Source: Akkermansiaceae bacterium (lineage in GTDB: Bacteria; Verrucomicrobiota; Verrucomicrobiia; Verrucomicrobiales; Akkermansiaceae). From it: a DNA stretch of 36,414 nucleotides. Below the pieces are notes generated by a model. It ran no database searches and was not told the DNA's origin. It worked only from the letters and a program-made list of their open reading frames with translations. Location of the stretch: NCBI GenBank assembly GCA_028822935.1, contig JAPKCM010000040.1, forward strand, positions 1 to 36,414, in the 5' to 3' direction. Numbering within the stretch: position 1 is the first letter of the stretch; the number at the start of each line of letters is the position of its first letter. A program made the position numbers and the translations under genes. Shown here piece after piece: positions 1 through 36,414 of this stretch.

Positions 1-353
1 CAACCTCAAACGCCTCCACGGGATGGTGGGAAGTGTGACGAACGGAGCAGGCGGCTCGAAATCGGCTGCCATGGTCAGAAAACCCTCTGGAATCTCACTG
101 GTAAGCGACTGGCTTGGTGAAATTATCCATATCATCTTCCCGCAGTCACTTCGCTTGCTCGCCGAGTTCTCCGCGGAACGTAAGCTAACTCCGACAGGCT
201 CCTAGCAGTTCACCATAAGCCCCTCAATTTTCCTCTATGGCCATGTCATTAGCGCCGAAGATGATGCCGGTTTTAGGATATTCAGCGTGCAATTTTCTCA
301 AGCTGAAGATCAGTGCTCTTGTGATGACAGGGTTAATAAATAGTGTTGATTTA
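1..353. other. No intact gene; possible degraded coding remnant
   Basis: I see no convincing gene here. A 60-codon plus-strand frame (23-205) has no recognisable domain. On the minus strand, about 231-349 reads in one frame as a helix-like stretch followed by TGIIFGANDMAIEEN and a stop. That resembles the ligand-domain segment of LacI-type regulators and periplasmic sugar-binding proteins (IFxANDxMA), so it may be a regulator remnant beside the MFS gene. The resemblance is short and stops interrupt both sides, so this is weak. Confidence 0.2.
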
Positions 354-1556
354 TTACAGTGATTGTCGGGAGGGTATCTTGGTGAACCAGGCACAGATTG
401 CGACTAAGGCAAACACGGGCGCTGCACTAGTCATAGCGGAAAAGTAGCTGCCGAGGCGCTGCTGGACATCGGCCAACCACCAGGGCCCTAAAGCTGAAGC
501 TATGACAGCCAAAACTTGGGCGCAGCCCTGGATCTTGCCGAGGTGGGTATGCCCAAAGGCTTGACCAAAGCCAGTAAAGAACAGCACGGAAAATACCCCA
601 CCACAGAAGCCAAAAATACTGGCATGCATGATGACCTGCCAGTCTGATTGCAAGTGGCTGTATATGAGCATCACACTGGTTAGAATCGCAAGGCTCACAG
701 CCATCACACGTGGTAATCCGACTCGGCGCACCGACCATGCTGCTACCATGTTACCTACTAAGCCGGCACTCATCAGCCCTGCCATAGCATAACGAAATGT
801 CTCCTGGCCAAAGCCTAATTCTTGCAAGATGGATTCATTGAACAAACTCACACTTGCGATTAAACCGCCGTACAAAGCCATTCCAATTCCAAAGACCCAG
901 AAGCACGGCGTGCGCAGGGCTTCTCGTAATGTGAGAACGGCCTCGTTACTGAGCTCTTCGCTGGCTTGGTGAGACGGGTCTCCTCGTCCCGCTAATGCGA
1001 CACACAGTAAGCCCAATGTGAGGACTGATAGGCCTATTATCATCCACACCTTGCGCCAGCCATCGATCGCAATTTGCGCCTGGGCACCCACAATCGCTAC
1101 ACTGAAACCTATAGCCACGATTACAGAGAAGACACCCATGGCGATTGCTAAGCGGGTGGTGAACCATTTACCAACGCTGGTGACGCTGATAGTCGATAGC
1201 GCACTTTGCCCAACCGCACGCGTCAGAATTAAAAATGCCATGATGGTAGCCGCCGTCACCCACTGGCTCATGGCCATGACCAAGCAGCCTAATAAGATCA
1301 ATGTCCCTGAGAGGGTGACACGTATGCCGAAACGATCGGTGAGCGGTCCAGCGATTAAGGCACCAATTGTGCCTAGTAAGGTGGCAATCATGTTGAGCCT
1401 CGCGTATTCAGTCCGAGCCATGCCAAACTCAGCGATTAAAGATTCTGTAATTAGCCCTAAACCAACCGTTCGTCCAGGCAAGGTGGCGACCATGGCCAGC
1501 GCTGCGAGCACAACTATTAACCATCCGTAGTAGGGCTTTTGGGTTTTGGAAGTCAA
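354..1556 (-). CDS. MFS transporter
   Basis: Major facilitator superfamily permease of 400 residues, the usual size for 12 transmembrane helices, acting in the inner membrane. The N-terminal helix follows a short PYYGWLIV start, typical of MFS members of the oxalate/formate-like or monocarboxylate-like branch. The conserved loop between helices 2 and 3 is visible as GPLTDRFGIR around residue 70. The C-terminal half has further Gly-rich hydrophobic helices and ends in a short polar tail. Initiation is at TTG (1554-1556) with a weak AGGTG upstream. An in-frame stop lies a few codons farther upstream and no ATG occurs near the conserved N-terminus. The substrate cannot be read from the sequence. 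The gene stands alone between a gene-poor left end and an integrase remnant, so it could have arrived by transfer. Confidence 0.85.
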   Translation of the reverse strand: MTSKTQKPYYGWLIVVLAALAMVATLPGRTVGLGLITESLIAEFGMARTEYARLNMIATLLGTIGALIAGPLTDRFGIRVTLSGTLILLGCLVMAMSQWVTAATIMAFLILTRAVGQSALSTISVTSVGKWFTTRLAIAMGVFSVIVAIGFSVAIVGAQAQIAIDGWRKVWMIIGLSVLTLGLLCVALAGRGDPSHQASEELSNEAVLTLREALRTPCFWVFGIGMALYGGLIASVSLFNESILQELGFGQETFRYAMAGLMSAGLVGNMVAAWSVRRVGLPRVMAVSLAILTSVMLIYSHLQSDWQVIMHASIFGFCGGVFSVLFFTGFGQAFGHTHLGKIQGCAQVLAVIASALGPWWLADVQQRLGSYFSAMTSAAPVFALVAICAWFTKIPSRQSL

Positions 1557-1736
1557 GCTAACACCTAAACAACCCTAGCGAGGATTGGCCAGCCCGACCT
1601 TCGATTCAATATCCTTCTGTCAGAACTTTCTGAGAAAAAAACTTTCGCCCCCCTCCGCTCCGGTCCAAAGGCGGCTTCAAGGCCCTCCCGCCAATAGCAA
1701 TTTCCTAGCAGTCATCCCGAATAGTTCCCCACCAGC

Positions 1737-1896
1737 CTACGCTCTTAAGTCGGCCAGCATCACGTCCCTCTTAATCTTTCCCGCCCTCACGGATTTGCTT
1801 TATCACCTTGCCAGCGAGCTTAGCTCGGAGATACAAGATCCCCGATGGCACGTAGCGAACTAAATTTTCTGAAACCCTCTCCCACTCTTTTGACAT
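1737..1896 (-). pseudogene. Remnant of a tyrosine recombinase (integrase) N-terminus
   Basis: Starting at ATG 1894-1896 the minus strand encodes 41 residues beginning MSKEWERVSENLVRYVPSGI and continuing into YLRAKLAGKVIKQ. This matches the N-terminal beta-sheet, arm-type DNA-binding region of verrucomicrobial phage-type integrases (W..V...L.RY.PSG.Y..R.K..GK..R). A stop follows at 1771-1773. Shifting frame just before it gives KIKRDVMLADLRA, the next expected segment (usually K.KRD.ML..LR), then another stop at 1737-1739. So only the first ~55 of roughly 350-400 residues survive, with a frameshift. It starts 91 bases from the tRNA-Arg gene, which fits a former integrative element. The rest of 1557-1987 holds nothing I recognise. 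Confidence 0.6.
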
Positions 1897-1987
1897 GCCC
1901 AAAGAGTGCAGTTCTTTGCAACAAAGGTGTACAAATGGGAGTCTTCAGAAGCCTTATTTTTACCTAACTCATTAATTAAAAGTGCTC

Positions 1988-2062
1988 GCTCCCGTAGTTC
2001 AACGGATAGAACAAGGGTTTCCTAAACCTTAGATAGAGGTTCGATTCCTCTCGGGAGCGCCA
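1988..2062 (+). tRNA. tRNA-Arg (anticodon CCT)
   Basis: A complete cloverleaf can be folded by hand: 7-bp acceptor stem GCTCCCG/CGGGAGC, D-arm GTTC..GAAC, anticodon stem AGGGT/ACCTT (one G-T pair) with loop TTCCTAA, variable loop AGAT, T-arm AGAGG/CCTCT with loop TTCGATT, discriminator G and an encoded CCA (2060-2062). The anticodon CCT lies at 2021-2023 and reads AGG. A T-run follows immediately and ftsY begins 20 bases later, so the tRNA may be co-transcribed with ftsY. Confidence 0.96.
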
Positions 2063-2081
2063 TTTTTTCTCCACGACTCTC

Positions 2082-2933
2082 ATGGCTGGCTTCTTTAAAA
2101 AACTGATCAATCGCATCACCAACACCGCGGAGATCGCTTGGGATGATCTTGAAGCCGAACTGATCTCCGGCGATTTAGGCGTTCGGCTTTCTTTGGAAAT
2201 CGTAGAAGAACTCCGAGGCCTCGGCCGCAAAGTTTCCTCTGACGACGTCGTCCAAGTGACTCGTGATCGCATCGCCGAACTTTTTCCTGAAGACCAAGAA
2301 CCGCTCTCACCTGGAACCGAAGGCAAGCCCACCGTAATTCTTATGGTCGGAGTGAACGGTGTAGGTAAGACAACTTCCTGCGCAAAGCTCGGCTCGCTCC
2401 TCCAGCAACAAGGTTACTCCGTGTCAGTGGCCGCTGCCGATACCTTCCGTGCAGCTGCGGTGGAGCAACTTGTCCGCTGGGGCGAGCGCCTCAGCCTTCC
2501 CGTCATCACCGGCGCGCATGAAGCCGACCCCTCATCGGTCTGCTACCTGGCGCATCAGCAAGCCATCAAACGAGGGGATCATTTCCTCCTCTGCGACACT
2601 GCCGGACGCCTGCACACGAGGCACAATCTCATGGAGGAGCTTTCCAAAATTAAGCGCACTATCAGTAAGCAAGACCCTGATGCTCCTCATCATACTTTCC
2701 TCGTAGTCGACGCCACCACCGGCGGCAACGCCCTCAATCAAGCCAAGGAGTTTGGCAAAGCCGTCCCCCTCGATGGACTCATCATCACGAAGATGGACGG
2801 CTCAGGCAAAGGCGGCATCGCTGCCGGGATTCAAAAGGAACTCGGCATCCCGCCCCGCTTCATCGGCACCGGCGAAGAACCCGACAAATTCGCGCGCTTT
2901 CAGAAAAAAGACTTCGTCGATAACATCCTCTAA
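2082..2933 (+). CDS. ftsY: Signal recognition particle receptor FtsY
   Basis: SRP-family GTPase that receives ribosome-nascent-chain-SRP complexes at the inner membrane for co-translational insertion. The 283 residues are essentially the NG domain: helical N domain (about 1-80), P-loop GVNGVGKT (90-97), DTFRAAAVEQL (120-130), DTAGR (172-176), specificity motif TKMD (236-239), SGKGG (241-245) and the C-terminal closing loop FIGTGEEPDKF. The long acidic A domain of enteric FtsY is absent. Instead the N-terminus begins with an amphipathic, basic helix (FFKKLINRI) that probably makes the membrane contact. It follows the tRNA-Arg by 20 bases and overlaps the stop of the convergent cutA gene by four bases. 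Confidence 0.96.
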   Translation: MAGFFKKLINRITNTAEIAWDDLEAELISGDLGVRLSLEIVEELRGLGRKVSSDDVVQVTRDRIAELFPEDQEPLSPGTEGKPTVILMVGVNGVGKTTSCAKLGSLLQQQGYSVSVAAADTFRAAAVEQLVRWGERLSLPVITGAHEADPSSVCYLAHQQAIKRGDHFLLCDTAGRLHTRHNLMEELSKIKRTISKQDPDAPHHTFLVVDATTGGNALNQAKEFGKAVPLDGLIITKMDGSGKGGIAAGIQKELGIPPRFIGTGEEPDKFARFQKKDFVDNIL

Positions 2934-3250
2934 CTCTTCACGGATCTTCGGAGCCAATCCAAATAAGATTCGCTTCCCTCTTCCACCTCGAGCACCAAAA
3001 TCTCCGGCACATGATAGGGATGAAGCTGGATTAAGACCTCTTTAACTTTTGAAACGAGGGGCTTCGTTGTCTTAATAAAGGCAATCGTTTCCGACTCCTT
3101 CTCAATCTTCCCTTTCCAAAGGTAGAGAGATTCTCCCGCAGGAAAAAGATTCAGGCAGGCTACGAGTTGCCTTTCCAGTAGAGCTGTGCCAATCTGTCGC
3201 GCCTTCTCGGTACTGGAGAATGTTGTCAGAATGATTCGGGCATCAGGCAT
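2930..3250 (-). CDS. cutA: CutA1-family protein
   Basis: A 106-residue cytosolic protein of the CutA1 family, trimeric ferredoxin-like proteins historically linked to divalent-cation tolerance, though the biochemical role is unsettled. Family landmarks are visible: an initial beta strand ending TTFSS, the helix with LLERQLVACLNLFP (residues about 22-36), the YLWKGKIEKESE hairpin, FIKTT, and the closing YHVPEILVLEVEEG strand with the conserved HPYxVPEI pattern. Length is normal for the family. It is transcribed divergently from the sensor-kinase gene (17 bases between starts) and is convergent with ftsY, sharing the stop region. Confidence 0.93.
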   Translation of the reverse strand: MPDARIILTTFSSTEKARQIGTALLERQLVACLNLFPAGESLYLWKGKIEKESETIAFIKTTKPLVSKVKEVLIQLHPYHVPEILVLEVEEGSESYLDWLRRSVKS

Positions 3251-3267
3251 CTCGCAATTCTTTCGTC

Positions 3268-4437
3268 GTGAAATCCGCCGTCCTTGAAAAAATCCTCTCC
3301 CGGGTCGACCAGATCGAACCCGGCGAAGTCCAGGCGCTCCTTTCCCGCCTCGTCCGGGAAAAAGGCTTCCTCCAAAAAGTCTTCGAAGCCCTCCGCGAAG
3401 GCGTCCTCCTCCTCGATGAAGCCGGCCAAATCAGCTTTATCAACCAAGCCGCCTGCAGATTCTTCGGCACCACCCCTGAACAAGCGCAAGGCCAGCACCT
3501 CGGAAAGATCGTCCGCGGCCTCGAGTGGGATCATTTAAAGGGATCCTCCCGAAGCACCGTCAGCCGCGACCTCGAAGTCTTCTACCCCGAAAATCGCTAC
3601 CTCAACTTCTACCTCTCCCCCATCGCCGAGGAAGAAGACGAAGCAGACTACGGCTACGTCATGCTTGTCCGTGATGTCACCAACGTCCGCGCTGAAGCCG
3701 CAGAAGAAATAGAATCCGAAAAGCTCAACGCCCTCACCCTCCTCGCTGCCGGAGTCGCCCACGAGATCGGAAACCCCCTCAACTCCCTCTCCCTCCACCT
3801 CCAACTCCTCGAGCGAAAAGTCCGCCACTTGGAAAAAAGCGACCAGCAATCCCTCGGCGACCACCTCAGCACCGCACGGAACGAAATCGGCCGCCTCGAC
3901 ACTATCCTCAAGCAATTCCTCCAGGCTATCCGCCCCTCCGCCCCCGAGCGAAAGCCCGACAATCTTCACGAAATCCTCCACGAAAGCCTCCAAGCCCTTC
4001 GCCCGGAACTCGAAAGCCGCGACATCTCCGTCGCCCTCGATCTCGTCGATGATATCCCCCTATTGGAACTCGACCGCACCCAAATCCAACAAGCCCTCTA
4101 CAACCTCATCCGAAATGCCTACCAGGCGATCAGCCCTCCTAATGGAGAGATCACCATCCGCAGCTCGTCAAACGAATACGAAGTCACCCTCTCCATCAGC
4201 GACAACGGCACCGGCATGTCCCCCGAAGTCATGGGAGCCATCTTCGAACCCTTCCACACTACCAAAGCTGCCGGAAATGGCCTCGGACTCCTCATCGTCC
4301 GCCGCATCGTCCGCGAACACGGTGGTGAATTGGAAGTGCAAAGCGAAGAAGAAGTCGGCACCACCGTGACGCTCTTTTTCCCAAGAACCGACAAACAAGT
4401 ACGCCTTCTCGAAGACCAAGCGCCCATCGAAGTCTAA
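3268..4437 (+). CDS. Cytosolic PAS-domain sensor histidine kinase (NtrB-like)
   Basis: Sensor kinase of 389 residues without membrane helices, so it senses a cytosolic signal. Order: helical N-terminus (1-35), PAS domain (about 36-140; LLLDEAGQISFINQAA), HisKA dimerisation helix with phospho-acceptor His165 in AAGVAHEIGNPLNS, and the HATPase_c domain with N-box (ALYNLIRNAYQA), G1 (DNGTGMS), F-box (FEPFHTTK) and G2 (GNGLGL). It autophosphorylates His165 and should pass phosphate to the next gene product: the ATG of the regulator overlaps the last base of this stop codon, indicating translational coupling. Start is GTG 3268-3270; no clear ribosome-binding site is visible. The layout matches NtrB/AtoS-type partners of sigma-54 activators. 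Confidence 0.93.
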   Translation: MKSAVLEKILSRVDQIEPGEVQALLSRLVREKGFLQKVFEALREGVLLLDEAGQISFINQAACRFFGTTPEQAQGQHLGKIVRGLEWDHLKGSSRSTVSRDLEVFYPENRYLNFYLSPIAEEEDEADYGYVMLVRDVTNVRAEAAEEIESEKLNALTLLAAGVAHEIGNPLNSLSLHLQLLERKVRHLEKSDQQSLGDHLSTARNEIGRLDTILKQFLQAIRPSAPERKPDNLHEILHESLQALRPELESRDISVALDLVDDIPLLELDRTQIQQALYNLIRNAYQAISPPNGEITIRSSSNEYEVTLSISDNGTGMSPEVMGAIFEPFHTTKAAGNGLGLLIVRRIVREHGGELEVQSEEEVGTTVTLFFPRTDKQVRLLEDQAPIEV

Positions 4438-5828
4438 TGCATACCCTACTCATCGTCGACGACGAGAAAGCGACCCGCGATGCCCTCCGCATGGCTCTCG
4501 AGGAAAGCTTCGACTGCTATCTTGCCGCCGATCTCACCCAGGCCAAACAAGTCCTCAAAACTGGAGAAATCGATCTCCTCCTTACTGACCTCCGTCTCGG
4601 CGGAGACTCCGGCATGGAAGTCCTCGATGCCGCCCTCGCCGTCCCCTCTCCCCCCGTATCCATCATGATGACGGCCTACGGCTCCGTCGACACCGCCGTC
4701 GAAGCCATGCGCCGCGGAGCTTGGCACTTCGTCACCAAGCCCCTCAATCTTGATGAAGTCGAACTCCTGCTTAAGCGCGCCGTCAGAAGCCGCAGTCTGG
4801 AGAAGAAGAATGAGGAACTCATTGTCGAAAACGAGACTCTCAAGAAAAAGTCAGGGTCCCAAAACCACGGGCTCTCCCGGCTCATCGGAAAATCTGCTCC
4901 GATGGCTCTCATCGCAGAGAAAATCATCCAAATCGCTCCTACTCGTGCCACTGTTCTCATCGAGGGAGAGTCAGGAACCGGTAAAGAACTCGTCGCTCAC
5001 GCCCTTCACGACCTTTCCGGACGCTCGAAAGAAAAATTTGTCGCGGTCAATTGCGCCGCCCTTTCCCCTCAACTTTTAGAATCCGAGCTCTTCGGCCACG
5101 AAAAGGGTGCCTTCACCGGTGCCACCCAACGCCGGGTCGGCCGATTCGAACAAGCCCATGGCGGCACTCTTTTCCTTGATGAAATCGGGGAAATCGACCA
5201 AGCGACCCAAGTAAAGCTGCTCAGAGCTCTCTCGGAACGCACCATTGAGAGGGTCGGCTCCAACCAACCCGTGCAGATCGACGTCCGCGTCGTCACCGCT
5301 ACCAACAAACACCTCGCCGACCTCGTGGAAGCGGGTGATTTCCGGGAAGATCTCTATTTCCGGCTCAACGTCCTTTCCGTCAGAATGCCGCCGCTCCGGG
5401 ACCGCCGGGAGGATATCATCCTCCTCGCCGGTTCCTTCCTGGAAGAATTTGCGCTGGAGAATAGGCGCCCAGTGAAGCCCTTGAGCGACGCCGCCATGGC
5501 CAAACTCCTGTCCTATTCCTGGCCTGGAAATGTTAGAGAATTGCGCACCGCCATTGAGCATGCCGTGGTCATGTCGAATCAAGATACCCTCGACATCTTC
5601 CATCTCCCCGAATTCTTGGATAGCTCTAGGAGCCAAACTGTTTCCCATTCAGAGAAAAACACCCTTGCTCCTGTCGAAGAATTCAATTTGCATGCACAGG
5701 AGCAACGCGCAATCCGCGGAGCTCTGGCAGCAACCAAGGGAAACCGAACGAAAGCTGCCATTCTACTAGGCATCAGCCGACGAACTCTTCAACGAAAGTT
5801 GAGAGACGTCTACCCCACTGAAAATTAA
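4437..5828 (+). CDS. NtrC-family sigma-54-dependent response regulator
   Basis: A 463-residue enhancer-binding protein. Receiver domain: acidic pair D8/D9, phospho-acceptor D51 in LLLTDLRLGG, and K101 in FVTKPL. The AAA+ domain carries Walker A GESGTGKE (177-184), the sigma-54-contacting GAFTGA loop (224-229), Walker B GGTLFLDE (242-249) and the FRLNVL/RxxDI region. A C-terminal Fis-type helix-turn-helix (about 425-460; TKAAILLGISRRTLQRKL) binds upstream activating sites. All residues for phosphorylation and sigma-54 remodelling are present, so it should be functional. It is coupled to the kinase gene by a one-base overlap. The membrane-protein gene that follows starts 5 bases after its stop. 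Targets are unknown; I found no clear GG-N10-GC sigma-54 promoter in the window. Confidence 0.95.
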   Translation: MHTLLIVDDEKATRDALRMALEESFDCYLAADLTQAKQVLKTGEIDLLLTDLRLGGDSGMEVLDAALAVPSPPVSIMMTAYGSVDTAVEAMRRGAWHFVTKPLNLDEVELLLKRAVRSRSLEKKNEELIVENETLKKKSGSQNHGLSRLIGKSAPMALIAEKIIQIAPTRATVLIEGESGTGKELVAHALHDLSGRSKEKFVAVNCAALSPQLLESELFGHEKGAFTGATQRRVGRFEQAHGGTLFLDEIGEIDQATQVKLLRALSERTIERVGSNQPVQIDVRVVTATNKHLADLVEAGDFREDLYFRLNVLSVRMPPLRDRREDIILLAGSFLEEFALENRRPVKPLSDAAMAKLLSYSWPGNVRELRTAIEHAVVMSNQDTLDIFHLPEFLDSSRSQTVSHSEKNTLAPVEEFNLHAQEQRAIRGALAATKGNRTKAAILLGISRRTLQRKLRDVYPTEN

Positions 5829-5833
5829 CCAAT

Positions 5834-7663
5834 ATGAGTAAAAATGAATCCCTCGGCAGCAGTAAAGATGCCGCCATCATGATCCGGAGACTCCTCTTTT
5901 TCGTCCTCCTCTTTTCGCTGGTATTTTTCTACCTCGTTCTAACCTTCAAGGGGCTAACCTCAGCCAGGGGAATGGAGCAGGCGCAAATTGGTCGGGAAAT
6001 CGCAAGAGGCAACAATTTCACGACCAAGGTGATTCGTCCTGCAGCGATCAAACAAGCGGAGAAGACGGAAAGTGGTGAAGTGACTCTTGATAACTTTTAC
6101 GACACCTATCATTCCCCTTTGAATCCCTTCATCTACGGCGCGGTGCTCAAAGCTGTTGGTGGTGATGATTTCGACAAATACCAGATCACCGAAGGAAATC
6201 GTACCATCTACCGCTTGGATCGAGTGATCGCAGCTGTTTCGGTGATCTGTTTTCTGATTGCGATCGGAGTAAATTATCTCCTCATTTCTCGCATCTTTGA
6301 TGTTCGAATCGCAGGTGTGGTGGCCCTTCTCATGGCGCTCTGTGACTTGATGTGGAAGTTCACGCACACCGGCCTTCCGCAGATGCTCATGCTTCTTTTG
6401 TTCTCATGCGCTCTATTCTTCTCCTACCGCGCTTTGGAGGCTACTATTGAAGGGAAAGTAGCGCTGGGATCAATTCTCGTCGCGGCCATATTCTTCGCCC
6501 TCCTTGCCCTGTCTCACTGGCTGAGCATCTGGATCTCTATCGGTTTCGTTCTCTACGCCGCGTTTTTCTTCCGTCCCAAAGGAGTGGCTGCTTTGGCAGT
6601 TCTTGGCATTCTTCTCCTCTTCAGTCTTTACTTTGTCGGGAAAAACTTGGAGTGGACTGGTTCTCCAGCTGGCACGGCGGGGCTCACGCTTTATGGCGGC
6701 CTTACCCAATCTGAAGAAGGGATCATGCGTTCCATGGATCCCGGCGATAAAACCACCGCCATCATCTACAACATGAATTCGTTGTTGCTGAACACATTCC
6801 GCAACATCCTCCTACAGGTGGACGGGCTCTACACGAATTTGGGCTCCATCATTTCCGCCCCTCTCTTTTTCTTCGCTCTCCTCCATCCCTTCAAGCGGGC
6901 TTCCATCGCACAATTCCGTTGGATCATCCTTCTGATGTGGATAACAGGAGCATTGGGCATGGCCCTATTTGGTCTATCAAATAGCGCGGTAGACTCGAAT
7001 CAACTTCACATCCTCTTCGCCCCTATTATGGCCGCCTATGGATTGGCCTTTCTTTCGATCATCTGGAGTCGAATTGAGCTCCCTGAAGGGGGTGGCATCC
7101 TGCGCTTTGGCCATTTCTACCTCGCCGTCATTATAAGTGCCGGCCCACTGTTACTAAGTATTCCGGATGGAATTAGAAGTGGTCTATTAAGAAGCGAAAT
7201 GCCCAAGACCGTCTGGCCGCCTTACTGGCCGCCACTTCTCAACCGAATCCTGCACGACGAAACGGATGACGACGCCATTATCATTACCGACCAGCCATGG
7301 GCCGTCGCTTGGTATGCGGACAGACATTCGGTCTGGCTCCCCAAACGAGTGGAAGATTTGGTAGCGCTGGAAAAAATGGCTGATGATCAAGTGCTCCCCA
7401 TTGGAGGAATTCTCGTTTCTCCTACTTCTTTCAAGGACAACCCCCTTTATACTCCTAGTGCTTTTGGCTCAGATGAGGAATTTGCCCCCATGATGCTAGA
7501 TGCAACCGCCTCCAGGGTGACCCAGGAAGGCGTGGGTCCAGTAGGAAATTTCAGCAAAACATCCCCCATCCTTTCCGGCGTCACCAGACGCTACCCATAC
7601 GCTCTGGAGCTATTCCCTGGGAGAATCGTCCTCTTTTCTCCAAAACCTTCTTCGAACCAGTAA
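5834..7663 (+). CDS. Polytopic membrane protein, GT-C glycosyltransferase-like
   Basis: A 609-residue inner-membrane protein. The first membrane helix (about 19-38) is followed by a periplasmic-type loop GMEQAQIGREIARG (46-59), which resembles the first loop of PMT/ArnT-like GT-C transferases (acidic pair, then AxxIAREM), although the usual Asp-Glu is replaced by Met-Glu. About ten more hydrophobic segments follow between 130 and 450, then a C-terminal soluble region of roughly 140 residues (TDQPWAVAWYADRHSVWLP). GT-C enzymes transfer sugars from polyprenyl-phosphate donors to acceptors outside the membrane; that role is inferred here. It directly follows the two-component pair (5-base gap) and is followed by xseB 7 bases later, so one transcript is likely. 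An alternative is a membrane protein of the same fold without transferase activity. Confidence 0.6.
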   Translation: MSKNESLGSSKDAAIMIRRLLFFVLLFSLVFFYLVLTFKGLTSARGMEQAQIGREIARGNNFTTKVIRPAAIKQAEKTESGEVTLDNFYDTYHSPLNPFIYGAVLKAVGGDDFDKYQITEGNRTIYRLDRVIAAVSVICFLIAIGVNYLLISRIFDVRIAGVVALLMALCDLMWKFTHTGLPQMLMLLLFSCALFFSYRALEATIEGKVALGSILVAAIFFALLALSHWLSIWISIGFVLYAAFFFRPKGVAALAVLGILLLFSLYFVGKNLEWTGSPAGTAGLTLYGGLTQSEEGIMRSMDPGDKTTAIIYNMNSLLLNTFRNILLQVDGLYTNLGSIISAPLFFFALLHPFKRASIAQFRWIILLMWITGALGMALFGLSNSAVDSNQLHILFAPIMAAYGLAFLSIIWSRIELPEGGGILRFGHFYLAVIISAGPLLLSIPDGIRSGLLRSEMPKTVWPPYWPPLLNRILHDETDDDAIIITDQPWAVAWYADRHSVWLPKRVEDLVALEKMADDQVLPIGGILVSPTSFKDNPLYTPSAFGSDEEFAPMMLDATASRVTQEGVGPVGNFSKTSPILSGVTRRYPYALELFPGRIVLFSPKPSSNQ

Positions 7664-7670
7664 GCAGCTA

Positions 7671-7967
7671 ATGGCAGATCAGAAAGAATCAATAGCTCCA
7701 CCTGCCGCCCCGTCATTCGAGGAGGCCATTGATGAGCTGGAGGAGCTTACCGAACGCCTTGCGCATGAACCAAAATCACTGGGTGCGTTAATCGATGACT
7801 TCGAGCGAGGCCAATCCTTGATCCAATTTTGTCATGGTGCACTAAAGAGTGCCCGCGAACGTATCAATGTCATTCAAGCATCCCTTCAGAATGAATCTGA
7901 AGATGACGCACCCGATGATTCCTCAAAATCTTTTTCCGACGTAAACGACGATGTCAGACTTTTCTAA
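7671..7967 (+). CDS. xseB: Exodeoxyribonuclease VII small subunit
   Basis: Small subunit of ExoVII, which with XseA degrades single-stranded DNA to oligonucleotides. The XseB helical hairpin is recognisable: FEEAIDELEELTERL (residues about 16-30), the loop, then LIDDFERGQSLIQFCHGALKSARERI (about 40-66). At 98 residues it is longer than most (about 75-85), having a Ser/Asp-rich C-terminal tail of about 25 residues. The xseA gene is not in the window. The dxs start codon lies 17 bases inside the 3' end of this gene, a strong sign of translational coupling; xseB next to isoprenoid genes is a known arrangement (xseB-ispA-dxs in Escherichia coli). Confidence 0.92.
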   Translation: MADQKESIAPPAAPSFEEAIDELEELTERLAHEPKSLGALIDDFERGQSLIQFCHGALKSARERINVIQASLQNESEDDAPDDSSKSFSDVNDDVRLF

Positions 7968-9828
7968 TAGCCCACTTTTGGATCAAATCCAATCACCCGA
8001 TGATCTCAAAAAACTTGAGATCGCCCAACTCGCCAAGCTCGCTCAAGAGGTCCGGGATGTTCTTATCAACTCTCTCTCAAACACGGGTGGACATTTGGGT
8101 CCCAATCTGGGTGTGGTGGAATTATCGATCGCCCTGCATCACGTTTTTGAATCTCCATCGGACAAGTTCCTTTTCGATGTCTCCCACCAGGGCTATGTCC
8201 ACAAAATGCTCACCGGAAGAGCCAAGAAGATTGATACCATCCGACAGTATAAGGGTCTCAATGGATTCCTTCTACGCACCGAATCCGAACACGATTGCTA
8301 CGGTGCCGGTCACGCTGGCACAGCTCTTTCCGCCGCTTTGGGGATGGCATCGGCCCGTGATCTAAAAGGCGAAAACAACCACGTTGTCGCGGTCGCTGGT
8401 GACGCTGCTTTCACTTGTGGACCTACCTTGGAAGCGCTCAATAATATGGCGCAGACCACCAAGCGCTGCATCGTGATCCTCAACGACAACGAATGGTCGA
8501 TTGACCGGAATGTCGGAGCGCTTGCCAAATATTTCAACGACCTCCAGACACACAGTATCTACAGCGGAATTCGCGAGAAAGCATCGCAGTTCGTCGAAAA
8601 AATTGGAGGCACCACCGTCAAAAAGTTTGCCCAAAAGATCGAGCGCAACGCCAAGAACATGCTCGTCCCCAATGTAATCTTCGAGAAATTCGGGATGCGT
8701 TATTTCGGACCCATCGATGGACATGATCTCCCCCTTCTCCTCAAGACTCTCGACTACCTTAAGAAGCAGGAGGAGCCTGTCATTCTACACATCATCACCG
8801 AGAAAGGTCGCGGCTATCAGCCCGCTCTCGATAAGCCAGGCAAGTTCCACGGCCTAGGCCCCTATAAGATCGAGGACGGCTCTACCGCTTCCGGAGCACC
8901 TACCTTTTCCGAGCTCTTTGGACGCGCGGTCACTGACTTCGCCAAGAAGGACGAAAAGATCACCGCGATCACCGCCGCGATGCCTGGCGGCACCAAGCTC
9001 GAGATCTTCAAGGAGGAAATGAACGAGCGCTACTTCGATGTCGGCATCGCCGAAGAGCACGCCGCATTGTTTGCCTGCGGACACGCCTCTCAGGGGCTCC
9101 GCCCTTTCCTGGCAATCTATTCCACCTTCATGCAGCGGGCTTACGACATGATCATTCATGACATGGCTCTCCAAAAGCTTCCGGTTCGCCTCTGTATGGA
9201 CCGCGGTGGTCTCTCAGGAGATGACGGCCCGACTCATCACGGGCTCTTTGACATCGGCTATCTTCGCCATGTCCCAGGCATCGTCCACATGCAGCCTAAG
9301 GATGAGGATGAATTCATCGATATGCTTTGGACGATGGCCAACTACGACGAAGGTCCCATCGCCATCCGCTACCCTCGTGGAAATGGACCAGGCGCACCCA
9401 TCAAGGATGAGCCCGCTATTCTTGAGATTGGAAAAGCGGAAGTCCTTCAGGAAGGAAGCGATGTTTGCCTCATCCCTCTCGGAACGATGATGGAACTCGC
9501 CCTTGAAGCGAAAACAGAACTCGAAGCGAAAGGCCTTTCGGTGACCCTCATCAACCCTCGCTGGATTAAGCCACTGGATGCTGAATGCCTCAGTCGCCTC
9601 GCCGCCTCCTCAAAGGTGGTGTGCACCTTCGAAGATCACGTTCTTGCCAATGGCTTCGGCGCATCCATCATCGAATTACTTCACGATCGCAAGATCAACA
9701 CTCAGGTCGAGCGGATCGGCTGGCCCGATCAATTCGTGGAACATGGAAAACCCGACATTCTTCGCGAGAAGCATGGCCTCACCTCGGCTGCCGCTCTCGA
9801 AAAGATCCTCCAATATTTTCCTTCCTAG
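7951..9828 (+). CDS. dxs: 1-deoxy-D-xylulose-5-phosphate synthase
   Basis: Thiamine-diphosphate enzyme that condenses pyruvate and glyceraldehyde 3-phosphate in the first step of the MEP isoprenoid pathway. Length 625 matches the family. Visible motifs: GGHLGPNLGVVELSIALH, FDVSHQGYVHKMLTGR, ThDP-binding GDAAFTCGPTLEALNN followed by NDNEWSIDRNVGAL, the catalytic-Glu region DVGIAEEHAALFACG, and DRGGLSGDDGPTHHG with FDIGYLRHVPG of the pyrimidine-binding domain. The variant GDAAFTCG instead of GDGALTGG is an accepted family variant but differs from the enterobacterial enzyme. It overlaps xseB by 17 bases and is followed by a strong terminator at 9892-9922. Confidence 0.96.
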   Translation: MSDFSNSPLLDQIQSPDDLKKLEIAQLAKLAQEVRDVLINSLSNTGGHLGPNLGVVELSIALHHVFESPSDKFLFDVSHQGYVHKMLTGRAKKIDTIRQYKGLNGFLLRTESEHDCYGAGHAGTALSAALGMASARDLKGENNHVVAVAGDAAFTCGPTLEALNNMAQTTKRCIVILNDNEWSIDRNVGALAKYFNDLQTHSIYSGIREKASQFVEKIGGTTVKKFAQKIERNAKNMLVPNVIFEKFGMRYFGPIDGHDLPLLLKTLDYLKKQEEPVILHIITEKGRGYQPALDKPGKFHGLGPYKIEDGSTASGAPTFSELFGRAVTDFAKKDEKITAITAAMPGGTKLEIFKEEMNERYFDVGIAEEHAALFACGHASQGLRPFLAIYSTFMQRAYDMIIHDMALQKLPVRLCMDRGGLSGDDGPTHHGLFDIGYLRHVPGIVHMQPKDEDEFIDMLWTMANYDEGPIAIRYPRGNGPGAPIKDEPAILEIGKAEVLQEGSDVCLIPLGTMMELALEAKTELEAKGLSVTLINPRWIKPLDAECLSRLAASSKVVCTFEDHVLANGFGASIIELLHDRKINTQVERIGWPDQFVEHGKPDILREKHGLTSAAALEKILQYFPS

Positions 9829-9834
9829 AAGCTC

Positions 9835-10254
9835 CTAGCGAAGGCACCAGAAGTGCTTATCACTTCTCACGATCAGAGAATTATTCACTGCAATGGGTGA
9901 GGCAATAATGGCCTCGCCCATTTTGTTTTCCACGATCTTCCCCCGGTCGACGAAGAGAAACACCTTTCCATCGCGTGCCACTAGCGTGGCCGCATCGGGA
10001 GAAGGCAGCTTCTTTCTCCAAAGAACCGCCTCTTTGGTGATGTCTCCCGAACCTCCAGCCTTGATACCCATGACCCCCTCAGTCTGCATCACCGCAATCA
10101 CCACGTTCCCATTGGCAAGAACGGGCGAAGTTCCTTGGTCCCACCAGAGATGGTCTTTTCCATAAAGTTCATGCAGGTCGATTTCCCAAAGCTTCTTTCC
10201 CTTCATCGTCACTCCAAGAAAGAAATCAGGGCATAAACTGGAACTTCCCCCTCA
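9835..10254 (-). pseudogene. C-terminal remnant of a PQQ-like beta-propeller protein
   Basis: The minus strand encodes about 125 residues (from GTG 10212) with propeller blades of the PQQ-like quinoprotein type: GKKLWEIDL, SPVLANGNVVIA, ASPIAVNNSLIVRSDKHFWCLR with the expected C-terminal end. Such proteins are normally about 400 residues with a signal peptide; this has none. Reading upstream of the GTG, the same frame gives FFLGV, a plausible start of the blade strand, back to a stop at 10252-10254, so homology appears to run past any usable start. The divergent kdsD gene abuts it. I infer a 5'-truncated remnant rather than a working gene; a short expressed peptide cannot be excluded. Confidence 0.55.
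9892..9922 (+). terminator. Intrinsic terminator downstream of dxs
   Basis: A 12-bp stem AATGGGTGAGGC / GCCTCGCCCATT (one G-T pair) around a 7-base loop is followed by TTTGTTTT on the plus strand. It sits 63 bases after the dxs stop, inside the antisense propeller remnant, and would end the kinase-regulator-membrane protein-xseB-dxs transcript. Part of the symmetry could come from the coding sequence of the remnant (GEAIIASP). Confidence 0.55.
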
Positions 10255-10279
10255 ACCCGCTATTTTCTTGCCTGTGGAT

Positions 10280-11245
10280 ATGTTGACCAAAGCCCGCTGC
10301 GTGATCGAAACCGAGATTGCAGCTCTTCATCAGCTCATCGAAAATCTCGACGAAGAGTTTTCCAGCGCCGTGGAAACACTCCATCAAACCCTTTCGGCTC
10401 ATCACAAAATTGTCGTCGTCGGGATCGGTAAATCAGGCAACATCGGCCACAAAATTGCTGCCACGCTAAATTCTACGGGCGCCACCGCGGTCGTCCTCAA
10501 TTCTCAGAACGCGCTCCACGGAGATCTCGGTCTTATTTCAGATGGTGATGCCGTCATCATCCTGTCTCAATCCGGAGAGACCGACGAACTCGTCAACCTC
10601 CTTCCCTATATCCGAAGATACCAGGTTCGACTCATCAGCCTAACGGGTAAACCCGGGTCCAGCCTCGCCAAACAAAGCAATCACATCCTAAACACCAGCG
10701 TTCCCAGGGAGGCCTGCCCTCTCAATCTCGCTCCCACCTCATCCTCCACTGCGATGCTCGCAATGGGCGACGCCCTCGCAATGGTCCTTCTCGAAAAACG
10801 CGGCTTTACCGAGGAAGACTTTGCCCGCTTCCACCCCGGAGGCAGCCTGGGCCGCGCCCTCCTCATCAAGGTATCGGAGATCATGCGTAGCGGAGATCAC
10901 CTCGCTTTGGTTTCGCACGGTGCCACCGTGCATGACGCCCTCGCCGCCATGACATCGAAACGCTCAGGAGCCTGTCTTGTTTTAGATCAAAAAGATCAGC
11001 TAGCCGGAATTTTCACCCACGGTGATTTCGCGCGCGCCTTCCAAAAAGACCCCTTACTCGGACCTCAACAGGTTGCCGCATTCATGACCAAGGAGCCGAT
11101 CACACTTTCAGCCAATTCATTGGCTGCCGAGGCAGTGGCGACAATAGGTGGGAATCAGATCGATGACGTGGTAGTCCTTGATGAATTAGGCAAGCCCATC
11201 GGCATGGTCGACTCCCAGGACTTCGCTCGCCATCGCCTGATCTAG
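10280..11245 (+). CDS. kdsD: Arabinose-5-phosphate isomerase (KdsD/KpsF)
   Basis: Interconverts ribulose 5-phosphate and arabinose 5-phosphate, the first committed step towards Kdo for lipopolysaccharide or capsule. N-terminal SIS sugar-isomerase domain: [41 protein letters not shown], and the helical [11 protein letters not shown] segment. Two CBS domains follow (roughly residues 205-260 and 265-320: [14 protein letters not shown] and [12 protein letters not shown]). I chose ATG 10280-10282 because the conserved helix ([10 protein letters not shown]) begins right after it; GTG 10274 and TTG 10268 are upstream alternatives adding 2 or 4 residues. No clear ribosome-binding site is seen. The stop overlaps that of the convergent nupC-like gene. 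Verrucomicrobia are Gram-negative, so the Kdo role fits. Confidence 0.93.
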
Positions 11246-12468
11246 CTCAGAAAGATTCCCGCAAGCGCTGCGCTCGTGAGATTCGCCAACGTCGCGGCGA
11301 AGACTGCTTTAAGGCCAAACCTGGCAATCTCAGAACGACGACTCGGAGCCATCACGCCCAAACCACCGAGCAGAATCGCGATTGACGATAGATTCGCGAA
11401 ACCGCAGAGCGCGAAAGTGACAATCCCCTGTGAGCGGGGCGTCAACGCATCCTTAATTTGACCAAACTCACCGAAGGCCACGAATTCATTCAGAACCAGT
11501 TTCTGCCCAATCAGGCTTCCGACTTGCTGCACGTCTGCAGAACCCACACCCAACATCCAAGCCACCGGTGAAAACAGCCAACCCAGAATCGCCTGCATAC
11601 TCAGTTCAGAATATCCAAACCAGCCTCCCACGAGGCCTAAAACAAGGTTTAGTACCGCAATGAGTCCAATGAAGGCCAGTAGCATCGCGCCCACATTGAG
11701 CGCCAGCTTCAGACCACTGGAGGCCCCCAGCGCAGCGGCATCGAAGACATTCACAGGGGCATCCTCACCCTCCGCGACTTCTACTTTTCCATCGCGCGCC
11801 TTCTCCGTCTCAGGCATCAGAAGCTTCGCATAGAGAAGCCCAGCAGGAGCGGCCATGAAGCAGGCCGCAAGAAGATGCTCAATCCGCGCGCCCATTTGCG
11901 CATATCCAGCAAGAACCGAACCCGCAACGCTCGCCAAGCCCCCCACCATCACGGCGAAGAGCTCTGAAGAAGTCATCTTCGGCAGAAAGGGACGGATCAC
12001 AAGAGGCGCTTCCGTTTGCCCGACAAAGATATTCGCCGCGGCAGAAAACGATTCGGTGCGACTCGTCCCTAGCAATTTGTGGAGACCACCACCCACAAAA
12101 CGAATGACCACCTGCATTACGCGCAAGTAGTAAAGCACCGCAATGAGCGATGAGAAAAAAATGATCACCGGGAGCACTCGGAACGCAAACACGAAGCCCA
12201 CCGCCTCATTGCGTGCGAGATCACCAAAAAGAAACTCAATCCCAGTCTGCCCTGCTCCGATTAATTCCTGAACCCGTGTTGTCAGCCAGCCCAAAACCTC
12301 TTGCCCAGATGAAGAACCGAGCACCCACGCCGCCAGAGCGACCTGAATGAACAAGGCCCCACCTACCGTGCGCCAGTTGATCGCTTTACGATTCTCGGAA
12401 CACGCATAGGCAATTCCTAAAAGCGTGAACACTCCCAAAACACTGATCCACCGTTCCATAATAAACAT
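11242..12468 (-). CDS. Concentrative nucleoside transporter (NupC/CNT family)
   Basis: Inner-membrane symporter taking up nucleosides with H+ or Na+. The protein has 408 residues from ATG 12466-12468, the normal CNT size. Family signatures are clear: the nucleoside-recognition gate regions, [20 protein letters not shown] (helical hairpin 1 with the Q/T-E-A-P nucleoside-contact motif), [18 protein letters not shown], and the second hairpin [12 protein letters not shown] with the conserved NEF. A longer frame to 12531 exists, but GAGGAAGAG lies just upstream of 12468 and the added residues are not membrane-like. Convergent with kdsD, overlapping by 4 bases. A leader with inverted repeats lies upstream. 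Confidence 0.92.
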
Positions 12469-12534
12469 CGTTCGCTCTTCCTCGCCTCCTGTCCAGCCTA
12501 ACAAAAGAAAGCCAAAAAATGAATATGTCACCTT

Positions 12535-12630
12535 CTTTGGGTGGGAGCCCCGAAGTTAGGCAATAGGTTATAACTCCCGCCACACACCACCGGACTTTCG
12601 GGTCCACCGCCGATCTGCCACTTCGCAATT
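12535..12630 (-). other. Candidate structured leader upstream of the nucleoside transporter
   Basis: Between the transporter and the divergent secreted-protein gene are two inverted repeats: an 8-bp arm pair at 12540-12547 and 12574-12581 (GGTGGGAG/CTCCCGCC, one wobble, 26-base loop) and a short GGAC/GTCC hairpin at 12592-12605. On the transporter strand this lies in the 5' leader, 72-137 bases ahead of the start. I cannot match it to a known riboswitch. The same stretch is also open on the minus strand for about 30 codons, so a coding remnant is an alternative. Confidence 0.25.
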
Positions 12631-12667
12631 ATTTCCGAGAAGAGATTTTTAATGCTAGGAGAGAGCC

Positions 12668-13288
12668 GTGATCAGACAGATTCTTCTTTGCACCCTCCTT
12701 GCTCTCTTTCCTGCCCAGTCAGAGGTCCAGGTCCAGCAGCTCATTCGCCCTGAAAGAAGTTTCATTTTCCTTTTAGTCGACATCCCTTCGGTTGACTACC
12801 GCACGAGAGACGTCCAGGTGAATCGAGCCACCTTAAACTCGTTGAGCGTTGAGCTTTACGACACCAATGACTCACTCGTCGGCACCGCAAATGGAGCCCC
12901 AAATGACCTGACCAATCTGAACCCGATCTTCCGCTCCATCGCCGTATTCTCTTTACCCATCCCTGACGGGAAATTCCGCGCCAAGGTTCAGTTTTCTGTC
13001 ACCCTCTGGCAAAAGGTCGGACAGTCCGAAAAACAAATCTCAGCCTCCGATTCCCAAGAGTTCGAAATCAACATCAACGGGAATATCCCTACTCTCAACA
13101 TCGCCAAACTGACCGATGGCTCCCTCGAAGTATCGTGGCCCTCCTCTTTCACAGGTTGGACCCTCCAGTCATCGACCGCGGAATCCCCTTCCCTCTTTCA
13201 ACCCAGGGGAACAGAATCCGCCGACGGGAAAAATTGCCTCACGATCAAAGCCTCGCTCGCAAGCGAGTTGTTCCGGCTTGTGAATTAG
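12668..13288 (+). CDS. Secreted protein of unknown function
   Basis: I do not recognise a family for the main body. The 206 residues start at GTG 12668 with a good TAGGAGAG site just upstream. A signal peptide is visible (residues 1-18: hydrophobic core ILLCTLLALF, then PAQS). The middle is beta-rich, without cysteines or catalytic motifs. The last ~60 residues (LEVSWPSSFTGWTLQSS, ending LFRLVN) form the short C-terminal module common in verrucomicrobial secreted proteins (W...G..LQ.S......FFRL). The DUF3160-like gene at 27980 has a similar module near its N-terminus (RFYRL). Export to the periplasm or cell surface is likely; a structural or adhesive role is only a guess. It ends 12 bases from the convergent hydrolase gene. 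Confidence 0.7.
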   Translation: MIRQILLCTLLALFPAQSEVQVQQLIRPERSFIFLLVDIPSVDYRTRDVQVNRATLNSLSVELYDTNDSLVGTANGAPNDLTNLNPIFRSIAVFSLPIPDGKFRAKVQFSVTLWQKVGQSEKQISASDSQEFEININGNIPTLNIAKLTDGSLEVSWPSSFTGWTLQSSTAESPSLFQPRGTESADGKNCLTIKASLASELFRLVN

Positions 13289-13300
13289 ACCATTCACCCT

Positions 13301-14449
13301 CTATTTCGGCAATGGGGTATTTGCTTTCACGGCATTTTCCGGGTAGTGATTATTTGCTCCAAATACCAACATCTCCGCCCGCTCCTCAACAACGATGAAT
13401 GATTCGTCGATATTTCCATCGGCGTCGCGAACTTTAGCAATATCCAGCTTCAAGTGTTCCGCAAGGAAAGGATACGCCGCCATTCGCTTGGATAAACCGT
13501 AATCATGTTTCTCTTCTGCGAGATGAACATTCTTAACGTTGTCAGCGGCACCATACAGTTCGTATACATGTTTTACATAAGGATACTCGTTTTGGGGCGT
13601 GTGCTTGGTCCAGTCCGAACCATTGGAAATAATCAATTGGGGGCGCGGTGCGGCAAGTGCTGCGATCTCGGCGTTGTTCGTTTTATGCTTGGCGCTCTGG
13701 TGGATAGGCATGCCGCTCTCACAGACACAGCCACCGAAAAAATGAGCGGAGACCTGACAGACCGGGACGCTCACAGCGATGCGATCGTCAATCGCCGCTA
13801 GAATGAATGATTGCGTTCCGCCACCAGAACAACCGGTAATGCCAAGCCGTTTCGCATCCACCTCCGGCATTGAAAGAAGAAAATCTACCGCACGCATACT
13901 ATTCCAGGTCTGCAATCTGAGAACTTCCGGCGTCTGATCATGAGACCATCCCGCCTCCTTCCAATCGCCATACCCTACCATATCATACAGAAATACGACT
14001 GCTCCCATGCGCGCTAGAATCCCACAGCGCTTCTGTCTGTTATCTTTAAAACGACCCCCATGACCATGCGGACAAAGAATACCGGCGAGTCGGCCCTTGA
14101 ATTCAGTGGGACGATACAGTGTGCCAGTAACGTAAATCCCGGGCGAACTTTCAAACGCGACACTCTCTACATGATACCCCGCATAGCTTCTCTTGTTCGA
14201 GAACCTTGGATTGAGCGGTGTCTTTTCAGGGAGCTTGCTCAGACTGGCACCCCTAAGAATCCCCTCGCGAATGTTCGCTTTGCGCTTTTCCCATCCTGCC
14301 AAATCCGAATAAGAGGCCTGGAATTGTAAGAGTTCCGCCTGCGCCTCTTCCGGAGTCTGCGCATGACCTCGTCGCAAGTTGGTTTCATCGGCGATCGCTG
14401 ATCCGGCAAGAGCGAGCGCCAGGATTGCGGCGAAGGAAATGTATTTCAT
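13301..14449 (-). CDS. Secreted alpha/beta hydrolase (acetyl-xylan-esterase-like)
   Basis: A 382-residue exported serine hydrolase. Signal peptide at 1-20 (hydrophobic, ending SAIA). The alpha/beta-hydrolase fold shows CPHGHGG (about 126-132) as the oxyanion region, nucleophile Ser208 in GCSGGGTQ, the strand LIISNGSDW (Asp278 or Asp279 region) and catalytic-His candidate H315 in EEKHDYG. Planctomycete and verrucomicrobial homologues are usually annotated as acetyl xylan esterase or dienelactone-hydrolase-like. The likely substrate is an ester in plant or algal polysaccharide, but this is inferred from family and export only. Start ATG 14447-14449. About 195 bases separate it from the next gene on the same strand; TTGACG and TAAGCT spaced 18 bases apart lie in that gap as a possible promoter. 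Confidence 0.8.
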
Positions 14450-14645
14450 AAAAGTTTGCGTTGTTCCCGTGGCGAACAGTTAGGATCATCAGACACGCGG
14501 AGCGAGATCTCCATGCATCCCCCTATTCCCCTCTTCATGGGCTTTGGGTAGCTTACTGATCATCTGAATCGCGCGTCAAGATTCAATGCGCCGGATGACT
14601 TTTCCGTGGCTTCAAAGCCTTAAGCCGACTCTTTTCCCAGCGACC

Positions 14646-15395
14646 CTAAGACGGTTTTCGCGCCACGTAAACGGTGCTTTCGAAATCCTCGTTTTGAATC
14701 GGATTGTGAAACGAAACAATGTGCGTCTCACAAGATTCGAAAACCTCGTTCAGGGATTTCATGAAACTCTCTTCCGGAGGATCATCAGACCAAAGTGCGA
14801 AGACGCCTCCGGGATGAATCTTCTCCGCAAGAATCCGGAGGCCATCTGCGGCATAGAAGGTCGCATGTCGCTCATGTAGGAGATGCGCGGGCGAGTGATC
14901 GATATCGAGAAGCACCGCATGGAATTTCCGCTCCGCATCAGCTTCATCAAATGAACGTTCTTTTCCCTGCGCGAGCGCGAGCTTGAAGAAATCTCCATGC
15001 ACGTAGGAACAACGCGGATCGGCATTGAGGCCCGGAGCAAGGGGCGTGAGTTCCTTTTCAAACCACTCGATCACCGGCTCGAGGTAATCGACGATCGCTA
15101 ACGACCCGACAAAGTCATGCTCCAGGGCCGCCCGTGCGGTGTAGCCGAGCCCCAAGCCACCGACGACAACATCGAGTGGAGTTTCAGGAAACGATTCCGC
15201 GGCCGCCGCCAACCCGAAGCGGGAGAGGGCTTGCTCGACCTGGGTGAACATCGACGACATCAAAAAGGCGTCACCGAGAATGACCTCATAGACTTCTTCG
15301 TTTTCCAACGAGAGCACGGTCCTTCGACGGAGAATGAGATCACCCAGCGGCGTCTTGCGATAGTCGAGTTCTTCAAAGCGTGGAATATCCTTCAT
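14646..15395 (-). CDS. Spermidine-synthase-like protein (paralogue B)
   Basis: A Rossmann-fold protein of 249 residues related to spermidine synthases and class I methyltransferases. Nucleotide-binding glycine motif VVGGLGLGYTARAAL (about 77-91), acidic end of strand 2 in IVDYLEPVIEWF, and the strand-4 motif HAVLLDIDHSPAHLL, where spermidine synthases carry the catalytic Asp. The C-terminus has HPGGVFALWSDDPPEESFMKSL. It aligns by eye along most of its length with the neighbouring gene at 15402-16067 and starts only 6 bases after that gene's stop, so the pair looks like a tandem duplication in one transcript. No speD or other polyamine gene is nearby, so true aminopropyltransferase activity is uncertain. 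An SAM-dependent methyltransferase of unknown target is an alternative. Confidence 0.7.
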   Translation of the reverse strand: MKDIPRFEELDYRKTPLGDLILRRRTVLSLENEEVYEVILGDAFLMSSMFTQVEQALSRFGLAAAAESFPETPLDVVVGGLGLGYTARAALEHDFVGSLAIVDYLEPVIEWFEKELTPLAPGLNADPRCSYVHGDFFKLALAQGKERSFDEADAERKFHAVLLDIDHSPAHLLHERHATFYAADGLRILAEKIHPGGVFALWSDDPPEESFMKSLNEVFESCETHIVSFHNPIQNEDFESTVYVARKPS

Positions 15396-15401
15396 GAGAT
15401 G

Positions 15402-16067
15402 CTATTTTCGATCGCCCACAAAGAGCGTGTGGGTAAAGCGCTTCGCCTTGGGATAGGCTTTCGCGGAGATGGCTTGCACGTTTTTAAAGTCGTGCTCGAG
15501 AGATTTCGAAAAGGCCTTATCGGGATGAGCCGACCAATAAATGACGCGCCCTCCAGGCCGTAGCGCCCTTGCCACCAATGACACGCCCCGACGATCATAG
15601 AGCCGGGAATTCCCCTCATCAACGAGCGGGTCGGGGCTGTTATCGACATCGAGTAAAATGGCGTCGTAGCGACCGGGACCTTCTTTGATCAGATCGTAAA
15701 CATCGCGCTCCTTCACCACCGTCCGGGGATCATCAAGGAGGGTGCCATTGATCGATCCGAGATACTCGCGGTTCCATTGCACGATGATCGGGAGAAGCTC
15801 CGACACTTCAACGGTCGCTTCTTTTCCAACCAGCTCAAGAACCCGTCGTAAGGTGAAACCAAAGCCAAGTCCCCCAATGAGGATCACCGGATCCTCCCCG
15901 ACATTTTCACAGGCCAGCTCGCTCATGGTTTGCTCCGAGGAACACGCTGTCGTGCTCATCAGCGGCACCCCGGCCACCTTGAGGAAGAATTCACCATCAT
16001 GCTCCTGCAACATTAGGGAAGCTCCGTCAGGAGTAGTGGCGGTAGCGAGGTTCGTGGTCGGCTTCAT
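15402..16067 (-). CDS. Spermidine-synthase-like protein (paralogue A)
   Basis: The upstream partner of the pair, 221 residues when started at ATG 16065-16067; a longer frame reaches 16151, but its added 28 residues are Ser/Arg-rich and look non-coding. Same architecture: ILIGGLGFGFTLRRVL glycine loop, acidic strand end VEVSELLPIIVQW, YDAILLDVDNSPDPLV, then RPGGRVIYWSAHPDKAFSKSL. The N-terminal part MLQEHDGEFFLKVAGVPLMS corresponds to the small beta-domain that precedes the Rossmann fold in spermidine synthases. The shared DVDNSP/DIDHSP strand and the PGG..YWS/PGG..LWS strand tie it to its neighbour. Substrate unknown; polyamine-synthase-like or methyltransferase activity are both possible. 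Confidence 0.7.
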   Translation of the reverse strand: MKPTTNLATATTPDGASLMLQEHDGEFFLKVAGVPLMSTTACSSEQTMSELACENVGEDPVILIGGLGFGFTLRRVLELVGKEATVEVSELLPIIVQWNREYLGSINGTLLDDPRTVVKERDVYDLIKEGPGRYDAILLDVDNSPDPLVDEGNSRLYDRRGVSLVARALRPGGRVIYWSAHPDKAFSKSLEHDFKNVQAISAKAYPKAKRFTHTLFVGDRK

Positions 16068-16277
16068 GTCAGAGCGGCGAGATCCTAGCGAGCCCCCTGA
16101 CGAAAGCAAAGCCCGCAGAGAAAGATCGCTTTTCCGATCCGGAGAAGTCACTGAGGGATAGCTCTATCTGGGGAATCCACCAGAGAATCTCGCCACGAAC
16201 AACAGCCACCATAATTTTCCACCAGAGGCATCCTTTCGCTTTATCTTTTCGGATATTTTAGGTATTCAAAAGAACTC

Positions 16278-17201
16278 GTGGCACGCAAGCGTCTCAATCT
16301 CAAATCCCCTAGCACCAATCGTCGGATTTCCCGGTCGAAAAAGGGCGGGCTTGGGGGCACCCTGAAGCGAGTGGACCGCAAGGTTCAGGACATGCAGAAC
16401 ATGCGCACCGGAAGGCGCGCGGGAATGACAGCCCATGCCGCCATCGCAGGAACTGCCGAGGATCTTGGCTTCGACGACTTCCACCTCTCCTGGCCTAGCA
16501 GGATTTTACGTTGGTGTGCCGCCCTCCTCATCATGCCGCTGTGCTTCGTCACGGTATTGACGCTTTTCCAGCGCGTCGGTGACCCGGACTTCCTGCATCA
16601 CTTTTACAGGACAAAGGAATTTGTCTGCTTCACGGTGGGGATCGGCTTGATGCTTTCGTGGTTCTTCTCGGGACTTCTGGCTGAGAAATTCCTTTATCTC
16701 TACATTCTCGGTCACGAAATGACGCACGCCCTTTTCGTCTACTTCTGCCTAGGCCGTGTCAGCGAAATGAAAGTAAGCACCGATGGCGGCTACATCATGA
16801 CGAATAAGTCGAACCTGCTCATCGCGCTGTCACCCTACTTTGTCCCCTTCTGGTCCATCGTCCTTCTCGCTATCTACGGGCTTCTTTCCTCAACGACATC
16901 GATCCCTTATGGAGAGCAAGGTCTCATCGTCCTCCTCGGCGGCACTTGGTGTTTCCACATCGTCTGGACCCTCTGGATGATTCCAAAAGATCAGCCCGAC
17001 CTGAAAGAGCACGGCACCTTTTTCTCACTCATGGTGATCGCTTTCTTCAACCTCGTGCTCCTCAGCGGCATGGTATGCGCGGCGTCACCGGACCTCACCT
17101 GGAAGATCTTCTTCTTCAACTGGGCCAATATTTCCTGGGACTTGATCGACGCCGGCACGCAGTGGGTTTCGGCAGCCTTAAGACGCCTGCCCCGGATCTA
17201 G
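16278..17201 (+). CDS. Membrane protein with HExxH motif (M50-like metalloprotease)
   Basis: A 307-residue polytopic membrane protein starting at GTG 16278; no closer ATG exists before residue 39. Residues 1-75 form a very basic soluble N-terminal tail. Hydrophobic segments then lie at about 78-98, 115-134, 137-158, 178-200, 208-228 and 245-275. The third carries ILGHEMTHALFVYFCLGRVSEMKVS: H146-E147-x-x-H150 inside a membrane helix, followed by a small hydrophobic strand and GGY, as in site-2 (M50) intramembrane proteases, where the motif is usually HExGHxxxA. The second zinc ligand of M50 (NxxPxxxLDG) is not obvious; LIALSPYFVP occupies that region. It could be an atypical M50 protease or a relative that lost activity. 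It stands alone, divergent from the spermidine-synthase-like pair. Confidence 0.6.
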   Translation: MARKRLNLKSPSTNRRISRSKKGGLGGTLKRVDRKVQDMQNMRTGRRAGMTAHAAIAGTAEDLGFDDFHLSWPSRILRWCAALLIMPLCFVTVLTLFQRVGDPDFLHHFYRTKEFVCFTVGIGLMLSWFFSGLLAEKFLYLYILGHEMTHALFVYFCLGRVSEMKVSTDGGYIMTNKSNLLIALSPYFVPFWSIVLLAIYGLLSSTTSIPYGEQGLIVLLGGTWCFHIVWTLWMIPKDQPDLKEHGTFFSLMVIAFFNLVLLSGMVCAASPDLTWKIFFFNWANISWDLIDAGTQWVSAALRRLPRI

Positions 17202-17212
17202 CAAATCACAAA

Positions 17213-17242
17213 AAAGAGGGCAGTCCGAAGACCGCCCTCTTT
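17213..17242 (-). terminator. Strong intrinsic terminator for the hflKC-entericidin transcript
   Basis: On the minus strand a stem AAAGAGGGC(G)GTC / GAC(T)GCCCTCTTT encloses a stable TTCG tetraloop and runs into TTTTTT. It begins 22 bases after the stop of the entericidin-like gene. On the plus strand the same hairpin lacks a good T-tract, so it chiefly serves leftward transcription, although it may also insulate the membrane-protease gene ending at 17201. Confidence 0.85.
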
Positions 17243-17264
17243 GAGAAAATTGAAATTTGGAGAT

Positions 17265-17393
17265 TTAGCGCTGAGCCGCTTTCTCAAGGCTACCGCCGGC
17301 ATTTCCGAGATCACGCCCCAAACCTTGCATGGTCTGGCAGCTGGAAAGAGTGGCGAAGACTGCGGAAAGAAGAAGAATGGACAATTTTTTCAT
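17265..17393 (-). CDS. Entericidin-like small lipoprotein
   Basis: A 42-residue protein. It has a lysine start (MKKLS), a hydrophobic core (ILLLSAVFATL) and a lipobox LSSC with Cys19, so it should be lipidated after signal-peptidase II cleavage. The mature part (CQTMQGLGRDLGNAGGSLEKAAQR) has the entericidin pattern: C-T--G-G-D----G--I--AA. Enterobacterial entericidins A/B are tiny cell-envelope lipoproteins described as an antidote/toxin pair; the role in other phyla is unknown. It follows hflC by 82 bases on the same strand, and a strong TTCG-loop terminator follows it, so it is probably the last gene of the RG-protein-hflK-hflC transcript or has its own promoter. The tight fit of lipobox, length and terminator makes this a real gene. 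Confidence 0.85.
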   Translation of the reverse strand: MKKLSILLLSAVFATLSSCQTMQGLGRDLGNAGGSLEKAAQR

Positions 17394-17475
17394 GATCTGT
17401 TCGTGTTGGGGTTCGTGTCGTTGCTCAAACACCTACGGTTATCTTCTCCGAAGTGATGAGACGATCAAGAATCAT

Positions 17476-18438
17476 TTACTCGCCCAACGATTTCCCGTTC
17501 AAGAGACGAAAGAGTTCGGAGTCAGTCGATAGAATCAAGGTGGTATTCTCATCTAGAATTTTATCATAGGCTTCCAGCGTCTTGAAAAACTCGTAGAATT
17601 TCTCCTGCTCGGGGCTCCCACCATAAGCCTCAGCGTAGGTTCTGGTCGCTTCGGCATCTGATTTTCCGAGCACACTTTGGACCCGCTGATAGGCTTCAGA
17701 CTCGATCGTCTTCACCTCACGCTCCATGTCTCCCACAATTCGGGCCGCTCCACCAGCACCCTCGGAGCGATAACGTTCGGCGATTTGCTGACGTTCAGAG
17801 ATCATCCGCAGAAACATTTTCGGCTCATCCTGACTGGTGTAGTTCACCCGCTTGAAGCGAAGATCGAGGAGCTTAATGCCATAAGATTCCAGCTTTCCAC
17901 TTGCAGCATCAAAGACACTCTTCTCGATCACGGTCCGACCTTTGGAAATCGGGTCAAGAGCACTGGCTGATCCTAAAATCTCGCCAATTTCTTCTGGTTG
18001 CTGAGGCTTCCGATCTTTCGTGGTGCGAATGATCTCGATGAGGTCATTGTTGGCGACGGCATTGCGGGTTTCCGAGCCGAGAACGTCGTCGAGGCGCGAC
18101 TGGGCGGTTCTTTCGTCACTCAACTTTTGAAAATAGATCAGTGGCTTTGAAATCTCCCATCGGGCGAAGGTGTCCACCTTGATGTAAAGTTTGTCCCTGG
18201 TGGGCATTTGCGAACTGTTTCCATCCCAACTCAGAACGCGCTTCTCCATCACGTTCACTTTTTGGATAAAAGGGATCTTAAAATGAAGTCCTGCTTCCGT
18301 GATCGGATCCCCGACCGGCTTACCAAATTGAGTCAGAATAATCTGCTTACCCTCGCGCACGGTGTAAACCGTGCCGGATACGACAAGCAGAGTGGTTAAA
18401 ATGGCTAAGGCGATAAATATGGATAAAAACTTTTTCAT
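17476..18438 (-). CDS. hflC: HflC, modulator subunit of FtsH protease
   Basis: SPFH/prohibitin-family membrane protein of 320 residues. One N-terminal membrane anchor (about 4-24) is followed by the SPFH domain (about 25-200: TVREGKQIILTQFGKP, GLHFKIPFIQKVNVMEKRVLSWDG, VKRVNYTSQDEP-type segments) and a coiled-coil with ISERQQIAERYRSEGAGGAARI, which is typical of HflC. HflC and HflK assemble a large cage on the periplasmic side that encloses FtsH and tunes membrane-protein degradation. Its ATG overlaps the hflK stop by four bases (ATGA), so the two are coupled. ftsH is not in the window. Confidence 0.94.
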   Translation of the reverse strand: MKKFLSIFIALAILTTLLVVSGTVYTVREGKQIILTQFGKPVGDPITEAGLHFKIPFIQKVNVMEKRVLSWDGNSSQMPTRDKLYIKVDTFARWEISKPLIYFQKLSDERTAQSRLDDVLGSETRNAVANNDLIEIIRTTKDRKPQQPEEIGEILGSASALDPISKGRTVIEKSVFDAASGKLESYGIKLLDLRFKRVNYTSQDEPKMFLRMISERQQIAERYRSEGAGGAARIVGDMEREVKTIESEAYQRVQSVLGKSDAEATRTYAEAYGGSPEQEKFYEFFKTLEAYDKILDENTTLILSTDSELFRLLNGKSLGE

Positions 18439-19415
18439 TTCTTCAATGCGTTGTTGAGGTCGAGAAGGGGAACGGGAGAAGTTGATTTCTCATCCATGAT
18501 GACTTTGCTCTTCAATCGAGGGAGAACTTCGGTCATCCGTTCCAGGTAAAGACGCTGCCGCGTGATTTTCGGTGCTTTGGCGTATTCTTGGTAAAGAGCG
18601 AGGAAGCGCTCGGCATCACCGCTGGCTTCATTGACTCGCTGTTTGGCATCACCTTCGGCACGACTCACTTGTTGGTCAGCCAGTCCCTTAGCTTTTGGAA
18701 CCGCCTTGTTATACTGGCCTCTGGCTTCGTTAATCATCGTCTCACGCTCCTGTTGAGCCTGATTCACTTCGTTGAAGGACGATTGCACAAGCCGGGGCGG
18801 ATTGACGTTCTTGAGCTCCACGGAGGTGATTTGAAGACCCAAGCCATAGAGGCGAATCAACGCTTCCAGCTTCATGGAGACATCAGCCTCGATGGATTGT
18901 CGACCAATGGTAATCACTTCATCGACGGTGCGGTCCCCGACGACTTCACGCATCACCGACTCGGAAGCATCGCGCAAGGTGAATTCAGGGTCACGGACCC
19001 GAAAAAGATACTTTTCAGGATCATCAATGCGATACTGAACGACCCACTCGACAAGAGCAGCGTTCTTATCTCCGGTGATCATCGACTGCTCGTCAGCGTG
19101 CTCCTGCGGAACAGATTGGAAACGATTGGTCGAACCCTGGGTGCTAAAGCCGAACTCCATTTTGAGCTGACGCTTTACCGGAAGAATGAATTTTTGCTCC
19201 AAACCGAAGGGCATCTTGAAATGGAGTCCTGAGGTCGCTGTCCGCTCATATTTTCCAAATCGCAGAATAACCGCTTCGGAGTCTGCCGGGACGGTGTAAA
19301 ATGAAGAGAAAACTCCGATCAAGATAAGGAACGCCGGAACGAGAAGACCTACCTTGGATTTGAACTTTTTAATCAATGCCCCCGCGTTCTCGGGCGTAAT
19401 GTCGATGGTTGCCAT
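18435..19415 (-). CDS. hflK: HflK, modulator subunit of FtsH protease
   Basis: Partner of HflC in the FtsH-regulating complex, 326 residues. Start chosen at ATG 19413-19415, because a GAGG site lies about 10 bases upstream; the longer frame to 19439 adds eight unconserved residues. A single membrane helix (about residues 22-42) is followed by the SPFH domain (YTVPADSEAVILRFGKY, GLHFKMPFGLEQKFILPV, WVVQYRIDDPEKYLF, MREVVGDRTVDEVIT) and a coiled-coil (NEVNQAQQERETMINEARGQYNKAVPKAKG), a HflK hallmark. The Gly/Pro-rich N-terminal tail seen in Escherichia coli HflK is reduced to about 20 residues. It follows the RG-rich gene by 73 bases on the same strand. Confidence 0.93.
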   Translation of the reverse strand: MATIDITPENAGALIKKFKSKVGLLVPAFLILIGVFSSFYTVPADSEAVILRFGKYERTATSGLHFKMPFGLEQKFILPVKRQLKMEFGFSTQGSTNRFQSVPQEHADEQSMITGDKNAALVEWVVQYRIDDPEKYLFRVRDPEFTLRDASESVMREVVGDRTVDEVITIGRQSIEADVSMKLEALIRLYGLGLQITSVELKNVNPPRLVQSSFNEVNQAQQERETMINEARGQYNKAVPKAKGLADQQVSRAEGDAKQRVNEASGDAERFLALYQEYAKAPKITRQRLYLERMTEVLPRLKSKVIMDEKSTSPVPLLDLNNALKK

Positions 19416-19488
19416 GGAGTGATCCTCAGGCCAGACCAAGCTTCCCGCAATGAGAATATCTTCGCTATTTTGGAAGCACTCTATCGAG

Positions 19489-21333
19489 CTACTCGGATTC
19501 GGGTTCTTTATGAGCCTTTTCAGCGGCTGGTGCTTCCTCTACAGGGGCAACGAAAGGAACGGCTTCAGCGACTGGAGCCTCTGGCTCGGGTGCTGGCACC
19601 TCCGCCTTTTTCTCCTCTGCTGGCTGCTCTGCCACTGGCTTTTCCTCGGCCACCGGCTTTTCTTCTGCTGCGGGCTCCTCTTTGGAAACTGCTTTCTTTT
19701 TGGAAGCGGGCTTTGCCTCGTTCTTGGCAGAAGGCTTTCCGCCGTCTCCCGATTTGGCGAGATGAAGACTGGTGTCAGAAAGAAGGATGACATGGCCTTG
19801 GTTCAACAACCAATGAAGGTCGTGATACCATTCTCCTTTCACCACGTCGCTCGCATCTTCCGGGAGAAATTTCTTCCAAAGATCCTGCAGTTTCTTGCCC
19901 GAATTCTTACCGAGGTAATCGATGATTGCTTGAGGACGTTCGGCGAGCTGGGTCTTCGCAGAAACAGCGTGAGGCCTTGAAGGACCCACCTTCAGTTTTT
20001 TTTCCCACTTAAAGACGGCAACGTGACGACCGGAAAGCTGACGACAGACAATCGGCATTAAATTGGCCGGGTAGCGTTTCTCTTCGACTACTGAATTCTT
20101 CAGAAGAGCCAGAAGACCCGATGAAAGGTTCTTACCCTGAATATCACCCATGACCCAAGCACGCTTGCTTTCTTCAATAGTCGATTCAAAATGATTCTCG
20201 AGAAAATGCTGCTCCACCTCACTAGCAGTTTTGAGAAGCACAATTTCTTCTTCTGGAGCATCAGGAGATTCGACAGCCTCCGCCTCGACGGAAGCTTCTT
20301 TAGGTGCGGCTTCTTCCACGGGGGCGGGAGAATCTTCTGCCACCTCATCTATTACTTCCGCCTCGGGAGCTTCCTCGCTTGTCGAGGTTTCTTCGCCCGT
20401 CGCGACTTCCTCGGCTGGAGCTGGAGCTACCTCCTCAGCGGGAGTCTCTTCTGGCGCTTTTTCGTCAGCGACTTCTTCCGCTTCAGGTTCAGCAACCTTC
20501 CACTGAGTCGTAATCTTCATGCTTTCGAGCCATGCTTCAACGGCTTCCTCGCCTCGCTCCATCACGATCCGCGATTTGAAGCGCTCAAGCGGCATGTTCG
20601 CAAACTGCTCGCGGTGGAGCGCAACCACGTTCTGTTGGTAAGCGTGGTAATTCGGAGGGCCTAGAAGCTTTCCGGTCAATCCACACTTAGCGACCGCTTG
20701 GAAACTTCCACTCGGTGCCTCCCCTTCGATCTGCACTTCTTCGTAAAACTTTTTCCGCCAGTCAGCCCGCCAAAGATGACTCAACGCCTCTTTCTTGGTA
20801 AGCCAAAGCGAGTTGTCTTCGCGACAGCGGAAGAAGGGATTTTCTTTGTGCTCAAAAGTTACCCGAAAACGACCACGGCCCTGCAAGAGAACCTTCGCGA
20901 GATCGAAAACCGAAAAGGTACGACCCGTCTGCGTCACTTCCTTGGCCAACAGATCAAGACTCTCTTCACTGGGCATGAAGCTCACCTTGACTCCTTCGGG
21001 AAGGGCTACTTCCTCACGCTGAGGACCACGTTCATCATGACGATCACGACCGCCTTGAAACTTACCACGATTTCCACCGCCGTCGCGTCGATCTCCACGA
21101 CCACCTCCACGTTGACCACCTCCACGCTGGTCACCACGTTCACCGCCACCGCTGCGTCGATCACCTCGTCCACCACCTCCACGGCGGTCTCGAGATTCAG
21201 AGCGATCACCCTGGTCTTTGTATTTTTTGACGGACTTGGATTCCGCTGGATCACGCGCCCAAGCAGGGCCAAAATTCAGTCCGGATAAATCAAGAGCGCC
21301 ATCGCTCTCGGAAGGTTGAGGGTCGTTACTCAT
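19489..21333 (-). CDS. RG-rich, modular protein of unknown function
   Basis: A 614-residue protein that I do not recognise as a named family. Start at ATG 21331-21333; six further codons upstream look non-coding. Modules: short acidic/aromatic head (1-30, LNFGPAWARDP); Arg-Gly tract (about 48-105) of RGG/RGD-like repeats; globular region A (about 110-280) with many basic and aromatic residues, including FRCREDNSLWLTKKEALSHLWRA, CGLTGKLLGPPNYHAYQ and REQFANMPLERFKSR; Ala/Pro/Glu-rich linker (280-362); globular region B (about 363-530) ending in a helix-hairpin resembling a winged helix (DLHWLLNQGHVILLSDTSLHLAK); and a Lys/Glu/Pro/Ala-rich tail (530-614). RGG tracts and a winged-helix-like end suggest RNA or nucleic-acid binding. 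It heads the hflKC run. No signal peptide or membrane helix, so it is cytosolic. Confidence 0.8.
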   Translation of the reverse strand: MSNDPQPSESDGALDLSGLNFGPAWARDPAESKSVKKYKDQGDRSESRDRRGGGGRGDRRSGGGERGDQRGGGQRGGGRGDRRDGGGNRGKFQGGRDRHDERGPQREEVALPEGVKVSFMPSEESLDLLAKEVTQTGRTFSVFDLAKVLLQGRGRFRVTFEHKENPFFRCREDNSLWLTKKEALSHLWRADWRKKFYEEVQIEGEAPSGSFQAVAKCGLTGKLLGPPNYHAYQQNVVALHREQFANMPLERFKSRIVMERGEEAVEAWLESMKITTQWKVAEPEAEEVADEKAPEETPAEEVAPAPAEEVATGEETSTSEEAPEAEVIDEVAEDSPAPVEEAAPKEASVEAEAVESPDAPEEEIVLLKTASEVEQHFLENHFESTIEESKRAWVMGDIQGKNLSSGLLALLKNSVVEEKRYPANLMPIVCRQLSGRHVAVFKWEKKLKVGPSRPHAVSAKTQLAERPQAIIDYLGKNSGKKLQDLWKKFLPEDASDVVKGEWYHDLHWLLNQGHVILLSDTSLHLAKSGDGGKPSAKNEAKPASKKKAVSKEEPAAEEKPVAEEKPVAEQPAEEKKAEVPAPEPEAPVAEAVPFVAPVEEAPAAEKAHKEPESE

Positions 21334-21387
21334 GGTGAGGGAACAAATCAATCATATCGCGCGGATCAAATAAAGCATCATTGCTCC

Positions 21388-22404
21388 TTATCCCATGGGA
21401 TAAAGATGATCCTTACTTACCTGATCCAGCTGCTTAATCGTGCTTTCATCGAGAACGAGTCCTGCTGCTTTGACGATCGGCTTTAGTTGCTCCGCTTTCG
21501 AGACGCCAACAATCGTGGATGCGACATAGTCATGTTGCTTACTCCAGGCCGTCGCCAGAGTCGTGACATCAATCCCGATTTCCTCTGCGATTTCCATAAA
21601 GCGCCGCGTTGAAGCGATCGCCTTTTCATTCACAAAGCGTGCCGCCATGGCCTTCTGTCGCAGTCCCCCATTGTTGATGTAGTCCGTAAACCGAGCCCCC
21701 TCAGGCACACCCTCGTTATATTTTCCCGTAAGGACTCCACCCGCCAGAGGGCTGTAGGGAAGTAAACTGACCTTCTCCCGACGAAGGCATTCAGCAAGTT
21801 CATCTTCATCCCGACGATTGTTCAGCGAAAAATTATTCTGCACCGTATCGATGCGCGTGAGCCCTTCCAGCTCACTCGTCCAAAGACTCTTCATCACGCC
21901 ATAAGGGTTGTCGTTACTCAGACCGATCGCCCGGACCTTTCCTTCCTTCACGAATTCATCAAGCACCTCCAGCGTATCCGCTGCTCTCATCCCGTGATCC
22001 GGCCAATGAATTTGGTAAAGGTCGAGGTAGTCCGTCCCGAGCCGACGCAAGCTCCCCTCGAGCGCCTTCCGAAGATGCACCCGATCCAGCGCGGCTTTGC
22101 CATGACGAATCGGCGGACAAAACCATCCGTGCGCTGCCCCGGCGATCTTCGACCCGATGATCACCGATTCGCGCGGCCGATCTGCCAGCCAAGCACCCAG
22201 CCATTCCTCGGTTAAGCCAGTAAGCTCTTCCGAAGGCGGGACAGGGTAGACTTCAGCGGTATCAAAAAAATCGATCCCGGCCTCCACCGCCGCATTCATA
22301 ATCTTAAAACTTTCCTCCCGGTCTGACTGCGTCCCAAAAGTCATCGTGCCCATGCAGATCTCGCTCACCACGATTCCGCTCTGCCCAAGTCGCCTTTTTT
22401 CCAT
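21388..22404 (-). CDS. Aldo/keto reductase (Tas-like)
   Basis: An NADPH-dependent oxidoreductase of the AKR superfamily, 338 residues from ATG 22402-22404; the longer frame to 22533 adds unconserved residues. TIM-barrel catalytic tetrad: Asp and Tyr in IDFFDTAEVYP, Lys in IGSKIAG, and His in YQIHWPDHG. The start MEKRRLGQSGIVVSEICMGTMTFG is the classic AKR N-terminus, and GVSKAEQLKPIVKA is the C-terminal cofactor-binding segment. It resembles Tas-type AKRs, whose substrates in the cell are generally unknown. Transcribed leftward 54 bases ahead of the RG-rich gene, so co-transcription is possible. The 210-base divergent gap to the sulfatase gene holds no feature I can support. Confidence 0.9.
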   Translation of the reverse strand: MEKRRLGQSGIVVSEICMGTMTFGTQSDREESFKIMNAAVEAGIDFFDTAEVYPVPPSEELTGLTEEWLGAWLADRPRESVIIGSKIAGAAHGWFCPPIRHGKAALDRVHLRKALEGSLRRLGTDYLDLYQIHWPDHGMRAADTLEVLDEFVKEGKVRAIGLSNDNPYGVMKSLWTSELEGLTRIDTVQNNFSLNNRRDEDELAECLRREKVSLLPYSPLAGGVLTGKYNEGVPEGARFTDYINNGGLRQKAMAARFVNEKAIASTRRFMEIAEEIGIDVTTLATAWSKQHDYVASTIVGVSKAEQLKPIVKAAGLVLDESTIKQLDQVSKDHLYPMG

Positions 22405-22614
22405 GGCGTGATGATCCCCATATTGCTCTGATTTTGCAAGACCGGGGCTTGACGATAAATGGTGCTTTAAAACAAAGGTGGCAAAGAAAAAGGGAGGCCT
22501 TGGCCGAGGTTTGGCCAGCAAGCAGCGCCCCAACGAGCGCCATCGTTGAAAAATATGGGAGCTTCAAAGCAATGTGGGTGTATTAAAAGGGGTAACGTTC
22601 AATAAAGCGCAATC

Positions 22615-24015
22615 ATGAAGCCCCGCCCAAAAGAAGTTTTCAGCTATCTCCTCGTCCTCACAATCATTCTCACCCCCGTCTGCGCCTCCGCTCAGTCAAA
22701 ACGTACCAATATTGTCCTCTTTTACGCCGACGACCTCGGCTACACCGACCTCTCCTGCCAGGGTTCCAGCTACTACAAGACGCCTCACATCGACCGGATC
22801 GGAAAGGAAGGTATGACCTTCACCAATGCTTACGCCGCAGCGGCAAACTGCGCCCCATCCCGGGCATCGCTCATGAGTGGGCTCTACACCCCGCGCCATG
22901 GCGTGTTCACCGTTTCCAACTCCGCCCGCGGGAAAGCAAAGCATCGGAAACTGATCCCGATCAAAAACACCGAACTTCTCGCGCCCAAATTCACCACCCT
23001 CGCCGAAGCCCTCAAATCAGCCGGCTACCAAACCTGCGTCGCCGGAAAATGGCACGTCTCCGGCGACCCGACCAAGGACGGATTCGACACCAATTTCGGA
23101 GGCAACAAATCCGGCCACCCCAGATCCTATTTTTCCCCCTATAAAAACCCCCAGCTCAAAGACGGACCCAAAGGAGAGCACCTTCCCGAAAGGTTGGGCC
23201 GTGAGGTTTCCAACTGGATTTCCAATCACAAAGAGGATCCCTTCTTCGTCTACCTCCCCTTTTACTCCGTCCACACTCCCATCCAGGCCCGCGACGATCT
23301 CGCAAAGAAATATCCCGAAAAGCCGAAAACCGAGCCCCATCATAATCCAAAGTATGCCGCGATGATCGAGGCCATGGATCTCGCCGTCGGCCAGGTCCTC
23401 CAAACCCTCGAGGAACAAAATCTCAGCGACAACACTCTCGTTATTTTCACCTCCGACAACGGACCACACGGTAACATCTCCCGCGCCACCCCGCTCCGAG
23501 GGGTGAAGGGCATGTATTACGAAGGAGGCATTCGGGAGCCCTTTCTTGCGAAGCTTCCCGGCGTAATCAAAGCCGGCAGCACCAACGACACTCCCATCCA
23601 TCAAGTCGACCTCTACCCCACCCTTCTCTCCTTCGCTAAAGCCACCGGCCCGAAGCAACTCGATGGCATCGATCTCACTCCCGCTCTCAAAGGCGAATCA
23701 CTTCCTGACCGCAACCTCTACTGGCACTTCCCCGCCTACCTCCAGGGCTACGGCTTGGATGGAGGCTCAGCTTCGCCCTTCTTCCGCACCACGCCTTGCG
23801 GGGTCATTCGCGATGGAGACTGGAAGCTCATTCAGTATTTCGAAGACAACACTCTGGAACTCTACAACCTCAGGGAGGACCTCTCCGAGACCACCAATCT
23901 TGCCGAAAAGAATCCCGAGAAAACACAAGCCCTTCTCAAGAAGCTGCAGGCGTGGCAGACAAAAGTGAGCGCGCCCATTCCCACGAAAGCCAATCCCGCT
24001 TATCGAAAGGAATAG
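22615..24015 (+). CDS. Secreted formylglycine sulfatase (CAPSR type)
   Basis: A 466-residue arylsulfatase-family (alkaline-phosphatase fold) enzyme that hydrolyses sulfate esters, likely from sulfated glycans. Signal peptide at about 1-26 (ends CASAQ). Metal-binding Asp pair D39-D40 in YADDLGYTDLSC. Cys79 in CAPSR is converted to formylglycine; the motif is then extended by ASLMSG. Further hallmarks: GKWH (about 144-147), YLPFYSVHTP, the second metal site FTSDNGPHG with N281-type residues, and the C-terminal beta-domain with DGDWKLIQYFED and ELYNLREDLSETTNLA. The formylglycine-generating enzyme is not in the window. Convergent with the second sulfatase at 24153, with a serine-protease remnant in the gap. 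Confidence 0.92.
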   Translation: MKPRPKEVFSYLLVLTIILTPVCASAQSKRTNIVLFYADDLGYTDLSCQGSSYYKTPHIDRIGKEGMTFTNAYAAAANCAPSRASLMSGLYTPRHGVFTVSNSARGKAKHRKLIPIKNTELLAPKFTTLAEALKSAGYQTCVAGKWHVSGDPTKDGFDTNFGGNKSGHPRSYFSPYKNPQLKDGPKGEHLPERLGREVSNWISNHKEDPFFVYLPFYSVHTPIQARDDLAKKYPEKPKTEPHHNPKYAAMIEAMDLAVGQVLQTLEEQNLSDNTLVIFTSDNGPHGNISRATPLRGVKGMYYEGGIREPFLAKLPGVIKAGSTNDTPIHQVDLYPTLLSFAKATGPKQLDGIDLTPALKGESLPDRNLYWHFPAYLQGYGLDGGSASPFFRTTPCGVIRDGDWKLIQYFEDNTLELYNLREDLSETTNLAEKNPEKTQALLKKLQAWQTKVSAPIPTKANPAYRKE

Positions 24016-24024
24016 CCGGTAGCA

Positions 24025-24148
24025 CATTACCTTCCTGATCCACGGAACCAAGGACGACACCCGGGCATAATTGCCTCGGTTTCCATACTTGGGATTCGAG
24101 CCGCTGGCAAAAGGAGGAAGACCACGAAAAATAGCCACCTCATTGACG
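24025..24148 (-). pseudogene. Remnant of a trypsin-like serine protease C-terminus
   Basis: In the gap between the two sulfatase genes, the minus strand reads in one frame as ...LPPFASGSNPKYGNRGNY, then ARVSSLVPWIRKVM. This is the pattern of the last 30 residues of chymotrypsin-fold proteases (G...GYPGVYxRVSxFLxWI). About 40 residues survive; no catalytic Ser or other part remains here, and the frame continues into antisense of the first sulfatase without meaning. I infer a deletion remnant left between the sulfatase genes. The match rests on about 20 residues, so chance similarity is possible. Confidence 0.4.
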
Positions 24149-24152
24149 GCAC

Positions 24153-25562
24153 TTACTTGGCCCAATCCGCAAGCGGAGCTTTTCCGGATTCGCGATTTTC
24201 TGCGCCCTTGATCTTCTTCAAACTATCGCCTAGTTCCACGCGCTTTTGATCCGCCAGCGCTTGCATCTTCGCTAGCACCACCGGGTGTTTCGCTTTGACA
24301 TCGGTCCGCTCTCCGCGATCCACGTCCATATCGTAGAGCCCCAGCTGCACTTGCTCGACCCCATACTTTCCGGTCTTCCCGTCATTTCCCTGATTGCTCC
24401 GTCCATCGCGCGCTTTATGCGGAAACTGAAGCTTCCATTTCCCCATGCGCATCGACTCCAAGTCATTGCCGCGATAGTAGAAAAAGTAAGCCTCCTGCAC
24501 CGGCTCGCTTTGCTCCCCCACAATGACCTTCCAGGCGTCCTTTCCATCGATCTCTTTCTTGGGAAGCGGTGCATCAACCAATCCCGCAATCGTAGGAAGA
24601 AGATCAATCGTCATCAAAGGAGTTTTTACCACACTACCCGCTTTGATCTTCCCCGGAAAACGCATCACGCAAGGAACACGAACTCCGCCTTCCCAACTCG
24701 TTCCCTTGCTCCCCCGAAGATCTCCTACGTTACCCGCATGGTTCCCAAAGACCATCCACGGGCCGTTGTCGCTCGTAAAAATAACGAAGGTATTGTCCGC
24801 GACTCCTTTCTTCTCGAGCGCCCTGAGCACCTCTCCTGTCGACCAGTCGATTTCTTGAATGACATCTCCAAAAATCCCCTTCTCCGATGACCCTTTCCGA
24901 TCATCCGAAACATAAAGCGGCACATGCGGCTGGGGATGCGCAAGGTAGAGAAAGAAAGGCGCGTCCTTTGTTTTCTCGATAAAACTCACCGCCCGCTTGG
25001 TCAGAGTATTCGTCATCTCGCTCTGATCAAGTTCCCGGCGGATGATCTTGCCATTATCGAAAACCGGAAGATCAGGATAGCCTTTCACAAATTTGATCGG
25101 ACCACGCGGCCACATGTCATTCGAATAAGGATAACCATGATACTCGTCAAATCCCTGATTCACCGGCAGAAATTTTTCCTGATAGCCGAGGTGCCATTTT
25201 CCAAAGGCCGCTGTGGCGTAACCTTGCCCCTTGAGAAGCTCGGCAATCGTCGTTTCATCGGGATTTAGACCGTTTTTACTCCGGTGCGAAAGGGCCCCGC
25301 TAATCCCAACCCGATTCGAGTAACATCCCGTCATGAGGGCCGCCCGCGAAGCCGAGCACACCGCCTGCGCCACGTAGAAATCGGTGAATTTGGCCCCGTC
25401 TTTCGCAATTGAGTCAATATTCGGCGTTTTGTAACCTTCAGCTCCAAAGCAGCCAATGTCGCCATAACCAAGGTCATCGCAAAAAATAATGACCACATTG
25501 GGCTTTTCCGCCGCTTTTACGAAAACGGAAAACGAGAGAAAGATCGCCAAGATGTGATTCAT
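24153..25562 (-). CDS. Secreted formylglycine sulfatase (CSASR type)
   Basis: A second, clearly different sulfatase of 469 residues. Start at ATG 25560-25562, giving a signal peptide MNHILAIFLSFSVFVKA; the longer frame to 25652 lacks one. Active-site motif C69-S-A-S-R followed by AALMTGCY, i.e. the CxAxR variant, with metal-binding D29-D30 in FCDDLGYGDIGC. GKWHLGY, YLAHPQPHVPL, FTSDNGPW and the C-terminal LYDMDVDRGERTDV segment complete the family picture. Such sulfatases are typical of planctomycetes and verrucomicrobia degrading sulfated algal polysaccharides; the exact substrate cannot be assigned. It is divergent from the TPR-redoxin gene, with a 61-base gap that must hold both promoters. 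Confidence 0.92.
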   Translation of the reverse strand: MNHILAIFLSFSVFVKAAEKPNVVIIFCDDLGYGDIGCFGAEGYKTPNIDSIAKDGAKFTDFYVAQAVCSASRAALMTGCYSNRVGISGALSHRSKNGLNPDETTIAELLKGQGYATAAFGKWHLGYQEKFLPVNQGFDEYHGYPYSNDMWPRGPIKFVKGYPDLPVFDNGKIIRRELDQSEMTNTLTKRAVSFIEKTKDAPFFLYLAHPQPHVPLYVSDDRKGSSEKGIFGDVIQEIDWSTGEVLRALEKKGVADNTFVIFTSDNGPWMVFGNHAGNVGDLRGSKGTSWEGGVRVPCVMRFPGKIKAGSVVKTPLMTIDLLPTIAGLVDAPLPKKEIDGKDAWKVIVGEQSEPVQEAYFFYYRGNDLESMRMGKWKLQFPHKARDGRSNQGNDGKTGKYGVEQVQLGLYDMDVDRGERTDVKAKHPVVLAKMQALADQKRVELGDSLKKIKGAENRESGKAPLADWAK

Positions 25563-25623
25563 TTGGAAAGTCCACCACAACCGACCCGTAACAGCAATCT
25601 CCAACCCCGTCCCTGACATCGAT

Positions 25624-27897
25624 ATGCGCTCCGCCATCCTCACTCTCCTCATTGGATTCTCACCCCTCCTCTCTCTGGCTCAAGAGACGCCTGAAACAGC
25701 AAGCGATGATCCCTTGGCCGGCCATTCCCACCAGGGCCACGCCTTTAATGAGGGCCCACGCCAGGCTGGACCTCTGATGGAAAACACGGGGCTCGTTCAC
25801 CTTCCCATCACGACCTCCTGGGACAAGGGACAGGCTTATTTCGACCAGGGAATCGGTCAGCTCCACGGCTTCTGGTATTATGAAGCCGAGCGCTCTTTCC
25901 GCCAAATTCTCGCTCATGACCCAAACTGTGTCATGGCCTACCTCGGGCTCACTTTGGCCAATTGGGAAAACGAAAAACGCGCCAAAACTTTCCTCGAGAA
26001 GGGAATCAAACTTCAAGAGAAGGCCGCTCTCACCGACCACGAAAAAGCCTATTTCGAAGCCCACAAAAAACTCTTCAGCGAAGAACCCAAGGACATCAAG
26101 AAGCGCCGTGTCAATTTCGTCCGCGATCTCGAAGACATCGTCCTCAACTTCCCCAATGACCTGGAGGCCAAAGCATTCCTCGTCTGCCGCCGCTGGCAGC
26201 TCAACCGCAAGGGAATTCAGATCCAGAGTTATGTTGGCCTCGACGCCATTCTTGAGCAAATCTTTGCCAAGTCCCCTCATCACCCAGCCCACCACTTTGC
26301 CATCCACCTCTGGGACAACCGCAATCACGCCCAGGCCCTCGACTCCGCGGCCAAGCTCGGGACCACCGCTCCCGGCATCGCCCACATGTGGCACATGCCC
26401 GGTCATATTTATTCCAAGGCCAAGCGCTTCCACGACGCCGCCTGGCAACAAGCCGCCTCCGCCTCGGTCGATCACGCACATATGCAGAAGAACTACCTCC
26501 TGCCCGATGAGATCCACAACTACGCCCACAACAACCAGTGGCTCGCGCAAAACTACACCTACCTCGGGGACGCCACCGCCGCAGTTGAAATGGCGCAATC
26601 TCTCCTCGCCAACCCACGTCATCCCCGCCTCAACACCGCCACCAAAGGTGGTTCCTCCAGCCGTTACGGACGCAGTGAGCTCATCAAGATCCTCGAGACT
26701 TTCGAACTCTGGCCTCAAATCATCGCCCTTTCGAAAACCCAGTGGCTCGAAGCACTTGATAAAGCAGACGATGACCGCTCGCGCCTCCGCCTCATCGGAA
26801 TCGCTCACTTCCATCTTCAGAAGAAAGACGAGCTCAACGTGACCATCGGCCAGCTCGACGCGTTCCACAAAAAAGCAGTCGCCCAGCAAAAAGAAGACGA
26901 AGACAAAGCCCGCGAAAAAGCGACCAAGGAAAAGAAAAACGAAAAGGACCTCAAGAAAGCCGTCACCGATGCCGGCAAGAATGCCAAGAAAAGCGCGGAT
27001 GCCCTCGCCAAAATCCTCGGCGAACTTCGAGGTTGCCTTGCCGAACTCAATGGCGACAAAGAGGCCGCCAAAAAATCGCTCAGCCACGTCAATAATGGCA
27101 CCGTAAAGATGCGACGTCAGCTCGCCCTCGGCGATCTCGAAGAAGCCCGCAAAGCTGCTGAAAAGAAACTCAGCGGCGACGATAAAAAAACCGTCGAACT
27201 CGCCCAAGGCATCGAGACCTTTTACCGCTGTCAAAAAGAAGACGCCAGCAAGGTAAAGGAAGCCTTCGAAAAACTGCGCGTCATTTCCTCCGAGATCGCA
27301 ATCACCACTCCTCCCTTCGCCCGCCTTGCCCCGATCGCCAAGAAACTCGGCTACCCCGAGGACTGGCGTCTCGCCCACGTCCCAGCCGAAGATCTCCTCC
27401 CCCGACCTAAACTTGATTCACTCGGCCCTGTCCATTGGACCCCGCCCGCCGCCAAGCCCTTCAGCCTCCCGGACCAAAATAAGAAGTCGATCTCACTCTC
27501 CGACTACCAAGGCAAGCCCTTCATCCTCGTCTTCTATCTCGGCGCCGGCTGCCTCCACTGCACCGAGCAACTCACCGCCATGGCCGACCGTTATCCCGAG
27601 TTCGAAAAGGCCAAGCTCCCCATCCTCGCCATCTCCACCGATAACGTCGCCGACCTTAAGATGTCACAGGACAACTACGAAAAAGGAACCATCCCCTTTC
27701 CGCTCATCTCCGATGAAAAAAAGGACGTCTTCAAAGCCTACACCGCCCACGATGACTTCGAGAACCAGCCCCTCCACGGCACCTTCGTGATCGACGGAAA
27801 AGGCCGCGTCCTCTGGACCGACATCTCTGCCGACCCCTTCATGGACCTCGATTTCCTCATCAAGGAAGCCAACCGCCTCCTGGAACTCCATCCCTAG
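25624..27897 (+). CDS. Secreted TPR protein with C-terminal redoxin domain
   Basis: A 757-residue exported protein. Signal peptide about 1-20 (LLIGFSPLLSLAQ). A His-rich patch follows (GHSHQGHAF, about 32-40). TPR-like helical repeats run from about 60 to 400: the first (YFDQGIGQLHGFWYYEAERSFRQILAHDPNC) matches a family of TPR proteins with FDQGL...GF..EA motifs. Next is a Lys/Glu-rich coiled coil (about 400-460) and another helical array. The last ~150 residues are an AhpC/TSA-type redoxin (FSLPDQNKKSISLSDYQGK, FYLGAGCLHCTEQL with C643 and C646, GTFVIDGKGRVLWTDI). The CLHC motif suits thiol oxidoreductase or peroxiredoxin-like activity outside the cytosol. Substrates are unknown. Divergent from the CSASR sulfatase. 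Confidence 0.8.
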   Translation: MRSAILTLLIGFSPLLSLAQETPETASDDPLAGHSHQGHAFNEGPRQAGPLMENTGLVHLPITTSWDKGQAYFDQGIGQLHGFWYYEAERSFRQILAHDPNCVMAYLGLTLANWENEKRAKTFLEKGIKLQEKAALTDHEKAYFEAHKKLFSEEPKDIKKRRVNFVRDLEDIVLNFPNDLEAKAFLVCRRWQLNRKGIQIQSYVGLDAILEQIFAKSPHHPAHHFAIHLWDNRNHAQALDSAAKLGTTAPGIAHMWHMPGHIYSKAKRFHDAAWQQAASASVDHAHMQKNYLLPDEIHNYAHNNQWLAQNYTYLGDATAAVEMAQSLLANPRHPRLNTATKGGSSSRYGRSELIKILETFELWPQIIALSKTQWLEALDKADDDRSRLRLIGIAHFHLQKKDELNVTIGQLDAFHKKAVAQQKEDEDKAREKATKEKKNEKDLKKAVTDAGKNAKKSADALAKILGELRGCLAELNGDKEAAKKSLSHVNNGTVKMRRQLALGDLEEARKAAEKKLSGDDKKTVELAQGIETFYRCQKEDASKVKEAFEKLRVISSEIAITTPPFARLAPIAKKLGYPEDWRLAHVPAEDLLPRPKLDSLGPVHWTPPAAKPFSLPDQNKKSISLSDYQGKPFILVFYLGAGCLHCTEQLTAMADRYPEFEKAKLPILAISTDNVADLKMSQDNYEKGTIPFPLISDEKKDVFKAYTAHDDFENQPLHGTFVIDGKGRVLWTDISADPFMDLDFLIKEANRLLELHP

Positions 27898-27979
27898 GTC
27901 AGGCATCCTTCCTGACTTCCGACCAAATATACCATAACCTCTTCGAAAGGCGGATCGTTTCCGCTGTCATCAATTAGTT

Positions 27980-29434
27980 ATGTTTGGAAAAATATTGCTT
28001 GCTTTCCTCCTTTCGACATCGGTGTGGGCACAACAACTTTCTATAAGCCCCTCTCCTTCAGAAGCTCACCTAAAGTGGTCCCGCACCTTCCCCGAAAATT
28101 TGGGCGTCGCATCTCGAATCCACTCGCGGATTCTCAGCTCAACGAATCTCATAAATTGGGTTCAAGAAGATTTTCTCACCTTCGAAGAAGCTCTCGGAAA
28201 TGGCGAATCAAGCTTCATCGCCCCCCTCAATGGCCCCGCCCGCTTCTATCGCTTGGAAGAATTCTACTCCTACGTCCATCGCGACGCCCCTTCAGCCGCT
28301 CCTACCCTCTACAACCAGCAGTTCCTCAACTCATCTTCCCTCTCCGAACAGAAGCCACCCTTGGAGTCCGATGACTCTGCCAGCGACCCCGCCTGTCTCG
28401 ACAGCATCCCCTGGGATCCGACCACAGCCAGTTTCTTCGCTGCATACAACACCTCCCCGGAAGACCACAACGCCGCGCTTCCACCTAACGACCCCGAGCG
28501 CCGCGTCACTGATTTCAGCTTAAACGAAAACTAACAGGCTGCCTTTGAAAAAAATGGTTTCGTCGTTAGTCCCCGCGTTGCCTCATCTTTTGATGATTGG
28601 GGTCGCATTGTTGAGTCCTACGCCCCTGTCGATTTCTACTACTCCATCTGGACCGATGATCTTCACGTCTTCATCACTGCCGACTCCGTCCTAGAAGCCT
28701 GACACCAGACCTTCAACAGCCTGCTCGAAGAAGTCGAAGAACTGGTCCTTTATCCTGCCTTGAGAGCCTTCCTCGATGATCGAATCGACCCAGAATTTCA
28801 AGAATGGAAAACAACATGGCAGGACAGCCAAGAGCCCGGAGCCGACACGGTGAGAGAGACCCTGCAAGATCTCGATCTCTATCTCGGAACGGCCTTTCGT
28901 TTGGTTCGAGAAAGTGATCCTGGAGAGCCAACCGACGATGAGATCAGCCCCGCACACTGGCAGCAATCCGTTGTAGATGCTACTGACACGCTCAAGAGAA
29001 ATCTCTACGGAGACGTGGGAAGATTAGAAGACATGACGCTCTATAAGCCACGCGGCCACTACACCAACTCCTCGCTGCTTAAAGGCTATTTCCAAACAGT
29101 GGTTTGGCTCAGTCAATCCCAGTTCCATCTTACCAACGAAAGTTCAAGTTCTCAGTGGGATCGCGAATTGCGCGCTGCCATTCTCATGACGCTCATCGTT
29201 CGAGATTCCGGAGCAGTTCTCCACGAAGGCGTCGGCCGTGCACAGTTTATGCTCGTTGCCGTAAAACATCCCGACGGCTCAATCTGAGCCTACGGGGGCC
29301 CCGTCATGAGCCATCATGAATTCACTAAACCTCACGGTGTCCGCATGTCCGACGAAGAGTGGAAAGCACAAATGGCACAAGAAGGTGAACCAGCCCCTGC
29401 CGATTGGAAACGGGACTTCCTGATCACGGAATAA
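27980..29434 (+). pseudogene. DUF3160-family secreted protein with three in-frame stops
   Basis: A single reading frame of 485 codons holds three internal stops: TAA 28532-28534, TGA 28700-28702 and TGA 29285-29287, with a terminal TAA at 29432-29434. There is no frameshift. The first part has a signal peptide (1-18, VWAQ) and a module ending RFYRL, as in the gene at 12668. The rest shows DUF3160 landmarks: FYYSIWTDDLHVFITADSVL, YKPRGHYTNSSLLKGYF, HEGVG, then after the last stop YGGPVMSHHEF and MSDEEWKAQM. Normal members are 650-800 residues, so a middle portion (between about 29210 and 29230) also seems deleted. Both TGA codons sit where Trp is plausible (TGG to TGA). Most likely a recent pseudogene. 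Confidence 0.7.
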
Positions 29435-29439
29435 GATCC

Positions 29440-29971
29440 CTATCGACGACGGCGGAAAATTCCGGAGGCTCCAAGCGCCAGGAACGCTACTGAACTCGGT
29501 TCCGGCACCGCCGTAAATTCAGCGGCCACAAAAACTTCAACCTGCTCGAGCGTCGGTGAGAGTGTCAAACGCTCCTACATTAGTCGAATAATTCGCCTGA
29601 TCAAATGCGCCAACCCCAGCACCAGTTCGTGTCGCAAAGCCATCGGTATAATCCCACGTTTCTCCGTCTCCATTAACACCGGGGTCACCATAGGTGTCGA
29701 AGACCGAACTCATGTTAAACAACTCAATCGTATCGTCCCCGTTGATGTTTGCGGCACCATGCTGCAACAACACAAAATTCTGCACGAAGTTGTTGGCGAA
29801 AAAATCGAAGGAAGCGGTATTCCCCGCGATCACAATAACATCCCCCGTCACAGCAGTTCCCCCTGACAAGGTAAACTCTTCCCCATCGGTCCCGCCACCA
29901 TTGTTGGCACTGCCTATTCCCCAGGTCGAAAGATCAGTGCCAAACCAAGCTTCACTCCCCCCGTTAAGCAC
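29440..29971 (-). pseudogene. Frameshifted PEP-CTERM secreted protein fragment
   Basis: Two minus-strand frames form one broken gene. The larger (29537-29971, from GTG) resembles extracellular beta-rich proteins with INGDDTIELF, GDPGVNGDGETWDY and TDGFATR segments, as in lamin-tail-like or nuclease-associated domains. The C-terminal frame (29440 to about 29575) encodes a textbook PEP-CTERM sorting signal: VPEPSSVAFLALGASGIFRRRR interrupted here only by my quoting limit; key parts are VPEPSS, a hydrophobic helix and RRRR before TAG 29440-29442. The two overlap near 29540-29575 but differ in frame, so one or two bases were lost or gained. There is no signal peptide at the N-terminus and a stop lies just upstream, so the start is missing too. 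The gene runs tail to tail with the DUF3160 pseudogene. Confidence 0.6.
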
Positions 29972-30094
29972 TCCACGCCTCCAGAAACCTTACCACTTCA
30001 GAGACATTTATTGTTAAGCTAACTTCACCGAACAAACATTTATAAGACATTGCCCACCAAAGTCTCACGAAATACTTCGAGAACCTTGCAAAAC

Positions 30095-31282
30095 TTAGAT
30101 CTCTCCCCTGATCCCCAAGTCCACCCTCCTCCCTCCCCCATCCAAACTCTTCCTTCCCGCCTCCAGGATCGCGGTCACCTCCCTCGTCTGCTGCACGGTC
30201 GCCAGCTCAGGATCCCCACCTTTTACCGCTTCTAGAAAAGTAGCGATGCTCACATAGCCATAAGCTCCCTGCCCCGCGAAACCTCCCTGCCCATCCGGCA
30301 AATAACGCATAAAGAGCGGGTTCGGCGTGGAGTATCCCGCATCATCGGTCGCCACTTCATAGCCTCGGTGCGCTTGATCCACGCGCACTTCTCCGTGATG
30401 ACTCAAGCTACTAAAGCGCTGCTGCGAATGCACCTCGGCCTTCGGCGCCGACCACGCCGAGGTATAAACGGCCGTCCCCCGGTTCCCGGAGTCGAAATGC
30501 TCCCAATCAACCATCAGCGTGATCGAATCCTCCGTCTCGATCCCCATTCCTTGAGCCACTCCATTGGAAGCCGACGCCACCACTGACACCGGCCTTGCAA
30601 CTCTCTCCATCGCCCAGACATGAAAATCAATGTGGTGCGCATTGAGGTAGTAACTGACGTCACTCGATTTCCCGGCCCACCTGCGAAAACTCTCCAGTTG
30701 GGACTTCGGCTGGCTCATATAGGATTGAAAGTAAGAAAAATCTCCGAGATCGCGAATCCGTTGCCGGGCATCGGCATAGATCGGGTCCCATCGCTTGTGC
30801 ACTTCCATCGCAATTAAGACCTCCTGTTCCTCCGCAATCTCAATCAGCGCGTCATGTTCCACGAGCGTCTTCACGATGGGCTTCGCCACCAAAACATGAA
30901 GCCCACGTTGCGCCGCTGCCTCAGCCATTTCAAAGTGGAGATCATCGGGAGTGAAGACGAGCACCGCATCCCCCGGAGAGAGTTCCGCCATCGCTGTCTT
31001 CCACGCCTCTGGATCATGCTCTCCGTCATTGGGGAACGACTGGAAGCTCACATCCATCTGATAGCGATCCCCAATCACCCGCTGTAAGTGCGCGCGCATT
31101 GCCGGAAATTTTTCACCGTTGGTTCCCGCAAAAAGTAAATCTCCGATCAGTCCGCGCTGCCGCAAATCGAAAAGCGTCAGTCCAACAACCCCCGCCCCTT
31201 TATCCGAGGAGCTCTCAGCACCGTTCACAAACCCGGTGACATACTCCCCCGTTCCTAGGACCAAGACGTTTGGCAATTTCAT
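30095..31282 (-). CDS. Gfo/Idh/MocA-family oxidoreductase
   Basis: NAD(P)-dependent sugar or cyclitol oxidoreductase family, 395 residues from ATG 31280-31282. Rossmann N-terminus LVLGTGEYVTGFVNG, the VFTPDDLHFEMAEAAAQRGLHVL segment and VAKPIV, which replaces the usual EKP with AKP, so the lysine survives. The C-terminal half contains HHIDFHVWAM, with the conserved His of the active site. The substrate is unknown. A perfect AGGAGG ribosome-binding site lies at 31297-31302, which is 14 bases from this ATG; an in-frame CTG at 31286-31288 would have an 8-base spacing. The region is tidy and conserved, unlike the broken genes on both sides. Confidence 0.85.
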   Translation of the reverse strand: MKLPNVLVLGTGEYVTGFVNGAESSSDKGAGVVGLTLFDLRQRGLIGDLLFAGTNGEKFPAMRAHLQRVIGDRYQMDVSFQSFPNDGEHDPEAWKTAMAELSPGDAVLVFTPDDLHFEMAEAAAQRGLHVLVAKPIVKTLVEHDALIEIAEEQEVLIAMEVHKRWDPIYADARQRIRDLGDFSYFQSYMSQPKSQLESFRRWAGKSSDVSYYLNAHHIDFHVWAMERVARPVSVVASASNGVAQGMGIETEDSITLMVDWEHFDSGNRGTAVYTSAWSAPKAEVHSQQRFSSLSHHGEVRVDQAHRGYEVATDDAGYSTPNPLFMRYLPDGQGGFAGQGAYGYVSIATFLEAVKGGDPELATVQQTREVTAILEAGRKSLDGGGRRVDLGIRGEI

Positions 31283-31429
31283 CGCCAGAAGTGTCACCTC
31301 CTAAATCAGATTCGGTAGAAAAAAATCGGCCTCCGGGAAAAGAATCTCACTTTTTTGACACTGCCGGTTCGAAAGCGCGATGAAGCAAGTGAAGGAAAAA
31401 ACATCCGAAACACTCAATTCACCGTATCA

Positions 31430-32196
31430 ATGAAAAACATCACCACCTCCGCCGCTCAGCTCGTCACCGCCGCAGCCTTAACCTTAGGCTCAGCCGCCTC
31501 TGCCACGACCATCTCAGTCGACTTCATGGGAAATAGCTCCCTTCCTCCCATGGTAACCACCGATACCGCCGGGGTCACTTCCGCTCAATTCTGGGAACCC
31601 GCCTTTGGACTCATTGGCTCCGTCTCCCCTCTAACTGGAACCGGAACTGCCTCCGGCGCAATCGTGCAGTGGAACTCTCAAATTTCTTGGGCTGTCCCAG
31701 GCTATCTCGGTGGCAGCATCCTGGGACCGGGCGACGACAAAATGATGTCCCGTGGCATCGCGACCTTCCTTACAAGCGCCTCACCTCCAGCCGCAAGCCC
31801 CAATGCTTCCTTCTCTCGCCTCCCTCGGATGGACCTCCTACGACATCTACGTACAGCTCTCACGCAAATGGCGGGGCCGGAGGACTTTCCGAAATCACCC
31901 ATTCTGATAGCGGAGGAGTCACCCCCATCAACCTCACCGAATCAGGTCCTTCTTTCGGCACCGTTGTTGGATCCACCTATCTCGATGGTGGCATCAATCC
32001 CACGGGCAACTACGTCCGCTATACTAGAAAGACCGATCTCAACTTCCGCATTTCCTCCACCCCGGCGGTCCCCTTCCAAAACAATGACGTCTCCATCATC
32101 AACGGGATTCAGATTGTCGGCGTCCCCGAACCCTCAACAGCCCTCCTCGGAATCATCGGCGGTGCCCTCGCCCTCTTCCGACGGAAGCGCCCTTAA
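31430..32196 (+). pseudogene. Frameshifted PEP-CTERM secreted protein
   Basis: Start ATG 31430 gives a signal peptide (MKNITTSAAQLVTAAALTLG, then SAASA) and a beta-rich region up to about 31815. The correct reading then needs two jumps: around 31811-31818 (TTCTCTCGCC, looking like loss of one TC from a TC repeat) and around 31848-31856 (TACGTACAGC). After these, the frame ending at 32194-32196 gives YSSHANGGAGGLSEITHSDSGG, GNYVRY and the PEP-CTERM signal VPEPSTALLGIIGG..LFRRKRP. The combined product is about 257 residues. Two separate 2-base deletions explain the shifts; sequencing error is an alternative. A strong terminator follows at 32222. Confidence 0.65.
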
Positions 32197-32221
32197 AAAT
32201 TCCTCCCAAACACCAAGAACC

Positions 32222-32254
32222 AAAGACGGTCATCCCCCCCGGGTGGCCGTCTTT
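32222..32254 (+). terminator. Intrinsic terminator after the PEP-CTERM gene
   Basis: A 14-bp stem AAAGACGGTCATCC / GGGTGGCCGTCTTT with two G-T pairs and a 5-base C loop is followed by CTTGTTTTT on the plus strand. It lies 25 bases after the stop of the frameshifted PEP-CTERM gene and separates it from the small membrane-protein genes. Confidence 0.8.
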
Positions 32255-32330
32255 CTTGTTTTTAAAATAAGATCCACTTACTACACAAGCGAAGGCCTTT
32301 TGTAATCGATCTCACCATCATCGCCCTGAT

Positions 32331-32555
32331 ATGACTTCCGTTGTCACCATCCCTTCCGAAATCGTATTTGCCTTCTTTGCTCTCATCACTCTGGTCATTG
32401 TCATGCGGCTCATGTTAGGACTTCTTATGATCTCAGGCGTGTATCTCACCAATGATTGTCTCATCGAAGAAGCACCCAAACTCTCGGTAGAGGACGAAAA
32501 GACCGCTCTCAAAAAACGCCTCACGGAACTCGAAGAACAACATCCATCATCATGA
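32331..32555 (+). CDS. Small membrane protein of unknown function (trio gene 1)
   Basis: A 74-residue protein. A long hydrophobic stretch (about 9-40: VFAFFALITLVIVMRLMLGLLMISGVYL) suggests one long or two short membrane helices, followed by a charged helical tail (VEDEKTALKKRLTELEEQ) likely to form a coiled coil. I recognise no family. Its TGA stop overlaps the ATG of the next gene (ATGA at 32552-32555), so translation is coupled. Its function probably depends on that partner. Confidence 0.6.
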   Translation: MTSVVTIPSEIVFAFFALITLVIVMRLMLGLLMISGVYLTNDCLIEEAPKLSVEDEKTALKKRLTELEEQHPSS

Positions 32556-33115
32556 AAAAGGGACTCAAAACACTCATCGGTGGCATTGTCATCTTTATCC
32601 TATTCGCCTTTGCCCTCCCCGTCGCAATCATCGCACCAATGGTGAACTCTGATTCAGAGGACGCCCCATTCTTGGTTCCCGGGGAACACCTCGTCGATGT
32701 CGAAAACGAGGGGAAATACTATCTTTGGCATGAATTCCGCACCATTCACGACGGAAAGAGCTACAATCGCCCTGAAGAGCTTCCCCACGGAATCGAGTTC
32801 TCGATCAAGACCGCAGAGGGCGAAACCCTTCCCTTTGTCGCTGGTAGAGGAGCCTCATCCAGCAATGGCAAATCTTCTAAAACAAGGGTTGGCTACGTCG
32901 AGGTCAGCAGGCCAGAGACCCTCACCATCAGTGTTTCCGGAAACACCGAGCCTCTCGTCTTCTCCTTCTCCGAATCCATTTCCCTTAAGATGTTCGGAAC
33001 CATCATGGGCGGAATCTTAGTCTCGGTCATCGGTGCTTTTAGTGGCATTGGAGTGACCATCTGGGGAATCATCAAGATGGTGAAGAGCCCAAATCCGCCC
33101 GCCCTCTCCTCATAA
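32552..33115 (+). CDS. Membrane protein with extracytosolic domain (trio gene 2)
   Basis: A 187-residue protein beginning at the ATG that overlaps the preceding stop; the longer frame from 32456 is a shadow of gene 1. One helix at about 8-30, a beta-rich extracytosolic domain (31-148: FLVPGEHLVDVENEGKYYLWHEF, VEVSRPETLTISVSGN), a second helix at about 150-176 (Gly/Ile-rich, GGILVSVIGAFSGIGVTIWG) and a short cytosolic tail. No cysteines or known catalytic motifs. Tight spacing with genes 1 and 3 and shared membrane topology suggest a small envelope complex, but no known system is recognised. Confidence 0.65.
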   Translation: MKKGLKTLIGGIVIFILFAFALPVAIIAPMVNSDSEDAPFLVPGEHLVDVENEGKYYLWHEFRTIHDGKSYNRPEELPHGIEFSIKTAEGETLPFVAGRGASSSNGKSSKTRVGYVEVSRPETLTISVSGNTEPLVFSFSESISLKMFGTIMGGILVSVIGAFSGIGVTIWGIIKMVKSPNPPALSS

Positions 33116-33137
33116 TTTGAGGCTCAAAAATGAACGA

Positions 33138-33299
33138 ATGACCACCGTTGGACTTATCGCATTGGCAGTCTTGATCCTATTTGTGCTCGTCACCTTAGTT
33201 GCTCCTTCCGGACCTGCCTCGGACGATTACTTTTCGCCCCAATTTAGTAGCAGCGCGCTCCGTCCCTGTCGCTTACCTGACCTGGACTATCGCCCTTAA
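33138..33299 (+). CDS. Possible small membrane protein (trio gene 3)
   Basis: A 53-residue frame beginning at ATG 33138 (a TTG at 33117 would add seven residues). One hydrophobic segment (about 5-22, [16 protein letters not shown]), then a Ser/Pro-rich soluble tail ending DLDYRP. It begins 22 bases after gene 2 and its stop overlaps that of the convergent dapL gene by four bases. The short length and lack of a ribosome-binding site leave it less certain than its neighbours. Confidence 0.4.
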
Positions 33300-34525
33300 A
33301 CCATCGCCTTGAGACGCTCGCACACTTCCTGCACGTTCGCCCGTGAGTTGAATGCGGAGATGCGGAAGAAGCCCTCGCCTGCCGCTCCGAATCCGGAACC
33401 AGGAGTAACGACAACTTGCGCGCCTTCGAGCATCTTATCAAACATCCCCCAGCTGGTAACGCCCTCAGGACAGCCGACCCAAACGTAAGGAGCGTTTTCT
33501 CCGCCCCAAACCTGGAGACCAAGAGCTTCGCAAGCGTCCTTGAGAAGCTTCGCGTTTGTCATGTAGTGCTTCACGAGCTCTGCCACTTCGGCCTTTCCAG
33601 CCTCGGAGTAAATCGCTTCGGCACCGCGCTGCACGGGGTAACTTGCGCCGTTAAACTTGGTCGAGTGACGGCGACTCCAGAGCTCCTTCAGCGGCACTCT
33701 TTCGCCGGAGGCGATGGAGCCGGTGACGGTCTCGGGAATGACGGTGTAGGCACAGCGAACGCCGGTGAAACCACCGTTTTTGGAGAACGAACGGAACTCA
33801 ATCGCGCAATCCTTGGCACCCTCGATCTCATAAATAGAACGCGGAATGCTGCTGTCCTGCACGAAGGCCTCGTAGGCCGCATCGTAAAGAATGACGGCAT
33901 CATTTTCTTTCGCGTAAGCGACCCAGGCTTCGAGCTGCTCGCGCGTCGCGGTCGTGCCCGTCGGGTTGTTCGGGTAGCAAAGATAGATCAGGTCGACCTT
34001 CTCCTCAGGAATGGCGGGAACGAAGCCGTTCTCAGCCGTGCACTTGAGATAGACAAGTCCCTCGTATTCGCCCGCCTCGTTCGCCTCACCGGTGTTACCA
34101 GCCATGACATTGGTGTCGACGTAGACCGGGTAAACAGGATCGGTGACGGCGATTTTGTTTCCCTCCCCGAGGATATCGAGAATGTTGCCCGAGTCACACT
34201 TGGAACCATCTGAGACGAAGATGTCACCGGCATCGATCCCGAGACCAGCGTAGGCATTTTCGGCAATCGATTCGCGAAGGAAGGGATAGCCCTGTTCGGG
34301 ACCGTAACCGCGGAAGGTGCCACGATTACCGAGTTCATCGACCGCCTTTTTCATGGCCTCGCGGGCCGCGACAGGAACGGGCTCGGTGACGTCACCAATA
34401 CCACAACGGATAAGACGCTTGGCCTTTTCCGGCTCGGCGTCGGTATATGCGTTTACCCGGCGGGCGATTTCCGGGAAAAGATACCCGGCCTTCAGCTTGA
34501 GAAAGTTTTCGTTGATGCGAGCCAT
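33296..34525 (-). CDS. dapL: LL-diaminopimelate aminotransferase
   Basis: PLP-dependent fold-type I aminotransferase that converts tetrahydrodipicolinate directly to LL-diaminopimelate for lysine and peptidoglycan synthesis. At 409 residues it is full length. The N-terminus ([21 protein letters not shown]) and [10 protein letters not shown] are DapL-specific. NNPTG at 186-190, the Asp of YDAAYEAF, and PLP lysine K249 in [13 protein letters not shown] are present, as is the C-terminal arginine region [15 protein letters not shown]. DapL is typical of verrucomicrobia, chlamydiae, plants and some other bacteria, supporting the assignment of the window. Convergent with the small membrane-protein genes. 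Confidence 0.96.
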
Positions 34526-34576
34526 GACGGGCTTGGAATAACGGCGATCAAGATAACCCGCAATGGAAATTACGAT

Positions 34577-34858
34577 TTATGGGTAACCACAACCGGAATG
34601 AAGTGGAGATAGCCAACGGCACATGAATAGGATGGATAGGATATTTGGGTTGGGGAGCTTCTCATCCTGTCGAACAAGAGCTGGATAAACGTAATACTGA
34701 CGCAGCGTATCCTTGTAGAGCGTGCTCTTCCAGTCGTGGCGAGTCACTTTTCCGTGCGGAACTTCCGGCTTCACCTGAGAGTCGGCCCCCAACTTGTATT
34801 TTGTCTGGACGAGAGAAAGGGCCGGAAGGAGGGCTAAAAGCAAAGCGCGTTTGAGCAT
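34577..34858 (-). pseudogene. 5' fragment of a secreted esterase
   Basis: From ATG 34856-34858, a signal peptide (MLKRALLLALLPALSLV) is followed by YKLGADSQVKPEVPHGKVTR, HDWKSTLYKDTLRQYYVYPAL. This is the N-terminal segment of planctomycete and verrucomicrobial enterochelin-esterase-like hydrolases (Y.LG.DS....VP.G.VT.h.w.S..f.gT.R.YyVY.Pa). Homology stops after about residue 55; the remaining ~38 codons (RQDEKLPNPNILSILFMC...) do not continue the alpha/beta-hydrolase fold, and the catalytic part is absent. I infer a truncated, inactive gene. The neighbouring intact hydrolase at 34943 is divergent and unrelated in sequence. Confidence 0.55.
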
Positions 34859-34942
34859 GGGAAGATCAAAAAGGATGAACGCCGGGAGAGGAAAGGACGA
34901 AAGCTGCTTAGAAATGGCCTTCCTCAACCGTAAGAAATCTCC

Positions 34943-35749
34943 GTGAAAGCACTCTGCCTCCTTCCCCTTCTCCTCGCACCTCTCTTTGCCGCGCCCAAAC
35001 CCGACAAATTGGTCCCCTTTAAGAAAGTCGGTGATGTCGAACTCAAGCTGCACGTTTTTAATCCAAAAGGTCACAAAGCGAGCGACTCCCGCCCGGCCAT
35101 CGTCTTTTTCTTCGGAGGAGGCTGGAACGGCGGATCACCCTCACAATTCTACCCACAAAGCGCCCACCTTGCTTCCCTCGGAATGGTGGCCATCAGCGCC
35201 GAGTATCGCGTAAAATCCCGCAATGGCACAACTCCTCTCGAATGCGTCCAAGACGGCAACTCCACCATCCGCTGGGTCCGGACCCACGCCAAGGAACTGG
35301 GCATCAATCCGAAAATGATCGCAGCCGGAGGAGGATCCGCCGGAGGTCATGTCGCAGCAGCCACCGGCACCACCAAGGGCATTTTTGAAAAAGGCGAAGA
35401 CCTTCTCGTGGGCGCGCAACCCGATGCCCTCGTACTCTTCAATCCCGTCTTCGATAATAGCAAGGAAGGCTACGGCTACGACCGGGTAAAATCCTACTGG
35501 AAAAGAATTTCCCCCCTCCACAATATCGACAAGAACTCCCCTCCCACCATCGTCTTCCTAGGAACCAACGATAGTCTCATCCCTACCTCCACCGCGGAAA
35601 AATACCGTCGGGCGATGGAAAAAGCGGGCGTCCGTTGCGACCTCCACCTTTATCAAGGCGAACCCCACGGATTCTTCAACAAGAGCAAATACAACGAAAC
35701 CGTCGCCGCGATGGACGCCTTCCTTAAGGAACTGGGATACCTCAGGTAG
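34943..35749 (+). CDS. Secreted alpha/beta hydrolase (esterase/lipase)
   Basis: A 268-residue exported hydrolase with GTG start 34943. Signal peptide 1-17 (LLPLLLAPLFAAP). Fold landmarks: FFFGGGWNGG oxyanion-hole loop (HGGGW-like, with Phe replacing His), ISAEYRVKSRNGT, nucleophile serine in AAGGGSAGGHVA, Asp in FLGTNDSLIP, and catalytic His in YQGEPHGFFNKS. These features match the alpha/beta hydrolase fold-3 (hormone-sensitive-lipase-like) group common near sulfatases and glycan-degradation genes. The substrate is probably an acetyl or other small ester on a polysaccharide. It reads away from the truncated esterase, with 84 bases between their starts. Confidence 0.85.
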   Translation: MKALCLLPLLLAPLFAAPKPDKLVPFKKVGDVELKLHVFNPKGHKASDSRPAIVFFFGGGWNGGSPSQFYPQSAHLASLGMVAISAEYRVKSRNGTTPLECVQDGNSTIRWVRTHAKELGINPKMIAAGGGSAGGHVAAATGTTKGIFEKGEDLLVGAQPDALVLFNPVFDNSKEGYGYDRVKSYWKRISPLHNIDKNSPPTIVFLGTNDSLIPTSTAEKYRRAMEKAGVRCDLHLYQGEPHGFFNKSKYNETVAAMDAFLKELGYLR

Positions 35750-35932
35750 ATGGCATTCTAGCCTCCGTGGCCAAAGATTTCGATAGAAGCGTAGTGTCGC
35801 GGAATCGGATTACTCCATTATTCTTTTTGCAGATCCCGAAACGACCAGATCTCCCCCGCTAAACCTTCCAAAGCCCCCCTCGGCTTCCGCGCGCCATCGC
35901 GCCTCCGGGGACCGAACCGCTCCCGGCTTTTC

Positions 35933-36414
35933 TCAAAGACCCCGCACAAACGCCCGTGAACCAATCACCGCTCCATCGGCAAAGTATCTCACCCGACAAC
36001 TCACCGCCTTGCTAATCGCGAGATCACGCGCATCACTCGAAGTCTCCAAACGCTTTAACTCCGCTTCAAATTCTTCGCGCTTCATCCCCTTCCGGGAAAC
36101 TTTCGCTTCTAATTTGATCGCTCCGTCTTTCGAGGTCACCGCCCGCTTGGAAATCACCTCCACCGCTCCACGCAGAAGCATCGCACGATATCCTTTCGCA
36201 ACACTCGTCTTGGCCCCCTCACCCACCTTCTGCGACCAAGCCCGCGACGAACCCGCAGTCCCCTGATGGGCATGCAAAGCCCGCACCAACCTTGCCTGAG
36301 CCTTCTTCCCACCTGCCGCCGCCTCCCCATAGCTACTCCAACGATAATCCGCCGGATCATCCACCATCCCAGCGCGCACCGGATTGAGATCAATGTAAGC
36401 CGCCATCGTCCGCG
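35933..36414 (-). CDS. REP-associated tyrosine transposase, C-terminal part (truncated by window edge)
   Basis: The minus-strand frame is open to the window end, so this is the C-terminal ~160 residues only. It contains the Y1-transposase (IS200/RAYT-like) signature YIDLNPVRAGMVDDPADYRWSSYGEA near the start, followed by a basic C-terminal region (KRAVTSKDGAIKLEAKVSRKG). The HUH-motif half lies outside. RAYTs cut single-stranded REP palindromes and are usually domesticated single-copy genes. The 183-base gap on its 3' side (35750-35932) is GC-rich, with short palindromes such as GCGCG-CCAT-CGCGC at about 35888-35901, possible REP elements. Confidence 0.85.
   Translation of the reverse strand, partial: RTMAAYIDLNPVRAGMVDDPADYRWSSYGEAAAGGKKAQARLVRALHAHQGTAGSSRAWSQKVGEGAKTSVAKGYRAMLLRGAVEVISKRAVTSKDGAIKLEAKVSRKGMKREEFEAELKRLETSSDARDLAISKAVSCRVRYFADGAVIGSRAFVRGL

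Follow-up and report, generated by a model that had tools for sequence, protein, structure and literature searches.

A probable DUF3160 pseudogene with a decayed neighbour in an Akkermansiaceae genome

Pseudogenes of bacteria in general show nonsense codons, large internal deletions and decayed neighbours. All three are shared by a gene remnant at positions 27980-29434 of a 36,414-nucleotide stretch of DNA from an Akkermansiaceae bacterium (contig JAPKCM010000040.1; the whole analysed stretch is called the window below), which departs from bacterial pseudogenes only in a minor respect, the absence of a frameshift. Its similarity is to the DUF3160 family (PF11369), for which a table entry in PMC4158269 reads 'Secreted enzyme present in bacteria and eukaryotes'. 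The same genome harbors an intact DUF3160 paralogue (L001, G000:C126:16386-18494) with an uninterrupted frame of 891 aa that matches the profile at E = 4.7e-134. Both copies have a long N-terminal part followed by the PF11369 domain and are 49.4% identical over 470 aligned residues; unlike the paralogue, the remnant carries three stops and lacks profile positions from about 210 to 564. We consider it an ordinary pseudogene whose decay was late in relation to its divergence from this paralogue, with a probability of roughly 0.9.

Structure of the DUF3160 remnant

A preliminary description of this DNA had reported a DUF3160-like gene with three in-frame stops and no frameshift, and the frame indeed has this form. 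It comprises 484 codons plus the terminal TAA. The following features were located:

27980..29434, plus strand: DUF3160 gene remnant, a single frame throughout from start ATG to terminal TAA
27980..28531, plus strand: N-terminal part, lying almost entirely before the DUF3160 profile match
28526..29209, plus strand: match to DUF3160 profile positions 2-209 (E = 2.1e-31, 109.7 bits)
28532..28534, plus strand: stop 1, TAA; Glu in 9/9 intact rows
28700..28702, plus strand: stop 2, TGA; Trp (TGG) in 9/9 intact rows
29207..29407, plus strand: match to DUF3160 profile positions 565-631 (E = 3.1e-17, 63.8 bits)
29212..29213, plus strand: junction left by the in-frame deletion; the alignment fixes it to within about one codon
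29285..29287, plus strand: stop 3, TGA; Cys (TGT or TGC) in 7/8 intact rows with data, Ala in 1

The similarity to PF11369 is far above chance (E = 2.1e-31 and 3.1e-17), and on both sides of the deletion the score (109.7 and 63.8 bits) exceeds the curated cut-off of 25 bits, so that the proposed family identity holds. When the four stop-free pieces are searched separately, the third and the fourth match DUF3160 alone (1.4e-23 and 6.5e-9) and the first two match no Pfam family. The full-length domain of 632 positions is not present, as positions from about 210 to 564 are absent. Judged from its sequence, the window copy is a DUF3160 remnant and not a functional family member: its frame is homologous to intact genes and carries disabling changes, namely three stops and a deletion of 414 codons. 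The start of the frame looks like a signal peptide by eye, and the ancestral protein was probably secreted.

An alignment to intact DUF3160 relatives, which the preliminary description had proposed as a check, places the three stops at Glu, Trp and Cys columns. It contains nine intact rows, with the near-identical L001 and L005 both counted and with L010 being a partial gene cut by its contig. Both TGAs had been thought to stand where the family has Trp; this is true of the one at 28700 (Trp in 9/9), but not of the one at 29285 (Cys in 7/8, Ala in 1). A wider alignment of 19 intact rows, from which L005, L010 and L016 were left out and in which nine rows (L143-L151) represent the longest open frame per locus, has 10 Trp, 8 Phe or Tyr and 1 Leu at the stop-2 column. 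Here Cys occupies the stop-3 column in 7 rows and the next column in 8 more, an offset that may be an alignment slip.

The internal in-frame deletion is real and larger than the preliminary description conveyed. Relative to the intact paralogue, 414 codons are missing between RDSG and AVLHEG, and eight complete intact rows carry 379-433 codons at this segment. Roughly half of the gene length is retained, and 90 of the 151 columns invariant over those eight rows (L001 and L005 again both counted) are gone with the deleted part, from which we infer that the remnant cannot form a whole DUF3160 domain. A search of the genome returned the two remnant matches and the intact copy only, and thus no DUF3160 match to the lost segment elsewhere in the assembly. 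The octamer at the junction, TCCGGAGC, occurs twice in the window, where a mean of 2.5 is expected by chance, and a repeat-mediated mechanism cannot be shown from it.

DUF3160 matches were found in 12 of 58 relatives and in 14 of 387 phylum genomes (both counts include the own genome), and among the matches listed only that of the window has internal stops. Among 260 family genomes, the most similar long match of the 194-aa piece is 49% identical, terminal pieces of only some 25-30 residues reach 67-72%, and no intact copy is close enough to date the loss. A first scan of named genomes gave no match, and a second gave six relatives, the best at 49%. A structure prediction of the intact protein from a five-row alignment had a mean pLDDT of 34.6 and was unusable.

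Some further observations concern these relatives. Two other DUF3160 matches are fragmentary and perhaps represent further remnants of the family: G437:C1:1977401-1977734, covering profile positions 154-185 plus 544-629, and L014 (G005:C53:8670-8777), covering 596-631. The 3549-base contig of L005 (G004:C94) matches G000:C126 (L070) at 99.6% identity from end to end, although the two genomes' redoxin genes share only 63% identity. This contig is either mis-binned or the result of a very recent transfer.

The neighbouring remnant and the synteny breakpoint

Adjoining the DUF3160 remnant on the opposite strand, there is a second remnant, of a PEP-CTERM-type protein:

29546..29935, minus strand: body of the second remnant in the first frame; start and N-terminus missing
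29440..29547, minus strand: its C-terminal part in another frame, with a tail (PEPSS...FRRRR) that we take to be a PEP-CTERM-like motif

The stretch 29989-29540 on the minus strand matches genus proteins with up to 73% identity. We compared it with nine relatives (L110-L118, out of the loci L110-L120), whose open frames of 226-277 residues align to it only from residue 64-112 onward. Three of the nine match the tail as a separate piece in another frame (29547-29443 or within), and for the remaining six a single alignment runs on in the first frame. This second gene is thus decayed as well, and very probably frameshifted near 29547.

The gene order changes at this point. Seven of the eight window genes from 16278 to 27897 match contig C265 of genome G007 at 71-84% identity; the eighth (24153-25652) has only a 35% match in G007, located where the homologue of its neighbour lies. 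No DUF3160 match exists in G007, and beyond its redoxin gene none of the tested window genes was matched. On the other side, the gene at 30095-31297 has relatives of about 66-76% identity in many genus genomes and a weak one in G007 (3.1e-7). The surroundings of two of its homologues (L065 and L073) gave no other matches to tested window genes, and around a third (L074) there is a 39% match to 354-1556 and weak ones (25-32%) to 22615-24015 and 24153-25652. Relative to the genomes compared, both remnants accordingly lie at a synteny breakpoint. A further homologue of this oxidoreductase gene, L059 (G023:C14:174122-175282), contains one internal TAA.

Decay of the gene and its timing

The preliminary description had called the decay very recent. 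This stands in a relative sense only, based on the pattern of codon positions and on the invariant residues; none of the 260 family genomes gave an intact copy close enough to date the loss. On its terminal branch, the remnant shows a ratio of 0.243 between the lengths for positions 1+2 and position 3, within the range of 0.128-0.356 seen for eight intact genes, although third positions are near saturation and the test is therefore coarse. It was run without L005 (near-identical to L001), the stop columns and columns with fewer than eight rows, and L011-L013 and L016 were not used. The remnant retains 55 of 61 columns that are invariant in the others (90%); when each intact row is left out in turn, six genus rows retain 92-100% and two distant rows 64-68%. 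Because the branch ratio lies in the intact range and these residues are kept, the data fit a gene that would have been under selection for most of its separate history and lost late relative to the divergence from the paralogue. A nine-row protein tree leaves the remnant without a firm placement beside either the L001 type or the L006-L009 type, the node in question having a support of 51.

We propose the following course of events. A DUF3160 protein of about 900 residues, homologous to the genome's remaining intact copy, would no longer have been needed, and under relaxed selection three nonsense substitutions would have followed, together with a single internal deletion of about 1.2 kb that kept the frame. 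Function would have been lost, with at most an N-terminal fragment of 184 residues made from the gene's own start. Since the PEP-CTERM-type neighbour has decayed as well, the region of 27.9-30.0 kb between two intact genes may be regarded as a local graveyard at a synteny breakpoint.

As evidence for a pseudogene we count the DUF3160 matches flanking the deletion, the stops, the second remnant, the intact paralogue and the synteny break. Some points weigh on the other side. Three nonsense changes and a deletion in frame, without a frameshift, are mildly unusual for neutral decay, a judgement and not a formal test. Of the 4239 single-base changes that the retained columns of the paralogue allow, 174 create a stop, and so three nonsense changes would accompany some seventy neutral changes, with a wide error; over that many, some small indels would be expected. 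The 90% of invariant residues kept is slightly below the 92-100% of intact genus rows, as some neutral drift would give. Finally, 260 family genomes offer no close intact orthologue that shows the state before decay.

Alternative readings and the TGA at the cysteine column

It is conceivable that the gene is truncated but useful, its N-terminal part of 184 aa (27980-28531, the sole part readable from the original ATG) being retained as a short secreted protein. The DUF3160 profile match starts at 28526 and has stop 1 (28532) as its third codon, which puts this stop almost exactly where the domain begins. However, the N-terminal part is not specially conserved: its identity to L001 is 45.5% over 178 aligned residues, compared with 44.9% for the same part between the intact L001 and L008, and the other parts of the remnant are 48-71% identical to L001. 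We regard such a retained fragment as improbable.

Slightly less probable still is a former selenoprotein, in which a DUF3160 variant once read the TGA at 29285 as selenocysteine, before the remaining stops and the deletion put the gene out of action. The Sec reading of stop 3 was nevertheless worth testing, because the genome has Sec machinery and the genus has redoxin-like genes with an internal TGA. A tRNA-Sec match (G000:C155:1453-1541, L098) scores 53.9 bits against a gathering score of 47, and ARAGORN calls it SeC with anticodon TCA; selB (C125:33844-35022, L121; profile positions 2-357 of 581 only) and selA (C126:126878-128224, L129) are matched over their cut-offs. The genome thus appears to decode selenocysteine, although the tRNA-Sec model is not fully specific, as 5 of 14 control genomes also exceed its cut-off and all 14 are matched at a loose threshold. 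In the closest relatives stop 3 corresponds to a conserved Cys (7/8 near rows). Of the 174 single-base routes by which the retained columns of the own paralogue can reach a stop, only 2 begin at a Cys codon, and under random nonsense a stop at this residue would be a coincidence of roughly 3 x 2/174, further reduced by a hairpin that follows it.

This hairpin, 3' of stop 3, satisfies the bacterial SECIS rule as worded in a figure legend of PMC13188914 and applied through our own implementation (spacing 22, loop 4, stem 6, -10.7 kcal/mol). None of the eight intact rows with data at this column reaches -7.5 kcal/mol; three have a weaker hairpin and five have none (L001 and L005 both counted). 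The rule passes 10 of 13 presumed positive controls, which are peroxiredoxin-like genes of the genus, and it is not passed at stop 2 (-4.3 kcal/mol). However, 412 of the 1311 TGA triplets of the window pass it as well, folding the 51 nt that follow stop 3 gives no improvement over shuffled sequences (z -0.47), and no Rfam match lies within 27900-30100.

The 13 redoxin-like genes from 13 genus genomes (L130-L142) carry one internal TGA each, all in the context FFYPxAxTxxU. Comparison with the PxxxTxxU motif, as it appears in PMC13188914, places this TGA at the peroxidatic position. A rule-type hairpin follows with its loop starting 23-24 nt past the TGA, and these genes are apparently selenoproteins. 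They resemble the remnant in having a rule-type hairpin downstream of a TGA, which in the remnant stands at a Cys column, and in the presence of Sec machinery; they differ in that their TGA lies in an otherwise open domain, whereas the remnant has further stops and a deletion. The own genome has no peroxiredoxin-like match with an internal TGA, and no clear selenoprotein candidate was found around its tRNA-Sec, selB and selA genes.

Several findings argue against a fossil Sec codon. Within the listed DUF3160 matches of the 58 relatives and 387 phylum genomes, no copy other than that of the window has an internal stop, and Cys stands at the stop-3 column in just 7 of the 19 intact rows of the wider set, with 8 more having it one column later. 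Selenocysteine would explain one of four lesions. The frame of a selenoprotein should be otherwise open, and here it is broken by the TAA at 28532, the TGA at a Trp column and the deletion. We know of no selenoprotein in DUF3160. Such a codon is therefore improbable, since selenoproteins are rare and the three other lesions need decay anyway.

An assembly or base-calling artefact is very unlikely. The source is a draft assembly of 156 contigs, but four separate lesions and a decayed neighbour would have to be explained, and a collapse of copies is implausible since the paralogue is only 49% identical.

Least likely of all is a gene that is still alive through readthrough or recoding of its stops (TGA read as Trp or Sec), because no recoding covers the TAA at a Glu column, the TGA at a Trp column and the loss of 414 codons of domain core together, even though the frame is kept throughout, one TGA stands at a Trp column and Sec machinery is present. 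The two TGAs also replace different residues. The preference for decay over readthrough in the preliminary description is thus supported: much of the domain is gone, the stops stand at different residues and the neighbour has decayed too. A general recoding of TGA to Trp was rejected, since TGA terminates 9 of 57 long ORFs in five stretches of the genome, the release factor 2 gene prfB is present and the other listed matches of this genome have no internal stops. The TGA at 32553-32555, cited earlier as a normal stop, does terminate a frame, a short one. TGA stops are rare in the window (1 of 25 long ORFs, or 2 of 27 in a cruder list) compared with four other stretches of the genome (8 of 32), probably by chance.

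As the pseudogene that we take it to be, the remnant is of little importance beyond indicating local gene loss where the lineage still has another DUF3160 copy that is intact. It also gives reason for caution: even where a genome decodes Sec, plain decay can leave a TGA at a Cys column. Should stop 3 prove to be a fossil Sec codon, redox chemistry would be indicated for this family of unknown function.
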